Source of the DNA: Salinisphaeraceae bacterium
GTDB lineage: Bacteria; Pseudomonadota; Gammaproteobacteria; Nevskiales; Salinisphaeraceae
Reading direction: 5' to 3'
Length of the DNA: 64,000 nucleotides
Assembly (NCBI GenBank): GCA_002683405.1
Contig: NYTH01000033.1
Coordinates: 124,001 to 188,000, forward strand
This document shows positions 1-64,000 of this stretch, piece after piece. The number at the start of each line of letters is the position of its first letter. The stretch's first letter is position 1. The translations under genes were made by a program, and so were the position numbers. The notes beneath the pieces are model-generated. The model was not told where the DNA came from, searched no databases, and worked only from the letters and a program-made list of their open reading frames with translations.

Positions 1-970
1 CCATGAGCAGATCGTCTTCCGGCGTCTTGCCGGCGAAGGCATAGCCGCGAATATAGGCCATCGGCTCATAGCCGAGCGCCTTGGCCTTGTCCTCGCTCAT
101 GAGCAGCAGACAGGCCGCGCCATCGGTGAGCGGGCTGGAGTTGGCGGCCGTCACGGTGCCGAGCTGCTTGTCGAACACCGGCTTGAGCTTGTCGTAGCCC
201 GCGCGCTCGGAATTCTTGCGCACCAGATTGTCGTCGTGCAGGGCCTCGGTCTTGCCGCCCTGGCCTCTGGCGAGGAAGGCGGTCATGACGAAATCGTCAA
301 GCTTGCCCTGTTTCCAGGCGTTTGCCGCATTGCTGTGCGAGGCGTGCGCGATGTCGTCCTGCTCGCTGCGCGGCACGTTCCAGACCTTGGCCATCTGCTC
401 GGCGGATTCGCCCATGAGCATGCCGGTCGAGTACTCGGTGATGGCCGGCGGCACCGGCAGCAGATCACGCGGCCGCAGCTTCGACAGGATTTTTACCCGC
501 TGGCCCGCCGTCTTGGCGAAGTTGGCGTCGCGCAGAGCGGAGGCAAGTTTCTTGGAAACAGGAATGGGGGCATCCGACGTGGAATCGACCCCACCCGCCA
601 ACACCACATCGGCGTGACCCAGCAGAATCGACTCGGCCGCATTGGCCGCCGACTGGAAGCTGGTGGCGCAGGCCCGGGTGACCGAGTAGGCGTCCACGTC
701 CGGCAGACCAATGGCCAGCGCCACTTCGCGGCCGATGAACTGCGTGCCCGAGGCCTGAATGGTCTGGCCGAAGACGATCTGATCCAGCGTGTCGGCGTCC
801 AGATTATTCCGGGCGACCATCTCGGCGGCCACCATGGCGCCCAGATCCACCGAGTTCATGTCCCGGAAATGTGTGGCGATGCGCGCAAATGGCGTGCGCA
901 AGGCGTCGACGATGGCCACGCGGCCCTGTTGACCTTTCAACTCATTCCGACCGGCTTTGGCAGCAGACAT
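1..970 (-). CDS. Acetyl-CoA acetyltransferase / 3-ketoacyl-CoA thiolase, 5' part
   Basis: This is a thiolase-superfamily enzyme that would condense or cleave acyl-CoAs (beta-oxidation or acetoacetyl-CoA chemistry) in the cytoplasm. The gene reads leftward from the ATG at 968-970 and runs off the window edge, so about 323 N-terminal codons are visible. The frame opens with RVAIVDALRTPFARI, typical of FadI-like thiolases. The acyl-accepting cysteine is C101 in SVTRACATSF, followed by GGVDSTSDAP and LTDGAACLLLMSE. The C-terminal GHP and Cys/His catalytic elements lie outside the window. A TetR gene is divergent, with a dyad between the two, so local regulation is plausible. Thiolase family membership is clear; the exact substrate is not. 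Confidence 0.9.
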   Translation of the reverse strand, partial: MSAAKAGRNELKGQQGRVAIVDALRTPFARIATHFRDMNSVDLGAMVAAEMVARNNLDADTLDQIVFGQTIQASGTQFIGREVALAIGLPDVDAYSVTRACATSFQSAANAAESILLGHADVVLAGGVDSTSDAPIPVSKKLASALRDANFAKTAGQRVKILSKLRPRDLLPVPPAITEYSTGMLMGESAEQMAKVWNVPRSEQDDIAHASHSNAANAWKQGKLDDFVMTAFLARGQGGKTEALHDDNLVRKNSERAGYDKLKPVFDKQLGTVTAANSSPLTDGAACLLLMSEDKAKALGYEPMAYIRGYAFAGKTPEDDLLM

Positions 971-1106
971 GCGGACTCCGTGGAAGCTGTAATTTAACGT
1001 ACACCCATAAACAGGAAATCAATCTTTCCTTTCGGGATCCTTATTGTCGCGATGCAACAACGCTTGTCAAGTGCGGCCGCTAGCGCAGGCGGGGTAGAGA
1101 AATTTA

Positions 1107-1122
1107 TGTAATATTCATTACA
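1107..1122. promoter_or_regulatory. Operator-like dyad between thiolase and TetR gene
   Basis: TGTAAT and ATTACA form perfect 6-bp arms around a 4-bp AT-rich centre, 26 bp before the TetR ATG. A second dyad (TTGTnGC, 3 nt, GCnACAA) lies at about 1042-1058. TetR proteins commonly autoregulate from such sites; binding here is inference. Confidence 0.4.
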
Positions 1123-1147
1123 CATTCACTGCCCGACATTGATCCGT

Positions 1148-1789
1148 ATGCCCCGCTCCACGGAAGCTCAAGCCCGCCGGCGAATCGAATCGGCCGCGCT
1201 GAAGCTGTTTGCCACCAAGCCTTTCAGCGCCGTTCGCCTGGATGAAATCGCCGCCGAGGCCAACGCGTCGCTACAGACCATCTACCGCTATTACGGAGAT
1301 AAATCCGGGCTGCTGGAGGTCTGCATGGACGACTGGCTGGGACAGCTGGCGCGGCGGATGCTGGACCATCTGCAGGGTATCGAGAGCTACAAGGAGCGGC
1401 TGCGGAAAGTCTTCTGGGTGGTCATCGATTTCTTCGAGCGCAATCCCCAGGTGATTTCCATGATGGCCAACGCCGTAACGCCGGCCATATGGCAGCAGAA
1501 CGCCACGTTTCGCCAACGGGCGCTGACCCGGGAGCTGCTCCAGATGTTCAGCCAGGGACGCGCGCAGGGCATCCTGACCGACGAGGTCAGCGAGGCGCTG
1601 CTCCTGGACTACTTCTACGGCGTGCTGTTCAGGATTGTGCCGATGAACCTCGCGCGCGGCCGGCCCGAGTCGCTGTCCGCTCAGGCCAATACGCTATTCG
1701 AGATGCTGTGGCGGGCAATCGCCCGGCCCGTCCGAGATGACCGACAGAGCGCGCGAGCCGGACCGGCGGCCAGACCCGCCGGGCGCTAA
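1148..1789 (+). CDS. TetR/AcrR family transcriptional regulator
   Basis: A 213-aa one-component repressor. The N-terminal helix-turn-helix is clear (ALKLFATKPFSAVRLDEIAA, then LQTIYRYYGDKSGLLEVC), and the rest is a variable helical ligand-binding domain. I chose the ATG at 1148; a TTG three codons upstream is also in frame but less likely. The gene is divergent from the thiolase gene, with a short dyad in between, which suggests it controls itself and the thiolase. The ligand is unknown, though an acyl-CoA or lipid would fit the context. The stop codon directly abuts a 161-bp structured element. Confidence 0.9.
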   Translation: MPRSTEAQARRRIESAALKLFATKPFSAVRLDEIAAEANASLQTIYRYYGDKSGLLEVCMDDWLGQLARRMLDHLQGIESYKERLRKVFWVVIDFFERNPQVISMMANAVTPAIWQQNATFRQRALTRELLQMFSQGRAQGILTDEVSEALLLDYFYGVLFRIVPMNLARGRPESLSAQANTLFEMLWRAIARPVRDDRQSARAGPAARPAGR

Positions 1790-1950
1790 GAGGCTGCTGA
1801 AGTGCCAAGCATTTTGGCAGCTTCAGAGCGGCACAAGCACGTAAAGCCAAAACCAGGCACGCCAAGTGCCTGATTTTGAGAGCAAGTGAAAACCGCGTGT
1901 TCGAGCAGCCACGCTGAAAAGAGCCAGGATGGCTGCTTTTCAGCAACCTC
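1790..1950. repeat. 161-bp structured element with terminal inverted repeats
   Basis: The stretch begins GAGGCTGCTGAA right after the TetR stop codon and ends TTCAGCAACCTC right before the (reverse) stop codon of the lipoprotein gene, giving 12-bp terminal arms with one mismatch. Inside are a perfect 7-bp hairpin (1854-1872: CAGGCAC, 5-nt loop, GTGCCTG) and an imperfect one at about 1799-1824. It encodes nothing convincing. It could be a miniature inverted-repeat element or a bidirectional terminator between convergent genes. I found no clear target-site duplication. Confidence 0.5.
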
Positions 1951-2241
1951 CTAGGGGTCGACCGACAAGTCGCGCTTGAGCTCCTGCGCGGCGCGTACGT
2001 CGGGCTTGCCCACGCGGCAGGCCGGATCCTTTTTCATCGCGATGCAGGCCTGCGTGTAGCCGTTGGCCCAGGCCGAACTCTGCTTGACCTGTTTTTCCAC
2101 ATGAGGCTCGCTCAGGAACGGATCGCACTGGCAACCGTCAGCCCGCGCCTGGGACCAGCCCCGCTGATACTGCTTTTCGTTATCTTCCGCGCTGCAGCCG
2201 ACGACGGCCACGAGCAGCGCGATAATCCACAGTCTTTTCAT
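1951..2241 (-). CDS. Small predicted lipoprotein, function unknown
   Basis: A 96-aa protein with a lipoprotein signal: MKRLWIIALLVAVVGC, lipobox VVGC, acylated Cys at residue 16. The mature part is hydrophilic and contains four further cysteines (CQC near residue 38, then TQACIA and PACRVG), which may form disulfides in the periplasm. I do not recognise the family. It is convergent with the TetR gene and divergent from ppa. Confidence 0.75.
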   Translation of the reverse strand: MKRLWIIALLVAVVGCSAEDNEKQYQRGWSQARADGCQCDPFLSEPHVEKQVKQSSAWANGYTQACIAMKKDPACRVGKPDVRAAQELKRDLSVDP

Positions 2242-2314
2242 TCACATCCCCCTGATCGCCTGCACGGCGACTATAACACCGGCCCCACGTCACAGGTCAG
2301 CCCGGTATCTTTTG

Positions 2315-2320
2315 TATAAT
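2315..2320 (+). promoter_or_regulatory. Consensus -10 box upstream of ppa
   Basis: A perfect TATAAT preceded by TG one base away lies 45 bp before the ppa ATG. No good -35 hexamer is visible, which fits an extended -10 promoter. Confidence 0.45.
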
Positions 2321-2365
2321 TCCGCCCGGCCGACCGGCCAACACTCATCCAACACGAGGCAATCA

Positions 2366-2899
2366 ATGGGCTACGAAGCACTGGGCCCGGGCAAGAATCC
2401 GCCCGAGGAAATCAACGTCATCATCGAAATCGTCGCCGGTGACAGCGCCGTCAAGTACGAGGTCGACAAGGACACCAACTGCCTCATGGTCGATCGCTTC
2501 ATGAACGTGGCCATGCACTACCCGGCAAACTACGGCTTCGTGCCTCAGACATTGTACGACGACGGTGACCCGGTGGATGTGCTGGTGCTGACGCCCGAGG
2601 CAATCGTGCCCGGCTCGGTCATCAAGTGCCGGCCGGTGGCCGTGCTCGGCACCGAGGACGAATCCGGGCTGGACGCCAAGATTCTTGCCGTACCGACCGA
2701 CAAGGTCTCGACCGGCTATTACAAGAACGTGCGCGATCTGGGCGACGTGGACGAGCGTCTTCTGAACAAGATCAAGCACTTCTTCGAACGCTACAAGGAC
2801 CTCGAGGACGGCAAGTGGGTCAAGGTGACCGGCTGGGAAGGCGCCGACAAGGCCAAGGCCGAGATCAACAAGTCCATCGAAGCCTTCAACAAGGGCTGA
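2366..2899 (+). CDS. ppa: Inorganic pyrophosphatase (family I)
   Basis: Hydrolyses pyrophosphate to two phosphates, pulling biosynthetic reactions forward in the cytoplasm. At 177 aa it is the normal bacterial family I size. The signature DDGDPVDV (D66, D68, D71) supplies the metal ligands, and the family motifs HYPANYGFVPQT and KWVKVTGWEG are present. The ATG at 2366 has a GAGG ribosome binding site about 7 nt upstream and gives the usual N-terminus, so the longer in-frame extension upstream is unlikely to be translated. It is followed after 8 nt by the transglutaminase-like gene. Confidence 0.96.
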   Translation: MGYEALGPGKNPPEEINVIIEIVAGDSAVKYEVDKDTNCLMVDRFMNVAMHYPANYGFVPQTLYDDGDPVDVLVLTPEAIVPGSVIKCRPVAVLGTEDESGLDAKILAVPTDKVSTGYYKNVRDLGDVDERLLNKIKHFFERYKDLEDGKWVKVTGWEGADKAKAEINKSIEAFNKG

Positions 2900-2907
2900 G
2901 CGGCATC

Positions 2908-3609
2908 TTGGATTCGGGCGAAGCCTGCACGCGCCCCGGCGAATTCATCGATTCGGCGCACCCGCGGGTGCGCGAATTCGCCGCGGCGCACGCCGGCCAG
3001 GGTGATCAGCGGCAGCGCGCAGTCAACCTGTATTACGCGGTCCGCGACGGCATCTACTACGACCCCTACAGCTTCTCGATTCGCGGCGAGGACTTCACGG
3101 CGAGCAGCGTGCTGGCCAGCGGCCGCGCCTACTGCGTGCCCAAGGCCGTCTGCCTGGCGGGCGTGGCGCGGGCGGCCGGCATTCCGGCCCGGGTCGGCTT
3201 TGCCGATGTAAAGAACCACCTGGCCAGCGAACGGCTGCTGCGCCTCATGCAGACCGACGTGTTTCACTATCACGGCTACACGGAATTGTTTCTGGAGGGG
3301 CGCTGGGTCAAGGCCACGCCGGCCTTCAACATAGAACTGTGCGACCGGTTCGGCGTTAAGCCGCTGGAATTCGACGGCCGGGCCGACTCGATCATGCACG
3401 AGTTCGACGAGTCGGGCCGCCGGCACATGGAATATCTGCTCGAGCGCGGCCCGCGCGATGATCTGCCGCTCGAGGAAATCAAGGCAGCCTTCCGGCACTA
3501 CTACAGCCACATGCTGAAAGAACTGGGCGCGCTACCGACCGACGCGCGGGGCGACATGGTGGCGGAAATGCAGGCGGAACGCGGACAGACCCCGCCGCGC
3601 GATGCATAG
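2908..3609 (+). CDS. Transglutaminase-like cysteine protein
   Basis: A 233-aa protein of the transglutaminase-like (papain-fold) superfamily. C76 in SGRAYCVPKAV and H122 in YHGYTELFLEGRW are the expected catalytic Cys and His; the strand that usually holds the Asp reads KATPAFN. The family includes hydrolases and peptidases as well as cross-linkers, so the substrate is unknown. The only plausible start is the TTG at 2908, 8 nt after the ppa stop, because no ATG or GTG gives a full domain. Its stop overlaps the start of the CDF transporter by 8 nt, so translational coupling is likely. There is no signal peptide, so it should be cytoplasmic. Confidence 0.82.
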   Translation: MDSGEACTRPGEFIDSAHPRVREFAAAHAGQGDQRQRAVNLYYAVRDGIYYDPYSFSIRGEDFTASSVLASGRAYCVPKAVCLAGVARAAGIPARVGFADVKNHLASERLLRLMQTDVFHYHGYTELFLEGRWVKATPAFNIELCDRFGVKPLEFDGRADSIMHEFDESGRRHMEYLLERGPRDDLPLEEIKAAFRHYYSHMLKELGALPTDARGDMVAEMQAERGQTPPRDA

Positions 3610-4528
3610 CCACGCCGGTCACGCCCACACGTCCCGAGCGGAAGAAAGCGGCCGCCGCAACGCCCGCCGCCTGCAGCTGGCGCTCGCCATCACGCTGGGT
3701 TTCGCGCTCATCGAGGCCGTGGCCGGCTGGCTGGCCAATTCTCTGGCCCTGCTCGGCGACGCAGGCCACATGCTGACCGACTCCAGCGCGCTGGCGCTGG
3801 CGGCCATCGCTTCTGTTCTGGCCCGTCGGCCCGCCACCACCCGTCTGACCTACGGCATGGGCCGGCTGGAAGTCATTGCGGCCATGATCAATGCCCTGTT
3901 CATGCTGGCCGTCGTGGCGGGCATCATCTATGGTGCGCTGATGCGCTTCGGCCAGCCGGTCGACGTGAACGGGCCGCTGGTAATCGTGGTCGGCAGCATC
4001 GGCCTGCTGCTCAATCTGGCGCTGTTTCGTGTGCTGAGCCATGACCACGGCGACCTGAACACACGCGGCGCCCTGCTGCACGTACTGGGTGACCTGCTCG
4101 GCTCCGTGGCCGCGGTAACCTCCGGCGTGGTGATCTGGTGGACCGGCTGGTCGCTGATCGATCCGGTCCTGTCGCTGCTGATCTGCCTGCTCATCGTGGC
4201 CGCCAGCCTGAAGCTGCTGGGCCGCGCGCTGCGTGTGGTCATGGAAGGCGTGCCGCCCCATCTGGAGATCGAGGAAATCGGCATGCGCATGGCCGCCACC
4301 GACGGCGTACTGTCGGTGCACGACCTGCACGTGTGGAATCTGTCTTCCTCCGAGGTTGCGCTGTCGGCCCATATCGTCCTGCGCGACATGAGCGGCTGGC
4401 CCGACCTTCTCGCGCGGCTGCGCGCCAGCCTGGCGGATCGCTACGGAATCACGCACACCACGCTGCAGCCCGAAACCCCGGAAGCCGTCGGGGTGCCGAT
4501 CGGCGATATCTTGCGCAGCGGATGCTGA
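3602..4528 (+). CDS. Cation diffusion facilitator (zinc/cobalt/cadmium exporter)
   Basis: A 308-aa inner-membrane CDF antiporter, most like CzcD/ZitB, exporting divalent metal against protons. A His-rich N-terminus (HSHAGHAH) precedes six membrane segments. TM2 carries DAGHMLTD (residues 53-60), and a second metal-site motif HVLGD lies in TM5; a histidine-rich loop (SHDHGD) lies between them. A cytoplasmic domain follows (HDLHVWNLSSSEVALSAHIV). The start overlaps the transglutaminase-like gene and the end overlaps the ABC-F gene by 7 nt, so it sits within a tight operon. Confidence 0.93.
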   Translation: MHSHAGHAHTSRAEESGRRNARRLQLALAITLGFALIEAVAGWLANSLALLGDAGHMLTDSSALALAAIASVLARRPATTRLTYGMGRLEVIAAMINALFMLAVVAGIIYGALMRFGQPVDVNGPLVIVVGSIGLLLNLALFRVLSHDHGDLNTRGALLHVLGDLLGSVAAVTSGVVIWWTGWSLIDPVLSLLICLLIVAASLKLLGRALRVVMEGVPPHLEIEEIGMRMAATDGVLSVHDLHVWNLSSSEVALSAHIVLRDMSGWPDLLARLRASLADRYGITHTTLQPETPEAVGVPIGDILRSGC

Positions 4529-6414
4529 ACCTCACGAACGTCGCCATCCGCCGCGGCGGCAAGCGCCTGCTTGAGCAGGTCAGCCTGACGCTGCATGCCG
4601 GCAACCGGCTGGGCATCGTCGGCCGTAACGGCTCGGGCAAGTCCAGCCTGTTCGCCCTCATCCAGGGCGAATTGCAGCCCGACGCGGGCAGCGTCGCGGT
4701 ACCGGGAAACCTGACGCTCGCGGCCGTGTCGCAGACTACGCCGTCGGGCGAGCAGCCGGCGATCGAGTTCGTGCTGGACGGTGACGCGGAGCTGCGGGAA
4801 CTCGAGACGGCGCTGGTCCACGCGGAGACCGGCGCCGACGCCGGTCGGCTGGCGCACCTGCACGAGCGCATGCACGGCATCGGCGGCTATGCGGCAAGGG
4901 CCCGCGCGGCGCGCATGCTGGCCGGGCTGGGCTTCATGCACGACGTTCAGGACAACAGCCTGTCCAGCTTTTCCGGCGGCTGGCGCATGCGCCTGAATCT
5001 GGCGAGAGCGCTGATGTGTCGCTCCGACGTGCTGCTGCTGGACGAGCCCACCAATCATCTCGATCTGGACGCCGTGCTGTGGCTGCAGTCCTTTCTGGCC
5101 GACTACCCGGGCTGCCTGCTGGTCATTTCGCATGACCGCGACTTTCTCGACTCGGCCACCACCCACACCCTGCACCTGCAAGGCGGGCGCGCGCAGCTGT
5201 ACACGGGCAGTTACTCCGAGTTCGAGCGACTGCGCGCCGAACAGCTCGCACTGCAGCAGGCGCAGCATGAGGCCCAGCAGAAGGAACTGGCGCATATGCA
5301 GGCCTTCGTGGACCGCTTCCGCGCCAAGGCGACCAAGGCCCGCCAGGCCCAGAGCCGCCTGAAGCAGATGGAGCGCATGCAGAAGGTGGCCGCCGTGCAC
5401 CGCGAGTCGCCGTTCCGGTTCGAATTCCTTCAGCCCGAGCGCGAGCCCACCTGGCTGCTGCGTCTGGACAGCGCCGTCGTGGGTTACGACGCGCCGCTGA
5501 TCAGCCAGATCAAGCTCGTCATCGCGCCCGGCGACCGGATTGCGCTGCTGGGCCGCAACGGCGCCGGCAAATCCACCCTCATGCGCATGCTGGCGGGCAC
5601 CCAGCCCGCCCTTCAGGGCGAGCGCATGGCCGACCGCTATCTGAGGGTCGGTTATTTTGCGCAGCACCAGATCGAGCAGCTTGACGACAGCGCCAGCGCT
5701 CTGACCCACCTGCAGCGGATGGCGCCGAAGGCCAGCGAGCAGTCGCTGCGCGATTTCCTGGGCGGTTTCGCCTTTCACGGCGACAAGGCCACCGAAGCCA
5801 TTGCCCCGTTTTCCGGCGGCGAGAAGGCGCGCCTGGCGCTGGCCTGCGTGGTCTACAACCGCCCCAATCTGCTGCTGCTGGACGAGCCGACCAACCATCT
5901 CGATCTCGACATGCGCCAGGCGCTGGAGCAGGCGCTACAGGGCTTCGCCGGCGCCGTTGTGCTGGTCGCCCATGACCGTCATCTGATCGACGCTACCTGC
6001 GACACGCTGCTGCGCGTTCACGATGGCCGACTGGACGTGTTCGACGGCGATCTTGACGACTACGCGCGCTGGCTGCGCAGCACGCTGTCACAGCCCCAAT
6101 CCTCGACCGACACTCCGGCCACGGCGACCAAGACCTCGGCACGCCAGAAACGGCAGGATGCGGCGGACCGGCGGGCGCGCGAAAAGCCCTTGCGCAACGC
6201 CCTGAAAAAAGTCGAGCGGGAGATGGATAAACTTCAGGGCACGCTCGCGCGGCTCGACGAACAGCTGGCCGATCCCGGCCTGTACGAAGCCTCGCGGTCG
6301 GCGGAACTCGCCCGGCTGACTACCGAACGCGGCCGCGCGGCCAAGACACTCGAGACACTGGAAACAGAATGGCTCGAAACCGGCGAAGCGCTCGAAAGCC
6401 TGACCCAGGATTGA
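4522..6414 (+). CDS. yheS: ABC-F family ATPase, YheS-type
   Basis: A soluble ribosome-associated ABC-F ATPase of 630 aa with two nucleotide-binding domains and no membrane segments. NBD1 has Walker A GRNGSGKSS (34-42), signature FSGGWRMRLNLA and Walker B LLLDEPTNHLDLDAV. NBD2 repeats the set (GRNGAGKST, FSGGEKARLALA, LLLDEPTNHLDLDM). A charged linker between the domains (FRAKATKARQAQSRLKQMERM) and a C-terminal coiled coil are typical of E. coli YheS. Family knowledge points to relief of translational stalling. The ATG at 4522 overlaps the transporter stop. Confidence 0.93.
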   Translation: MLNLTNVAIRRGGKRLLEQVSLTLHAGNRLGIVGRNGSGKSSLFALIQGELQPDAGSVAVPGNLTLAAVSQTTPSGEQPAIEFVLDGDAELRELETALVHAETGADAGRLAHLHERMHGIGGYAARARAARMLAGLGFMHDVQDNSLSSFSGGWRMRLNLARALMCRSDVLLLDEPTNHLDLDAVLWLQSFLADYPGCLLVISHDRDFLDSATTHTLHLQGGRAQLYTGSYSEFERLRAEQLALQQAQHEAQQKELAHMQAFVDRFRAKATKARQAQSRLKQMERMQKVAAVHRESPFRFEFLQPEREPTWLLRLDSAVVGYDAPLISQIKLVIAPGDRIALLGRNGAGKSTLMRMLAGTQPALQGERMADRYLRVGYFAQHQIEQLDDSASALTHLQRMAPKASEQSLRDFLGGFAFHGDKATEAIAPFSGGEKARLALACVVYNRPNLLLLDEPTNHLDLDMRQALEQALQGFAGAVVLVAHDRHLIDATCDTLLRVHDGRLDVFDGDLDDYARWLRSTLSQPQSSTDTPATATKTSARQKRQDAADRRAREKPLRNALKKVEREMDKLQGTLARLDEQLADPGLYEASRSAELARLTTERGRAAKTLETLETEWLETGEALESLTQD

Positions 6415-6421
6415 CCCCCGC

Positions 6422-7849
6422 ATGACCCGAACCCTGCTCTGGCACGACTACGAAACCTTTGGCGCGAACCCGCGGCTGGACCGCCCGGCCCAGTTTGCGG
6501 CCATTCGAACCGATCTCGATTTCAATCCGATCGGCGAGCCGCTGATGTTCTACTGCCAGCCGCCCCGCGACCTGCTGCCCCACCCCGAGGCGGCGCTGAT
6601 TACCGGCATCACCCCGCAGCAGGCACTGGAGGCAGGGCTGCCGGAACCCGAGTTCATGGCCCGTATTCACGCGGAAATGAGCCAGCCGGGCACCTGCAGC
6701 GTGGGCTACAACAGTCTGCGTTTCGACGACGAGGTGACCCGCCACGGCCTGTGGCGAAACTTCTTCGACCCCTATGCCCGCGAATGGAAGAACGGCTGCA
6801 GCCGCTGGGACATCATCGATATGGTCCGCCTCACCTACGCCCTGCGGCCCGACGGCATCCAGTGGCCCCGGCACGAGGACGGCAGCCCCAGCTTCAAGCT
6901 CGAATCGCTGGCCGGCGCCAATCAACTCGAGCAGGCGCGGGCGCACGACGCGCTGTCGGACGTCCGGGCCACCATTGCGCTGGCGAAACTCGTCCGCGAG
7001 CACCAACCGAAACTCTACGACTTCGTCTTCTCGAATCGCGACAAGCGCAGCGCGGCCGCCATGCTGAACCTTCAGACCCATCGGCCCGTGCTGCACGTGT
7101 CCAGCCGCTTCCCCGCGCACAATGGCTGCATCAGCCTGGTCATGCCGCTGATCGAGCACCCGGTGAACGGCAACGCCGTCATCTGCTACGACCTGCGTCA
7201 CGACCCGACCGACCTGATCGAACTGACGCTCGAAGATATCCATGATCGCCTGTTCGTGCCGGCTTCGGAGCTGCCGGACGGCGTTGAGCGCATTGCGCTG
7301 AAGGGCGTGCACATCAACAAGTGTCCGGTACTGGCGCCCGCCGACATGCTTTCGCCGGACGAGGCGCGCCGGCTCAATCTCGACGGCGATCGGCTTCGCC
7401 GGCACCGTTCGGCCATTGTCGACAATCTGGAGACGGTCGCCGCCAAGGCAGCCGCCGTGTTCGCGCTGGGTGAGCAGGAGGCGGCGGGCGATCCCGAGCA
7501 GGCGCTGTACGACGGCTTTACCGGCGACGACGATCGGCGCCTGTGCGATGAAGTGCGTCAGTCAGATCCGGCGGCGCTGACAGCCGATGCGGTTCGCTTC
7601 AAGGACGCGCGGCTGGCGGAAATGCTCTTTCGCTACCGGGCGCGGTATGCACCGCAGACGCTGGACGATATCGAGCGTCAGGAGTGGGAGAACTGGCGCC
7701 GCAACCGAATCGAGTTCGCCCCGGACGGCGGCCTGGATTACGCCCGCTACAACGAGACCATCGAGATGCTGATGGGCCAGCACGGCTCACCCGAGGCGCT
7801 GCAGCTGCTGCTGGCGCTCAAACGCTGGGGTGACGACCTGATGGCCTGA
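6422..7849 (+). CDS. sbcB: Exodeoxyribonuclease I
   Basis: A 3'-to-5' single-strand DNA exonuclease used in mismatch repair and recombination. Its 475 residues match E. coli SbcB. The DEDDh exonuclease core starts with HDYETFG (D9, E11) and continues with GYNSLRFDDEV and the HDALSDVRATIALA motif that holds the catalytic His and last Asp. SH3-like and helical C-terminal parts follow (VHINKCPVLAPADML; ARYAPQTLDDIE; W-NWRRNR). It starts 7 nt after yheS and is probably the last gene of the ppa-sbcB run. Confidence 0.95.
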   Translation: MTRTLLWHDYETFGANPRLDRPAQFAAIRTDLDFNPIGEPLMFYCQPPRDLLPHPEAALITGITPQQALEAGLPEPEFMARIHAEMSQPGTCSVGYNSLRFDDEVTRHGLWRNFFDPYAREWKNGCSRWDIIDMVRLTYALRPDGIQWPRHEDGSPSFKLESLAGANQLEQARAHDALSDVRATIALAKLVREHQPKLYDFVFSNRDKRSAAAMLNLQTHRPVLHVSSRFPAHNGCISLVMPLIEHPVNGNAVICYDLRHDPTDLIELTLEDIHDRLFVPASELPDGVERIALKGVHINKCPVLAPADMLSPDEARRLNLDGDRLRRHRSAIVDNLETVAAKAAAVFALGEQEAAGDPEQALYDGFTGDDDRRLCDEVRQSDPAALTADAVRFKDARLAEMLFRYRARYAPQTLDDIERQEWENWRRNRIEFAPDGGLDYARYNETIEMLMGQHGSPEALQLLLALKRWGDDLMA

Positions 7850-7873
7850 GGCCGACTGCGCGGCCGACACACA

Positions 7874-7908
7874 CAAAAAAAAGGCCGGCTCCCCCGGGAA
7901 CCGGCCTT
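7874..7908 (-). terminator. Rho-independent terminator of the ComEA-like gene
   Basis: AAGGCCGG (7881-7888) pairs with CCGGCCTT (7901-7908) around a 12-nt loop. The A-run at 7875-7882 becomes a T-run on the minus strand, so it terminates leftward transcription. It may also stop sbcB transcripts less efficiently. Confidence 0.8.
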
Positions 7909-7972
7909 GATGCAGACAACCTCTCAAGTCGACGGGTTGGTGCCCATCCGCCGAGTGGACGTGGTGGTCGAC

Positions 7973-8239
7973 TTACTCGCCGGATACCGTCATGTTGCCC
8001 GCATTCTTTTGAAGGGTTGCGGAACCGATGCCGCGCACCTTCTGCAAGTCTTCCACTGACTCGAATGGGCCCGAAGACTCGCGATACGACATGATCGCTT
8101 CGGCCTTGGACTCGCCGATGCCGTCCAGTGACATCAGCTGCTGTTTGCCGGCGGTGTTGATGTTGATCTCGGCAGCGAAAACACTGCCGACCCCGAGGAT
8201 GAGCGCGGCAAGAAGGGCCGCAAAACGCGATTTGAACAT
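7973..8239 (-). CDS. ComEA-like helix-hairpin-helix protein, exported
   Basis: An 88-aa protein with a signal peptide (MFKSRFAALLAALILGVGSVFAA) followed by a ComEA-type helix-hairpin-helix DNA-binding domain (ININTAGKQQLMSLDGIG, then VEDLQKVRGIGSATLQ). Periplasmic ComEA proteins bind incoming DNA during natural transformation; whether this one does is inferred from the family. The ATG at 8239 starts the signal peptide, and a longer in-frame extension to 8290 adds a charged leader that would spoil it. It is a single-gene unit ending in a strong terminator. Confidence 0.87.
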   Translation of the reverse strand: MFKSRFAALLAALILGVGSVFAAEININTAGKQQLMSLDGIGESKAEAIMSYRESSGPFESVEDLQKVRGIGSATLQKNAGNMTVSGE

Positions 8240-8508
8240 GGTGTAGTCCTGATTCAAGTGGTGCCGGTCGTCTCTCTTCGACCGGGCCATTGAACTTACT
8301 CAGGCGAATCGGGTTGCTCAAGCCATTCGTTCACGCCAATCGATTCAACGCCACCTGGTCTGACATTCAGGTCAACTCGAAGTGGCCGGTTCGCAATGCA
8401 AATTCGCCGGCCTCCCTTTATCTGAAAGCACTCGCCCTTCGCCTGCCGGATAGCCTGATCGGGTCATGGCGCGCCCATCCGGGGGCCAACACTGACCGGA
8501 ACACCAAC
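8240..8508. other. Intergenic region upstream of the ComEA-like gene
   Basis: 269 bp without a supported gene. It should hold the promoter of the leftward ComEA-like gene and the end of hslR. Open frames across it are compositional shadows. No clear -10/-35 pair or hairpin terminator stands out. Confidence 0.4.
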
Positions 8509-8919
8509 CTAGTCGCCGGACTTGAAGCGCTGCAACGCCCGCCGCTCTCGCTTGTCCGGCCTGCCGTCGGGAATCGGTGTCGCCATGCGCGCCGCACGCT
8601 GCATGGCCTGGGCCTGCTCGCGAGCCTGAATGCTGCCCGCGGTTTCCCGATACAGCGCCTGTGCCTGCGGCGCCGGACCGCGTCGATCAGCCAGGCCCTC
8701 CACCACCACGTCAAACACCAGACCCGCCTTGCTCACGCGAACCGCGTCGCCCACCTGAAGCGCTCGACCGGCCTTGCAGCGCTGCTCGTTGACGTGGATC
8801 TTTCCGCCGTTGACTGCCGCCGTGGCCTGCGAGCGGGTCTTGAAAAAGCGCGCCGCCCAGAGCCACTTGTCCAGCCTGACCGTCCTGTCACCGGCATCGG
8901 ACGATGACGACTGCTTCAT
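8509..8919 (-). CDS. hslR: Heat shock protein 15, S4-domain RNA-binding protein
   Basis: Hsp15 binds free 50S subunits carrying nascent chains and helps recycle stalled ribosomes. This 136-aa copy has the S4 domain at the N-terminus (VRLDKWLWAARFFKTRSQA, then GGKIHVNEQRCKAGRALQVGD) and the basic C-terminal tail typical of Hsp15 (RRAPQ-like region, then DKRERRALQRFKSGD). Length and domain layout match E. coli HslR. Start is the ATG at 8917-8919. No heat-shock promoter could be assigned. Confidence 0.9.
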   Translation of the reverse strand: MKQSSSSDAGDRTVRLDKWLWAARFFKTRSQATAAVNGGKIHVNEQRCKAGRALQVGDAVRVSKAGLVFDVVVEGLADRRGPAPQAQALYRETAGSIQAREQAQAMQRAARMATPIPDGRPDKRERRALQRFKSGD

Positions 8920-9033
8920 GACGCGATACCGGCGCCATACAGAAGAGCCCCAGCCGCCCCGGGCCGCGCGCGAGCCGTTATGCTGAGTCCACTGAACATG
9001 GCCGGTCCCGGCCGATAGTGCTTATTCATCATC

Positions 9034-9312
9034 ATGCTTGATCGATTCAGACTGTCCTGGCGTATTGGCATTGAAGCGGGCGAGCTCCGCGTGCTCGTGG
9101 GCCGGCCGCCGGTCGCCTTTGTTCACCGGCTGCAGGAATGCCTGCGCATTCACGACATTCGCACAGGCCAGCTGGAATGCAAGGGCGCCGGTCGCCACGC
9201 GCGCCTGATCTTCTCGCGTGATTTTCCGCAAACCGGCCGTCAGGCCATACGCAACGCGTGGACACCGCCCACCCGGCCGGGCCCAACAAGCGGGCCGAGA
9301 CGCAGCGGCTAA
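9034..9312 (+). CDS. DUF3634 family protein
   Basis: A 92-aa cytoplasmic protein with the pattern of the DUF3634 family as I remember it: a strand pair (IGIEAGELRVLVGRPPVAFVH), a short helical part, then GAGRHARLIFSRDFPQTGRQAIRNAW near the C-terminus, ending in a Pro/Arg-rich tail. No function is known. It is divergent from hslR with 114 bp between them. Assigned from motif memory, so moderate confidence. Confidence 0.65.
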   Translation: MLDRFRLSWRIGIEAGELRVLVGRPPVAFVHRLQECLRIHDIRTGQLECKGAGRHARLIFSRDFPQTGRQAIRNAWTPPTRPGPTSGPRRSG

Positions 9313-9440
9313 GCACGCCGCCGACCTCGAGGCTTCCCGGTTCGCGCCCGCGTCGTGGGCATGCTGCAGACTTGATCGGGCTGCCTAGGCGCCGCCATTT
9401 GCTGCATCGCACCACGTTTATTTTATTATTATTCAGCGAC

Positions 9441-9468
9441 TTGAAAATATTGTTGACTGCCATATTTG
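9441..9468 (+). promoter_or_regulatory. Candidate sigma-70 promoter in AT-rich leader
   Basis: The 234 bp between DUF3634 and the hydrolase contain an AT-rich patch unusual for this window (9415-9500). TTGAAA (9441-9446) and TATTTG (9463-9468) are 16 bp apart. A TTGACT inside the spacer is an alternative -35 without a good partner. Confidence 0.3.
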
Positions 9469-9546
9469 ATTGTGACACTGTTCAATGGTACGTTTAGAAA
9501 TGACAGAGCGGCATTGCCGCATTTTCGCGACCAGGAGGTCTTCATC

Positions 9547-10482
9547 ATGACTCACGCGACCGCCACATCGAAAAAACAGAAAGCGCGCCAAGACCAGGCG
9601 CGGGTAATCGACCGCAAGGCGGCCGATGCCATCGAGGTCATGCCCGAACGGCGCGACCTGCATTTTGATACGCCGGATGACCGAATCAAGGACTGGCACG
9701 GCCTGGGCCCGAACTTCACGCAGTTCATGAATACGCTGTCGATCTTCTTCCCGGCCGGCGAACGCATGTTCATAGACGCCGTGCGCGCCTACCGGGACGA
9801 AATTCCTGATCCCGATCTGAAGAAGGCCGCCACGGCGTTCATCGGCCAGGAAGCCATGCACAGCCGCGAGCACATCGAGTACAACAAGGCCATGGCCGAC
9901 GCCGGTCTGCCGGCCGAGGAACTCGATCGCTTCGTGTGGTCGCTGCTGGACTTCATCAAGGAAAAGCTGCCGCGCCAGGTGTCGCTGAACGCCACGATTG
10001 CGCTGGAGCATTTCACGGCATTGATGGGCGAATCGCTGCTGGCCAACCCGGAAGTCTTCGACGGCAGTCAGGAAGACTACCGCCGCATGTGGATGTGGCA
10101 CGCCCTCGAGGAAACCGAGCACAAGGCGGTGGCCTTCGACGTGTGGGAAAAAACCGTGGGCCGCGGCCCGCTGGCCTACGCGCACCGCATTGTCGGACTG
10201 GGCGCCGCCACCGCGATCTTCTGGCCGCTGGTCATCGCGTTCTATGCGCAGATGTGCGCGGCCGACGAAGGCTGCAGGAAGGCGGGCTGGCGCGGTCACC
10301 TCACCGTGCTGAACACGCTGCTGGGCAAGCCCGGCGTATTCCGCAAGCAGATTCCGGCCTGGCTGGACTACTTCAAGTACAGCTTCCACCCCTGGCAGCA
10401 CAACAACGCCCATCGCCTGGAAATGATCGACGAACTGGTGGCCGAGGCGGACGCTGCCTACGCCAACAGCACGAAGCACTGA
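9547..10482 (+). CDS. Putative metal-dependent hydrolase, ferritin-like (PF10118 type)
   Basis: A 311-aa protein of the COG3687 'metal-dependent hydrolase' family. Candidate di-iron ligands recur in GQEAMHSREHIEYN, ALEHFTALM and ALEETEHKAVAFDV, the Glu/His spacing of a ferritin-like four-helix bundle. The second half contains at least one membrane-like stretch (GLGAATAIFWPLVIAFYA). The family is often found beside fatty-acid or hydrocarbon enzymes; its reaction is not established. The ATG at 9547 has an excellent AGGAGGT 8 nt upstream, which excludes the longer frame starting at 9466. A flavin monooxygenase and an SDR follow. Confidence 0.88.
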   Translation: MTHATATSKKQKARQDQARVIDRKAADAIEVMPERRDLHFDTPDDRIKDWHGLGPNFTQFMNTLSIFFPAGERMFIDAVRAYRDEIPDPDLKKAATAFIGQEAMHSREHIEYNKAMADAGLPAEELDRFVWSLLDFIKEKLPRQVSLNATIALEHFTALMGESLLANPEVFDGSQEDYRRMWMWHALEETEHKAVAFDVWEKTVGRGPLAYAHRIVGLGAATAIFWPLVIAFYAQMCAADEGCRKAGWRGHLTVLNTLLGKPGVFRKQIPAWLDYFKYSFHPWQHNNAHRLEMIDELVAEADAAYANSTKH

Positions 10483-10499
10483 TCTTCCGAGACGAACCT

Positions 10500-10567
10500 G
10501 GCCGGCCCGTGACGCGCGGGCCGGCCGACTGCCGTTCGACTGACTGATACGGCTCGCGTGGCGAGCC
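10500..10567. terminator. Two strong hairpins between hydrolase and monooxygenase genes
   Basis: GGCCGGCCCG (10500-10509) pairs perfectly with CGGGCCGGCC (10517-10526); 24 bp later GGCTCGC (10551-10557) pairs with GCGAGCC (10561-10567) around a GTG triloop. Neither has a T-run, so they may slow polymerase, protect the upstream mRNA from 3' decay or attenuate, rather than terminate fully. Confidence 0.45.
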
Positions 10568-10625
10568 CTGTCGGCCTGCGTGGCCGGCGCACACGGCCTG
10601 CCTCTCCGCAGACCGGGAGAACCCC

Positions 10626-12149
10626 ATGAAGCAATATCAAACCCGCAAGCATGTGGACGTGGCCATCGTGGGCACGGGCTTTTCAGGCCTGGGTATGGCC
10701 ATTCAGTTGAAGAACCGGGGGCGCGACGATTTCGTGGTGCTCGAGGCCGCCGACGAACTCGGCGGCACCTGGCGGGACAACCACTACCCGGGCTGCGCCT
10801 GCGACGTGCCTTCACATCTTTACTCATTCTCTTTCGAGCCGAACCCCGACTGGTCGCGCATGTTTGCGCCGCAGGCAGAGATCCTTGAATACCTGCGCCA
10901 CTGCGCCGACAAGTACGGCATCAAGCCGCACATTCGCTACAGAGCGCGGGTGGATTCGGCCCACTGGGACGCTGCAGCCCAGCGCTGGCACATCCGCACG
11001 GCCGATGGCAAGCAGCTCAGCGCGCGCGTGCTGGTGTCCGGGATCGGCGGCCTGTCCCGCCCCGTCTACCCGGATATCCCGGGCATCGAGTCGTTCAAGG
11101 GAAAACAGTTTCATTCGCAGCAGTGGGATCACGACTACGACCTCGCGGGCAAACGTGTGGCCGTCATCGGCACCGGGGCCTCGGCCATACAGTTCGTGCC
11201 GCAGATTGCGCCGCAGGTCAGCCAGCTCAAGCTGTTTCAGCGCACGCCGCCCTGGATCATTCCCAAGCCGGACCGGGCCATGCGCTGGGCGGAAAAGCAG
11301 CTGTTCAAGCGCCTGCCGGCCACGCAAACCGCGCTGCGTACGGCCATCTACTGGCAAATGGAAGCCCGCGCGCTGGGCTTCGTGGTCGACCCGCGGCTGA
11401 TGAAGCTGGCCGAACGATGGGCGCGCAGCCATCTGCGCAAGCAGGTGCCTGATCGCACGCTGCGCGACAAGCTCAAGCCCGACTACACGATTGGCTGCAA
11501 ACGCATCCTCATCTCGAACGACTACTACCCGGCGCTCTCGCGCGAGAACGTGGAGGTCGTCACCGGCGGTCCGCAGGAAATTCGCGCCCATAGCGTGGTC
11601 GACCAGGATGGCCACGAACACGAAGTGGATGCCATCATCTTCGGCACGGGCTTCGCGGCAACCGACCCGATCGGGCCGCTGGAAATCCGCGGCGTGAACG
11701 GCACCGACCTGCGCGACGAATTCAGCCGAACCGGCACCGAAGCCTACCTGGGCACAACCGTCGCCGGCTTTCCGAACCTGTTCCTGCTCACCGGCCCGAA
11801 CACCGGCCTGGGGCACAACTCGATGGTGTACATGATCGAATCGCAGGTGGCCTACGTGCTGGATGCGCTCAAAACCATGGAGCGCCGGCAGAGCGAGTCG
11901 GTGGAGGTGCTGCGCAGCCGACAGGAAACCTATAACGAGACCCTGCACGGCAGCAGCGCGCCGTCGGTCTGGCAATCGGGGGGCTGCCGCAGCTGGTATC
12001 TCGACGACAACGGCAAGAACGTGACGCTCTGGCCGGGTTTTACTTGGCAGTTCCGGCGCAAGACGGCACGATTCAACGCCGCAGACTATCAGTTGTCAGA
12101 CCGCAGCCGGCCGGGCGTGGCCGCGCCCGGCAAGCCGGCAGCCGCCTGA
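10626..12149 (+). CDS. FAD/NADPH flavin monooxygenase, Baeyer-Villiger type
   Basis: A 507-aa class B flavoprotein monooxygenase inserting oxygen next to carbonyls. An N-terminal FAD-binding GTGFSGLG (16-23) is followed by GGTWRDNHYPGCACDVPSHLY, typical of the family. The type I Baeyer-Villiger fingerprint FxGxxxHxxxW is complete (F157, G159, H163, W167). A second dinucleotide motif for NADPH reads VIGTGASAIQ. EthA/MymA-like proteins and cyclohexanone monooxygenases share this layout. The start at 10626 has a GGGAGA site 6 nt upstream. An SDR follows after 28 bp and probably shares the mRNA. Confidence 0.92.
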   Translation: MKQYQTRKHVDVAIVGTGFSGLGMAIQLKNRGRDDFVVLEAADELGGTWRDNHYPGCACDVPSHLYSFSFEPNPDWSRMFAPQAEILEYLRHCADKYGIKPHIRYRARVDSAHWDAAAQRWHIRTADGKQLSARVLVSGIGGLSRPVYPDIPGIESFKGKQFHSQQWDHDYDLAGKRVAVIGTGASAIQFVPQIAPQVSQLKLFQRTPPWIIPKPDRAMRWAEKQLFKRLPATQTALRTAIYWQMEARALGFVVDPRLMKLAERWARSHLRKQVPDRTLRDKLKPDYTIGCKRILISNDYYPALSRENVEVVTGGPQEIRAHSVVDQDGHEHEVDAIIFGTGFAATDPIGPLEIRGVNGTDLRDEFSRTGTEAYLGTTVAGFPNLFLLTGPNTGLGHNSMVYMIESQVAYVLDALKTMERRQSESVEVLRSRQETYNETLHGSSAPSVWQSGGCRSWYLDDNGKNVTLWPGFTWQFRRKTARFNAADYQLSDRSRPGVAAPGKPAAA

Positions 12150-12177
12150 CGGATCAATCCACAAGGGGGGAAATTTC

Positions 12178-12990
12178 GTGAAGAATCTTGCTGAAAGGGT
12201 GGTCGTCGTGACGGGCGCGGCCTCGGGCATCGGGCGCGAGCTGGCCATCCAGGCCGCCGGCAAGGGCGCCCGTCTGGCGCTGTGCGACGTGGATGCCGCC
12301 GGCCTGCAGGAGACGGCGGATCAGGCATCCGCGCCCACCATGCTGACTGAAACGGTCGACGTGGCCGACCGCGCCGCCGTGGAAGCCTTTCGTGACCGGA
12401 TCGTGGCGGAGTTCGGCCAGGTCGATCTGGTGATCAACAACGCCGGCGTGGCGGTGGCTCAGACCATTGAAGATGTCAGCTATGACGACTTCGAATGGAT
12501 CATGGGGATCAATTTCTGGGGCGTCGTGTACGGCACGAAAGCCTTTCTGCCCGAACTCAAGAAGCGGCCCGAAGCGGCCGTGGTGAACATATCCAGCGTG
12601 TTCGGCATCATCAGCGTCCCCACCCAGGGCACCTACAATGCCAGCAAGTTCGCCGTGCGCGGCTTCACCGAAGCGCTGCGGCACGAAATGGCCGGCACGC
12701 CGGTCCAGGTGCTGTGCGTTCACCCGGGCGGCATCAAGACCAATATCGCCCGCTCGGCCCGCTTCTACGTGGGCCCCACCGGCGAGGACCGCGGCGCGGG
12801 CGTGTCGCATTTCGACAAGGTGGCAAGAACCACGCCGGCGGGCGCCGCCCGTAAAATCTACAAGGATCTGGCCGCCGGCAAGGGCCGCTGCCTGATCGGC
12901 GCCGACGCAGTGGCCATCGACGCGCTGCAGCGCAGCCTGCCCGAACGCTACTGGTCGGTGGCGAAGAAGCTGCTGAAGGTCGGCAATTGA
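12178..12990 (+). CDS. Short-chain dehydrogenase/reductase
   Basis: A 270-aa classical SDR: cofactor motif TGAASGIG (12-19), NNAG near residue 87, catalytic Ser in the NISS stretch (about 139) and YxxxK at Y153/K157. It begins with GTG at 12178, seven bases after an AGGGGGG site. It could oxidise alcohols to the ketones used by the preceding monooxygenase, or reduce them. That role is inferred from the gene pair; a similar monooxygenase-SDR pairing is known in the mycobacterial mymA operon. Confidence 0.92.
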   Translation: MKNLAERVVVVTGAASGIGRELAIQAAGKGARLALCDVDAAGLQETADQASAPTMLTETVDVADRAAVEAFRDRIVAEFGQVDLVINNAGVAVAQTIEDVSYDDFEWIMGINFWGVVYGTKAFLPELKKRPEAAVVNISSVFGIISVPTQGTYNASKFAVRGFTEALRHEMAGTPVQVLCVHPGGIKTNIARSARFYVGPTGEDRGAGVSHFDKVARTTPAGAARKIYKDLAAGKGRCLIGADAVAIDALQRSLPERYWSVAKKLLKVGN

Positions 12991-13018
12991 TACGCGGCGG
13001 ATTCGGCTGCTGATTCGC

Positions 13019-13052
13019 AAATCCGGCTGCTGCAGATCGTGCAGTCCGGATT
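13019..13052. terminator. Stem-loop between convergent SDR and MipA genes
   Basis: AATCCGG (13020-13026) pairs with CCGGATT (13046-13052), and an inner CTGCA/TGCAG pair extends the stem with a small bulge. It lies between two converging genes and could serve both. No clear T-run on either strand. Confidence 0.4.
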
Positions 13053-13080
13053 CCCGGCCGGCCGCGTCGCGGCCCGTGAC

Positions 13081-13944
13081 CTACTCCTCCAGCTCTTCCT
13101 CGGCGCGTCGCTCGGAGCTCCAGAGGCTGCGGGCCACGAACAGACCCACCACCCAGGCGGTGTCGTCCGCGACCAGCGGACTATCGTCAAAGGTCGCGCC
13201 GTCCAGCAGATCGACCGAGCTGTAGGCGCCAAATCGCCACTTGTCGCGGCGATGGAATACCCCGGCCGAGAATTCGAAGCCGCCATAGCCGGCATCGGCT
13301 TCATAGGCGCGCCGGTCGGGCGTAGCAAATCGCGGCGACACGCTGTAGAAGTAGTCGTGATAGTCGTTGGAGGCGAATACCGGTCCGGCCGATGCCGTCA
13401 CGGCAAAACTGCGCCGCGGCGCCGTATTCCAGCGGGTGCGCAGCTGCAGCTGCGGATGCACGATCCAGTCGAGAAACTCGTAGTCGCTCAGATCGGACGC
13501 CACCACGGCGCGCACGGGCACTTCCAGCTTGAAGGCAAGGCGCTCCTTGTCGTCCGGATCGCTGAACAGCCAACTGATCGTGGGGCCGAATTCGCCGGTG
13601 GCGTCCAGATCCGGCATGCCGTCCCGGTTGTCATCGTCATCACTGTCCACGGGCGGGGTGCCGCCGCCGCTCAGATTGATTTCCAGCCGGGGGTGATCGA
13701 TCAGTTCTGCTCGCGCACCACCGCGCGACACCTTGATGATGTCGCCGCGGTAGATGACCAGCGGCAGCGGCGATGCCAGCGTGTAATACTCGTCCGAGCC
13801 GCGATAGTGCGGAAAGGCCACACCGCCGACGCCGAGCCCGAGTTCAAGCAGCGGCGGCCCCTCGGACGGCGCTTCGTCCGCCGTCGCGTGCGCAGCGCCA
13901 AAAATGGCCATCAGCAGAAACAGACGCTTGAAATACCGGTCCAT
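13081..13944 (-). CDS. MipA/OmpV family outer-membrane protein
   Basis: A 287-aa protein with a cleavable signal peptide ([22 protein letters not shown]) and a beta-rich body ending in an aromatic-poor acidic tail. Family signs are [38 protein letters not shown] and the late [16 protein letters not shown]. MipA/OmpV proteins are outer-membrane barrels; some scaffold peptidoglycan enzymes. The acidic insert [18 protein letters not shown] looks like a calcium-binding loop of the thrombospondin type 3 kind. Its start codon overlaps the divergent RlpA-like start within one CCATGG. Confidence 0.88.
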
Positions 13945-14392
13945 GGTTCAACAGTATGAAGGTGGCAGTCTGAGCGACTCTGCCCGAATTGCGTCAGCCC
14001 TGCTACAGCCGGGTCAGCTTTGGCGACTCACTTGGCTGGTACTGCTTGCTGCGGGGCTGGCGGCCTGCGCCGGTCGCGCGCCGCCGCTGGAATTTCCGGG
14101 CGCCTCGCAGGAGGGCGTGGCCTCCTATTACGGCGCCAGATTCCACGGCCGGCAGACGGCCAACGGCGAGCGTTTCGACATGCATGCCATGACCGCCGCG
14201 CACCCCAGCCTGCCGTTCGACACGCGCGTACGCGTGACGCATCTGGACAGCGGCCGGCAGATCGTCGTGCGCATCAACGATCGAGGCCCGTTCATCAAGG
14301 GCCGCATCATCGACCTGTCGCGCAGCGCGGCCGAAAAGCTTGGCATGATTCGCAGCGGCGTGGCCCGTGTACGGGTGGAGCGCCTGAACTGA
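13943..14392 (+). CDS. RlpA-like double-psi beta-barrel lipoprotein
   Basis: A 149-aa septal-ring RlpA-like protein; family members are lytic transglycosylases acting on denuded glycan strands. The body matches the double-psi beta-barrel: [19 protein letters not shown], then [20 protein letters not shown] and [21 protein letters not shown] lipobox LAAC gives an acylated Cys at residue 42, unusually far in because about 25 polar residues precede the hydrophobic stretch. No other ATG, GTG or TTG lies between 13943 and the signal, so this start is the best available. No SPOR domain. The preceding MipA gene starts divergently at the same bases. Confidence 0.82.
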
Positions 14393-14412
14393 CATTCACG
14401 CCGGATGGAGCC

Positions 14413-15249
14413 ATGAACGACGATCAGACTCTCGACGGACGCCACATTGCCCTCCCCGAGTCACGCCAGCTGGACCTGTTCGCGGACATGCTGGAGAGCC
14501 GCGGCGCGCGCGTGCTCCGCTGCCCGCTGGTGGACATTCGCGACGCCCCCGACCCGGCGCCCATCGTCGCCTGGCTGGAGGCGTTCAACGCCGGACGCTG
14601 CGACGATCTGATCCTGCTGACCGGCGAAGGCCTGAGACGGCTGCTAAGCGCGGCGCGCCGGGCCGATACCGCGCTTCATGACGGCTTCGTGAGCCGCCTG
14701 TCGCAGGTGCGCAAGCTCACTCGCGGCCCCAAACCTGCCCGCGCGCTGCGCGAAATCGGGCTGCGCAGCGACCTCGCCGCCGCCGAGCCAACCACGGATG
14801 GCGTAATCACCACGCTCTCGTCGCTATCGCTCGAGGGTCGCGAGGTCGGTGTTCAGCTCTACGGCAGCGACCCGAACCACAAGCTCGTCGACTATCTGAC
14901 CGGTCAGGGCGCTCAGGTACATACGGTGTCGCCCTACATTTACGCCGATGAAACCGAAGACGAGCAGGTGGGCGCGCTGATCGACCGGCTGGCCAGGGGG
15001 GATATCGACGCCATCGCGTTCACCAGCAGCCCCCAGGTCCGGCGGCTGTTCTCGGTGGCCCGCAAACGCGACCAGCAGGCGCAACTGCTGCGGGCCCTGG
15101 CCGACATGACGGTCGCCGCCGTGGGCCCGCTGGTGGCGGACGCCCTGCGCGAGCGCGAGGTACGCGTCGACCTGATGCCCGAGTCGAGCTATTTCATGAA
15201 ACCCCTGGTACGCAAACTGGTCGAACGCTTCGGACCGCCGGCCGACTAG
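14413..15249 (+). CDS. hemD: Uroporphyrinogen-III synthase family protein
   Basis: A 278-aa HemD-fold protein; the enzyme closes hydroxymethylbilane into uroporphyrinogen III for heme and siroheme. Recognisable parts are the N-terminal strand GRHIALPESRQLDLFADML, ILLTGEGLRRLL, the central GREVGVQLYG, and the C-terminal DAIAFTSSPQVRRLFSVA and VAAVGPLVADALRE. It is not next to hemC, so it may be a second copy with a specialised role. It follows the RlpA-like gene after 20 bp. The fold is clear; the physiological role is less so. Confidence 0.83.
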   Translation: MNDDQTLDGRHIALPESRQLDLFADMLESRGARVLRCPLVDIRDAPDPAPIVAWLEAFNAGRCDDLILLTGEGLRRLLSAARRADTALHDGFVSRLSQVRKLTRGPKPARALREIGLRSDLAAAEPTTDGVITTLSSLSLEGREVGVQLYGSDPNHKLVDYLTGQGAQVHTVSPYIYADETEDEQVGALIDRLARGDIDAIAFTSSPQVRRLFSVARKRDQQAQLLRALADMTVAAVGPLVADALREREVRVDLMPESSYFMKPLVRKLVERFGPPAD

Positions 15250-15376
15250 CCGGTATCGTCGGTCCGGTTTTGCATGCAAGCGACTGAAAAACCGTTACAA
15301 TTCCGCTTTCGTGCCGCGACGTACGGCGCCTGACCGCAATACACTTCGCCGGACCGAATGGTCGGGGAGGCATCTC

Positions 15377-15892
15377 ATGGAACTGGCTCACAGATCACTG
15401 ATTCCGCTGCTGTTTACAACACTGGTGGCGACCGCGCCGGCTGCGCTGGCGCAAATGCCTTCGCCCGCGCCGGCGCAGGAATCACCGCAGACCGTCAAGA
15501 CGCTGGACCCGGCCCTTCGCAGCCTGGGCGTTCGCATGCTTTATCCGAAAACCGTGATCGAGGAGAATCGCGTCTACCCGCTGCTGGTCAAGAGCCCCGC
15601 CGAACTCATTCCACTGGGCGTTGACGACGTGGGGCCGGGCGACCGCGTGATGGCGCGGCTGCTCCCGGGCAACCAGTTGATCCTGTACACGTCGTTCGGC
15701 GATACCTCGGCGCCCATTCAGCTCGATGCCAACGGCAACATCGTCTCGGCGCAGACCGTGCGGCAGACCGAGCTCAATCAGCACTCCTCCGCCGCCACGC
15801 GCCACGAGCGCCGCAGCCTGAGCTACGGGCAGGGCGGCAACCAGGGCCCCCCGGCTGATTTCGGCCGCGCGTCGAGTATTCTCAACCGCTAG
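15377..15892 (+). CDS. Exported protein of unknown function
   Basis: A 171-aa protein with a signal peptide cut near ALAQM (MELAHRSLIPLLFTTLVATAPAALA), then a Pro/Gln-rich linker and a compact domain (VYPLLVKSPAELIPLGVDDVGPGDRVMARLLPGNQLILYTS) ending in a polar, Gly-rich tail. I do not recognise a family. The ATG at 15377 follows a GGGGAGG site; a TACAAT (15296-15301) is a possible -10. It is convergent with the long FabG gene. Confidence 0.7.
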   Translation: MELAHRSLIPLLFTTLVATAPAALAQMPSPAPAQESPQTVKTLDPALRSLGVRMLYPKTVIEENRVYPLLVKSPAELIPLGVDDVGPGDRVMARLLPGNQLILYTSFGDTSAPIQLDANGNIVSAQTVRQTELNQHSSAATRHERRSLSYGQGGNQGPPADFGRASSILNR

Positions 15893-15937
15893 CCAGACGC
15901 GGGCAGGCGCCCGCGTCCAGCCAAACGAAGCAACCCG

Positions 15938-17302
15938 TCAGGCGCCGATAAGCGACTGTCCGCAAACGCGGATCACGTTACCGCTGATGCCGCCGGCACC
16001 CGGCGTGGAGAGGAAGGTAATCAGTTCCGCCACGTCTTCCGGCTGGCCACCCTGGGACAGCGAATTCATGCGCCGGCCGGCCTCGCGGATCATGAAGGGC
16101 ATTTCCGCCGTCATACGGGTTTCGATGAAACCGGGCGCCACCGCGTTGAGCGTGATGCTGCGCTCACCCAGCGTCTGCGACTGGCTCTGCACGTAGCCGA
16201 TCAACCCGGCCTTGGTCGCGCCGTAATTCGTCTGCCCCATGTTGCCGGCAATGCCGCCGATGGACGACAGACAGATGATGCGGCCGTGCTCGTTGATCAC
16301 CTTATCGCCCAGCAGGACCTTGTCGATTGCCAGGATGGCCAGCAAATTGATCGACAGCACCATGTCCCAGTGCTTTTCCGGCATGTTGGCCAAGGTCTTG
16401 TCTCGCGTGACGCCAGCGTTGTGCACCACGATATCCACGCCGCCGAACTTGTCCTGCAGAAACTTGGCGATATCGCGAGGCGCCGAGTCGTCAGTGATGT
16501 TCAGCGGCAGCGCCGTGCCGCCAATCTCCGAGACCGTGGCGTTCAGGGTTTCCTGGTCGGCCGGCAGGTCCAGACAGACCACCTGCGCGCCCTCGGCCGC
16601 CAGCCGCCGGGCGGTGGCGGCGCCGATACCGCGGGCCCCGCCGGTCACCAGCGCCACCTTGCCCTTGAGCGCGCCGCTGAAGGCCACCTCTTCAGGCATC
16701 GCGCCGCCGGCACTGATGCGCACGGGCTGACCGTCCACATAGGCCGAATGCTCGGACAGGAAGAAGCGCAGTGGCCCCTCGATGCGGTCTTGTGCACCCG
16801 GTTCGACATACAGCAGGTTGGCGGTGGAGCCGCCCTTGCCGATCTCCTTGCCCACCGAGCGGACAAAGCCCTCGACGGCGCGGGCAGCGGTAGCGCGCTG
16901 CGGATCGTCCAGCTTGTCGGGATGGTCCGCCAGGACCAGCACCCGGCCGCAGCGATTCATGCGCCGCACCACCGGATGGAAAAAGTTGTAGAGCGCCTTC
17001 AGCTCACCGGCCGACTGCATGCCCGTAGCGTCGAAGACCAGGGCGTCGTACCGCGCACCCTTTGCCGGCTCCGGCTTGTCGGCGCGGGCCGGCTTGGCGC
17101 CCGAGTCGGACAGCGCTGCCTCGAGGGCCTTTACCGCCGTGGCGTTCTGGCCGGCGCCCAGCAGCACCGTCTTGCCCGCGAGCAGGCGCGCGTCATAGCT
17201 GCCCTTGCCCCGCGCAAGCTCGACGGGCGTGGGCAGGCCAATGGACTTGATCACGTTGCGCAGCGCCGGCTGCTGGCCCAGGCGAATCAGATAGTCACTC
17301 AT
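15938..17302 (-). CDS. 3-oxoacyl-ACP/CoA reductase, high-molecular-weight FabG (FabG4 type)
   Basis: At 454 aa this is the long FabG class: an N-terminal degenerate Rossmann domain (residues 1-200) fused to a catalytic SDR domain. The latter has TGGARGIG (220-227), HNAG, catalytic Ser at about 346, Y360 and K364. In mycobacteria, FabG4 reduces 3-oxoacyl-CoA, so a role in acyl-CoA metabolism is likely. The ATG at 17302 has a strong AGGAGGAAAG site, which excludes the longer frame. It lies 126 bp downstream of the DUF1302 gene on the same strand and probably shares its mRNA. Confidence 0.92.
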   Translation of the reverse strand: MSDYLIRLGQQPALRNVIKSIGLPTPVELARGKGSYDARLLAGKTVLLGAGQNATAVKALEAALSDSGAKPARADKPEPAKGARYDALVFDATGMQSAGELKALYNFFHPVVRRMNRCGRVLVLADHPDKLDDPQRATAARAVEGFVRSVGKEIGKGGSTANLLYVEPGAQDRIEGPLRFFLSEHSAYVDGQPVRISAGGAMPEEVAFSGALKGKVALVTGGARGIGAATARRLAAEGAQVVCLDLPADQETLNATVSEIGGTALPLNITDDSAPRDIAKFLQDKFGGVDIVVHNAGVTRDKTLANMPEKHWDMVLSINLLAILAIDKVLLGDKVINEHGRIICLSSIGGIAGNMGQTNYGATKAGLIGYVQSQSQTLGERSITLNAVAPGFIETRMTAEMPFMIREAGRRMNSLSQGGQPEDVAELITFLSTPGAGGISGNVIRVCGQSLIGA

Positions 17303-17428
17303 CTTTCCTCCTTGGAAGACAAAACAAGCGGGTGCCGACCGTGCGGCGCCCGCGTTGGACACAGTGGGCCCGACGGCGACTTCGAGGGCTTCGCCTTCGG
17401 CCGGCTTGAATGCCGGAATCGCGGAGGG

Positions 17429-19633
17429 CTAGAAGTTGTACTCCACGCTCATCTGCAGATTGTCGCGATCCACCAGATGATTGCGGCGATCGCCGTTGCC
17501 GAAGAAGCCCTGGTACTGGAAGGCCGCCCGCCAGGACTGGTCGAACTCTATTTCGGCGCCGATGATGGTTTCAATCCGGTCTTCCACGAAGTTCTGGGCC
17601 GGGAAAGGCGCCGTGTTGTAGAAGTCGTGGAACAGCGCGAACACCGGGTTGACGGTCCAGCCGAACAGAGCGTTGTTGTACTGGAACCGGGCCAGGATAC
17701 GGTAACCGGCGGAGGTTTCGTCGGCAAAACAGCCGCGCGCCTGCGTGGGGTTCAGACGGCGCGTGTCGGGCTCGCCGCCCGATCCGGTGCCGTCCGCGCC
17801 CGGGCTGTAGTGCGTGCAGTTCGGACCACCGCCCTCAAGCTGCAGCTCGTCCCGGTCGGGAAAGTCCTGGATGTGGGTGACCGCCAGCTCGGTGAGCAGG
17901 ATGATCTGGTCGGCCCCCACCGGATTCGACGAGGAGAACACGCGGATACCGGTGAAATCGATCTGATGCACCTTGAAGCGCTCCCAGCCGTCGATTTCCT
18001 GACCGGCCGTTACCGTGTTACCGCGATAGCGCGTTTCCAGGTAGTCGGGAATGGCGTTGCGCGCGCTGGGCACCGTGCCGGCCACCAGGAAGATGTCCTC
18101 GTCGGGCAGCGCGGGCTGCAGGCCGGCGAAGATCACGTCGGCGATGGAAACCTGCAGCGGCATGTTGGGCCGGAAGGCGTATTCGCCCGCCAGCGACCAC
18201 TTGCCCACCTGGGTATTGAAGCTCATGCCGAACATATGGATGTCTTCCGGATAGGCCAGCTCCACGCCCAGGGTGTCGATGGGAATGGGTTCCTGCCCCT
18301 GAGGCAATCCGGCGCCGCGCGTCAAATTCCCGTTGAAACCCTGGCAGGCGACGAGCGCCGCCGCGCCGTCGGCCGATAATCCGGGCGCAGTCGGGAAATT
18401 GGTGGCGACAAAATTCTGCACGTCCTGCAGCAATCCGATTTCTGTTGCGGACAGTATGTCAAGCAGATCGCCGACGCTGGGCAGATCCAGCGCCCTGTCG
18501 CGAATACAGGAGCGATCGGTCGCGGTAATCCGCGAGTACGGCAGGCGGCTGTGGTAGTTCAGCGCGTAGAAGCCCAGGTCGGTGCCGTCATTCAGGTCTT
18601 CGGCAAACCAGTTGATCCGGATACCCCCCTGCGTGCCGGGGTCGGGCGCGTTTTCGAACGCAGGCGGCACCCGCACGCTGGTCGAGGAGCTGCTGACCAG
18701 CTGCGGCGTGTCGCCCTTGAAGCTGCCGATCTGCATGGGATCTTCGGAGAACTGCCCCAGGCCGACCACCGCGTACTCACCGTCGCCGGCGATGTCGCCG
18801 ATAGAGGTCGAGAAAAAGCTGCCCGAGGCGGCGGGGATGACGCCTTCCCAGTCGTACTGGTAGACCAGCTCCGCCGACACGTTCGGCGTGATGTTGGTGG
18901 TCAGCACCGCCAGGCCCACCGGCTCGAACACGCTGGCAATCTGCGAGCCGGGGAAGTTCAAACGGTTCTGATCCGGCGGGTTGATCTGGTCCAGGCTGCC
19001 GAGCGCGGCAAAGGTGGATTCGCCCCAGCGCACCCGCTGCTCACCCACCGAGATGTTGAAATCCCGGTCGCCGATCTGAAAGGGGTAGGAAACGAAGGCA
19101 TCCAGCACGTCGAAGGTGGCGCCGATCTGCTCGTCGATATCGTGGTGACGACGGTCGCTGGCCGGTTGGAAAGCCGTATCCGGATGCGAGGCGTCAAAAT
19201 TGTTGTTGACCGCGTCGTAGAGACCCACGCCGCTGATCTTGAAGGCCAGGTCGCCGTAAAAACCGGTGAGTTCGGTTTCCAGCCGAAGCTGGCCGCTGAT
19301 CAGGTCCCATTTGTCGTAGTTAAGGTTGCCGTTATCGGCATTCGAGCCGATGAACGCACCGGGCGCATCCACCAGCCGCTGGTTGGGCTCGGGATCGCCG
19401 CTGAAGGAAATACAGTCGTCCGGACACAGGTCGGGGTTGAGGTTGAGCTTGCCAATCAGGTCCTCCTCGCGATCCTCCAGACGAACGCCGCCGCCCAGCA
19501 CGAGCCGATTGGTCCAGGAGAATTCCGCGCCGCCGTATTCGAAATTGACCGCCAGCGCCGGCGTTTGCGCCGCCAGTACAACAGCCACCAGCCCACCGAG
19601 CCGCAAGCCTGCGCGGCATGATCCAGTCCACAT
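17429..19633 (-). CDS. DUF1302 family outer-membrane protein
   Basis: A 734-aa exported protein of the DUF1302 family, large beta-rich proteins thought to sit in the outer membrane and commonly paired with DUF1329. It has a signal peptide ending AQTPALAV. The body shows barrel-like strands with family motifs such as FNISVGEQRVRWGESTF, PPDQNRLNFPGSQIASVFEP and the C-terminal YNF. The ATG at 19633 follows GGGGGAA by 7 nt and is preferred over 19654. It is divergent from DUF1329, with two matching palindromes between them. Confidence 0.9.
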   Translation of the reverse strand: MWTGSCRAGLRLGGLVAVVLAAQTPALAVNFEYGGAEFSWTNRLVLGGGVRLEDREEDLIGKLNLNPDLCPDDCISFSGDPEPNQRLVDAPGAFIGSNADNGNLNYDKWDLISGQLRLETELTGFYGDLAFKISGVGLYDAVNNNFDASHPDTAFQPASDRRHHDIDEQIGATFDVLDAFVSYPFQIGDRDFNISVGEQRVRWGESTFAALGSLDQINPPDQNRLNFPGSQIASVFEPVGLAVLTTNITPNVSAELVYQYDWEGVIPAASGSFFSTSIGDIAGDGEYAVVGLGQFSEDPMQIGSFKGDTPQLVSSSSTSVRVPPAFENAPDPGTQGGIRINWFAEDLNDGTDLGFYALNYHSRLPYSRITATDRSCIRDRALDLPSVGDLLDILSATEIGLLQDVQNFVATNFPTAPGLSADGAAALVACQGFNGNLTRGAGLPQGQEPIPIDTLGVELAYPEDIHMFGMSFNTQVGKWSLAGEYAFRPNMPLQVSIADVIFAGLQPALPDEDIFLVAGTVPSARNAIPDYLETRYRGNTVTAGQEIDGWERFKVHQIDFTGIRVFSSSNPVGADQIILLTELAVTHIQDFPDRDELQLEGGGPNCTHYSPGADGTGSGGEPDTRRLNPTQARGCFADETSAGYRILARFQYNNALFGWTVNPVFALFHDFYNTAPFPAQNFVEDRIETIIGAEIEFDQSWRAAFQYQGFFGNGDRRNHLVDRDNLQMSVEYNF

Positions 19634-19940
19634 AATGTATTCCCCCGCTCGCACCTGAACGTCGACTGAACACGCCGACCTTGATTTAGGAAAGGTTTCT
19701 TTTTCGAATTCTAGTCAACGGCTTCGAACCCGGCAACCCGCTCTAGCCACGCGGCCATCGTATCTCGCAAGGCCGGGCGCATCGCGCAACGCCGCTACCG
19801 TCGTATAGGTATCGAAGGCAACTTGCAATTCAGGAAAGATTTCTTGTTAAATTACCTCGGGCGGATGGAGTCGATTACCCTGTCCCCACCACACAGACCC
19901 TAGAATCGGAGCCCGATTGGGCCACCCGGAGGAGCAACTC
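19634..19940. promoter_or_regulatory. Divergent control region of the DUF1302 / DUF1329 block
   Basis: 307 bp with no gene. Two near-identical palindromes are present: AGGAAAGGTTTCTT at 19688-19701, near the DUF1302 start, and AGGAAAGATTTCTT at 19832-19845. The second lies between TTGCAA (19823-19828) and TTAAAT (19847-19852), an 18-bp spaced promoter for the rightward genes. A TTGACT faces left at about 19711-19716. One shared regulator for both arms is the simplest reading. Confidence 0.55.
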
Positions 19941-21452
19941 ATGTTTGATCGCAGCGCCTTTGCGTAATACGGCCGCGGCCTCGTGCTGGGCCTTTCCGTC
20001 TTCGGACTGACCGCCGGCGCTGCACTGGCGGCCGTCTCGGCCGACGAAGCCGCCAAGCTGGGCAACGAACTGTCGCCCGTAGGCGCCGACCCCAAGGCCA
20101 ATGCCGACGGCACCATTCCCGCCCTGATCGGTGAAAAGGCCTTCACCGAGCGCCAGAAGAACTACACCCCGGACAGTCTGGAAGAAGTTCGCCAGCAAAT
20201 CATCGCCTACGCGAAGAAGAATCCGGACATGAACCTGATCACCAATCTGGATGACATCCAGCAGGCGGCCAAGGAGGACGAGCAGTTCCGTGATCTGGTG
20301 GCGCAGATCGGCGCGGACAATCTCAAGCCGCGCATGACGATCACGGCCGACAACTACAAGGAGCACGCCGACAAGCTCACCGAAGGCCACAAGAAGCTGT
20401 TCGAACTGAACAGCGACTACAAGATGATCGTCTATCCGACCGTGCGCCCGGCCTACTATCCGGACGAAATCTATGCGGCCACCAAGGAGAACGCCACCAA
20501 GGTGACGCTCGAGGGGACCGACGACATTTCCGGCCACGAGCTGGGCTTTCCCTTTCCGATTCCCAAGACCGGCGCCGAGGTCATCTGGAACCACAAGCTG
20601 AAGTTCCGTGGCTCGGCCGTGAAGCGCTTCAATGACCAGGCCATCGTGGACGCTGACGGCGGCACCGAAATCACCAAGGTGGTCGAGGACGTCGGCTTCG
20701 AGTACGCCAACCTGAACAAGGCATCAGGCGAGCGGAACAATGAGATCATCGCCTACTTCCTGCAGGAAACCGTCGCACCGCCTCGCGTGGCCGGCCAGTT
20801 CACGCTGGTGCACGAGATCTTCGGCAAGGGCACGTCAGGTCGTAACGCCTGGATTTTCAATCCCGGCCTGGGCCGCGTGAACCGTGCGCCCGATGTGGGC
20901 TACGACAACCCGTCGATCGGTTCGGACGGCCTGCAGTTCAACGACCAGATCAACATGTTCAACGGCGCGCTGGACCGTTACACCTGGAAGCTGGTCGGCA
21001 AGAAGGAAATGTACATCCCGTACAACTCCTACATGATGAACAACCCGCTGGCGAAGTACGACGACGACATCACCCAGAAGGGCCACATCAACCAGGGCAT
21101 GGCGCGCTATGAGCTGCATCGCGTGTGGGTGGTCGAGGCCACGCTGCGTGACGGCACCCGCCATCAGTTCGGCAAGCGCCGCTTCTACGTGGACGAAGAC
21201 TCCTGGGGCATCGTGGCCGTGGACAACTACGACACCCGCGGTGAGCTCTGGCGCTTCCAGGAAGGCCACGTGCTGACCGCGCCGTTCGTGCCGACGTCGA
21301 CCACGGCGCCGGAAGTCATCTACGACCTGAAGAGCGGCCGCTATTTCGTGACCGCCATGTCCAACGAGGGCAAGATTCCCGACTTCCGGATCGAGTACAA
21401 GGACGGCTACTTCGGCCCGAACGCGCTTAAAAGAAAAGCACGCCTGAAATAA
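19941..21452 (+). CDS. DUF1329 family protein with in-frame TAA at codon 9
   Basis: A DUF1329 protein (periplasmic, LolA/LppX-like fold by family knowledge), partner of DUF1302. A good site GGAGGAG precedes ATG 19941, which reads MFDRSAFA, then TAA (19965-19967), then YGRGLVLGLSVFGLTAG in the same frame. The signal peptide is thus split by a stop while the remaining 490 codons are intact (KNYTPDSLEEVRQQI; YPTVRPAYYPDEIYAATKEN; FGKRRFYVDEDSWGIVAVD). The only downstream start is GTG 19983; it lacks a ribosome site and gives a signal without basic residues. This may be a recent null, reinitiation, readthrough or a base error. Confidence 0.85.
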
Positions 21453-21467
21453 GAATAATCAAGACAT

Positions 21468-21643
21468 AGCCACAGAGGCGCGGAGACACAGAGGGATAAA
21501 AGGCAGGAAGAACTTCTCACCACAAAGGCACGAAGGGCACAAAGGGGTTCTTGCTCCTGACTTTGTGCCCTTCGTGATCTTTGTGGTCTTTGTGGTTCAT
21601 GTCTTGTTCTTACATTCTCTGTGCCCTCTGTGTCTCCGTGGCT
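21468..21643. repeat. Large nested palindromic element
   Basis: Two perfect inverted-repeat pairs are nested between DUF1329 and the RND gene. The outer arms are 15 bp (21481-21495 with 21624-21638, CGGAGACACAGAGGG) and the inner arms 16 bp (21529-21544 with 21561-21576, CACGAAGGGCACAAAG). Within the arms a roughly 9-bp CACAAAGG-like unit recurs. Similar 'cacaaagg' elements occur between genes in many unrelated genomes, as I recall. It could form a long hairpin in the operon mRNA. Confidence 0.7.
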
Positions 21644-21678
21644 CTTAAGCCGAGCATTAAAAAGCCAGGGGGAGCCGT

Positions 21679-24084
21679 ATGACGGCAACACAACGCATCC
21701 TGAAAGTCGTCGAGCCGGTCATTTTTGGCTGGCGCTGGCCCGTGCTGGCGCTGCTGGTGCTGATAACCGCCTTTTTGGGCTACCGCGCGGCACAGCTCGA
21801 ACCCAACGCCGGCTGGTTGAAGATGGTCCCCCAGGACCATCCCTACATGCAGACCTTCCTCGACTACTACGACGAATTCGGCGGCGCCAACCGCATCATC
21901 GTCGCCATTCACAACGAGGACGGCGACATCTACCAACCGCAGTTCATGGAGAAACTGCGCAAACTCACCGACGAGGTGTTCTTCATTCCCGGCGTGCAGC
22001 GCGAACGCGTCACGTCGATATTCACACCGAATATTCTCTACGTTGAAGTCCAGCCCACCGGCCTGTCGGGCTCCACCGTCGTACCTGCGGACTACGCGCC
22101 CACGCCGGAGATGATGGACAAGCTGCGGACCAACGTGTCCAAGGCCAACGTGGTCGGCCGGCTGGTTTCCGAAGACCAGCGCTCGGCCCTGGTCGTGGCT
22201 GAACTGCTCGAAAAGGACCCGGCGACCGGCGAGGAGATCGATTACACCCGGGTGGGCGACAAGCTGGAGGAAATCCGCGCCCAGTTCGAGGATGATACGG
22301 CGAGCGTTCACATCATCGGCTTTGCCAAGGTGGTGGACGACATGACCGATGCCTCGGTCGAGGTGGTCGGCTTCTTCGCGCTCACGCTCATCCTCACCGG
22401 CATCCTGCTGTGGCTTTACACCGGCTCCTTCATGCTGGGCATGCTACCGCTGGTCTGCTCCATCGCCGCCGTTGTGTGGGAAATGGGGCTGATACAGGTG
22501 GCCGGTTTCGGCCTCGACCCCTTCGCCATACTGGTGCCCTTCCTCGTGCTGGCGGTGTCGGTATCGCACGGCGTGCAGTATGTGAACGCCTGGGCCTCGG
22601 AAGTGGCCGACGAGGGCGCCACGGCCTATCAGGCCTCGCTGTCCACATTCCGCCGGCTGGCCATCCCCGGCACCATCGCGCTGATTACCGACGTGGCGGG
22701 CTTCCTGACGATCTATCTGATCAACATTGAAGTCATCCGCGAGATGTCGCTGAACGCGGCGTTCGGCATTGCGGCGATCATCATCACCAACAAGGCGCTC
22801 ATGCCGATCCTGTTGACGGTCGCCAACGTCAGGAATATCGAGAAATTCAAGATCAAGCAGGCCCGGCGGGAAGCGCTGGGCGACGGCCTCTGGCGCTTCA
22901 TTGCCCGCACGTTTACCCAGACCACGCCGGCACTGGTGGTGCTCTGCCTGTGTGCGGTCCTGCTGGGCTGGAGCCTGTGGAAGTACGACGATCTGACCAT
23001 CGGATCGGCGCAGGAGGGTGTGCCCGAACTGCGGCCCGACTCGCGCTTCAACCAGGACGCGCGCTTCATTTCGGGCAACTTCTCGCTGGGCATCGACCAG
23101 CTCAACGTGATTGCGGAAACTCGGGCGGACGCCTGTATCGACTACGAAATCATGGCCGAACTGGACCGCTTTGCCTGGCACATGAAAAACGAGGCCGGCG
23201 TGCGGGAGACCATGACCCTGCTGGACCTGTCAAAGCTGGCCTACGCCGGCCTGTCCGAAGGTCGGCTCAATGCCCAGGTCGTCCCTCGCAACCGCTACGC
23301 GCTGGCCCAGTCCACCGCGCTGGTGCCCACGACGTCGGGCATGCTCAATGACGATTGCAGCGCGCTGAACGTCTTCATGTTCACGCGCGACCACAAGGCC
23401 AGCACCATCACGGAACTGGTGGAGTCGGTGAAGACCTACAAGGCCGAGCAGCAGTCATCCGACGAGATCAACCTGCGGCTGGCCTCGGGCAACGTGGGGG
23501 TCATGGCCGCCACCAACGAGGTGGTGGCCGCCAAGGAAGTCGAAATCGTGATGTACGTCTACATCGTCGTGCTGGTCTTCCTGTTCCTGTCGTTCCGGAC
23601 GCTGTCGGGCGTCGTCTGCGTGGTCCTGCCGCTTTCCCTCGTGTCCATTTCCGCCTACGGCGTCATGGCCTCGCTGGGCATCGGCATGAAGGTGGCCACC
23701 CTGCCCGTCATTGCCCTGGCCGTGGGCATTGGCGTGGACTACGGCATCTATATCTACGCGACCCTGGCCGAGGGTTTGCGACGCGGCCTGCCGCTGGAGG
23801 AGGCGTTCTACAAGACGCTCCACAAGACCGGCAAGGCAGTCGTATTCACAGGCGTTGCCCTGGGGCTGGGCGTGGCCACCTGGCTGTTCTCCGAACTGCA
23901 GTTCCAGCGCGACATGGGTCTGATGCTCATGTACATGTTCACCGCGAACATGGTCGGAGCCATCGTGGTGCTGCCGGCTCTGGCACGCTTCTTTGCGCAC
24001 GAGGAAGAAAAACATATCGGCCAGGACATCACGGCCGGCGCGGGCAACCGGGACGACAGCAGCCAGAGTGGAGGCGCACGATGA
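21679..24084 (+). CDS. RND superfamily transporter (MMPL/HAE3 type)
   Basis: An 801-aa inner-membrane permease with duplicated halves. TM1 (WRWPVLALLVLITAFLGY) precedes a periplasmic loop, then a five-helix bundle with VEVVGFFALTLILTGILLW and FAILVPFLVLAVSVSHGVQY. The second half repeats this with VMYVYIVVLVFLFLSF and LPVIALAVGIGVDYGIYIYA. The size suits the HAE3/MMPL branch that moves hydrophobic molecules such as hopanoids or lipids. It is linked to DUF1329 upstream and overlaps the YCF48-like gene by an ATGA. The cargo is unknown. Confidence 0.92.
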   Translation: MTATQRILKVVEPVIFGWRWPVLALLVLITAFLGYRAAQLEPNAGWLKMVPQDHPYMQTFLDYYDEFGGANRIIVAIHNEDGDIYQPQFMEKLRKLTDEVFFIPGVQRERVTSIFTPNILYVEVQPTGLSGSTVVPADYAPTPEMMDKLRTNVSKANVVGRLVSEDQRSALVVAELLEKDPATGEEIDYTRVGDKLEEIRAQFEDDTASVHIIGFAKVVDDMTDASVEVVGFFALTLILTGILLWLYTGSFMLGMLPLVCSIAAVVWEMGLIQVAGFGLDPFAILVPFLVLAVSVSHGVQYVNAWASEVADEGATAYQASLSTFRRLAIPGTIALITDVAGFLTIYLINIEVIREMSLNAAFGIAAIIITNKALMPILLTVANVRNIEKFKIKQARREALGDGLWRFIARTFTQTTPALVVLCLCAVLLGWSLWKYDDLTIGSAQEGVPELRPDSRFNQDARFISGNFSLGIDQLNVIAETRADACIDYEIMAELDRFAWHMKNEAGVRETMTLLDLSKLAYAGLSEGRLNAQVVPRNRYALAQSTALVPTTSGMLNDDCSALNVFMFTRDHKASTITELVESVKTYKAEQQSSDEINLRLASGNVGVMAATNEVVAAKEVEIVMYVYIVVLVFLFLSFRTLSGVVCVVLPLSLVSISAYGVMASLGIGMKVATLPVIALAVGIGVDYGIYIYATLAEGLRRGLPLEEAFYKTLHKTGKAVVFTGVALGLGVATWLFSELQFQRDMGLMLMYMFTANMVGAIVVLPALARFFAHEEEKHIGQDITAGAGNRDDSSQSGGAR

Positions 24085-25157
24085 AGCTATTCAATCCTCT
24101 TCAGACCCATCGTCTGCCCGCCCTGGCGCTCGCTGCGGCACTGCTCGGCAGTTCGCTACCGGCGTGGGCGCAGGATGAATCCGCCGACGAGGCCCCCCGC
24201 CAGGCTCTTAATTCCGAGATCATGCCGCTGGCCACGAAAGGCATCATCAACGATGTGGCGCGCCGCGGCAGCGGCTACGTCGCCGTGGGCGAACGTGGGC
24301 ATATCCTGCTGTCCGATGACGCGGAAAACTGGGAGCAGGTTGTCGGCCCCACCCGCGCCATGCTCAATCGCGTCCAGTTTGTCGACGCACAGCACGGTTG
24401 GGCCGTCGGCTATGACGGCGCGGTCCTGAAAACCGCGGACGGTGGCCAGAGCTGGACGCTCAACCGTTTCGAGCCGGATTGGGGCAAACCCTGGTACGAC
24501 TTGCTATTCGCGGATGCGCAGACCGGCCTCGTGGCCGGCGCCAACGGCCGCATGCTGGCAACCCAGGACGGCGGCGAGAGCTGGACGGCCGTGGAGAACG
24601 ACGTGTTCGAGACCGGTTTTCATCACTACGACGTGGCGCTGCTCAACGACGGCAGCCTGCTGATTGCGGGTGAGCGTGGATTTCTGGCGCGCTCTACCGA
24701 CGACGGTTGCACCTGGGAGATGCTGCAGCCGCCCTACATCGGCTCCTATTTCGGCATCCTGCCCCACGGACCGCGCGGCGCCGTGGTCTACGGCCTGCAG
24801 GGCCGGGTTTTTGCCTTCGACGACGTGACCGCCCTGCCGACCGTCGCCGAGCCGCTTGATTACGACCCATTCAGCGCCGAGAACGTAACCGACCCGCAGG
24901 CTCTGGCCGCCATGGGCTGGCGCCAGCTGCAAAACCCCGTGGAGGAAAGTCTGTTCGGCGCGACCATGAACGGCTCGGACCAGGCGGTCTTCGTGGGCGT
25001 GGACGGCAGCATCGTGCGGGGCGAACTCTCCGGGCAAACGCTGGAAGCCGTGCGCGACTGGGGGTCGGATGATCCGCTGTCCGACATCGAGCTGCGCGCC
25101 GGGCAAGCCGTCATGACCGGCCGCGGCGGGTTTTACAGCATCGACAGCCCGCTCTGA
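24081..25157 (+). CDS. YCF48 / HCF136-like beta-propeller protein, exported
   Basis: A 358-aa periplasmic protein with a signal peptide (ending LPAWAQD) and BNR-like propeller repeats: ILLSDDAENWEQV, VLKTADGGQSWTL, MLATQDGGESWTAV, LARSTDDGCTWEML, each with the typical Asp-x-Gly-x-Trp core. In chloroplasts and cyanobacteria such proteins assist photosystem II assembly. In non-photosynthetic bacteria they recur beside this RND type, so an accessory role in transport is inferred. The start overlaps the RND stop (ATGA), implying coupled translation. Confidence 0.9.
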   Translation: MKLFNPLQTHRLPALALAAALLGSSLPAWAQDESADEAPRQALNSEIMPLATKGIINDVARRGSGYVAVGERGHILLSDDAENWEQVVGPTRAMLNRVQFVDAQHGWAVGYDGAVLKTADGGQSWTLNRFEPDWGKPWYDLLFADAQTGLVAGANGRMLATQDGGESWTAVENDVFETGFHHYDVALLNDGSLLIAGERGFLARSTDDGCTWEMLQPPYIGSYFGILPHGPRGAVVYGLQGRVFAFDDVTALPTVAEPLDYDPFSAENVTDPQALAAMGWRQLQNPVEESLFGATMNGSDQAVFVGVDGSIVRGELSGQTLEAVRDWGSDDPLSDIELRAGQAVMTGRGGFYSIDSPL

Positions 25158-25230
25158 TTCGCCGCGCTGGCCCAGTCGGGCGGATGTGCCTTCCAGATCA
25201 GCCAGCACCCTCACAAACGGAAACCTTCAA

Positions 25231-25659
25231 ATGGCCAGACACACGATCCTGCTCGACACGACCGTCGACCTGCCGGTGGAGCGCGTATTCGACGTCTTCG
25301 CCGATCACCGCCGCTTCGGCAAGCTGCTGGGCGCACCGATCAAGAAGGTCGACGCCAGTCCGGTACCGGGCGATCCCAACGGCGTCGGCTCGGTGCGTCA
25401 CATCGGAGTAGGCCCCGTGAGTTTCCAGGAAGAGGTCACCCGTTTCGAGCGGCCCGAGCTGATCGAATACAAGGTCATACAGGGCGGCCCCATCAAGAAC
25501 CACGCGGGCCGGATCGAGTTCAAGGCGCTGGAACAAGGCTGCCAGGTCACCTACCGGGTAGCGTTCGATCCGAAAGTCCCCATGACGGGCGGCGTCATCG
25601 AGAAGGCTCTGCGGGACGCGCTCGGCAAGGCGCTGAAAAAACTACCGAAAGTGGCCTGA
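25231..25659 (+). CDS. SRPBCC (START/Bet v1-like) family protein
   Basis: A 142-aa cytoplasmic protein of the SRPBCC superfamily, folds with a deep hydrophobic pocket for lipids or aromatic ligands. It opens with the classic strand-helix VDLPVERVFDVFADHRRFGKLLG and continues with GVGSVRHIGVGPVSFQEEVT and the final long helix VIEKALRDALGKALKKLPK. The ATG at 25231 gives a clean N-terminus. It lies 73 bp after the YCF48-like gene and may be the last member of that transcription unit. Confidence 0.86.
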   Translation: MARHTILLDTTVDLPVERVFDVFADHRRFGKLLGAPIKKVDASPVPGDPNGVGSVRHIGVGPVSFQEEVTRFERPELIEYKVIQGGPIKNHAGRIEFKALEQGCQVTYRVAFDPKVPMTGGVIEKALRDALGKALKKLPKVA

Positions 25660-25743
25660 GTCCGGCAGACGGGTTGAAAACGCCGAACCGGCAATCACTG
25701 TTAGGATACGGCGCTCAACGCGACAATCTTTGCGGGTTGCCCC

Positions 25744-26295
25744 ATGCAAATGCCCAACCAGGAACCGGTGACGTTCACGCGCGACTGCGAAGCCGTGCTG
25801 ATTCCCGCCGGCGACACCATTGAAATCCCCTGCGGGACGCACGGCACCGTCACCCAGGCGCTGGGCGGCAGTTTCACCGTCTATGTGGCGGGCAATCTGG
25901 CGCGCGTGGCTGGTGACGACGCCGACGCCATCGGCAAGGAGAAACCACCCCGCATCGAATTGCCGCAGGACGCCGATGACGACGCTGTGGAGGCGCTGGT
26001 CTGGGATCAGATGAAAACGGTCTACGACCCGGAGATCCCCATCAACGTGGTGGACCTGGGGCTGATCTACCGCTGCGAATTCGACCACAGCGACCCCGAA
26101 GATCGCCGCATCATGGTCGACATGACGCTGACCGCCCCGGGCTGCGGCATGGGCGACATCCTCGTCGACGACGTGCGCACGCGAGTGAAGATGATTCCCA
26201 CGGTCGGCCATTGCAGCGTCGAACTGGTGTTCGATCCGCCCTGGACCATGGAAATGATGTCCGAAGCCGCCCAGCTTCAGACCGGCATGATCTGA
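25744..26295 (+). CDS. sufT: Fe-S cluster assembly protein SufT
   Basis: A 183-aa SufT: a short N-terminal beta domain (VLIPAGDTIEIPCGTHGTVTQALGGSFTVYV) followed by a MIP18/DUF59 domain with YDPEIPINVVDLGLIY, VDMTLTAPGCGMGDI (conserved Cys) and VELVFDPPWTMEMMSE. The domain order matches the SufT proteins involved in Fe-S maturation. No other suf genes lie in the window, so it acts apart from its usual operon. Confidence 0.92.
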   Translation: MQMPNQEPVTFTRDCEAVLIPAGDTIEIPCGTHGTVTQALGGSFTVYVAGNLARVAGDDADAIGKEKPPRIELPQDADDDAVEALVWDQMKTVYDPEIPINVVDLGLIYRCEFDHSDPEDRRIMVDMTLTAPGCGMGDILVDDVRTRVKMIPTVGHCSVELVFDPPWTMEMMSEAAQLQTGMI

Positions 26296-26332
26296 ATGAC
26301 CGCCGCGACCGCTGCCCGGCCGGCGGCCGGAT

Positions 26333-26476
26333 TCAGCTCACCAGACCGAGTATGCCGATGACGATCAGATACCCCGCGACGATGTAGTTCAGCAACCGCG
26401 GCACCAGCAGAATGGCCACCCCGGCGACCAGTGACACGATGGCGCTCAGGTCACCGAAATTCAGCGTAATACTCAT
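26333..26476 (-). CDS. DUF3096-type small membrane protein
   Basis: A 47-aa protein read leftward from the ATG at 26474-26476. It is almost entirely two hydrophobic segments separated by a turn: LSAIVSLVAGVAILLVP, then LLNYIVAGYLIVIGILGLV. The central PRLLNYIVA and the glycine-rich IGILGL end match the DUF3096 pattern I remember from stress-related gene neighbourhoods. A GGGGAGA site lies about 7 nt upstream. Function unknown. Confidence 0.75.
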   Translation of the reverse strand: MSITLNFGDLSAIVSLVAGVAILLVPRLLNYIVAGYLIVIGILGLVS

Positions 26477-26577
26477 GCAGTCTCCCCTCTGGTGATGGCC
26501 CGGCAGCAATCCGGACCGGCTTTCAAGACTGGCAGCCTTCCGGCCGATAGCCTTGCATTCTCGTTGCAGGACTCGCC

Positions 26578-26763
26578 ATGCGCCCCTGGTACATCGCCAT
26601 CAACGGCGTGCTCATTTTCCTGGGCTACCTCGCCTTCAAGGCGACCGACCTGGACAGCCCCGATCCGTTCTATTCCGTCACGCTGGTGCTGGTGGACATG
26701 GTGTACTGCATGTATCTGCTGCTGCTGCTGTTCATCGAAATCTACAACCGCACCTGGCGATGA
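26578..26763 (+). CDS. Small two-helix membrane protein, unknown
   Basis: A 61-aa protein with two predicted membrane helices (WYIAINGVLIFLGYLAF and VTLVLVDMVYCMYLLLLLFI) and a short acidic loop between them. No family recognised. It is convergent with the next gene at 26781. Codon usage is consistent with neighbours and the strongly amphipathic layout argues for a real protein, but the call is moderate. Confidence 0.55.
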   Translation: MRPWYIAINGVLIFLGYLAFKATDLDSPDPFYSVTLVLVDMVYCMYLLLLLFIEIYNRTWR

Positions 26764-26780
26764 GCGCTCGGCCCGACTCA

Positions 26781-27443
26781 TCAGCCCAGCAGCCGCCGGA
26801 TCTGCCGGCGCTCCACGTCAAGAATATCGTTGACCAGCTGCGGCAGATCGCGCACATGTCGCGCGACATCGAAGGCGCCGTATATCAACTCGTAGAGTGA
26901 ACCCAGTCGCGCCTTGCGTGCTGGCCGTCCGGCCAACCTGAATGCCATGAAGGCCAGACGACTTCGGGCGTAGCCCGCCAGCTCACCGCTGATGACATCG
27001 ATCAGCGCCAGTGTTTGCAGCCGCGCGTCGCGGTCATCGACCTGTCGGTAGGCTCGCACATAGGCGCTCGATTCGATGCTGCCGTCCGCAGCGTCGCCCA
27101 GCGTTTCGCACAGCCGCTGGTCCAGCTCTCCGGACAGGGCGATCAACTCGAGCGCCGCGCCTGCCGCCTTCGTATCCGGCAGCAGGCGCTGCATGCGATC
27201 AACTGCGTCATCGACATCGTCGGTGAGTTCGCTCAGGTCGACACCGCAATAGAACTCATCCACGAAGAAATCGAGCATGCGACCGGCATAGCGGTCTTGC
27301 AGCACCTGCGGATGGCGCGCACAAAGCCGCTCCGCCTGCCACTGGCGCAGGTTGCTCAGGCGTTGAGCGAACCCGGGGTCCTGATGTTCCCTGAGCGACG
27401 CGTACCGTTTCAGCGCGTCGCGCAGCTGTGCCGCTTCACTCAA
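26781..27443 (-). CDS. Conserved hypothetical protein, helical
   Basis: A 220-aa protein predicted to be all-helical, with no signal peptide. It resembles an uncharacterised bacterial family I know only by motif: RYAGRMLDFFVDEFYCGVDL, then AVDRMQRLLPDTKAAGAALEL and a C-terminal LYELIYGAFDVARHVRDLPQLVNDIL. The function is not known. It lies just upstream of the DUF1328 gene on the same strand and could be transcribed alone. Confidence 0.75.
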   Translation of the reverse strand: MSEAAQLRDALKRYASLREHQDPGFAQRLSNLRQWQAERLCARHPQVLQDRYAGRMLDFFVDEFYCGVDLSELTDDVDDAVDRMQRLLPDTKAAGAALELIALSGELDQRLCETLGDAADGSIESSAYVRAYRQVDDRDARLQTLALIDVISGELAGYARSRLAFMAFRLAGRPARKARLGSLYELIYGAFDVARHVRDLPQLVNDILDVERRQIRRLLG

Positions 27444-27477
27444 ATCCCCGAATTACTCCCTGCCTGGTCAACCGCCG

Positions 27478-27654
27478 TCAGAGCGGGGGTCGTCTGCCCC
27501 GGACCGCACCCATGACAATGGACACGACGAAAAGCACAAGAAACACAAAAAACAGAATTTTTGCAATCTCTGCCGCAGCGCCCGCGATGCCGCCAAATCC
27601 CAGGGCGGCGGCAATCAGCGCGATGACGAGAAAGGTTAACGTCCAGCCCAACAT
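27478..27654 (-). CDS. DUF1328 (YtjA) small membrane protein
   Basis: A 58-aa two-helix membrane protein: [20 protein letters not shown], then [28 protein letters not shown] and a basic tail. The motif [13 protein letters not shown] is the DUF1328 signature. Homologues are common beside stress and envelope genes; no function is proven. I start at the internal ATG (27654), which gives the family N-terminus. Confidence 0.88.
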
Positions 27655-27752
27655 GGCAACTCCTTGCATTTCAGGGCCACCCCACCGGCCGGCTGCAAGT
27701 TACCATGGCACCGGAAGACTGGATACAACGTGTATTTACGGATGCCCAAAGC

Positions 27753-27782
27753 TTGAGTTTGCAAACATGTCGGTCATATAGT
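27753..27782 (+). promoter_or_regulatory. Sigma-70-like promoter of the acidic lipoprotein gene
   Basis: TTGAGT (27753-27758) and TATAGT (27777-27782) are separated by 18 bp, close to consensus. The predicted leader of about 70 nt contains a perfect hairpin (GTTCGGA 27791-27797, AGCA loop, TCCGAAC 27802-27808). Confidence 0.6.
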
Positions 27783-27858
27783 GTTCGCGAGTTCGGAAGC
27801 ATCCGAACGTGATATTTGCGCAACCGATGTATGCGCACAGATAAAAGGAATTTCTAGC

Positions 27859-28068
27859 ATGCGTAAAATGACGTCATCGATGGCCACCTTTCTGGTCGCC
27901 CTGATTCTGGGTGTTTCCGGCATGGGTCTGGCCGGCTGTGAGCAGGATACCGGCGACAAGATGGAAGACGCGGTTGACGACATGGGCGATTCGATGGAAG
28001 AAGGCGTCGAAGACATGGGCGATGCGGCCGATGAAGCCGGCGACGAGATGGAAGATTCCATGAATTGA
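27859..28068 (+). CDS. Small acidic lipoprotein with MxD/E repeats
   Basis: A 69-aa predicted lipoprotein. Signal MRKMTSSMATFLVALILGVS ends in lipobox LAGC. The mature 40 residues are almost wholly Asp, Glu, Met, Ala and Gly, with a repeated D/E-x-M-G/E-D pattern (DMGDSMEEGVEDMGD, AADEAGDEMEDSMN), likely one amphipathic acidic helix. Small lipoproteins of this shape often accompany DUF1328/DUF3096 genes. It has its own promoter and a terminator 46 nt after the stop. Confidence 0.75.
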   Translation: MRKMTSSMATFLVALILGVSGMGLAGCEQDTGDKMEDAVDDMGDSMEEGVEDMGDAADEAGDEMEDSMN

Positions 28069-28113
28069 TGCCGCCACGGCACCGCGATCGCTCTAGTTAT
28101 CGCAATCGCACGA

Positions 28114-28138
28114 CCCCGGCCCGGTGCCGGGGTTTTTT
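28114..28138 (+). terminator. Rho-independent terminator
   Basis: CCCCGGC (28114-28120) pairs with GCCGGGG (28126-28132) around a 5-nt loop, followed by six T. It ends the acidic lipoprotein transcript. The stop codon of the convergent SMP-30 gene begins inside the T-run. Confidence 0.88.
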
Positions 28139-29210
28139 ATGGCGCCGGCAGCACGGCGATCGCGCTGCGCTCCAGACTGCCCAGGTAGAGCCGATCCCCC
28201 ACCTGCTCCACGCTGGTAATCGGCGCGTAGGCGCCGGCGCCCCCGTGCTGCAGATTGTGCAGCAACTGCCCTTCGGCATCGATGCCGAGCACCATGGCGT
28301 AATGCTCGGGCGCGGGCCGCGCGGCCGCCGGCAGGCGATACGCCAGCTTGCGCAGCCAGGGCTTGTCGGCCATGTAGTCCAGCGCGGTATCCCGCGGAGC
28401 AAACAGGGCTATCCAGAAACGCCCTTCACCGGCGTGCGAAATCCCGTCAGGCAATCCCGGCAGGTTATCGATAACGACCTCATGCTCCCCGGCCCGCTCG
28501 CCGGTCAGCCAGTAGCGCGTGACGCGGTAAGCGCCGGTTTCAACCACCATGATGTAGCGCTCGTCAGGCCCCACGGCCACGCCGTTGGCGAACTGCAGGC
28601 CATCAAGCAGCAGCGTCACCTCGTCAGCGAGCGGCTCGTAGCGATACAGGCGCCCGTGTCCACCGTGCTCCAGAATGTCCGCCATGTAGTTCGGATGCCG
28701 GAATTTCTTGCTGGCGTCGGAGAAGTAGACCGTGCCGTCAGCGGCGACATCCACGTCGTCGACAAAGCCGTACTCTCGCGCACGGTAGCTGTCGGTCAGC
28801 AGGCGCCGACCGCCGTTGGGCCGAATGGCGAGCACGCCCTTTACCGCATCGGCGACGATCAGGCTCCCGTCCGGCCCCCAGGCCAGACCGAGCGGCCGTC
28901 CACCGGTCGTGGCGATCAGGGCTTCCTGACTGCCGTCCGCTTCAAGCCGTCGAATACTGCCGTCGGCAAAGCCGCCGTACACGCGTCCCTGCGCATCGAC
29001 CGCGACGTCCTCGGGCCCCGGCGCACGCGTGGGCAGGCGCTGCGCCTGGGCCAGCGCGTTGTTCCGGGCGTACGGCCCTTTCAGCCCCGGCGAAGCGGGC
29101 GCCTGCCAGGCCACCGGCTGAATCGGCACAGGCCACAACAGCAGATAGGCAGCCACGGCCCCTACCGCCATCACCAACAGCAAAGCCAGCCTTTTGAAAA
29201 AACGCTTCAT
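28137..29210 (-). CDS. SMP-30/strictosidine-synthase-like beta-propeller, membrane-anchored
   Basis: A 357-aa protein with an N-terminal membrane anchor (RLALLLVMAVGAVAAYLLLW) and a six-bladed propeller of the SMP-30/gluconolactonase/strictosidine-synthase class. Motifs include PEDVAVDAQGRVYGGFADG, LGLAWGPDGSLIVADAVKGV, EYGFVDDVDVAADGTVYFSDAS and LLLDGLQFANGVAVGPDERYIMVVET. The FANGVAV motif and calcium-site Asp/Asn fit lactonase-like hydrolases; the substrate is unknown. Probably periplasmic, facing outward from the inner membrane. Confidence 0.87.
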   Translation of the reverse strand: MKRFFKRLALLLVMAVGAVAAYLLLWPVPIQPVAWQAPASPGLKGPYARNNALAQAQRLPTRAPGPEDVAVDAQGRVYGGFADGSIRRLEADGSQEALIATTGGRPLGLAWGPDGSLIVADAVKGVLAIRPNGGRRLLTDSYRAREYGFVDDVDVAADGTVYFSDASKKFRHPNYMADILEHGGHGRLYRYEPLADEVTLLLDGLQFANGVAVGPDERYIMVVETGAYRVTRYWLTGERAGEHEVVIDNLPGLPDGISHAGEGRFWIALFAPRDTALDYMADKPWLRKLAYRLPAAARPAPEHYAMVLGIDAEGQLLHNLQHGGAGAYAPITSVEQVGDRLYLGSLERSAIAVLPAP

Positions 29211-29356
29211 GGCGCACCGACAAATACAGTCTTCGGGAATCTCAAGGCAGCTTAACAGGTCCTCCGCTACCGCCGGCCAACGTCTTCTCTACTCGTCAGA
29301 AAATTGAATTTCCGGGAAATGACGCCACCATAGGCTTTCCTTCACCGAGTCCTGCC

Positions 29357-29839
29357 ATGACAACCGACACCCATTCCCCCGACGACACCGCCGCGCTCAC
29401 CCAGCGACGTCGCGCCAGCCTCGAGCGGGTGCGGCGCTGGGCGTTCTGGCTGGATGACGCCGTCAAGATTCCCGGTACACGCTTCGGCGTGGGCCTGGAT
29501 GGCCTGATCGGCCTGATCCCCGGCATCGGCGACGCGGCGGGCCTGGCGATGTCCCCCATGCCCATTGTCGAAGCGGCCCGACTCAAGGCGCCGCGGCCCG
29601 TTCTGAAGAAGATGGCGCTCAATTCCGCGACCGATTTCGTTCTGGGTCTGGTACCAGTGGTGGGCGACGTGGCCGACGTCGCCTGGCGCGCCAATCGGCG
29701 CAATCTCGGACTGCTGGAAAAGTGGCTCCACGACGAGCTGACCCCGGCCGACCAGGCCAAACCGCGCGACACCTGGATTGCGATCGCGCTGATCGCGGGC
29801 GGCGTGGCCGCCATTGCCCTGCTCATGCACTTCACCTAG
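29357..29839 (+). CDS. DUF4112 family membrane protein
   Basis: A 160-aa protein of the DUF4112 family: LDDAVKIPGTRFGVGLDGLIGLIPGIGDAAG, SATDFVLGLVPVVGDVADVAWRANRRNLGLL and a C-terminal membrane helix (TWIAIALIAGGVAAIALLM). The first part has paired hydrophobic Gly-Pro-rich segments. No function is known. A peroxiredoxin gene follows after 10 bp and likely shares the mRNA. Confidence 0.88.
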   Translation: MTTDTHSPDDTAALTQRRRASLERVRRWAFWLDDAVKIPGTRFGVGLDGLIGLIPGIGDAAGLAMSPMPIVEAARLKAPRPVLKKMALNSATDFVLGLVPVVGDVADVAWRANRRNLGLLEKWLHDELTPADQAKPRDTWIAIALIAGGVAAIALLMHFT

Positions 29840-29849
29840 GAGAACGAAC

Positions 29850-30296
29850 ATGCTTGAACCCGGCGACCGGGCACCGGACTTCGAATTCGAGCAGGACGGC
29901 CAGACGCGCCGCCTGTCCGACCTGCAGGGCCACAGCGCGGCCGTGGTGTACTTCTACCCCAAGGACAACACGCCCGTGTGCACACGGCAGGCCTGCCATT
30001 TCCGCGACGCGGCAGATGAATTTCGCGGCCTGAACGCGCAGATTATCGGCGTCAGCGCCGACGATGGCGACAGCCACGCCCGCTTCACCCGCGACCACGC
30101 GCTCAACTTCCCGCTGGTCAGCGACCGGGACGGTCGGCTCGCCAAGGCCTATGGCGTCAGCAAGACACTGGGCCTGTTGCCCGGCCGCGTGACTTTCGTT
30201 GTCGACAAGGAAGGCGTGGTGCAGCACAGCTACGCCTCGCAGTTCTCCGCGCAAAAGCACGTCAGCGAGGCCGTGGAGACACTCAAGGGGTTCTAG
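29850..30296 (+). CDS. bcp: Thioredoxin-dependent peroxiredoxin (Bcp/PrxQ)
   Basis: A 148-aa thiol peroxidase reducing H2O2 and organic hydroperoxides with thioredoxin. The peroxidatic Cys is C44 in NTPVCTRQAC, with C49 five residues on as the resolving Cys, the atypical two-Cys PrxQ layout. Other family motifs are YFYPKD and FPLVSDRDGRLAKAYGV. The ATG at 29850 is preceded by AGGAGAA. Cytoplasmic; a catalase gene is also present at the right edge of the window. Confidence 0.94.
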   Translation: MLEPGDRAPDFEFEQDGQTRRLSDLQGHSAAVVYFYPKDNTPVCTRQACHFRDAADEFRGLNAQIIGVSADDGDSHARFTRDHALNFPLVSDRDGRLAKAYGVSKTLGLLPGRVTFVVDKEGVVQHSYASQFSAQKHVSEAVETLKGF

Positions 30297-30346
30297 CCCG
30301 GCGGGAATGCAAAGCGCGCCCCGAAGCGCAGGCCTCTCGGCAGGCT

Positions 30347-31006
30347 CTACAGATCCAACCGCACCAATCCCATCCGCGACGCGGCCAGCGCCGCTTCTGC
30401 GCGGCTGGATATCTCGAGCTTGCGATAAACGTTCTTGATGTAACCCGCCGCGGTATTACGGGTTACGCCCATGCTGTCAGCCACTTCATTGAGCCGGTAG
30501 CCCTTGGCGATGAGCAGGAGCGTTTCGGTCTCGCGCGGTGAAAGCTGTTCGGCGGCCTGCTGGGCGGCGTCCGGCTCGAACATGCGCAGCAGCCGTCGAG
30601 CGATGACCGGCGACAGCGGCGGCTCGCCGCCGTGTATACGCTGCAGCTGCGCCACCAGCCGCGCAGCCGGCTGATCCTTGAGCAGGTAACCGGCCGCGCC
30701 CGCCCGCAGGGCCGGAAACAGATGCGCATCATCAGCGTAGATAGTGGTCACTACGCACTTGCAATGCCGGCCCTCGCGACGCGCCTGCTCGATCAGATCC
30801 ACGCCACTGCCATCCGGCAAGCCCAGATCCACCAGCGCCAGTTCCGGATTGATCGAGGCCAGTGCCAGACGCCCCTGCTCCAGCGTCTCGACCGCATGAA
30901 CCCGGATATCGGGAAAGGCTTCGGCCAGCAGTTCCTGCAGCCATTCGCGAGAAGTGGGCAGATCTTCGACCACCAGCGCCAAGCGCGGACCGCGCCGCTC
31001 AGCCAT
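30347..31006 (-). CDS. NarL/LuxR-type response regulator
   Basis: A 219-aa two-component regulator. The receiver has the acidic pair (E14, D15), phosphoacceptor D60 in LALVDLGLPDGSG, T86 and K109 (YLLKD). The output is a LuxR-type helix-turn-helix (LSPRETETLLLIAKGYRLNEVADSMGVTRNTAAGYIKNVY). It is the last gene of the kinase-kinase-regulator operon and overlaps the upstream kinase by 8 nt. A NarL-like inverted heptamer lies beyond the operon start at 35433-35448, a possible target. Confidence 0.94.
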   Translation of the reverse strand: MAERRGPRLALVVEDLPTSREWLQELLAEAFPDIRVHAVETLEQGRLALASINPELALVDLGLPDGSGVDLIEQARREGRHCKCVVTTIYADDAHLFPALRAGAAGYLLKDQPAARLVAQLQRIHGGEPPLSPVIARRLLRMFEPDAAQQAAEQLSPRETETLLLIAKGYRLNEVADSMGVTRNTAAGYIKNVYRKLEISSRAEAALAASRMGLVRLDL

Positions 31007-33155
31007 GCTGCTCTTCGGCGGCCAGATTCAGATCACATGCCATGCGCACACCTCCGCGCCCTGTGTCAGTCCAGTCAATCCGTCCTGCCAGCTGCCTGAC
31101 CCGGGCTTGGATATTTCGCAGCCCTCGTCCGAACGACCACGTTTCAGGCGTCGAAGCGGCCCCGTCATGCAGCAGCGTCAGCCTAATCTGCGGAAACGCG
31201 ACGTGGACCGCCACCTCTATATAGGTGGGGTGGCCGTGCTGAATTGCGTTGGCAAGCGCTTCGCGCAGGATGCGCAACGGGTTGGCCCGGGCCATGGCCG
31301 AGAGTGCCTCGTCCGGCAGGTCGCCCGTCTGGCGCCAGCGCAGGGTCACATCCGCGAGGTCGCAGTAGTCGGCGACCTGGCTTTTCCACTCTTCCAGGCA
31401 TTCGGCCAGCGAGCGCCGCGCTTCCGACAGCTGATCCACAACCAGACGCACCTCGGCCAGCGCCGCCCGCTGCGCGTCAGCAGACAACTGATCCGGAGCC
31501 TTGAGAATCTGCATGAAAATCCGGTTGCTCAGATCGTCTTCCAGATCGGTACGAATTCGTTTGCGCTCCGCGCGCACGCCGGCCTCCCAGGCCGCACGAA
31601 CATCCCAGCCATGCTGTGCGAGCGGCATGAGCGTCTGCGCCAGCTGAAGATCGGCGGTCTCGAACAGGCGCGAGCCACCATCAGGCCACTGGATACTCAT
31701 GGCCGGAAGCTGCGGGGTCGCCGGCATGATCAGCGTGGAGCCGTCATCCGTGATCTCAGGCTCACCGCCTGCAGCCGCACACGGCTGCACATCCACGGGT
31801 CGGAAGACCTGTTGCAGCAGTGCCGCCCATAACACGTCCCGGTTGGCCTCGGCCTTCGGATCAAGCAGGAACCGCATGCCCTGACCAAGAATCGGCGCCA
31901 CACGATGCCGCAGGTGGCGCACGCGCCGGGCGCGCACCATGTCGCGCAGCGGGAAATACAGCCAGCCCAGCAATGCCAGCGTGGCGATTAGCGTGCCGGT
32001 TTGCGATAGACCGGCGAAGCGCGCAAGCAGCGGCATCAGCGCCAGCCCGATCAGCAACGAGGCCGAGCCGGCCAGTGCCGGATACCAGAGCCGCTGCAGC
32101 TGAAACAGCCCGTAGCGCGCCACCCCCACCGCCATGCCGGCGTAGACGAGCAGCAGCAGACCGAAGGAATAGCTTTGTGGTAACAGCGGCGGCTGGCCAG
32201 TCATAAGCGGCAGGAAGGTGATGGCCTGAAACAACGTGGCCCCCACGAACAGGGGAAAGACAAACCAGCGAAAAGCGATCCTGTCGCCCGGCTGCGTCAG
32301 GCGGCGACGCTGCAAGACCGCCAGAGCAAAGGTGATCAGCAGCGCCGCAACGAGGGGATAGCGGAAGCCTGCATCGACGCTGGGCATCCATTGCAAGACA
32401 TCCAGCACCCAGATTCCCATGAACGCCGCGAGCACGAGCGGCACGAGCGGCCTCCGGGTCAGCGAGGTTGGGTAATGCAACAAGAGCCCGATGAGCGCGG
32501 CACCGAACAACATGCCGCCGCCGTGGTTCAGGATTGCCAGCACGCGGAACAGCGTGCTCGTGAGGGCGAGCTCGCGGGTGCTGTAGACCGCTGCCGTCAA
32601 TCCCACCAGGAACAGGCCCATGCCGGTGGTGGCGAACAGCAATGCCGGGCGGTTGCGTCGATAGGCGCAGACGGCTGCGCCAATGGCCAGGCAGCTCACG
32701 CCAAACGCCAGCTGAAACCAGAACGCCACCGGCAGCGACGCCACCGGTCGGTATTTGAAGGGGGTAACCGATACTCGACGCCCATCGGTAAGCACCAGCG
32801 TCAGTCTCTCCGCTGATAGCTGCGCGCGCAGCCGACCCTGCCGTTCGATGAACCGATTGTAGTCGTCGTAATTTTGATGAAAATCCGGCTCTTCAAGCAC
32901 GTCGCCGGCTTCCAGGGCGACAGGCATCTCGCCATCGCCGACCAACGCGGAGAGTCTCGTCCCGGGTCGCAACTGGTCTGCAACCGGTACGTCGGCGCTG
33001 ACCCGGGCCACGCTCAGTCCATCCTCGGCGGCTCTAAGCGTCAACCCCAGCCAGGGCTGCTGCGTGGCCAGCCAGATCATGGCGACCACGCCAGCAAGCG
33101 ACAGCAAAACCGATGCGAGCAGAATGCTGGTCGGCGTGGGCGTAGTCTTAGGCAT
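30999..33155 (-). CDS. 7TM histidine-kinase paralogue lacking the phosphoacceptor His (pseudokinase)
   Basis: A 718-aa membrane protein with the same layout as its neighbour: N-terminal TM, extracytoplasmic part, several further TM helices (with YSTRELALTSTLFRVLAI), a GAF-like linker and a NarX/HisKA_3-type kinase core. The dimerisation box reads RAERKRIRTDLEDDLSNRIF, where working kinases have RDLHDDVG: the His is E539 (codon 31539-31541). The N-box ILREALANAIQHG and G-box FGRGLRNIQARVRQLAG persist, so ATP binding and transphosphorylation remain possible. It is coupled by 8-nt overlaps to the intact kinase and the regulator. Confidence 0.9.
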   Translation of the reverse strand: MPKTTPTPTSILLASVLLSLAGVVAMIWLATQQPWLGLTLRAAEDGLSVARVSADVPVADQLRPGTRLSALVGDGEMPVALEAGDVLEEPDFHQNYDDYNRFIERQGRLRAQLSAERLTLVLTDGRRVSVTPFKYRPVASLPVAFWFQLAFGVSCLAIGAAVCAYRRNRPALLFATTGMGLFLVGLTAAVYSTRELALTSTLFRVLAILNHGGGMLFGAALIGLLLHYPTSLTRRPLVPLVLAAFMGIWVLDVLQWMPSVDAGFRYPLVAALLITFALAVLQRRRLTQPGDRIAFRWFVFPLFVGATLFQAITFLPLMTGQPPLLPQSYSFGLLLLVYAGMAVGVARYGLFQLQRLWYPALAGSASLLIGLALMPLLARFAGLSQTGTLIATLALLGWLYFPLRDMVRARRVRHLRHRVAPILGQGMRFLLDPKAEANRDVLWAALLQQVFRPVDVQPCAAAGGEPEITDDGSTLIMPATPQLPAMSIQWPDGGSRLFETADLQLAQTLMPLAQHGWDVRAAWEAGVRAERKRIRTDLEDDLSNRIFMQILKAPDQLSADAQRAALAEVRLVVDQLSEARRSLAECLEEWKSQVADYCDLADVTLRWRQTGDLPDEALSAMARANPLRILREALANAIQHGHPTYIEVAVHVAFPQIRLTLLHDGAASTPETWSFGRGLRNIQARVRQLAGRIDWTDTGRGGVRMACDLNLAAEEQHG

Positions 33156-35286
33156 GCGCCTCTCTCATGGCGTCGGCCTCATCGATCTGCAGCGGCACCG
33201 CCCACCGGGTAACCAGCGTCTGCGGCTCACGCGACCACTGAATATCGCCCCCGAGCTGATCGGCGCGATAGCGCAGATTGTGCAGACCTATATTGGCGCG
33301 CCACTCGGCCGGCTCGGGGCCCTCGTAAGCATGCTCGACTCTACAGGCCAGATGCGTCTGCGAAACCTGGATGGTCACGCTGATCCAGGACGGCGCGGCA
33401 TGCTTGAGCGCGTTGGTCAGCACCTCGCGGAAAAGCCGGGTCAGCGCCAGTATTTCGCCCCCGGCCCTGGCCTGCGGCGGCGGCTCGCCATAGACCACCC
33501 ATTCGATAACGGCGTCCGCCATTTCGCAGCGATCCACGGCTTCGGCCCGCCATTCACCCAGCAGATCGGCTAATGAGAGAGCGCCTGCCCGCATGCTGTA
33601 GATGACCGAACGCAGCTCGCCCAGCGCCTGGCGAACCTGTTCCGCGTCCTCACCCTGCAGGCGATAACTCAGCGTGAGCAGACGCGCGCCGACATCATCG
33701 TGCAGATCGCGCGCGACGCGTTCGCGCTCTTCGCCCACACCCTCGATCAGCCGCTCGCGATAGCCAAGGGCGGCGGCAAAGACATCCCGCAGGTCTGCAA
33801 GCAGCCACAGATCGTCGCGGCGGAAAAGGCGCGCTCCCCGGTCGCACAAATTCAGCTCCAGGGCCGGGCGTTCAACATCGGCGGCAATCTGCATGCGCAG
33901 TCCGTCATCCACGATGGCGTCCGTGATGCCCTGCGGCCCCGACCGGATATCGCCCGGCGAAAAAGCTTGTTGCAGCAGCCGGGACCATGCCTGATCCGCC
34001 GGCTCGTCCGGACGAGACAGGATGCTGGTCACCATTCGAACCAGGGCGGGCCGCCGGCGATTCGAGCGTAGCCCCTTCTCCCATGCCCACTGCCGGAACG
34101 GAAAATACAGCCAGCCGACTACCGCCAGCGAGACCCCCAACGCCAGTGCCGTGCCCAGATCGAGCAGCCAGACCAGGGTGACATCCACCAGGCAGATTGC
34201 CAGCCCCGAACCGGCGATTGTCAGAATCCGGGACCAATGCTGCTCGAGCCGGAACAAGCCGTAGCGGGATATCCCGATCGCCAGACTCAGATGAATGATC
34301 AGCAGCAGCGCGAACGCAGGGCCCTGCACGGCGCCCACATCCAGGCCGAACAACACCGGAATGAAGACCAGCGCGACGAACAGGCTGCTGCCAAAGAACC
34401 AGGAGAAAAGGAACCAGCGCAGAGCGGCCCGACCCACCGGATCAAGCCGGGCCCGGCGCCACTGCAAGATCGCCAGCGCGATGGCCAGCACAAAACCGGC
34501 CAACACCGGCACTCGTACCCCCACATCGAAGCTGGGCACCCAGCGCAACGCCAGCAGCGCGGCGACAGTTACGTATACGCCGACCAGAATCCGGCCAATC
34601 GGCCAATCGGCCAATCGCGCAGGGTAGTAAGCCAGCGTGGCCGTAAAGCCAGCGGTAAAAAGTAGGGTTCCGGTCGAATTAACCGCGTGAATGACGTTGA
34701 ACAGCGTGCCCGGCAACGCGAGTTCTCGAGTCGAGTAAATAGCCGCAGCCGAAGCCGATAACCACAGCCCGATGCCCGTCAGCGCGTAATAGCTGGCGGC
34801 CATTTCTGTCTGCCGGAACGCCCAGACCGCGACACCGATGATCAAGCCCAGACCGCCACAGGCCAACTGCAGCCAGAAACTCCAGTGGATATCGCCCAGT
34901 GGCCTCCGGTTATTGACTACCGCATCGACCGACTCACCAGAGATCAGCCTCAGGCCCAGCGTCGAATCGGCGAGCGCGTCGTACAGGCGCGTCTGTCGCT
35001 GCAGGAACCGATCGAATTCCCGCATGCGGTTATGGGCGATATCCGGCTCGGGCGCAATGTCACCCGGCGTAACGGTAATTTGGCCTCCGGGTCCCACAAG
35101 CGCAAGAACTGGAACCCGCTCACCGCCAACAAGACGATATTCAAGAGTCTGGCTCGAAGGATCGGACACGAAGCCGACCGAGCGCTGCCCCGTCGCCAGC
35201 AGCACGGCCAGAACAACAGTGGCGACGGCCACAAGCGCGGCGCCCGAAACCAGGGGTTCGGGCGCAACCCTTCGCAGTAGCTTCAT
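33148..35286 (-). CDS. 7TM-type sensor histidine kinase (HisKA_3)
   Basis: A 712-aa sensor kinase heading the operon. TM1 (ALVAVATVVLAVLLA) precedes an extracytoplasmic segment, then about seven helices including YSTRELALPGTLFNVIHAVN, shared almost verbatim with the neighbouring paralogue. The catalytic part has EERERVARDLHDDVGARLL with phosphoacceptor H529, N-box LFREVLTNALKH and IGLHNLRYRADQLGG. It should phosphorylate the regulator at 30347-31006. The stimulus is unknown; the paired sensor helices suggest heterodimers with the paralogue. Confidence 0.93.
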   Translation of the reverse strand: MKLLRRVAPEPLVSGAALVAVATVVLAVLLATGQRSVGFVSDPSSQTLEYRLVGGERVPVLALVGPGGQITVTPGDIAPEPDIAHNRMREFDRFLQRQTRLYDALADSTLGLRLISGESVDAVVNNRRPLGDIHWSFWLQLACGGLGLIIGVAVWAFRQTEMAASYYALTGIGLWLSASAAAIYSTRELALPGTLFNVIHAVNSTGTLLFTAGFTATLAYYPARLADWPIGRILVGVYVTVAALLALRWVPSFDVGVRVPVLAGFVLAIALAILQWRRARLDPVGRAALRWFLFSWFFGSSLFVALVFIPVLFGLDVGAVQGPAFALLLIIHLSLAIGISRYGLFRLEQHWSRILTIAGSGLAICLVDVTLVWLLDLGTALALGVSLAVVGWLYFPFRQWAWEKGLRSNRRRPALVRMVTSILSRPDEPADQAWSRLLQQAFSPGDIRSGPQGITDAIVDDGLRMQIAADVERPALELNLCDRGARLFRRDDLWLLADLRDVFAAALGYRERLIEGVGEERERVARDLHDDVGARLLTLSYRLQGEDAEQVRQALGELRSVIYSMRAGALSLADLLGEWRAEAVDRCEMADAVIEWVVYGEPPPQARAGGEILALTRLFREVLTNALKHAAPSWISVTIQVSQTHLACRVEHAYEGPEPAEWRANIGLHNLRYRADQLGGDIQWSREPQTLVTRWAVPLQIDEADAMREAHA

Positions 35287-35432
35287 TGATCCGCCCCCCC
35301 CTCCCGCCTTTGTCTCTCTGACCGCCCCGGCTGAGCGCCCGGCATGAAATTAGCAGATCGGCCGCCGTTTTGGCGCATATCACTTGATGAAACCGGGCTC
35401 AGAGCTTGTGTGGATGAGCCGGCTAACGGCAC

Positions 35433-35448
35433 CCCCCATTTATGGGTA
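35433..35448. promoter_or_regulatory. NarL-like inverted heptamer (7-2-7)
   Basis: CCCCCAT, TT, ATGGGTA: on the minus strand this reads TACCCAT followed by two bases and ATGGGGG, close to the TACYYMT-2-AKRRGTA arrangement of NarL-family sites. It lies in the 233-bp divergent region between the kinase operon and the lipoprotein gene. A GTGTACAC palindrome follows at about 35453-35460. Binding by the operon's regulator is inference. Confidence 0.4.
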
Positions 35449-35519
35449 ATCGGTGTACACACCAGTTGACTAGCATTCTGGTCGAACTCACCCACGGAAC
35501 TATCTTCCAGAGGCTCAAC

Positions 35520-36944
35520 ATGAAAAGTATCCTCAGGGCGGCCTCCGCCGCGACCTTCTCGATTACCCTCGCAGCCTGTGGTGGTAGCGGCGGTGGCAGC
35601 TCTCCGAACGGCGCATCCAATGACGCCAGCAGTAGCCTTTCACTAGGCGTTTTCAATAACGCAGCGGTGAATTTTTATCGCCCGGACGGGACCACGCTCA
35701 TTGACTCCGCCGAAACAGACGGCAGCGGGGCGCCGGTGACCGTGTCGGTAGGCGGATATAGCGGCCCGGTTCTCATCCAGGTGGTGGGCGATGCGGACGC
35801 GCAATACTTCGACGAATTGAGCGGACAGTTCGAAGATTTCCCGGACGGAGACGACATGTGGGGTTTTGGCGACACCACCGGCACGGTCGCCGTGACGCCG
35901 CTCACCGATATCGCCTATCGCGCCGCTGTGAGAAACAACCTGCTTCCCATCTCTGCTAGCGAGATCGATGAGCTTTACGCGGTCGTGGAGTCGGCTCTGC
36001 TGGGCAATATCGGCATCGATACCATCCCGGTAATCGCCGATGAGCCCAACAGCATGGATTTCACCGCTGACGACGCGGGTCGTTACGCCCTGGTACTGGC
36101 AGCGCTCGCCTACATGGGCAGCGACGGGCAGAACGATCCTGTCGACGGTACCGGCCCCGCACTGGCGGTTCTACGCGCACTCATCATCGATCTGAAAGAT
36201 GGCAGCATCGACAACGTCGATGCAAGCACGCCGCCTGAAGTTGTGCCGCCGGCCTACAGCAGCTTTGCAAGTGAATTCACTAGCGCAATCAATGCAGCCG
36301 CATCGGACTACGCAACCGGTCCTTTGATGAATGAGCTCGGCAACGATCCCGCTTACGAAACACCATCCATAGACTTGAGCGCCCTGGACGATGTGGAAAA
36401 TGATGGCGGCAACGGCGGCAACGGCGGCAACGGCGGCAACGGCGGCAACGGCGGCAACGGCGGCAACAATTGCGGCAGTGCGCAGACTGTTGAAACAGGC
36501 GGATGCAACGACCTGGGCCCCGGCAATGGCGTGACCGGCACGCTGAACATCAATGGCCAGCAGACCTACACCGGCACTGTCACAGCGGCGGAGACGGTAG
36601 GCGGGCTCATCAGCATCATGGCCTTTCCCAACGGCTCACCCCCCAACAGTTGGAACGTGACAGTCCGGAATCAGACCGGCGTTCAGGTGTGCAATCAGGA
36701 TGACGGTCCGCTGATTCAGTTCTCGACGGTCGACATCAGCACCTTCCAGAGCAACAGCTTCACGACCGCCAACGGAAACGCGGGTGATTGCCAGATCGAG
36801 ATCACCCAAACGGCTTCGCCCGACGGGAATTCCACGATTGAAGGCGTGTTTACCGCCACACTGCGGCCGGGCGACTCCAACGCTGACATGACCATACGCA
36901 ACGTAACCCGCGGCGCCTTCAGGGCCGACGTTATTTCCGACTAG
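35520..36944 (+). CDS. Large predicted lipoprotein with (GGN)7 linker
   Basis: A 474-aa exported lipoprotein: signal MKSILRAASAATFSITLAAC, lipobox LAAC, then a Gly/Ser-rich start. An N-terminal region (about 30-300) holds TLIDSAETDGSGAPVTVSV and DTTGTVAVTPLTDIAYRAAV. Seven perfect GGCGGCAAC units (36405-36467) make a (Gly-Gly-Asn)7 linker. The C-terminal domain is beta-rich (GVTGTLNINGQQTYTGTVTA) with cysteines that could pair. Likely surface or periplasmic and divergent from the kinase operon. The linker could vary by slippage. Family not recognised. Confidence 0.8.
   Translation: MKSILRAASAATFSITLAACGGSGGGSSPNGASNDASSSLSLGVFNNAAVNFYRPDGTTLIDSAETDGSGAPVTVSVGGYSGPVLIQVVGDADAQYFDELSGQFEDFPDGDDMWGFGDTTGTVAVTPLTDIAYRAAVRNNLLPISASEIDELYAVVESALLGNIGIDTIPVIADEPNSMDFTADDAGRYALVLAALAYMGSDGQNDPVDGTGPALAVLRALIIDLKDGSIDNVDASTPPEVVPPAYSSFASEFTSAINAAASDYATGPLMNELGNDPAYETPSIDLSALDDVENDGGNGGNGGNGGNGGNGGNGGNNCGSAQTVETGGCNDLGPGNGVTGTLNINGQQTYTGTVTAAETVGGLISIMAFPNGSPPNSWNVTVRNQTGVQVCNQDDGPLIQFSTVDISTFQSNSFTTANGNAGDCQIEITQTASPDGNSTIEGVFTATLRPGDSNADMTIRNVTRGAFRADVISD
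36405..36467 (+). repeat. 9-bp tandem repeat, seven perfect copies
   Basis: GGCGGCAAC repeated seven times in frame, encoding Gly-Gly-Asn units between two domains of the lipoprotein. Because the unit is a multiple of three, copy-number change would alter linker length without a frameshift. Confidence 0.95.
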
Positions 36945-36968
36945 ACAGCCGGCTTCGGCGGCATTCGA

Positions 36969-36994
36969 AAGGGGCGCTCCGGCGCCCCTTTTGT
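36969..36994 (+). terminator. Rho-independent terminator
   Basis: GGGGCGC (36971-36977) pairs with GCGCCCC (36982-36988) around TCCG, then TTTTGT. It ends the lipoprotein transcript. Confidence 0.85.
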
Positions 36995-37066
36995 CGTTAC
37001 TCTGCCGCCCGCGTGCGGTTGCGCGGGACGCGGGCGAGGTCAACCCGAGCCCTGTAGAATGCAGGC

Positions 37067-37840
37067 ATGTTCACGGGATTGATGATTGGCGCTGCCATCG
37101 GCTACATGCTGGGCCGCACGCCCGGCCTGCTGCTGGGCGCGGCGCTGGGGTTCTGGCTGGGCCGTTACCAGCAGGTCGCGCTGAAGCGCTCCGGCTCGGT
37201 AAGTCGGGCGCAGCAGCAGTTTCTGGATTCCACCTTTGCCGTCATGGGCGCCATCTGCAAGGCGGACGGCAAGGTTTCCCGCGAGGAAATTCAGGCTGCC
37301 GAGCAGATGTTCACGCGGCTTCGCCTGAACGCCCGTCAGAAGGAGGCCGCAAAGGAGGCTTTCCGGCGGGGCAAGGACAACGATTTCAACCTGGACGCCG
37401 AGATCGCGAAAATCCTGCAGATTTCGCGCGGCCAGCCGGCCCTCACGCAGATGTTCCTGCAGGTCCAGCTCTCGGCCGCCGCGGCGGACGACACCCTGCA
37501 CCCGGCCGAGCGGGAAATGCTGCTGCGCGTGGCCAAGGGCCTGCGGCTGTCGCAGGCCGACATGGCCCGTATCGAAGCGTTGCTGCGCGGCCGGCCTACA
37601 GACGGCGCGAGCCGGCCTTCGCAGCAGTCGCTGGACGACGCCTATTCGGTGCTGGGGCTGGCCTCCTCGGCCAGCGAATCCGAAATCAAGAAGGCATACC
37701 GCCGGCTGATGAGCCAGAACCATCCCGACAAGCTGGCCGCGAGGGGGCTGCCCGAAAGCATGCGCGACATGGCCGAGGAAAAGACCCGCGAGATCGGCCG
37801 AGCCTACGAACAGATCATGCGGGCCCGGCAGACGAGCTGA
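37067..37840 (+). CDS. djlA: Co-chaperone DjlA
   Basis: A 257-aa membrane-anchored J-domain protein that stimulates DnaK. A glycine-rich N-terminal helix (GLMIGAAIGYMLGRTPGLLLGAALGFWLG) anchors it, a TerB-like helical domain follows (FAVMGAICKADGKVSREEIQAAEQMF), and the C-terminal J-domain (about 190-257) has the invariant HPD at 219-221 (SQNHPDKL). The domain order and length match DjlA. It is convergent with the DUF423 gene, 1 bp apart. Confidence 0.94.
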   Translation: MFTGLMIGAAIGYMLGRTPGLLLGAALGFWLGRYQQVALKRSGSVSRAQQQFLDSTFAVMGAICKADGKVSREEIQAAEQMFTRLRLNARQKEAAKEAFRRGKDNDFNLDAEIAKILQISRGQPALTQMFLQVQLSAAAADDTLHPAEREMLLRVAKGLRLSQADMARIEALLRGRPTDGASRPSQQSLDDAYSVLGLASSASESEIKKAYRRLMSQNHPDKLAARGLPESMRDMAEEKTREIGRAYEQIMRARQTS

Positions 37841-37841
37841 A

Positions 37842-38228
37842 TCAGGCGTTCGGCCCGCTGCGCAACACGGACGCCACCAGACACAGCCAGCCGACCATCA
37901 GCAGCAGCCCACCGATCGGCGTGACCGGGCCGAGCAGTCGGGGTCCGCCCAGCGCCAGGCCGTAAAGACTGCCGGAAAACAGCAGTACGCCCACCACAAA
38001 GCAGCCCGCCGCCCAGTGACCCAGCGTGGCCGACAGCTGCCCGGTATTAAGCAGCAGGCCCGTCAGCAGTACCGCGAAGGCGTGGTAGAACTGATACTCC
38101 ACCCCCGTCTGCCAGGCGCGCAGCATGTCCTCGGTCAGCCGCGCACGCAGGCCGTGCGCGCCGAACGCCCCGAGCATCACGGCGACAAGGCCGTAAATCG
38201 CGCCGGTACAGAGCCAGATTCTGATCAT
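37842..38228 (-). CDS. DUF423 membrane protein (YgdD-like)
   Basis: A 128-aa inner-membrane protein with four helices. The family pattern is present: GLVAVMLGAFGAHGLRARL, WQTGVEYQFYHAFAVLLTGLL and GPVTPIGGLLLMVGWLCLV. DUF423 proteins have no known biochemical role. I start at the ATG at 38228, which matches the family N-terminus; the frame extends 13 codons further without a better signal. It converges on djlA, so the two genes may share a termination region. Confidence 0.9.
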   Translation of the reverse strand: MIRIWLCTGAIYGLVAVMLGAFGAHGLRARLTEDMLRAWQTGVEYQFYHAFAVLLTGLLLNTGQLSATLGHWAAGCFVVGVLLFSGSLYGLALGGPRLLGPVTPIGGLLLMVGWLCLVASVLRSGPNA

Positions 38229-38303
38229 GATCGGTTTTCCGAATTTGCCGTGGTCTACACAAGTCACCGGCTCAACGCCGTATTGCCCGACGCCGGGCGC
38301 GCT

Positions 38304-39104
38304 TCAGGGCAGCAGAATCTCCCCCGTCAGATAGAGCCGCGCCTGGCCGCCCACCTGCACCCGGTCACCCAGCAGCCGACAGCGTAAATCGCCGCCGCGC
38401 GCCGAACACTGTCGTGCCGCAAGCTCGCTCTTGCCCAGACGCTCCGCCCAGTAGGGCGTAAGCATGCAGTGCGCTGACCCCGTCACCGGATCCTCATCCA
38501 CCCCGAAGTTGGGGGCAAAGTAGCGGGAGACAAAATCGACGCCGGGATCGTCCGCCGGCGCGGTGACGATGAATCCGCGATCAGGGTGCGCGGCCAGCGC
38601 GCGCAGGTCGGGCGTCAGGCCGCGCAGCGCCGCTTCATCCTCGACGCGCAGTAGCCAGTTGGGACCGCGTCGGCAATCCAGAATGACGGCGCCAAGCGCG
38701 CCGGCAACGTCAGCCGGACATTCGGCCGGCTCGATGGCCTGCACCGGCAAATCCAGCCAGAGCGTGTCGCCCTGGCGCGAAACGCGCAGTACACCGCTTT
38801 CACGGGTCGAGAACTGCAGTTCCTCGGCGGTTTCACCCAGACAGTTCCACAGTACGAAAGCAGTCGCGAGGGTCGCGTGACCGCAGAGCCTGACTTCGTG
38901 CGTTGGCGTGAACCAGCGCAGCGCGTAGCCCGGCGCCTGCGGCCGGAAGAAGGCAGTCTCGGAAAGGTTGTTCTCCGCCGCAATCGACTGCAGCTGGCTG
39001 TCCGGCAGCCAGTCCCGCAGCGGACACACGGCGGCGGGGTTGCCGCGGAAGAGCACCCGGGTAAATGCATCCACCTTAAACAGGGAAATACTACCGTCTG
39101 TCAT
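38304..39104 (-). CDS. PhzF family epimerase/isomerase-like protein
   Basis: A 266-aa PhzF protein, a duplicated diaminopimelate-epimerase-like fold. It shows FKVDAFTRVLFRGNPAAVC, the key Glu in NNLSETAFF (isomerase acid/base), FTPTHEVRLCGHATLATA and a late DEDPVTGSAHCMLTPYWAERLG. Outside phenazine operons the substrate is generally unknown. It is divergent from ppk across 58 bp. Confidence 0.92.
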   Translation of the reverse strand: MTDGSISLFKVDAFTRVLFRGNPAAVCPLRDWLPDSQLQSIAAENNLSETAFFRPQAPGYALRWFTPTHEVRLCGHATLATAFVLWNCLGETAEELQFSTRESGVLRVSRQGDTLWLDLPVQAIEPAECPADVAGALGAVILDCRRGPNWLLRVEDEAALRGLTPDLRALAAHPDRGFIVTAPADDPGVDFVSRYFAPNFGVDEDPVTGSAHCMLTPYWAERLGKSELAARQCSARGGDLRCRLLGDRVQVGGQARLYLTGEILLP

Positions 39105-39162
39105 GTGGCTGTAATAGGCTGTTTGCTAACGTTTTCGGTTGCCATCCTTGATACTCTCCGCC

Positions 39163-41256
39163 ATGACCTCTCATCAAGCCGACCAGGATAACGTCGCCGC
39201 CCCGGCGCTCGAGTCACCGTCGCTCTATATCAACCGGGAGCTGTCGCTGCTGGAGTTTAACGCGCGGGTTCTCGAGCAGGCCAAGGACGAGACCGTCCCG
39301 CTGCTGGAGCGGCTGAAGTTCCTCTGCATTTCGTCAACCAATCTCGACGAGTTCTTCGAGGTCCGCGTGGCCGGCGTCATGCACAAGGCCGAGATGACGA
39401 CCTCCACCTCGGACGCGGACAACATCTCACCCGTCGATCTGCTGCGCAGCATCAGCCGCCGCGCCCACACGCTGGTCGAAGAGCAATACCGCACGCTCAA
39501 CGAAATCCTGATTCCCGAGCTTGAAAAGGAACAGATCCGGTTTCTGCGTCGCGCCGAGTGGGACGAACGCCAGCGGCAGTGGCTGGCCTATTATTTCGAG
39601 GAGGAGCTGCTGCCGGTGATCAGCCCGCTGGGGCTGGACCCGGCGCATCCCTTCCCGCGCATTCTCAACAAGAGCCTGAACTTCATCGTATCGCTGGAGG
39701 GCAAGGACGCCTTCGGCCGCAATACCGGCTACGCCATCGTACAGGCCCCGCGGGCCCTGCCGCGGCTGATTCAGCTCCCGCCGGAGGAAACCGGCGGCGG
39801 CCCGAGCGACTTCGTGTTTCTGTCGTCGGTCATCCATGCCCACGTGGAGGACCTGTTCCCCAACATGCGCTCCACCGGCTGCTACCAGTTCCGCGTGACG
39901 CGCAATTCCGATCTGTTCTTCGACGAAGAAGAGGTGGACGATCTGCTGCGCGCTGTCGAGGGCGAACTGCCCGCCCGGCGCTACGGCGACACGGTGCGGC
40001 TGGAGGTCGCTCGTAACTGTCCCCGGCAGATGTCGGCCTATCTGCTTGATCGCTTCGTGCTCACCGCGGACGATCTGTACGAGGTGGACGGCCCGGTCAA
40101 CGTGAATCGTCTGATGGCCATTCTGGACATGGTGGACCGGCCGGACCTGAAATATCCGCCCTTCACGCCCCGACTGCCCGCCGCCCTGGCGCCGGGCGGC
40201 GACATGCTCGAGGAAATCCGCCGCGGCGACGTACTGCTGCATCACCCCTTCGACGCCTTCCTCCCCGTCATCGAATTCGTGCGCAAGGCCGGTAACGACC
40301 CGAGGGTCCTGGCCATCAAGCAGACGCTCTACCGCACCGGACCCGATTCCGCCGTGGTCGACGCGCTGGTGGACGCAGCCAATGCGGGCAAGGAAGTCAC
40401 GGTGGTGGTGGAACTGCTGGCCCGCTTTGACGAGGCCGACAACATCAAGCTGGCCAACCGGCTGCAGGAGGCCGGCGCGCACGTGGTGTACGGCGTGGTG
40501 GGCTACAAGACACACGCGAAGATGACGCTGGTCGTGCGCCGCGAAAGCGACGGCCTGCGCCACTACGTGCATCTGGGCACCGGCAACTATCATCCCAAGA
40601 CCGCCCGGCTGTATACGGATTACGGGCTGTTTTCCTGTGAAGAGTCGCTGGGCAACGACGTGCACGAAATGTTCCTGCAGCTCACCAGCCTCGGCCGCAT
40701 CTCGGCGCTCGAGCGGCTGATCGACGCGCCATTTCATCTGCACCAGGCCATCATCGACAAGATCGACCGTGAAATCGAGCATGCGCGAGCGGGCCGCGGC
40801 GGGCGCATCATCGCGAAAATGAACTCGCTGGTGGAGCCCGGCACCATCCGCCGGCTGTACGAGGCCTCGCAGGCCGGTGTGGATATCGACCTGATCGTGC
40901 GCGGCATCTGCTGTCTGCGGCCGGGGGTCAAGGGCGTATCCGACAATATCCGGGTACGGTCCATCGTGGGCCGTTTTCTGGAACACACCCGCGTGTTCTG
41001 CTTCGGGAATGGCGGCGAACAGGAAATCTATCTGGCCAGCGCCGACTGGATGGACCGCAATTTCTTTCGCCGCGTGGAAGTGGCGTTCGACATGCAGGAT
41101 GCGCGGATCAAAACCCGGATCGCCGACGAACTTGAGCTGTACCTGCAGGACAATATTCAGGCCTGGCTGCTGAACTCGGAGGGTCGCTACCAGCGCGCCG
41201 CGCCGGCCGAGGGGGCACCACCGCTCGCCGCGCAGCGCCGTCTGATGGAGTTCTAG
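39163..41256 (+). CDS. ppk: Polyphosphate kinase 1
   Basis: Makes long-chain polyphosphate from ATP, reversibly, at the membrane. At 697 aa it is a normal PPK1: N-terminal helical domain (YINRELSLLEFNARVLEQA), head domain, then two phospholipase-D-like C-terminal domains. The autophosphorylated His is H451 (GYKTHAKM) and the second active-site His H608 (FLEHTRVF); GTGNYHPKTARLYTDYGLF also fits. I use the ATG at 39163. The convergent partner is the polyphosphatase gene, a common arrangement. Confidence 0.95.
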   Translation: MTSHQADQDNVAAPALESPSLYINRELSLLEFNARVLEQAKDETVPLLERLKFLCISSTNLDEFFEVRVAGVMHKAEMTTSTSDADNISPVDLLRSISRRAHTLVEEQYRTLNEILIPELEKEQIRFLRRAEWDERQRQWLAYYFEEELLPVISPLGLDPAHPFPRILNKSLNFIVSLEGKDAFGRNTGYAIVQAPRALPRLIQLPPEETGGGPSDFVFLSSVIHAHVEDLFPNMRSTGCYQFRVTRNSDLFFDEEEVDDLLRAVEGELPARRYGDTVRLEVARNCPRQMSAYLLDRFVLTADDLYEVDGPVNVNRLMAILDMVDRPDLKYPPFTPRLPAALAPGGDMLEEIRRGDVLLHHPFDAFLPVIEFVRKAGNDPRVLAIKQTLYRTGPDSAVVDALVDAANAGKEVTVVVELLARFDEADNIKLANRLQEAGAHVVYGVVGYKTHAKMTLVVRRESDGLRHYVHLGTGNYHPKTARLYTDYGLFSCEESLGNDVHEMFLQLTSLGRISALERLIDAPFHLHQAIIDKIDREIEHARAGRGGRIIAKMNSLVEPGTIRRLYEASQAGVDIDLIVRGICCLRPGVKGVSDNIRVRSIVGRFLEHTRVFCFGNGGEQEIYLASADWMDRNFFRRVEVAFDMQDARIKTRIADELELYLQDNIQAWLLNSEGRYQRAAPAEGAPPLAAQRRLMEF

Positions 41257-41274
41257 TGTAGTGCGTCACACTAG
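41253..41274. terminator. Hairpin shared by the ends of ppk and ppx
   Basis: CTAGTGT (41253-41259) and ACACTAG (41268-41274) are perfect 7-bp arms around an 8-nt loop. The arms include both converging stop codons. No T-run; it may be a weak bidirectional terminator or just a short dyad. Confidence 0.4.
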
Positions 41275-42791
41275 CTCTCCGCGCCGAGCTCGAGCGCGAA
41301 GTCGCCGCGTTCAAGCAGCTGCTGCTCGCGGTGCAGATCCTCGGCCGTCAGGGGGTGGGCGTCCAGCCATCGCTCATCCGGCTCCAGCCACAGATTCGAG
41401 GCCTCGGCATCCAGTCTGACGGGAGGCTGTGCTTCGGGGTCGCGGCCGCGGTGCAGCAATACCGCCAGCCGCAGCAGCACGGCCAGACGCTGCGCCTGCT
41501 GGCGCTGGGCGTCGGGCAGGTCACTCAGGACTTCCGGCCGGAACTTGCCGCGATGCAGCCGCACCAGCCCGGCCAGCACCGCCTGCTCGGTCCGCGAGAA
41601 ACCCTGTAGATCGCAATTCCGCACGATGTATTCGCCGTGCTTGTGATAGCCCTTGTGCGAGATGGCCAGGCCAATCTCGTGCAGCAGCGCCGCCCAGTGC
41701 AGCAGCGCCTCGCCGTGCGCCGCCGGCTTGATCCAGGGGGTGACCTGCTCGAACAGCCGCTGGGCGGTATCGGACACACGGCGCGCATGCTCCACGTCGC
41801 AGCCATAACGCTCCAGCGCCGCCATGACGCTCTGCTCACGCACATCCTCGTTGGCCATGCGCCCCAGCAGGTCGAGCAGCAGCCCCTCGCGAAGCGCCTT
41901 TTCCGACACCATCAGTTCCCTGATGCCGAGACTTTCGAACAGCGCCGTCAGGACTGCGGCGCCACCGGCGAATATGGGGCGGCGATCATCGCTCAGACCG
42001 CTGCTGCTGAAACGGTCGATGTGGCCCGCCTTGAGCAGCGCCTTGCCCAGCTTGCGGATGGCGTCGATGGTGATGCTGTCGCCGCACCAGCCGGCATCCG
42101 CACAGACCTTCTGCACCGCCTTGATGCTGCCCGATGCGCCCACGGCGATATCCCAGCCGGCCTGGCGGAATTCGCGCCGGACCGGCTCGATGACCACCTG
42201 GGCATTGAGCACCGCCGCTTTCCAGGCTGATTTGCTGATCTTGCCGTCGGCAAAATAACGCTGACTGTGGACCACCGCGCCCAGCGACAGACTCTCTATG
42301 AAGTCGGGGCGGTCTTCCCGGCCGGCAATGATTTCCGTGGACGAACCACCGATATCAAGCACAAGCCTTCGCGGTGGATGCGCAGCCAGGTCCTGCACCA
42401 CGCCCCGATAGATCAGCCGGCCCTCTTCGGCCCCGTAAATCACGTCGATGGGGTGGCCCAATGCGGTTTCGGCCCGACCCAGGAAGTCTCCGATGCCTCG
42501 CGCCCGGCGCATGGTGTTGGTGCCCACCGCACGCACGCGCGAGGACGGCAGGTGTCGCAGACGCTGACCGAATCGTTCCAGGCACTCCAGGGCCCGCGCC
42601 TGGGCGTCATCGGCCAACCGGCGATTGTCGTCGAGACCGGCCGCCAGACGGACCGGCTCCTTCAGGCGATCGACAATCTGCAGCTCGGCACCGGCATTGC
42701 GGGCCACGATCATGTGAAAGCTGTTCGAGCCGAGATCGACCGCGGCCACCATGTCGCTGGCGGCTTCGGAAGCAGGGGTGCGGGGAGTCAT
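41271..42791 (-). CDS. ppx: Exopolyphosphatase (Ppx/GppA family)
   Basis: A 506-aa ASKHA-fold phosphatase that removes terminal phosphate from polyphosphate (and possibly pppGpp). The nucleotide-binding motifs AAVDLGSNSFHMIVA and LVLDIGGSSTEII are present, along with the catalytic-Glu region (GAEEGRLIYRGV) and a C-terminal HD-like helical domain (HWAALLHEIGLAISHKGYHKHGEYI). Its convergence with ppk supports the polyphosphate role. Confidence 0.94.
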   Translation of the reverse strand: MTPRTPASEAASDMVAAVDLGSNSFHMIVARNAGAELQIVDRLKEPVRLAAGLDDNRRLADDAQARALECLERFGQRLRHLPSSRVRAVGTNTMRRARGIGDFLGRAETALGHPIDVIYGAEEGRLIYRGVVQDLAAHPPRRLVLDIGGSSTEIIAGREDRPDFIESLSLGAVVHSQRYFADGKISKSAWKAAVLNAQVVIEPVRREFRQAGWDIAVGASGSIKAVQKVCADAGWCGDSITIDAIRKLGKALLKAGHIDRFSSSGLSDDRRPIFAGGAAVLTALFESLGIRELMVSEKALREGLLLDLLGRMANEDVREQSVMAALERYGCDVEHARRVSDTAQRLFEQVTPWIKPAAHGEALLHWAALLHEIGLAISHKGYHKHGEYIVRNCDLQGFSRTEQAVLAGLVRLHRGKFRPEVLSDLPDAQRQQAQRLAVLLRLAVLLHRGRDPEAQPPVRLDAEASNLWLEPDERWLDAHPLTAEDLHREQQLLERGDFALELGAES

Positions 42792-42895
42792 CAGACGAGG
42801 AAATCCGGGACGCGGCGGGAGCGGGAATGGCTGAACCGGATTCTACCCGCTACGCCGCGGGTGGAGTAAGCGCGCGTTTGGACTATAGTGCGCCG

Positions 42896-44239
42896 ATGCC
42901 GGCCCGCAACAGCTCCATGATTTCCGACAGAAACCGGCGCATTCTGGCGTTGGCGCTGCCCATCATCGGCGGCATGACCTCGCAGAATCTGCTCAACCTG
43001 GTCGATACGGCCATGGTGGGCGCGCTCGGGGCAGCCCCCCTGGCGGCGGTGGGCATCGGCAGTTTCCTCAGTTTCATGTCCGTGGCCGTGGTTATCGGTC
43101 TGGCCACCGCCGTGCAGGCGCTGGCTGCGCGTCGCTACGGGGAGGGTCTGCACGAACAGACGGCGGTGCCGCTCAATGGCGGCCTGATCCTCGCGCTGCT
43201 GCTGGGCGCGCCGATTGCGGTGGCGCTGTATCTTCTGGCGCCCTGGGTCTTCGCGCTGATGACACCCGACGCCGAGGTCGTTGCGCAGGGCACACCCTAC
43301 TTCCAGATGCGACTGCTGAGCGTGGTCGCCGTGGGGATGAACTTCGCCTTCCGCGGCTACTGGAACGCCGTCGATCTCGCACGGCTCTATCTCTACACGC
43401 TGCTGGTCATGCACGCGGTGAACGTCGTGCTGAACTACTGCCTGATCTTCGGCCACTTCGGGGCGCCGGCGCTGGGTACGCTGGGCGCCGGTCTCGGAAC
43501 CACCATCAGCAACTGGCTGGGCACGATCATCTATTTCGCGATGGCCATGCGGCTGTGCCAGGGCAACGGCTTTCTGCATCAGTTGCCGGCACCGCGACAG
43601 CTGGTCCAGCAGTTGCGCCTGGGCCTGCCGTCGTCGGTGCAGCAATTCCTCTTTTCCGCCGGCCTCACCGCTTTCTTCTGGATCATGGCCCAGGTTGGCA
43701 CGCGGGAACTGGCCGTATCGAATGTGCTGATCAACATTACGCTGGTGGCCATTCTGCCGGGCATCGGCCTGGGGCTCGCCGCCGCCACGCTGGTCGGCCA
43801 CGCGCTGGGCCGCGGCAATGCGGTGGACGCCCACCGCTGGGTGTGGGAAGTCTGCCGCGTGGGCCTGATCATCTTCGTGCTGCTGGCCCTGCCGATGCTG
43901 CTCCTGCCCGATCTGATTCTGGGGCTGTTCCTCCACGATGCGTCGCTGGTGGAGGCAGGCCGCCTGCCGCTGCGCATCGTGGGCGCCACGATTGCCCTGG
44001 ACGGTATCGGCCTGATCGTGATGCACGGACTGCTCGGGGCCGGCGCCACCGGCCAGGTCATGACGGTCGCCATGGTGCTGCAGTGGCTGCTTTTCCTGCC
44101 GGCGGCCTGGATCATGGTCAACGGGTTCGGCCTGGGGCTGGTGGCGCTGTGGTCCGGATTCGTCGGCTACCGCTGCCTGCAGACGCTGGTGTTTGCGTAT
44201 CTATGGCAGCAGCGCGGCTGGACACGCATCCGCATCTAG
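42896..44239 (+). CDS. MATE family efflux transporter
   Basis: A 447-aa inner-membrane antiporter with 12 hydrophobic segments in two similar halves. It begins with ILALALPIIGGMTSQNLLNLVDTAMVGALG, the canonical MATE opening, and later has FRGYWNAVDLARLYLYTLLV, LGTLGAGLGTTISNWLGTIIYF and VLPGIGLGLAAATLVGHALG-like stretches. It resembles the DinF/NorM branches and would export cationic compounds using Na+ or H+. The ATG at 42896 is used; one at 42917 is an alternative. Confidence 0.92.
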   Translation: MPARNSSMISDRNRRILALALPIIGGMTSQNLLNLVDTAMVGALGAAPLAAVGIGSFLSFMSVAVVIGLATAVQALAARRYGEGLHEQTAVPLNGGLILALLLGAPIAVALYLLAPWVFALMTPDAEVVAQGTPYFQMRLLSVVAVGMNFAFRGYWNAVDLARLYLYTLLVMHAVNVVLNYCLIFGHFGAPALGTLGAGLGTTISNWLGTIIYFAMAMRLCQGNGFLHQLPAPRQLVQQLRLGLPSSVQQFLFSAGLTAFFWIMAQVGTRELAVSNVLINITLVAILPGIGLGLAAATLVGHALGRGNAVDAHRWVWEVCRVGLIIFVLLALPMLLLPDLILGLFLHDASLVEAGRLPLRIVGATIALDGIGLIVMHGLLGAGATGQVMTVAMVLQWLLFLPAAWIMVNGFGLGLVALWSGFVGYRCLQTLVFAYLWQQRGWTRIRI

Positions 44240-44280
44240 TGTGGTGCGCCCCTGTCGTGCCAAGCCGTCGACGGCCGGCA

Positions 44281-44312
44281 AAAAAAAGACCCTGATGTTG
44301 GCCACCAGGGTC
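44281..44312 (-). terminator. Leftward rho-independent terminator
   Basis: GACCCTG (44288-44294) pairs with CAGGGTC (44306-44312). The A-run to its left becomes eight T on the minus strand. It lies about 115 bp beyond the desaturase terminator, so it may end a separate short leftward RNA. Confidence 0.7.
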
Positions 44313-44423
44313 GAAGTGAGGGGTCGGTTGCTGATAAACCCGACCAGCGCGCAGACGCTAGATTAAGGGGCTGCCTGCACGCTTGCCTGCCATTACGGCG
44401 TTGCAACCGAATCAGATGCAAGA
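44313..44423 (-). ncRNA. Candidate small RNA between tandem terminators
   Basis: The 110 bp upstream of the leftward terminator contain no gene. On the minus strand GGTCGG and CCGACC flank 12 nt (about 44320-44343), giving a second hairpin. TTGCAT and a CGTAAT, spaced about 18 bp near 44400, could be a weak promoter. The layout resembles an intergenic sRNA, but it might only be a backup terminator for the desaturase. Confidence 0.25.
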
Positions 44424-44448
44424 AAAAGCCCGCTCGCGGCGGGCTTTT
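44424..44448. terminator. Bidirectional terminator after the desaturase gene
   Basis: AAAAGCCCGC (44424-44433) pairs with GCGGGCTTTT (44439-44448) around TCGCG. A-run and T-run flank the stem on opposite sides, so it can work in both directions. It ends the desaturase mRNA. Confidence 0.88.
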
Positions 44449-44474
44449 CCTGAAAACAACGTCTTACAGACAAA

Positions 44475-45674
44475 TCACGCGGAGGCCGGCCTGGCCTGCA
44501 GGTCTTCCAGCAGACGCGTGGACACCGCATTACGCAGCATGTCGTAGGCCCGCTCGATGGCGTGGTCCAGCGCTTCATGGCGCACCGCAAACTTGCGGTA
44601 GGCACGCGCTTTCAGCTCTTCCAGACTCGGCAGGTCGGGGATATCGATTTCCGCCAAATAGGCTTCCGCGTCCTCGAGCGTATGGCGAGCCCGATCACGC
44701 AGATCATCCAGCACGTGGCTGTCGCGCCAGCGGTGCTGCATGTTGGCCACGATACGATCCACCGAAAAACCCTCGGCAATATGCAGCGCGCACTTGTCGA
44801 TGATCTTCTGCGTCGGCGCCTTCTCGTTGGCCAGGATGCTCTCCGGCGGCTGCCGCAGATCCCAGACCAGACCCATCCAGGAAAAGACTTTCAGGAAGTA
44901 GTAGGTCAGATCGTATTCCCACCACATGAAGCCGTTACGCGCGGACGACGGATAATAGTGGTGGTTGTTGTGCCAGCCCTCACCCATGGTGATGAACGCC
45001 AGCAGCCAGTGATTACGCGAATCGTCACCGGTAAGGTAGCGCTGCTTGCCAATCACGTGGTTGAGCGAATTCACGGTGAACGTGGCGTGATAAACCAGAA
45101 CAGTGGATAGCAGGAAGCCCACGAACACGCCCGGCCACCCGGCGATCAGAAAACAGGCCACGGCCAGCAGCAGGCCCGGCGCGTACTGGTTCTTGTCCAG
45201 CCAGCGCAGCTCGGGGTAGGCGGCGAAGTCCTTGATCAGCCCGTAGTCCGCATGCTGGCGAGCGTCACGATAGACCCAGCCGACGTGCGAATCGAAAAAA
45301 CCGTACTGGCGGGGCGAATGTGCATCGCCCGGCATATCGGACTCGCGATGATGTTCGCGATGCTTGGCCGACCACCAGAGCGGACCTTTCTGAAAGGCCG
45401 TGGTGCCCAGAACCGCCATGAAGAACTGAAAACCGCGGCTGGTGCTGTAGCCGCGATGCGAGAAATAGCGGTGAAATCCGCCGGTGATGCCGAATACGCG
45501 CGCCACGTACAGCGTCACGCAGAGCACGACCGCCTCGGTAGTGAAACCGGTCCAGAAAATGCCGATCAGCGACACGTGCAGCAGCGCGAACGGCAGAAAT
45601 GCCGACCAGCTGAACCTGTCGGAAAGATTGGTGTTGGCCGGGAACCGGCCCTCGTACTTTGCTTCTTTAGTCAA
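44475..45674 (-). CDS. Membrane fatty acid desaturase, delta-9 acyl-CoA type
   Basis: A 399-aa di-iron membrane desaturase introducing a double bond into saturated acyl chains. All three His boxes are intact: HRYFSH (68-73), HREHH (105-109) and HNNHH (235-239), set among four hydrophobic stretches. A long C-terminal soluble helical region follows (ILANEKAPTQKIIDKCALHIAEGF). I prefer the TTG at 45674 (MTKEAKYEGRF), 8 nt after AGGA; an ATG at 45770 adds 32 unconserved-looking residues. A 25-bp tandem duplication lies upstream. Confidence 0.9.
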   Translation of the reverse strand: MTKEAKYEGRFPANTNLSDRFSWSAFLPFALLHVSLIGIFWTGFTTEAVVLCVTLYVARVFGITGGFHRYFSHRGYSTSRGFQFFMAVLGTTAFQKGPLWWSAKHREHHRESDMPGDAHSPRQYGFFDSHVGWVYRDARQHADYGLIKDFAAYPELRWLDKNQYAPGLLLAVACFLIAGWPGVFVGFLLSTVLVYHATFTVNSLNHVIGKQRYLTGDDSRNHWLLAFITMGEGWHNNHHYYPSSARNGFMWWEYDLTYYFLKVFSWMGLVWDLRQPPESILANEKAPTQKIIDKCALHIAEGFSVDRIVANMQHRWRDSHVLDDLRDRARHTLEDAEAYLAEIDIPDLPSLEELKARAYRKFAVRHEALDHAIERAYDMLRNAVSTRLLEDLQARPASA

Positions 45675-45785
45675 GACTTCAGTCCTCTGTGCGCACGCCG
45701 CTTGCAGCACTCTTTGGCTGCATGACGGCAGGCTAAGGGGTATTTTTGAAAACGCGGGACGCGTTGCCAATAACCCGAATTATCG

Positions 45786-45835
45786 CAAATATCACGAACG
45801 ACAACAAAGCCAAATATCACGAACGACAACAAAGC
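45786..45835. repeat. Perfect 25-bp tandem duplication upstream of the desaturase
   Basis: Two identical abutting 25-bp units (45786-45810 and 45811-45835) containing AATATCACGAACGACAACA. They are AT-richer than the surroundings and sit 110-160 bp upstream of the desaturase start, between two divergent genes. They may be duplicated operator half-sites or simply a slippage product. The rest of this 269-bp gap holds no gene. Confidence 0.9.
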
Positions 45836-45943
45836 GGAGCCAGGCAGGGCCGCCGCTCGAGCCATGGCCCAGCTTGTCGTGGAACCGTGTCTCACGGCAG
45901 TCTTGCGCCTCCGGTCAGGTTATCGACCCTTACCCGTTACGAC

Positions 45944-46741
45944 ATGAGCATGAGCGAATCGTTCTATCACGCACGCGGCGCCACCCGCTTTGACGCCAGC
46001 GAATCAACCCGTGGCCCGTGGAGTCCTGACCACCAGCACGCTGGTCCGCCCTGCGCACTGCTGACCCGGGCCGTGGAGCAGTCACTGCCGGCCGACGGCG
46101 ACCTCGCGGTACTGCGCATCAGCTTCGAGATCCTCCGGCCCGTGCCCATCGGCCCCATGCGCATCGAGCTGGAGCCGATTCACGAGGGCAGAACGCTGCG
46201 AGTGATCGAGGCCTGCCTGACCGGCGAGACCGGCAAACCGCTGATTCGCGCCCGCACCGTCGCCAGCACCCGGCGGTCGCTGAAGCTGGGCGGCGCGCCG
46301 ACGACACCCGAATTGCCCTCACCCCAGTCGTCCGAGCCCTTCGAATTCGATTTCTTCAGTCAGGACACCGGCTATCACCGCGCCATGGAGCTGCGGCTGG
46401 CGCGGGGTGCGCCCGGCCAGGGCGCGGCGGCCGTTTGGATGAGAATGCGGGTACCGCTTGTCGACAGCGAGCCGCCCTCGCCGCTGCAGCGCGTTGTTAC
46501 CGCCGCTGACTCGGGCAATGGCGTGAGCTATTCAGTCGACCCGGCGGCTTTTACCTTCATGAACCCCGACCTGACCGTCTACCTGCATCGGCCACCGGCC
46601 GGCGAGTGGGTTTGCCTGGACGCCCGGACGCGCACCGAGGACAGCGGCATTGGCCTGGCGGATACCGGGCTGCACGACGAGAACGGCATGATCGGCCGGT
46701 CCGCCCAATCTCTCATCATCCTGCCTCGCCCCCATGCGTAG
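45944..46741 (+). CDS. Thioesterase family protein (double hotdog, TesB-like)
   Basis: A 265-aa predicted acyl-CoA thioesterase with two hotdog domains. The first has SPDHQHAGPPCALLTRAVEQ, AVLRISFEILRPVPIGPMRI and TLRVIEACLTGETGKPLIRARTV; the second includes YSVDPAAFTFMNPDLTVYLHR and a final DENGMIGRSAQSLIILPRP. The last motif (GMIGRSAQSL) is typical of the mycobacterial-like thioesterase family. It overlaps the next gene by 8 nt. Confidence 0.87.
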   Translation: MSMSESFYHARGATRFDASESTRGPWSPDHQHAGPPCALLTRAVEQSLPADGDLAVLRISFEILRPVPIGPMRIELEPIHEGRTLRVIEACLTGETGKPLIRARTVASTRRSLKLGGAPTTPELPSPQSSEPFEFDFFSQDTGYHRAMELRLARGAPGQGAAAVWMRMRVPLVDSEPPSPLQRVVTAADSGNGVSYSVDPAAFTFMNPDLTVYLHRPPAGEWVCLDARTRTEDSGIGLADTGLHDENGMIGRSAQSLIILPRPHA

Positions 46742-47213
46742 CCGTCTGCTTGTCATCGCCCTGCTGGGCCTGCTGGTCATTGCCTATCTGTATCTGTGGT
46801 CGCAACGCCCCTCGGCCGAGCCGGATGACCCCCTGCGCTTCGAGCCCGACCCGGCGGACGCGCAGCAGGAGCCGACACCGCCGGCCGCCAGGCCCGCCAA
46901 ACCCGAAAAGCCGTTGTCGCTGACGCTACCGCCGGCCGATCCCCCGGTCTTCCCCGAATCCGGCGGCCAGGACCTGGACACCCTGAATGACCGCCTGCCG
47001 GGCGCCACCGCTCCGGACGCGCTGGACGACGAACGTTTCAGCCCGACCACGCGGCGGTACACGGGACCCGCACGCAAGGGGTCCGGTTTCGGGGAAACGC
47101 AGTGGAAGCGGAATCGATTCGGCCTGGAAAGCGGCTCGGAGATCCTGGATGAGGATCAGGCCATTCAGAAAGAGGACCAGGCGGTCGGGGTGGGCGTCAC
47201 GATCGACTTCTAG
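46734..47213 (+). CDS. Membrane-anchored Pro-rich protein, unknown
   Basis: A 159-aa protein with an N-terminal membrane anchor (RLLVIALLGLLVIAYLYLW), a Pro/Ala/Asp-rich linker (about residues 25-75) and a polar C-terminal half ending VGVGVTIDF. I do not recognise it. The start overlaps the thioesterase stop by 8 nt, so the two are probably co-translated. The anchor places the C-terminus in the periplasm. Confidence 0.65.
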   Translation: MRSRLLVIALLGLLVIAYLYLWSQRPSAEPDDPLRFEPDPADAQQEPTPPAARPAKPEKPLSLTLPPADPPVFPESGGQDLDTLNDRLPGATAPDALDDERFSPTTRRYTGPARKGSGFGETQWKRNRFGLESGSEILDEDQAIQKEDQAVGVGVTIDF

Positions 47214-47334
47214 TTCGATTCGCAACGGCAATACGAATATTCACCCGGCGCACGCCGGGCGGTTCGCGAAAGCAGTCTTTCGCAATCGAGCGAGACGCCC
47301 GCCGATATCTCGGCAGCGACCCGTCAAATCTCGA

Positions 47335-47363
47335 ACAAAAAAACTCCGCCGGCCAGGGCCGGC
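47335..47363 (-). terminator. Rho-independent terminator of the RRM gene
   Basis: GCCGGCC (47348-47354) pairs with GGCCGGC (47357-47363); the A-run at 47337-47343 becomes a T-run on the minus strand. It follows the RRM gene by 20 bp. Confidence 0.82.
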
Positions 47364-47382
47364 GCGAGCCGGTCGCGGAACG

Positions 47383-47658
47383 CTAGAAGCGTCCTCTGGG
47401 TCCGCGCGGACGATCGTCGCGCGGGCGCGCTTCGTTCACGCGCAGGCTGCGTCCGTTCATGTCCTTGTCGTTCATCGCCGCAATGGCCGAGCGAGCGGAG
47501 TCATCATCCGGCATTTCAACAAAACCGAAACCGCGGGAGCGGCCGGTTTCACGATCCATGATGATCTTGGCCGAGGAGACTTCGCCAAAGGCTTCAAAGG
47601 TCGCTCGCAGCTCTTCTTCGCTGGAGCTCCAGGGCAGATTGCCCACGTAGATATTCAT
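47383..47658 (-). CDS. RRM-domain RNA-binding protein
   Basis: A 91-aa single RRM protein. RNP2 is IYVGNL (3-8) and RNP1 RGFGFVEM (42-49), with aromatic residues on both for RNA stacking; the C-terminus is Arg/Pro/Gly-rich (RPRDDRPRGPRGRF). Such small RRM proteins are often cold- or salt-induced in bacteria, which is family knowledge rather than anything seen here. The 212-bp upstream region contains a strong hairpin (GACGCC 47739-47744 with GGCGTC 47748-47753) followed on the minus strand by six T, so the leader may be structured. Confidence 0.93.
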   Translation of the reverse strand: MNIYVGNLPWSSSEEELRATFEAFGEVSSAKIIMDRETGRSRGFGFVEMPDDDSARSAIAAMNDKDMNGRSLRVNEARPRDDRPRGPRGRF

Positions 47659-47870
47659 GACGTTCAGGTCCTAACGCACTGTGCCATTCTCGAATCATGG
47701 CAACCGGCTTTCCAATGACACCAAAAAAGTCGGTTGGTGACGCCTCAGGCGTCTCCGGTTACGCCAGCAGGACCCTGTTACAAGCCTTACAGGCTGCAGC
47801 CGTTCGATCCGAGTGTACTCCAGTTTTCGCACATGCAATACGAACAGAGGCCGGGAACGCACAAAAACTG

Positions 47871-48347
47871 CTATTTCGGCCTTTTTTCGGACAACCACAT
47901 GGTGATGTCAGCCTGCATGACGATCTGCCCGTCGGTATCCGTTACGACCACCGGGACGGCCAGTTCGCCGCCACGATCGGGAATGGCCGCCGAATCGATA
48001 CACGCCGTGGCCGTCAGATCGGTCGTTGCCTTGGCGAGATACTCGACCGTCATCCCCTTGGGAATCCAGCGCAGGCCGGACGGGATGCCAACCTCGGTTG
48101 CCAGGCCGCCCGCCAGTTCGCAGGCGTTGCACATGGCAATCGCGTGCACCGTGCCGATGTGGTTCTGCACGGCACGCCGCTTTCTCAGAAAAACCACTAC
48201 ATGACCCGGCTCGACGGTCTGGATGACAGGGCTGATGGACGCAAAATAAGGCGCTCTAAGGCAGACGGCGCGGGAAAACGCCCGTTTGCCGCCCGGCAGC
48301 CGGGCCACCCTGCGAAACCAGGCTTCGAGCGGGTGCGGCTCAGCCAC
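47871..48347 (-). CDS. Hotdog-fold thioesterase-like protein (DUF4442)
   Basis: A 158-aa single hotdog domain of the DUF4442/PaaI kind: APYFASISPVIQTVEPGHVVVFL, RAVQNHIGTVHAIAMCNACELAGGL and LRWIPKGMTVEYLAKATTDL. The N-H-G-H-like HIGTVHAIAMCNACE helix is diagnostic. The start is a GTG at 48347 lying inside the last codons of the M48 gene (8-nt overlap), so translation is coupled. Substrate unknown. Confidence 0.82.
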   Translation of the reverse strand: MAEPHPLEAWFRRVARLPGGKRAFSRAVCLRAPYFASISPVIQTVEPGHVVVFLRKRRAVQNHIGTVHAIAMCNACELAGGLATEVGIPSGLRWIPKGMTVEYLAKATTDLTATACIDSAAIPDRGGELAVPVVVTDTDGQIVMQADITMWLSEKRPK

Positions 48348-49128
48348 AGTTGGGACGCTTGCCCGCGGCCTTGGCCTGCTGATAGGCCTGCAGCGGGCCC
48401 TGCATGTTCGCCTGAAGCTGCTGTATTCGATTGCCGGGCGCCGGATGGGTCGAGAGGAACTGCGGCCCGCCGCCGCTGCCCGAGGCCTGCATGTTCTGCC
48501 AGAGATTGACCGACTGGCGGGGGGCGAAGCCGGCCTGGGCCATGTAGCGCAGGCCCACGATATCGGCCTCGCTTTCCTGGGCGCGCGAGAAAGGCAGCAG
48601 TACGCCCACCTGGGCCCCCAGCCCGAGCGCCGCCATGGCGAGCTGACCGGTGCCGCCCGAGGTATCCCCCGCAGCTGCCCCGGCAATGGCGCCAACCAGC
48701 CCCACCGCATTCTGCGTGGCGGCCTGGGTGGACACGCGCTCGTTGCCGTGATTGGCAATGACGTGCGCGACCTCATGGCCGATCACGGCCGCCAGCTGAT
48801 CCTGGTTGTTCGCCACATCCAGCAGACCGGTATACACACCGATATTGTTGCCGGGGAGCGCGAAGGCGTTGGCCTGATCCTCGGCAAACACCGTCACGTC
48901 CCAGGCGCCGCCCACCGGACGCACGATTTCGTTGGCCACGCATTTCACGTAGTTGTTGATGCGGTTGTTGGTCTCGATCGGCGTGTTGGCCTTGATTTCC
49001 TCGTAGCTGGCATCGCCCATCTGCGCCAGCTCGGCCTCGGAAAACAGCGCCAGCTGGCGGCGCCCGGTCGGCGAGGTGGCGCAGGCGACCAGCGTAATCA
49101 CGATCAACAGTGCGGACAGAACGCGCAT
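48340..49128 (-). CDS. M48 family metalloprotease, lipoprotein (LoiP-like)
   Basis: A 262-aa periplasmic zinc protease. The lipobox LVAC gives an acylated Cys at residue 16; the zinc motif HEVAH is at 118-122 and the third ligand lies in SEADIVGLRYMAQAGF. NAFALPGNNIGVYTGLL is also typical. LoiP/BepA-like relatives remove misfolded outer-membrane proteins. The stop overlaps the start of the DUF4442 gene. Confidence 0.93.
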   Translation of the reverse strand: MRVLSALLIVITLVACATSPTGRRQLALFSEAELAQMGDASYEEIKANTPIETNNRINNYVKCVANEIVRPVGGAWDVTVFAEDQANAFALPGNNIGVYTGLLDVANNQDQLAAVIGHEVAHVIANHGNERVSTQAATQNAVGLVGAIAGAAAGDTSGGTGQLAMAALGLGAQVGVLLPFSRAQESEADIVGLRYMAQAGFAPRQSVNLWQNMQASGSGGGPQFLSTHPAPGNRIQQLQANMQGPLQAYQQAKAAGKRPNCG

Positions 49129-49268
49129 GGCATCCCCTGGCAGTAACGTTTGAAAGAGTTTACCCGGCCCTCCGGGACGGTCGAGTCAGCCTGATGGTAG
49201 CGGGCTGAATCATCCATGAACATCCGGGCTGGCAATGAGTCCTGCCTCCTTCGCTACAATGCGCCGCC

Positions 49269-51446
49269 ATGAGTGACATTTCCCACATACTCGATGGTCT
49301 GAACGAGGCCCAGCGCGAGGCGGTGGGCGCCGAGCCCGGGCACATGCTGGTGCTGGCGGGTGCGGGGTCGGGCAAGACCCGCGTGCTGACCCACCGGATC
49401 GCCTGGCTCATGGAGGTGGAAGGCGTCTCGCCCCACGCCATTCTCGCCGTCACCTTCACCAACAAGGCCGCTGGCGAGATGCGCGCCCGCATCGATGGCC
49501 TGGTGGACATTCCCGTGCAGGCCATGTGGGTGGGCACCTTTCACGGCCTGGCCCACCGCCTGCTGCGCATGCATCACGTGGAAGCCGGCCTGCCGCAGGC
49601 ATTTCAGATTCTCGATGCCGACGACCAGTACCGCCTGATCCGGCGCGTGATGAAAGGCCTGGAAATGGACGAGTCCCGCTGGCCGCCGCGGCAGATGCAG
49701 TGGTTCATCAATGGCAACAAGGAAGAAGGCAAGCGACCGGCGCACCTGCCGGATACCGGCGACTTCGCTCGCGGCGAAATGATTCGCGTGTATACCGCCT
49801 ACGAAGAAGCCCGCGAGCGCGCCGGCCTGGTCGATTTTCCGGAACTGCTGCTGCGGGCCCACGAGCTCTGCCGCGACAACGCCGAGCTGCAGGCGCATTA
49901 CCGCCGCCGCTTCTCGCATCTCCTGGTGGACGAGTTCCAGGATACCAACACGCTGCAGTACGCGTGGATCAAGGTGCTGGCAGGCCCGGAAACGCCGCGT
50001 CCGGCGCAGGTGTTCGTGGTGGGCGACGACGACCAGTCCATCTACTCCTGGCGCGGCGCGCGGGTGGACAATATCCATCGCTTTGTCGAGGACTACGCGG
50101 GCGCGAAGAGCGTTCGGCTGGAGCAGAACTACCGCTCCACCGGCGCGATTCTGGGCGCCGCGAACGGCCTGATCCGCCACAACAGCGGTCGGATGGGCAA
50201 GGAGTTGTGGACCGACGGCGGCGACGGCGATCCCATCGATCTCTATGCCGCCTACAGCGAGCAGGACGAGGCCGCCTACGTAGTCGCCCAGATCAGGGAC
50301 TGGATCGAAGGTGGCGGTACCCGCAGCGACGCGGCCATCCTCTACCGCTCCAACGCCCAGTCCCGTGTGCTGGAAGAACAGCTCATCCGCGCCGAGATCC
50401 CCTATCGAATCTACGGCGGCCAGAAGTTCTTCGAGCGGGCCGAGATCAAGGACGCGCTGGCGTATTTGCGGCTGCTCACTCAGCGCGCCGACGACGCCGC
50501 CTTCGAGCGCATCGTCAATACGCCCACCCGCGGGATCGGCGCCACCACCGTCGAGCGCGTGCGTCAGCTGGCCCGCGGCAACGCCCTGTCGATGTGGCAG
50601 GCCATCCAGACCGCGATCGAGTCCGGCCAGGCCGGCCGGGCGGCCAACGCCCTGCAGAATTTCATCGACCTGATCGAGCAAATGGACCAGGCCACGGCCG
50701 GTCTGTCGCTGCACGAGCAGACCGAAAAGGTCATCAAGCTCAGCGGTCTGAAGGAACACCACGGCAAGGACAAGAGCGAAAAGGGGCAGGCCCGGCTGGA
50801 AAATCTGGACGAGCTCATCACCGCCGCCCGCAGCTTTGCGGAAGCCGATGACGACGACATGGACCCGCTCACCCAGTTTCTCACCCACGCCGCGCTGGAA
50901 GCCGGCGAAAACCAGGCCGGCGAGTGGGACGACTCGGTGCAGCTCATGACGCTGCATTCAGCCAAGGGCCTGGAGTTTCCGCTGGTCTTCATGGTGGGGC
51001 TGGAGGAAGGGCTGTTCCCCCATCAGCGATCCGTGGAAGACGCCGACGGCCTCGAGGAAGAACGTCGCCTGTGCTACGTGGGCATGACGCGGGCCATGAA
51101 GAAGCTGCACATCACCCACGCCGAAACCCGGCGCCTGCACGGCAGCGAAAACCTCTGCGCGCCGTCCCGCTTCCTGCGCGAGATTCCGCCGGACAACCTG
51201 CGCGAAGTTCGGCCGCAGATTCGCGTCTCGCAGCCGGTCTTCCGCGGCAGCGCCCGCTCGCCCATGGAAGGCGACGCCGGCGTGGCCGGCCTGAAGCTCG
51301 GCCAGCAGGTCCGCCACGCCAAATTCGGCGAAGGCGTGGTCATGTCTTTTGAAGGCGATGGCGCCCGCGCCCGTATTCACGTGAACTTCAGGGACGTCGG
51401 CAGCAAGTGGCTCATTGCCGGCTACGCCAAGCTGGAGCCGGTCTGA
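49269..51446 (+). CDS. uvrD: DNA helicase II (UvrD)
   Basis: A 725-aa superfamily 1A 3'-to-5' helicase for nucleotide-excision and mismatch repair. Motif I is AGAGSGKTR (about 30-38), Ia LAVTFTNKAAGEMRARI, II LLVDEFQDTN, III VGDDDQSIYSWRGA, IV LEQNYRST and V-VI LMTLHSAKGLEFPLVF and RRLCYVGMTRAMKKLHI. The C-terminal Tudor-like tail (KLGQQVRHAKFGEGVVMSFEG) favours UvrD over Rep. No clear SOS box upstream. Confidence 0.95.
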   Translation: MSDISHILDGLNEAQREAVGAEPGHMLVLAGAGSGKTRVLTHRIAWLMEVEGVSPHAILAVTFTNKAAGEMRARIDGLVDIPVQAMWVGTFHGLAHRLLRMHHVEAGLPQAFQILDADDQYRLIRRVMKGLEMDESRWPPRQMQWFINGNKEEGKRPAHLPDTGDFARGEMIRVYTAYEEARERAGLVDFPELLLRAHELCRDNAELQAHYRRRFSHLLVDEFQDTNTLQYAWIKVLAGPETPRPAQVFVVGDDDQSIYSWRGARVDNIHRFVEDYAGAKSVRLEQNYRSTGAILGAANGLIRHNSGRMGKELWTDGGDGDPIDLYAAYSEQDEAAYVVAQIRDWIEGGGTRSDAAILYRSNAQSRVLEEQLIRAEIPYRIYGGQKFFERAEIKDALAYLRLLTQRADDAAFERIVNTPTRGIGATTVERVRQLARGNALSMWQAIQTAIESGQAGRAANALQNFIDLIEQMDQATAGLSLHEQTEKVIKLSGLKEHHGKDKSEKGQARLENLDELITAARSFAEADDDDMDPLTQFLTHAALEAGENQAGEWDDSVQLMTLHSAKGLEFPLVFMVGLEEGLFPHQRSVEDADGLEEERRLCYVGMTRAMKKLHITHAETRRLHGSENLCAPSRFLREIPPDNLREVRPQIRVSQPVFRGSARSPMEGDAGVAGLKLGQQVRHAKFGEGVVMSFEGDGARARIHVNFRDVGSKWLIAGYAKLEPV

Positions 51447-51679
51447 TCCGTGTGTCCCGGCGCGGCCGCTCGACCGGCAGCCGGGGCGCCTGAGCTGGCC
51501 GGCATGCCTTTTACAGGCCCGCCGGATTCCGTCTGTGGCGCATCCGGTCTGCGTGAATTGCAAAACGCCGGGCGGGGATCTGCGTTACCGTTCGCGGCGC
51601 AGCAACAAGCACAGTTGTCACACCTCTTTCACACCGGCATGTCCTGAATGTCCGGTTCACGAACCCGATCTGACCGCCC
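51447..51679. other. Intergenic region between uvrD and DUF3187
   Basis: 233 bp of high GC without a supported gene; open frames here lack coding character. It should carry the promoter of the DUF3187 gene, but no convincing -35/-10 pair or strong hairpin is visible. Confidence 0.4.
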
Positions 51680-52690
51680 ATGAAAAGCCCTGCCCTGATT
51701 TCGAAAGGCCTGCTTGCCCTGGCAGCCGGCCTGCTTGCCGGTCCTGCTTCGGCTGCGGCCCCGGCCGCCGACGAGCCGCTGCGCCATTTCAACCAGAACC
51801 CGCTGGTGCAGGTGTACGGGCTGCCGCTCATGCGCCAGGCCGGGCTGCTGGAGAACGGCGAGACGGACATGGCGTTTCTGGTGGATTTCAGCAGCCATTA
51901 CATCAGCGACAACGGCAGCCAGGAGCGTCTGATTCTCGACGGCGAAACCACGCGGGTGGCGTTCACGCTGGCGCAGGGGCTGCCGGGCGGCTTCGAGGCC
52001 AGCATCGAGCTGCCGTTCGTGCAGCATGATGCAGGCTTTGCGGACAGCTTCATCGACAACTGGCACGATTTCTTCAGCCTGTCCGATGGCGGCCGCAGCG
52101 ACGGCCCGCGCGACCGTTTCCTGTTCCGCTACGAACGCAACGGCCAGACGCTGCTGAACGTGGACGACGAACCCTCGGGCCTGGGCGACATTCGGCTGGG
52201 GCTGGGCTGGCAGCCTGAACTGTCGGCCCGTTTCGACACCTCGGTGCATCTGACGCTGGACCTGCCCACGGGTGACGCCGACAAGCTGACCGGCAACGAA
52301 TCGCTGGACGCGGCCATCTGGTCGGTCATCACGCTGCGTGACTTTCTGTTGCCGGGCCTCACCGGCACCGCGGCCCTGGGCGGGCTGTTCACCGGCGAAG
52401 GCGAGATACTGGCCGACCAGCGCAGCACCGAGGCGGCCTTTGGCTGGCTGGCGCTGGCCTATAACTGGACGCCAACCGTCAGCACCAAGCTGCAGTTGTA
52501 CAGCCACAGCCCGCTGTATGAAGACAGCGCTTTCGATGCGCTGGAGGGCGTGGCCGCCCAGGGCATGGCGGCGGTGGGCTGGCGCTGCGCACCGCAGACC
52601 GTCGTCGATTTCGGCATCAGCGAGGATCTGAACACCGAGGCCTCGCCCGACGTGACCTTCCATCTGACCCTGCGTCAAGGCCTGAACTGA
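51680..52690 (+). CDS. DUF3187 family exported protein
   Basis: A 336-aa protein with a signal peptide (LLALAAGLLAGPASAAAP) and an all-beta body consistent with an outer-membrane barrel. DUF3187 signs are FNQNPLVQVYGLP, SHYISDNGSQERLILDGETTR, PFVQHDAGFADSFIDNWHDFF and LGDIRLGLGWQP, with repeated alternating strands to the C-terminus (FHLTLRQGLN). Function unknown. The channel gene follows after 77 bp and may share a promoter. Confidence 0.85.
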   Translation: MKSPALISKGLLALAAGLLAGPASAAAPAADEPLRHFNQNPLVQVYGLPLMRQAGLLENGETDMAFLVDFSSHYISDNGSQERLILDGETTRVAFTLAQGLPGGFEASIELPFVQHDAGFADSFIDNWHDFFSLSDGGRSDGPRDRFLFRYERNGQTLLNVDDEPSGLGDIRLGLGWQPELSARFDTSVHLTLDLPTGDADKLTGNESLDAAIWSVITLRDFLLPGLTGTAALGGLFTGEGEILADQRSTEAAFGWLALAYNWTPTVSTKLQLYSHSPLYEDSAFDALEGVAAQGMAAVGWRCAPQTVVDFGISEDLNTEASPDVTFHLTLRQGLN

Positions 52691-52767
52691 CGCTTCTTCG
52701 CGGCGTCTGCGAGAAGGCAGGCCGGGGGTTTGCTATGGTGCGGGGCATGTACGAGAAGGAATTCCCC

Positions 52768-53859
<1,092 letters not shown>

Positions 53860-54066
53860 TGACGCTCACCGCACTCCGGCCTGGCTGATACCGACAAATC
53901 GGTTCCTGTAGATACCTTATCCCCCCCCAAAAAAACGCCGGATTCTGCTACGCGGCATCCGGTCTGCGGGCCGGTTGTCGTAAGCTGGAGGGAGCGCGCA
54001 ACGCGTATTCCGGCGAGTTTCGGGACGCGACTCGCCAGGTCATAAAAGCCGGCCTTCTGACCATCG

Positions 54067-54120
54067 CCCTACGACAAGCTCCCTTCGACAGGCTCCCTTC
54101 GACAGGCTCAGGGTGAACGG
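54067..54120. repeat. Tandem 14-bp repeats of the 'HPEPVEG' intergenic type
   Basis: CCCTTCGACAGGCT occurs twice perfectly (54081-54094, 54095-54108) after a degenerate copy (54067-54080), then CAGGGTGAACGG. Read on the minus strand it gives the peptide VHPEPVEGSLSKG, a well-known false-protein signature of an intergenic repeat seen in many proteobacteria. Confidence 0.85.
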
Positions 54121-54297
54121 GCTGGGATTGGGGTTCTTGGTTGGGTTGGCACCGTTCGGGCTGAGCTTGTCCAAGCCCGGCTTTCTGCCCGAGCAGCCCC
54201 GGCGAGCCGGGCTCGGCCGCTGTCTTCGATAGCGCAAAACATCCATCACAACGTATTTCACCAGACACTGGGCAGGCTTTTTCGACTGATGTATAAA

Positions 54298-54313
54298 CTG
54301 TATTTATATACAC
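54298..54313 (+). promoter_or_regulatory. LexA (SOS) box upstream of imuA
   Basis: CTGTATTTATATACAC differs from the gammaproteobacterial LexA consensus (CTG, ten AT-rich bases, CAG) only at the last base. It lies 16 bp before the imuA ATG, close enough to block transcription or initiation. LexA control of imuA-imuB-dnaE2 is established in other bacteria. Confidence 0.8.
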
Positions 54314-54328
54314 TTTCCATGGTCGCTC

Positions 54329-55030
54329 ATGAGCCGCTCTTCCCTCTCCAACCTGCTGCAGAATCAAGCCCTCTGGCGCGCTTCGGAGGGCGCCACGCTG
54401 GGCGCGTCGGCCAGCGACTGGGGCGCGCTGGATGCGCAATTGCCGGGCGGCGGCTTTCCCACGGGCGCGGTGACCGAAATTCTCTGCCAGCGTCCCGGCA
54501 GCGGTGAACTCGGCCTGCTGCTGCCGCTGCTCGCCCGTCTGACGCAGGCGGACAACCGCCGCCAGGCGGCGCTGATCTGCCCGGCTTTCCCGCCCTATGG
54601 CCCGGGCCTGGCGGCGGCCGGCATCGACCTGCGCCGCTTTCTGATCATCAACAGCTTTGAAGCGGCCGACGCCCTCTGGAGCGCCGAGCAGTGCCTGGCC
54701 TCGGGGCTGTTTTCGGCGCTGATGCTGCAGGGCGCCAGCGATACGGCCCATATTCGCCGCCTGCAGCTGGCGGCCCGCGATGCCGACGCCATGGTCTTCA
54801 GCTTCCGACCGCTGTCTGCTGCCAGACGCCCCTCGCCCGCCGCGCTGCGGCTGCAGCTTGAACCCGGCCAGACCGGCCCGACGCTGACCATTCTCAAATG
54901 CCGTGGCCCGGCGGGTTCGCAGGTCCAGCTCGCGCAGGACGAATACGGTCGGGCGGCGTCTGCAGCAGCCACCACCTATCCCACAGCGCCGGACAGCCAG
55001 CTGCGCCCCCGGCTTTCCGTGGTGTCGTGA
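54329..55030 (+). CDS. imuA: ImuA (SulA/RecA-like mutasome component)
   Basis: A 233-aa RecA/SulA-like protein of the ImuA family, part of the damage-induced translesion complex with ImuB and DnaE2. It shows LDAQLPGGGFPTGAVTEILC, GELGLLLPLLARLTQ, AALICPAFPPYGPGLAAAGID and RDADAMVFSFRPLS; no intact Walker A is present, as is usual for ImuA. It has a SOS box 16 bp upstream and its stop overlaps imuB by GTGA. Confidence 0.9.
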   Translation: MSRSSLSNLLQNQALWRASEGATLGASASDWGALDAQLPGGGFPTGAVTEILCQRPGSGELGLLLPLLARLTQADNRRQAALICPAFPPYGPGLAAAGIDLRRFLIINSFEAADALWSAEQCLASGLFSALMLQGASDTAHIRRLQLAARDADAMVFSFRPLSAARRPSPAALRLQLEPGQTGPTLTILKCRGPAGSQVQLAQDEYGRAASAAATTYPTAPDSQLRPRLSVVS

Positions 55031-56448
55031 AAAAGTCGACCGGCTCCTTATGGCTCTGTCTGCATCTGCCCCGGCTGGCGCTGGATGCGCTGATGCGCGG
55101 GCAGAGCCGGGGCGAAGCCGAAACCTGCATCGCCATCGCCGACACCGCGGGCAACCGGCGCACGCTCATCTGCGTGAACAACGCCGCCGCTGCAGCCGGC
55201 CTGCAGACGGGGCTGACGGCCACCACCGCCCGCAGCCTGGTCCCCGGCCTGATCATTCGCCAGCGCCGGCTGCGGCTGGAAGCGCTGGCCCTGCACAGCC
55301 TGGCCGGCTGGTGTCAGCAATACACGGCGTTCGTGCATCTGCCGGGCCCGCCGCCGGAACCCGGCGCCGGCCGGCTGCTGCTGGAAGTGGGTGGCAGCCG
55401 CAAGCTGTTTGGCGATCTGGCCCGGCTGCACGAGCAGATCAGTCGCGGACTGCAGGCCCTGGGCTACGACATGGCCAGCGGCGGCTCACGCACCCCCGAG
55501 GCGGCCATGCTGCGGGCCCGCAGCGGCTCGCAAAAGCCCTTTTCGCAATTGCCGCTGGGCCTGCTGGAGTTGCCCGGCCCGGCGCTTGAGTCGCTGCAGC
55601 ACGCCGGCCTGAAAAGCATTGGCGAAGTCCTCGCCCTGCCCCGCGATGCGCTGGCCCGCCGGCATGGACCGGCCTGCCTGGCTTACCTGGACCGACTCAC
55701 CGGCCGCCAGCCTGACCCGCTCACGCCCTGGCGCAGTCGGCCCCGGCATCGCGCCATCGTGGAGTTTCCGGGCGCGGTGGAGAACACGCAGGCGCTGATC
55801 TTCCCGCTGCGCCGCCTGCTGGATGAATTGCAGGGCGTGCTGCGCGGCCGGGACGCGGCGATTCAGTCGCTCACGCTGACGCTGAGTCACCCCGACCATC
55901 CCGCCACGCAGTTACCCGTCAAGCTGGCGGCGCCCAGCCGGGCCGCGCGGCATCTGGAAAGCCTGCTGCGGGAAAAGCTGGACGCACTGGAACTGAAAGC
56001 GCCGGTCGACGGCCTGCAGATCGACAGCGGCCGCTTTGTCCCTTACAGCGCCCGGCAGGGCGATCTGTTCGACAGCCACGGCGCCGAACACGAGGCCTGG
56101 GCCACCCTGCTGGATCGACTCCGCAATCGACTGGGTCATGAAGCGGCCGGCTATCTGCACTGCCGAGGAGACCATCGCCCCGAGCGGGCCAGCCAGCTCT
56201 TGAGCGAACCCGCCACCGAAGCGGTGACCACCACGCTGAATCGCCCCGTCTGGTTTCTGCCCCGGCCCGAGGCGCTGGCCGCTCAGCCCAATCTGCTGAC
56301 CGGCCCGGAGCGTATTGAAGCCGGCTGGTGGCAGCGCGAAATGCGGCGCGACTACTTCATGGCCCGCGACGCGCAGGGCCGCCGCATGTGGGTGTATCGC
56401 GATCTGACCCAGCCGGCGTGCTGGTATGTGCATGGATATTTTGGATAA
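55027..56448 (+). CDS. imuB: ImuB, catalytically degenerate Y-family polymerase-like protein
   Basis: A 473-aa Y-family-like protein that bridges DnaE2 to the beta clamp. It begins GSLWLCLHLPRLALDALM, where active Y-family polymerases carry the catalytic Asp/Glu, so it is inactive as usual for ImuB. Later parts include LPGPALESLQHAGLKSIGEVLALPRDALARRHG (helix-hairpin-helix) and the C-terminal RRMWVYRDLTQPACWYVHGYFG. The start is the GTG at 55027 overlapping the imuA stop; a longer frame from 54898 lies inside imuA and is not used. Confidence 0.92.
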   Translation: MKKSTGSLWLCLHLPRLALDALMRGQSRGEAETCIAIADTAGNRRTLICVNNAAAAAGLQTGLTATTARSLVPGLIIRQRRLRLEALALHSLAGWCQQYTAFVHLPGPPPEPGAGRLLLEVGGSRKLFGDLARLHEQISRGLQALGYDMASGGSRTPEAAMLRARSGSQKPFSQLPLGLLELPGPALESLQHAGLKSIGEVLALPRDALARRHGPACLAYLDRLTGRQPDPLTPWRSRPRHRAIVEFPGAVENTQALIFPLRRLLDELQGVLRGRDAAIQSLTLTLSHPDHPATQLPVKLAAPSRAARHLESLLREKLDALELKAPVDGLQIDSGRFVPYSARQGDLFDSHGAEHEAWATLLDRLRNRLGHEAAGYLHCRGDHRPERASQLLSEPATEAVTTTLNRPVWFLPRPEALAAQPNLLTGPERIEAGWWQREMRRDYFMARDAQGRRMWVYRDLTQPACWYVHGYFG

Positions 56449-56472
56449 CGCCTGCCATGCGCGTATCAATTC

Positions 56473-59400
56473 ATGCTCTATACCGAACTCCATTGCCTGA
56501 CCAATTTCTCCTTCCAGCGGGGCGCTTCGCACGCGGATGAATTGGTAAAACAGGCCGTGGCTCTGGATTATGCCGGGCTGGCCATTACCGACGAATGTTC
56601 GTTTGCCGGCAGCGCGCGGGCCCATCTGGCCTGCAAGGAACTGACCGATGCCGGGCTTGTCGACCCGGGTTTTCGACTCATTCACGGCACGGAAATACAG
56701 CTTGCCGACGGGCCAAAGATTCTGCTGCTGGCCTGCCATCATGCCGGTTACACCCGGCTGTGCCAGCTGATCACGCAAGGCCGTATGGCGGCGAACAAGG
56801 GTCATTACCACCTGACCCGCGCCGACCTGGAAACCCTGCCGCCGGACGACTGCCTGGCCATTTACATCCCCCCGCGCCCGGTGCCCGATCCCGATATCCG
56901 TCTTGATGAGCTGGCCTGGATGCATGACCTCTGCTCGCCCGAAAGCCTGTGGATTGCCGTGGAATTGCATCGTGGCCAGGACGACGCCCGACATCTGGCA
57001 GACCTGCGCGCACTGGCCGCTGCCAGCGGCATCCCGCTGGTTGCAGCAGGCGATGTCCACATGCACAAGCGCAACCGCCGCGCACTGCAAGATGTGATGA
57101 CGGCCCTGCGCAGCGGCAAGACCGTCGCCACCGCGGGCACCGACCTGTTTCCCAATGGCGAGCGTTATCTGCGCAGCCGGCAACGGCTAGCGGCCATCTA
57201 TCCCACCGACCTGCTGGAGCAAACGGCCCTGCTGGCACAGCGCTGCGAATTCTCCTTATCTGAACTGGCCTATGAGTATCCCTACGAACTCGTGCCAGAA
57301 GGCGTTGAGCCCGAAGACCATCTACGCCGCCGCACCGAAGCAGGCGCCGCCTGGCGCTGGCCGCAGGGCGAACCGCCCAAGGTACGTGAGCAGATCGAGC
57401 GGGAACTCGCCCTCATCCACGAGATGGGCTACGAGCACTACTTCCTCACCGTGCACGACATCGTCGCCTTCGCCCGCAGCCAGCACATTCTCTGTCAGGG
57501 CCGCGGCTCGGCGGCCAACTCGGCGGTGTGCTACTGCCTGGGTATTACCGAGGTCGACCCCTCGAAACGCGACATGCTGTTCGAGCGTTTCATCTCAAGA
57601 GAACGCAACGAGCCGCCAGATATCGACGTGGACTTCGAGCACGAGCGGCGCGAAGAGGTTATCCAGTACATCTACCGCAAGTACGGCCGCGACCGCGCCG
57701 CGCTGGCCGCCACGGTCATCAGCTACCGGCCGCGCTCGGCCATCCGCGACGTGGGCAAGGCGCTGGGCTTTGGTGCGGATGCCATCGACGCGCTGGCCAA
57801 ATCGCTGTCGTGGTGGGAGTCGATGGAAGACCTGAAGAATCGACTCATGGAGGCCGGCTTCGATCCCGCCGAACAGCGCATCGGGCAACTCATGCGGCTG
57901 GTGCACGAGATTCTCGGTTTTCCCCGACATCTGTCGCAGCACGTGGGCGGCTTCGTGCTCTCGGAAAAGCCGCTGCATCGTCTGGTGCCGGTGGAAAACG
58001 CGTCCATGGCCGACCGCAGCATCATCCAGTGGGACAAGGATGATCTGGAAGCCCTCGGCCTGCTCAAGGTCGACGTGCTGGCGCTGGGCATGCTCTCCTG
58101 CATCCGCCGCTGCTTTGATCTGATTGCCGGCTTTCGCGGCAAGCGCCACAACATGGCCAGCCTGCCCGCCGGCGACACCGCCACCTACGACATGATCTGC
58201 GCGGCCGACACCATCGGCGTGTTCCAGATCGAATCCCGAGCCCAGATGAGCATGCTCCCGCGGCTGCGGCCCCGGAAATTCTTCGACCTGGTCATTGAAG
58301 TCGCCATCGTCCGCCCCGGCCCCATTCAGGGCGGCATGGTGCATCCCTATTTGCGCCGGCGGCAGGGGCTGGACCCGGTCACCTATCCCAGCGACGCGCT
58401 GAAGGAAGTGCTGGAACGCACGCTGGGCGTGCCGCTGTTTCAGGAACAGGTGATGCAGATCGCCATGGTCGCCGCCGGTTACACGGCCGGCGAGGCCGAC
58501 AAGCTGCGCCGCGACATGGCCGCCTGGAAACGCAAGGGCGGGCTGGAGCCGCATCGCGAAAAGATCACGCAAGGCATGCTCGAACGCGGTTACGACACCG
58601 ATTTTGCCGACCGCATCTTCGAGCAGATCAAGGGCTTTGGCAGCTACGGCTTTCCCGAATCCCACGCCGTGAGTTTCGCCCTGCTGGTGTACGTGTCCTG
58701 CTGGCTCAAATGCCACGAGCCCGCCGCCTTTGCTGCCGCGCTCATCAACAGCCAGCCCATGGGCTTTTACGCCCCGGCGCAGATCATTGCCGACGCGCGT
58801 CGCCACAACGTGGAAGTCCGCCCCGCCGACGTGCAGCAATCCGCCTGGGACTGCACGCTGGAATCCCGGCCCGACCGCGAGCCCGCCATCCGCCTGGGTC
58901 TGCGGCTGGTCAAAGGCCTGGCCGAAGATGCCGGCCACCGCATCATCGCCGCGCGCGCCCAGGCCGTGTTTGCCAGCATGGACGACCTGATCCACCGCGC
59001 CGCGCTCGACCGCCATGCCCGCAAGGCCCTGTCCCGCGCCGATGCCCTGCGCAGCCTGGCCGGCCACCGCCATCGCGCCCACTGGCAAACCGCCGGCGCC
59101 GAAATCTTGCCTGGCCTGCTCGCCGGCACCGCCGCCCGCGAAACCGACCTGCCGCTGCCCGCCCCCAGCGAAGCACAGGACGTGCTGGCCGACTACGCCA
59201 GCACCGGCCTCACCCTGCGCCGCCACCCGCTGGCCCTGCTGCGACCCATGCTCAGAAAGAAGGGCGCGCTCACCACCACCGAATACGAGCAGCAGCAACA
59301 CAACAGCCCCGTCACCGTCGCCGGCCTGGTTACCACCCGCCAGCGCCCCGGCACCGCCAAGGGCGTGATCTTTTTAACCCTGGAAGACGAAACCGGCCCG

Positions 59401-59586
59401 CTGAACGTGATCGTCTGGAAGGACATCTACCAGCAATACCGCCGCGAAATCCTCGGCGGCAAGCTGCTGCTCATCAAGGGAAAGATCCAGCGCGCCGGCG
59501 AAGTACGCCACTGCATCGCACTGCAGGTCGAGGATGGCTCGGCCTGGGTGGGGCAGCTGGAAACCGCGTCGCGGGATTTTCACTGA
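56473..59586 (+). CDS. dnaE2: Error-prone DNA polymerase DnaE2 (ImuC)
   Basis: A 1037-aa C-family polymerase for SOS mutagenesis. The N-terminal PHP domain starts MLYTELHCLTNFSFQRGASHADELV; the palm carries PDIDVDFEHERR (382-393, catalytic D383, D385, D387) and HLSQHVGGFVLSEKPLHRLVPVENA. The fingers follow with GSYGFPESHAVSFALLVYVSCWLK, then tandem HhH and an OB-fold (VTVAGLVTTRQRPGTAKGVIFLTLEDET). It lies 24 bp after imuB, giving the canonical imuA-imuB-dnaE2 order. Confidence 0.95.
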   Translation: MLYTELHCLTNFSFQRGASHADELVKQAVALDYAGLAITDECSFAGSARAHLACKELTDAGLVDPGFRLIHGTEIQLADGPKILLLACHHAGYTRLCQLITQGRMAANKGHYHLTRADLETLPPDDCLAIYIPPRPVPDPDIRLDELAWMHDLCSPESLWIAVELHRGQDDARHLADLRALAAASGIPLVAAGDVHMHKRNRRALQDVMTALRSGKTVATAGTDLFPNGERYLRSRQRLAAIYPTDLLEQTALLAQRCEFSLSELAYEYPYELVPEGVEPEDHLRRRTEAGAAWRWPQGEPPKVREQIERELALIHEMGYEHYFLTVHDIVAFARSQHILCQGRGSAANSAVCYCLGITEVDPSKRDMLFERFISRERNEPPDIDVDFEHERREEVIQYIYRKYGRDRAALAATVISYRPRSAIRDVGKALGFGADAIDALAKSLSWWESMEDLKNRLMEAGFDPAEQRIGQLMRLVHEILGFPRHLSQHVGGFVLSEKPLHRLVPVENASMADRSIIQWDKDDLEALGLLKVDVLALGMLSCIRRCFDLIAGFRGKRHNMASLPAGDTATYDMICAADTIGVFQIESRAQMSMLPRLRPRKFFDLVIEVAIVRPGPIQGGMVHPYLRRRQGLDPVTYPSDALKEVLERTLGVPLFQEQVMQIAMVAAGYTAGEADKLRRDMAAWKRKGGLEPHREKITQGMLERGYDTDFADRIFEQIKGFGSYGFPESHAVSFALLVYVSCWLKCHEPAAFAAALINSQPMGFYAPAQIIADARRHNVEVRPADVQQSAWDCTLESRPDREPAIRLGLRLVKGLAEDAGHRIIAARAQAVFASMDDLIHRAALDRHARKALSRADALRSLAGHRHRAHWQTAGAEILPGLLAGTAARETDLPLPAPSEAQDVLADYASTGLTLRRHPLALLRPMLRKKGALTTTEYEQQQHNSPVTVAGLVTTRQRPGTAKGVIFLTLEDETGPLNVIVWKDIYQQYRREILGGKLLLIKGKIQRAGEVRHCIALQVEDGSAWVGQLETASRDFH

Positions 59587-59600
59587 CAAGCGGGCATTGC

Positions 59601-59630
59601 TTGACGGCAGCGGCCTGCCGCCGGCAGAAT
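59601..59630 (+). promoter_or_regulatory. Promoter of the TetR gene at 59657
   Basis: TTGACG (59601-59606) and CAGAAT (59625-59630) are 18 bp apart. The operator-like site at 59634-59647 begins 3 bp after the -10, positioned to block initiation. Confidence 0.55.
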
Positions 59631-59633
59631 AGA

Positions 59634-59647
59634 CCGACTAATCAGTC
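59634..59647. promoter_or_regulatory. Operator candidate 1 (CCGACT-N3-CAGTC)
   Basis: CCGACTAATCAGTC sits in a wider dyad ATAGAC...GTCTAT between the -10 box and the TetR start. The same CCGACT-N3-CAGTC pattern recurs after the gene. Confidence 0.55.
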
Positions 59648-59656
59648 TATTTGAGT

Positions 59657-60217
59657 ATGAGCAAGCGCGACCAGATTCTGCAAACCGCCGTCGAGCTGTT
59701 CGTCCGCCAGGGGGTGGAGAACACGCCCACGTCCCAGATCAGCAAGGTTTCGGGCGTGGCGACCGGCACACTGTTCCATCATTTCCCCACCAAGGAAGCG
59801 CTGGTGCGTGCGCTGGTGCTGGAAACCAAGGCCTCGCTGCACGCGCGCGTGGCCGAGGCGCTGAGCGAATCAGGCGGCTTCAAACCCGCCCTGCAGGCCA
59901 TGTGGGCGGCGCAAATACGCTGGGCCATGGCCCATCCGGCGCTGTTTCGCTTCAAGACCCGAATGGAAACACTGGTCGATATCGATGCGCAGACCCGCGC
60001 CGAGCTGGACGCCATGTGGGGCGAGATTCTCGGTTTCATCGCCTCCGGCATGGCGAACGGCCAGTTCAAGACCATGCCGGAGGATTATCTGTTCGGCGCG
60101 CTGAACGCCCAGGTGGCGTTTGCGGCGGAATACTTCATCGAGAATCCGAAGGCGTTCGCGGATGACCGGCTTCGCGACCAGGCGTTCGAATCGGCCTGGG
60201 CCAGCGTGGCCGCGTAA
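59657..60217 (+). CDS. TetR/AcrR family transcriptional regulator
   Basis: A 186-aa TetR repressor. The HTH reads ILQTAVELFVRQGVENTPTSQISKVSGVATGTLFHHF, followed by a helical ligand domain (LFRFKTRMETLVDIDAQTRAEL). Operator-like sites lie at 59634-59647 and 60236-60249, flanking the gene, so it likely represses itself and the SDR downstream. The ATG at 59657 is chosen over a TTG two codons earlier. It starts 70 bp after dnaE2 but has its own promoter. Confidence 0.92.
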   Translation: MSKRDQILQTAVELFVRQGVENTPTSQISKVSGVATGTLFHHFPTKEALVRALVLETKASLHARVAEALSESGGFKPALQAMWAAQIRWAMAHPALFRFKTRMETLVDIDAQTRAELDAMWGEILGFIASGMANGQFKTMPEDYLFGALNAQVAFAAEYFIENPKAFADDRLRDQAFESAWASVAA

Positions 60218-60235
60218 TTTTATTTGCACGACAAC

Positions 60236-60249
60236 CCGACTGAGCAGTC
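60236..60249. promoter_or_regulatory. Operator candidate 2 (CCGACT-N3-CAGTC)
   Basis: CCGACTGAGCAGTC, identical to candidate 1 except for the middle three bases, lies 24 bp before the SDR start at 60273 and just before its AGGAG ribosome site. Confidence 0.55.
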
Positions 60250-60272
60250 AGTCTGAACCAGGAGTTCAACGC

Positions 60273-61067
60273 ATGAGCCAATCCCAGCAGAACAAATGGG
60301 CGCTGATCACGGGCGCCTCCAGCGGTATCGGTCTGGAGCTGGCGCGGATACACGCCGCCGCCGGCGGTCATCTGGCCATCGCGGCGCGGCGAGAATCAAA
60401 ACTCGCCGAACTCAAGGAAGAACTGGAGGGGCGACACGGCGTGAAGGTCATGACCTTCGCCTGCGATCTGTCCCGGCCGGGCGCCGCCACGCAGCTGTAT
60501 GAAGACATCAAGGCCGCCAGTATCAAGGTGGACTACCTGATCAACAATGCCGGATTCGGCGGGCACGGCAAATTTCACGAGCGGGACTGGGAGGCCGATG
60601 CGCAGATGATCAACCTAAACATCCTCGCGCTGGCCGAACTCACCCGCCGCTTCCTGCCCGATTTCGTGGCCCGCAACAGCGGCCGGATACTCAACGTGTC
60701 GTCCACGGCGGGCGAAGTCCCGGGGCCGCTGCAGGCCGTGTACTACGCCAGCAAGGCTTTCGTGACTTCGTTCAGTAACGCGATTGCCGAAGAATTGAGC
60801 GACACGAACATCACCGTGACCAGCCTGAAGCCGGGCTATACGGAAACCGAGTTTGCCGACGCCGCCCATCTGCGTAGCACCCGGCTCGTGTCCGGCGGTG
60901 GCGCCACGGCGGCCTCGGTCGCGCAGGACGGTTACGACGCCATGCTCGCCGGCCAGCTCAACCGCATCTCGGGCATGGGCCTGTCGCAGCGCATTCAGCT
61001 GGCCATGGCGCCCATGGCACCCCGAAAAATGCTGCTCAAGCAGATTCGCCAACTACAGGAAGGCTAG
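60273..61067 (+). CDS. SDR family oxidoreductase
   Basis: A 264-aa classical SDR: TGASSGIG (about 14-21), NNAGFGGHG, catalytic Ser in NVSSTAG and YYASKAF as YxxxK. The C-terminus carries a hydrophobic substrate-loop region (ISGMGLSQRIQLAMAPMAPRKMLLKQIRQL) resembling the DltE/YqjQ-like or steroid/lipid branch. The start ATG follows AGGAG by 9 nt. It is probably repressed by the TetR protein encoded just upstream. Confidence 0.92.
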   Translation: MSQSQQNKWALITGASSGIGLELARIHAAAGGHLAIAARRESKLAELKEELEGRHGVKVMTFACDLSRPGAATQLYEDIKAASIKVDYLINNAGFGGHGKFHERDWEADAQMINLNILALAELTRRFLPDFVARNSGRILNVSSTAGEVPGPLQAVYYASKAFVTSFSNAIAEELSDTNITVTSLKPGYTETEFADAAHLRSTRLVSGGGATAASVAQDGYDAMLAGQLNRISGMGLSQRIQLAMAPMAPRKMLLKQIRQLQEG

Positions 61068-61224
61068 CCCAGATTTTTCACGAGGGCGATTGGCGCGGGC
61101 TCATAAATTACTGATATAAATGAGAAAACACGACGTCAAAAGATATTTTCGTCGGTGCAGCTTGGATTCCGCGCCAATCTATCGCGGTGCCTTACGTTTC
61201 TCGCGGCGTATCGCTTGTCTTTCA

Positions 61225-61254
61225 CGCAAACCCTAGCTACGGCTAGGATTTGCG
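61225..61254. promoter_or_regulatory. 13-bp inverted repeat upstream of the second SDR
   Basis: CGCAAA-c-CCTAGC (61225-61237) pairs with GCTAGG-a-TTTGCG (61242-61254) around TACG, one mismatch in 13. It lies in the 267-bp gap before the SDR at 61335. No T-run follows, so an operator is more likely than a terminator. Confidence 0.5.
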
Positions 61255-61334
61255 CTCCAAGACTGCGCGCTACTTGCTGCGAATTCGCAAATCACTCGCG
61301 ATCCCTCATGAAATATCCGGGCAAGGACAAGATC

Positions 61335-62243
61335 ATGTCGAAAGGATTTACCGCTGACGACGTCGCCCGCCAGGATGGCCGGACGTTCGCTATAACGGGC
61401 GCCAACACCGGGCTGGGTTTTGAAACCGCTCGCGTGCTGGCTCGCCAGGGCGCCCGCGTTCTGCTCGCCTGCCGGTCGGAAGACAAGGCCCAGGCCGCCA
61501 TGGACCGAATCAGAACCGAGGTGCCGGAGGCAGACCTGGCTTTCGTGCCGCTCGACCAGGCCAATCTGGCAAGCGTGAACAACGCGGCCGAGCAGATTGG
61601 CAAAGAGCCGCGACTGGACGTGCTGGTCAATAACGCCGGCATCATGACGCCGCCCAGGCAGCTCACGCAGGACGGCTTTGAAAGTCAGTTCGGCGTGAAT
61701 CATCTGGGCACCTTCGCCCTGACCGGACTGCTGCTGACCAAACTGGCCGAGCAGCCCGGCGCCCGGGTGGTGGTGACCAGCAGCATTGCCCACAAGGGGG
61801 CCCCGCTGTATTTCGACGACATCAACGCCGAGCGCGGCTACAACCGCGTGAAGCGCTACCAGCAGAGCAAGCTGGCCAATCTGCTGTTCATGCACGAACT
61901 GCATCGACGCCTGCAGGCAGCCGGATCGACCACGCTGGCCGTGGCCTGTCATCCGGGCGTGGCCGGCACCGAGCTCTCGCGCTACATCCCGGGCGGCAAG
62001 CTCATCGGCGCCCCGCTGCTGAACACGCTACTCAATTCGCCGGCGAAGGGGGCCTGGCCCACGCTCATGGCCGCCACGGCGGATAGTGTGGAAAGCGGCC
62101 AGTATTACGGCCCGTCAAAGCGTCGTGAAATGGCCGGTCCGGCCCGGCTGGCCAAGTCGTCCAGCAAGAGCCGCAACCCCGAGTTGATGCTGCGGCTATG
62201 GGAAATGTCGGTCGACATGACCGGCGTTGATCCGGGCATCTGA
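61335..62243 (+). CDS. SDR family oxidoreductase, retinol-dehydrogenase-like
   Basis: A 302-aa SDR of the extended protochlorophyllide-reductase/retinol-dehydrogenase-like group: TGANTGLGFETARVLARQGA (cofactor), NNAGIMTPPRQLTQDGFESQF, NHLGTFALTGLLL, catalytic Ser in VTSSIAHKG and YQQSKLANLLF (YxxxK). The family acts on long hydrophobic alcohols or aldehydes; the substrate here is unknown. The ATG at 61335 has AAGGA 7 nt upstream. A strong inverted repeat lies about 80-110 bp upstream. Confidence 0.92.
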   Translation: MSKGFTADDVARQDGRTFAITGANTGLGFETARVLARQGARVLLACRSEDKAQAAMDRIRTEVPEADLAFVPLDQANLASVNNAAEQIGKEPRLDVLVNNAGIMTPPRQLTQDGFESQFGVNHLGTFALTGLLLTKLAEQPGARVVVTSSIAHKGAPLYFDDINAERGYNRVKRYQQSKLANLLFMHELHRRLQAAGSTTLAVACHPGVAGTELSRYIPGGKLIGAPLLNTLLNSPAKGAWPTLMAATADSVESGQYYGPSKRREMAGPARLAKSSSKSRNPELMLRLWEMSVDMTGVDPGI

Positions 62244-62286
62244 AACGCGTCGGCTCGGTGCCCGGCCGCCCGCCGGGCGCCGCGCA

Positions 62287-62835
62287 TTACTTGCGCCGCG
62301 GCCGCATGAGGTAATCCGCGTGGCTGCGAGCGACGACGTCGCCCCCCGCGTCGACAATGTCGCCGGTCAGGGTGAAGGCGCATTCGCCCTGGGCCAGCGT
62401 ATCCGACTCGATTTCATTCGCCCGCGCAGGCGGTAGCTCGAAGGTGACGGTCGCGTCGCTCTTGCAGGCCTTGATGAATTCCAGCCGCACCGACGTCACG
62501 ATCGGCACGAATCGCGACAGGCCGTAGGTGGCCAGCATCAGCGGACCCACCGGGAACTCCGCCAGCGTGAACAGGGCGCCAGCGTACATCGTGCCGATGT
62601 GATTCACGTTGCCCTTCAGCGGGAGGCGGCAATCCACGCGCCCGGCTTCCAGCCGCGTGATCCGCACGCCGCTGCGACGCACGAACGGAATCGCGTAGCG
62701 TGCCGCGTGCTGAATGAACAGGGGTTCCAGCGTGTCGGCCTGAAACTGCTCGAATCGCGCCACCGGCAGACCCAGCTGCCGGGCGCCGTTCTTGGCCTTG
62801 TCGGCCGCGCTGGAAAGATAGCTGAATGCGCCCAT
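62287..62835 (-). CDS. DUF4442 hotdog-fold protein
   Basis: A 182-aa protein with a DUF4442-type hotdog domain in the C-terminal two thirds (RVDCRLPLKGNVNHIGTMYAGALFTLAEFPVG, then VPIVTSVRLEFIKACKSDATVTFEL). The NVNHIGTMYAGALFTLAE helix is diagnostic. The N-terminus (MGAFSYLSSAADKAKNG) is amphipathic rather than a signal. Likely an acyl-CoA-handling protein, consistent with the lipid-rich surroundings; activity not known. It converges on the SDR gene, 43 bp away. Confidence 0.85.
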   Translation of the reverse strand: MGAFSYLSSAADKAKNGARQLGLPVARFEQFQADTLEPLFIQHAARYAIPFVRRSGVRITRLEAGRVDCRLPLKGNVNHIGTMYAGALFTLAEFPVGPLMLATYGLSRFVPIVTSVRLEFIKACKSDATVTFELPPARANEIESDTLAQGECAFTLTGDIVDAGGDVVARSHADYLMRPRRK

Positions 62836-63005
62836 GGTGTTCTGGTATCGGTTGAAACGGCGGGCAGCCTAACGCAGCCGTCAAACCGGCGCATGCGCCG
62901 CGAACGCCCGACTCCGTAACTTCACCGATCTAGACTCATTCCAGACTAGCGGACAATGCGGGGCATTCAGGCACCCTGGCTTACACGGCGTATAAGGATG
63001 TACCC

Positions 63006-64000
63006 ATGACCGATCAGAACCGCAAACCCACGACGACCGACGCCGGCATTCCCGTCGAGAGCGACGAGCATTCCCTCTCGGTGGGCAGCGACGGCCCGCT
63101 GGTCCTGCACGATCATTACCTGATCGAGCAGATGGCCAACTTCAACCGTGAGCGCATTCCCGAGCGTCAGCCCCACGCCAAGGGCGGCGGCGCCTTCGGC
63201 TACTTCGAGACCACGGCCGACATGAGCCAGTACACCAAGGCCGCCGTGTTCCAGAAGGGCACGAAGACCGACACCATGATCCGCTTCTCCACGGTTGCCG
63301 GTGAACGTGGCAGCCCGGACACCTGGCGCGACCCGCGCGGCTTTTCGCTGAAGTTCTACACCAGCGAGGGCAACTACGACATGGTGGGTAACAATACCCC
63401 CGTGTTCTTCATTCGCGACCCCATGAAGTTCCAGCACTTCATCCGCTCGCAGAAGCGCCGCGCCGACAACGGCCTGCGCGACCACGACATGCAGTGGGAT
63501 TTCTGGACCCTGTCGCCCGAATCATCCCATCAGGTCACCTGGCTGATGGGCGACCGCGGCGTGCCGAAAACCTGGCGCCACATGAACGGCTACTCCAGCC
63601 ACACCTACATGTGGGTCAACACGGCCGGCGACAAGTTCTGGGTGAAATATCACTTCAAGACCGATCAGGGCATCGAGTGCTTCACGCAGGAAGAAGCCGA
63701 CCAGATGGCCGGCGAGGAGAGCGACTACCACCGCAAGGATCTGTTCGAATCGATTCGCGACGGCAACCACCCAAGCTGGACGCTCAAGGTCCAGATCATG
63801 CCCTTTGAGGACGCCAAGACCTATCGCCTCAACCCCTTCGACCTGACCAAGGTCTGGCCGCACGAGGACTACCCGCTCATGGAAGTGGGCAAGCTGGTAC
63901 TCAACGAAAACCCGGTGGACTACCACACGCAGATCGAGCAGGCCGCCTACGAGCCCAACAACCTGGTGCCGGGCATCGGCCTGTCGCCCGACAAGATGCT
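63006..64000 (+). CDS. Monofunctional heme catalase, 5' part
   Basis: Degrades hydrogen peroxide to water and oxygen. The gene starts at 63006 (AAGGA upstream) and runs off the right edge; 331 codons are visible. The distal His is H57 in [15 protein letters not shown], the conserved Asn N130 in [15 protein letters not shown], and [20 protein letters not shown] is canonical. The proximal heme Tyr (R-x-x-x-Y) would lie just beyond the window. Small or clade 3 versus large-subunit class cannot be settled from this part. Confidence 0.94.

Follow-up and report, generated by a model that had tools for sequence, protein, structure and literature searches.

Histidine kinases are textbook homodimers, and to our knowledge few natural heterodimers among them have been documented. 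In group A Streptococcus, the kinases FasB and FasC and the regulator FasA come from a two-kinase, one-regulator operon; the kinases heterodimerise, one of them is a proposed pseudokinase, and phosphate passes through one essential His (PMC12675982). In DesKC, the H188E replacement is a phosphomimic, which stands for the phosphorylated form and gives an asymmetric complex with one regulator per dimer (PMC5231405). In Corynebacterium glutamicum, a ChrS pseudokinase alters signalling via the paralogous HrrS, and wild-type ChrS and HrrS heterodimerise (PMC9491836). DivL of Caulobacter is described as a natural pseudo-histidine kinase that controls the true kinase CckA (PMC4211667, PMC9491836) and responds to whether a regulator is phosphorylated (PMC4211667).

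The window, that is, the whole stretch of 64,000 nucleotides analysed here, from a Salinisphaeraceae bacterium, contains an operon with the gene content of FasBC-FasA, two paralogous kinases, called A and B below, and one regulator, R. At the phospho-accepting position A has a His, and B a Glu. The initial annotation knew of no described system with this exact arrangement, but the FasBCA kinase-kinase-regulator heterodimer is a precedent (PMC12675982). We give a probability of about 0.5 to the reading in which A and B form a heterodimer, with B as the subunit lacking His, and phosphorylate R via H529 of A.

Layout of the operon and its sensors

Features are given by position in the window.

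33148..35286, minus strand: kinase A (712 aa), first gene; sensor of membrane/PDZ-like type, then a HisKA_3 DHp carrying H529 and a HATPase_c domain
33676..33729, minus strand: H-box of A, ERERVARDLHDDVGARLL, residues 520-537, with H529
30999..33155, minus strand: kinase B; 718 aa; architecture as A, E539 replaces His, ATPase domain kept
31515..31568, minus strand: degenerate H-box of B, ERKRIRTDLEDDLSNRIF, residues 530-547; E539 codon at 31539-31541
31113..31265, minus strand: ATP-binding motifs of B; N-box REALANAIQH (631-640), variant G1 LLHDGAAS (661-668), G2 GRGLRN (676-681)
30347..31006, minus strand: response regulator R; 219 aa, NarL/FixJ type
35442..36944, plus strand: lipoprotein-like gene, divergent to A; lipobox LAAC; likely start M27

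On the minus strand A comes first, then B and then R. Both junctions are 8-nt overlaps, ATGCCTAA at 33148-33155 between A and B, and ATGGCTGA at 30999-31006 between B and R; the coordinates, frames and both overlaps had been correctly described in the initial annotation. Its claim of paralogy was also sound, as A and B are full-length paralogues with 35% identity over 633 aligned positions, and the sequence YSTRELAL is found in each. R has the features of a NarL/FixJ regulator: the receiver residues E14/D15, the phospho-acceptor D60, T88 and K110 are all present, and Pfam matches were obtained for Response_reg (58.3 bits) and GerE (45 bits).

The kinases had been described as 7TM proteins. Single-chain models of A and B (mean pLDDT about 85) gave another sensor layout: a single helix at the N terminus precedes a PDZ-like domain, about nine more membrane helices and a small GAF-like (alpha/beta) domain, after which come the DHp helix pair and the ATPase domain. 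Because of the PDZ-like domain and the additional membrane helices, "7TM" is an unsuitable term. In three relatives, PDZ was detected by Pfam. No paper on this membrane/PDZ kinase family was found in the open-access literature searched.

The product of the divergent lipoprotein-like gene has a sole paralogue in this genome (L056 5560-8490), which is itself divergent to the closest A-type kinase, L056; this kinase sits with its own regulator. In genome G077 a third homologue (L167 4019-6532) is separated by several kb from an R orthologue (61% identity) and the short kinase next to it. This association suggests that the 35442-36944 product is a candidate target or partner of A-B-R. As a separate observation, the short HisKA_3 kinase and the R orthologue of G077 come after genes of an MCE/Mla-type-looking transport operon (L167 6675-11765).

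The phospho-site and the ATPase domain

The family survey comprised 126 distinct kinases, mostly from Alpha-, Beta- and Gammaproteobacteria. It rests on those loci that were read; one scan gave 143 loci, of which 63 are not included. In the phospho-site column, 124 of the 126 kinases have His, B has Glu, and the second kinase of a tandem pair in genome G022 (L047-2) has Arg. The alignment proposed in the initial annotation thus bore out the replacement, and its motifs, RDLHDDVG with H529 in A and TDLEDDLS with E539 in B, were confirmed by the sequence. The phospho-accepting His that HisKA_3 kinases (HPK7/NarX-DesK type) require is present in A and absent from B.

Other positions of the H-box are altered as well. 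Pfam HisKA_3 was matched by A (28.1 bits, cut-off 24) and by most relatives, and gave no match in B. Each of 108 family members was also scored with a family profile omitting its own near relatives. The H-box of B reached 22.6 bits, the second lowest score of the 108 (median 59.5), and the six lowest scores were those of L047-2, B and four Solimonas second kinases. Further substitutions in the H-box of B are T536, S543, N544, I546 and F547, and B departs from the family at 4 of 11 highly conserved DHp columns. Judged from its sequence, B is a HisKA_3-family descendant that is unable to be a normal phospho-acceptor.

Could the Glu be a sequencing or assembly error? Its absence from relatives would agree with this, and nothing else does. 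The E539 codon is GAA (31541-31539), two substitutions away from either His codon, CAT or CAC, so that a single base error at 31539-31541, which the initial annotation had considered as a way to refute it, is ruled out as the source of the Glu. The five neighbouring substitutions, and a genome estimated to be 99% complete with 0.2% contamination, also argue against an error, to which we give a negligible probability.

Second kinases of tandem pairs account for 6 of the 126 family members, and both non-His sites are found among these six; the chance of this under random dealing, a calculation that ignores kinship, is about 0.002 (15/7875).

Outside the DHp region, B resembled the other members. 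With the family profile, the ATPase domains of A and B scored 93.3 bits (rank 48 of 108) and 89.2 bits (rank 34 of 108), which are normal values for a HATPase_c domain with N- and G-boxes. Pfam HATPase_c gave 22.3 bits for A and 20.5 bits for B, both below the cut-off of 26.4, and was matched by 40 of 41 relatives. B departs at 1 of the 10 most conserved columns of the ATPase domain, and at 4 of 59 conserved columns of the sensor. By this comparison, decay in B is confined to the phospho-site region, and its ATPase and sensor domains are conserved as usual.

The N-box and G-box of B had been reported as retained. This stands for the N-box and G2; the Asp of the G1 box is replaced by His, in A (H652) as well as in B (H663), and for this reason ATP binding by both kinases is given as a prediction only. 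In the family, D is the most frequent residue of the G1 Asp column (67 of 126 kinases), ahead of N (36) and H (19), and the HAY variant of A (HAYEG) is common to the solo relatives L054 and L056. As read from these sequences, the G1 His is a family trait, and not particular to the A/B pair. An ATP-binding defect specific to A, mirroring the defect of B, had been envisaged and was dropped on these grounds.

Homologous operons and descent

Most family members (96 of 126) are solo kinases adjoining one NarL-type regulator. Kinase-kinase-regulator operons were found in this window, in four Solimonas genomes (L048-L051) and in G022 (L047). Three of L048-L051 have named Solimonas copies (L087, L074 and L068), and the fourth shares their genus code. 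All four Solimonas operons have the A-B-R order seen here, and their second kinase retains His, the very finding that the initial annotation had named as refuting. A Glu conserved across homologous operons is therefore rejected; E539 is particular to the present lineage.

The phylogenetic tree places B in a clade with L053 and the second kinases of Solimonas (support 99/95), and A in another clade, which comprises the first kinases of Solimonas together with numerous solo kinases (97/96). Since both clades are well supported and both contain members of the Solimonas pairs, the A-B-R pairing is older than the loss of the His. A sister relationship of A and B was rejected (p-AU 0.00013), and with it the idea that B arose from A by a recent tandem duplication. 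For the two kinases without His, a common origin was rejected weakly (p-AU 0.029), so the two losses were probably independent, as far as the sequences tell. The branch of B (0.87) is no longer than that of A (0.88).

These results bear on the possibility that B is a redundant paralogue being lost, a functionless protein in which the Glu would mark the onset of decay. Such a process would fit a Glu restricted to one lineage, His being kept in the Solimonas second kinases, and it would fit the other five changes in the H-box. However, the frame of B is full-length and coupled by 8 nt at both ends, its third-codon-position GC is of coding type (0.77, versus 0.74 in A), and the sparing of the ATPase and sensor domains is unexpected unless the His was lost very recently. 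We find decay improbable.

We think it still less probable that B forms a homodimer, a sensor that would bind R or some other partner without pairing with A. The long-standing split between the A and B clades is in its favour, as dimer faces may have diverged since, and so is genome G051, where an A-clade and a B-clade kinase are unlinked. Against it, the A-B-R order and the close coupling are alike here and in Solimonas, which favours a joint function.

The pair in G022 differs from the others in the way its parts are distributed. Its first kinase (L047 4551-6344, 597 aa), in which the H-box reads RDLHDDV, stops directly behind the DHp helices and has no ATPase domain. The second kinase (L047 6337-8508), which overlaps the first by 8 nt, has its own sensor, AELRQRI in place of the H-box, with Arg for His and loss of the acidic residue after the site, and an intact ATPase domain (97.8 bits, canonical DDGTGF). 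A regulator follows the pair. Because the His and the ATPase domain sit on different proteins, neither kinase looks able to autophosphorylate alone. If the pair signals by phosphate, L047-2 is likely to be the phosphate donor for the first kinase. The pair is the best available evidence that tandem kinases of this family could act on one another in trans. The catalytic parts are thus fully divided between partners in L047; here B lacks the His, but A looks complete.

Some other loci deserve mention. A kinase-regulator-kinase-regulator array of the same family is present in G467 (L156 1491-7486), with His in both kinases. In G057, a solo kinase with a regulator (L039 3838-5985), sister to the Solimonas first kinases, kept its His and has a destroyed ATPase domain (13.7 bits, N to L in the N-box). 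G051 contains the B-clade kinase L053 (3154-5529) and the A-clade kinase L054 (2774-4927) as unlinked orphans, with His in both and no regulator nearby; its single close R homologue adjoins a short HisKA_3 kinase.

A contig search with the B sequence alone gave no relatives, and an alignment-based search did find them. Few members were gained from the orders around G229, G322 and G373, and those whose site was read all have His. The match in G455 was partial, those of a plasmid search were mostly partial alignments, and both were kept outside the phospho-site counts. A search for another genome of this genus, meant for an analysis of selection on B, gave none.

Role of B and comparison with known systems

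If B is the His-less partner of A, the two proteins would pair as a mixed dimer through their DHp helices. As only A has a phosphorylatable His, R would get its phosphate through A alone. B would supply a second sensor domain, and its retained ATPase domain would phosphorylate H529 of A in trans. E539 would mimic phospho-His, and may hold the dimer in a transfer-ready, one-sided state, as in DesK H188E. The ancestor of such a system would be an operon with this gene order and two His kinases, as still found in Solimonas, B having later lost its His in the present lineage. In this best explanation we infer the dimer, the direction of phosphate flow, the effect of the Glu and the sign of B's action.

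Pairing of A and B is favoured by the fact that both His losses of the family fall in tandem second kinases, by the split L047 pair, by the normal conservation of the ATPase and sensor domains of B, and by a pairing that predates the loss. On the other side, A has a full domain set and could act as a homodimer, the solo kinase L056 has the same G1 variant as A and its own regulator, and the Solimonas pairs keep two His, so that the arrangement needs no loss. The initial annotation had suggested trans-phosphorylation as one possibility. What it started from, an intact kinase accompanied by a paralogous pseudokinase without the His and by one regulator, is confirmed, and the complementary L047 pair supports the idea; the step between B and A themselves we only infer.

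A serious rival, although in our opinion an unlikely one, is that B is a negative arm, which would dephosphorylate R, or keep A inactive, upon its own signal. DesKC H188V, a His-less HisKA_3 protein, retains phosphatase activity (PMC5231405), and B retains the acidic residue D540 after the His position. At the place equivalent to the catalytic Gln193 of DesK, A has A534, as Ala is found in 79 of 108 family members, and B has N544, the only Asn among the 108. We know of no HisKA_3 protein in which an Asn at this place was shown to serve, which counts against a negative role. Moreover, the Gln of the DxxxQ phosphatase motif after the His was found in 0 of 108 family members, and the complementary L047 pair, in which L047-2 lacks even the acidic residue, suggests a positive role.

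The heterodimer reading can be tentatively extended to tandem pairs of this membrane/PDZ kinase family. Tandem pairing may have led the second kinase to lose its His at least two times, and both pairs might be obligate heterodimers with two signals and one His. Two routes would have been followed, a full exchange of parts in G022, and replacement by Glu, as a natural phosphomimic, in B. One family offers a graded series, from solo kinases to pairs with two His (Solimonas), the Glu pair of this window and the exchanged parts of G022, which opens the evolutionary path to an obligate kinase heterodimer to a direct test.

How does A-B-R compare with the described systems? FasBCA(X) is likewise an operon of one regulator and two membrane sensor kinases that are paralogues, and differs by another kinase family and a ComE-type regulator. 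Furthermore, the proposed pseudokinase of FasBCA has an essential His and a dispensable ATPase domain, whereas B lost the His and kept the ATPase domain. DesK/DesR is closer by type, with a HisKA_3 kinase and a NarL-type regulator, and the Glu of H188E is at the same site as E539; the model of B matches DesK structures (PDB 3gif, 5iuj-5iul, 3ehj), including some with H188E. However, H188E was made in the laboratory and sits in a homodimer, whereas B is natural, and stands beside an intact paralogue, so that E539 is the natural counterpart of the laboratory phosphomimic. ChrS/HrrS shares with A/B a pseudokinase affecting a paralogous kinase, but the ChrS defect is a laboratory-evolved frameshift in the ATPase domain, with the His kept, in two separate systems with two regulators. 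DivL is, like B, a natural pseudo-histidine kinase; it has Tyr in place of His, is of the HisKA type, and is not known to form a tandem pair with one regulator. A-B-R is therefore different from the pseudokinase precedents in its family, in the part that was lost, and in the Glu.
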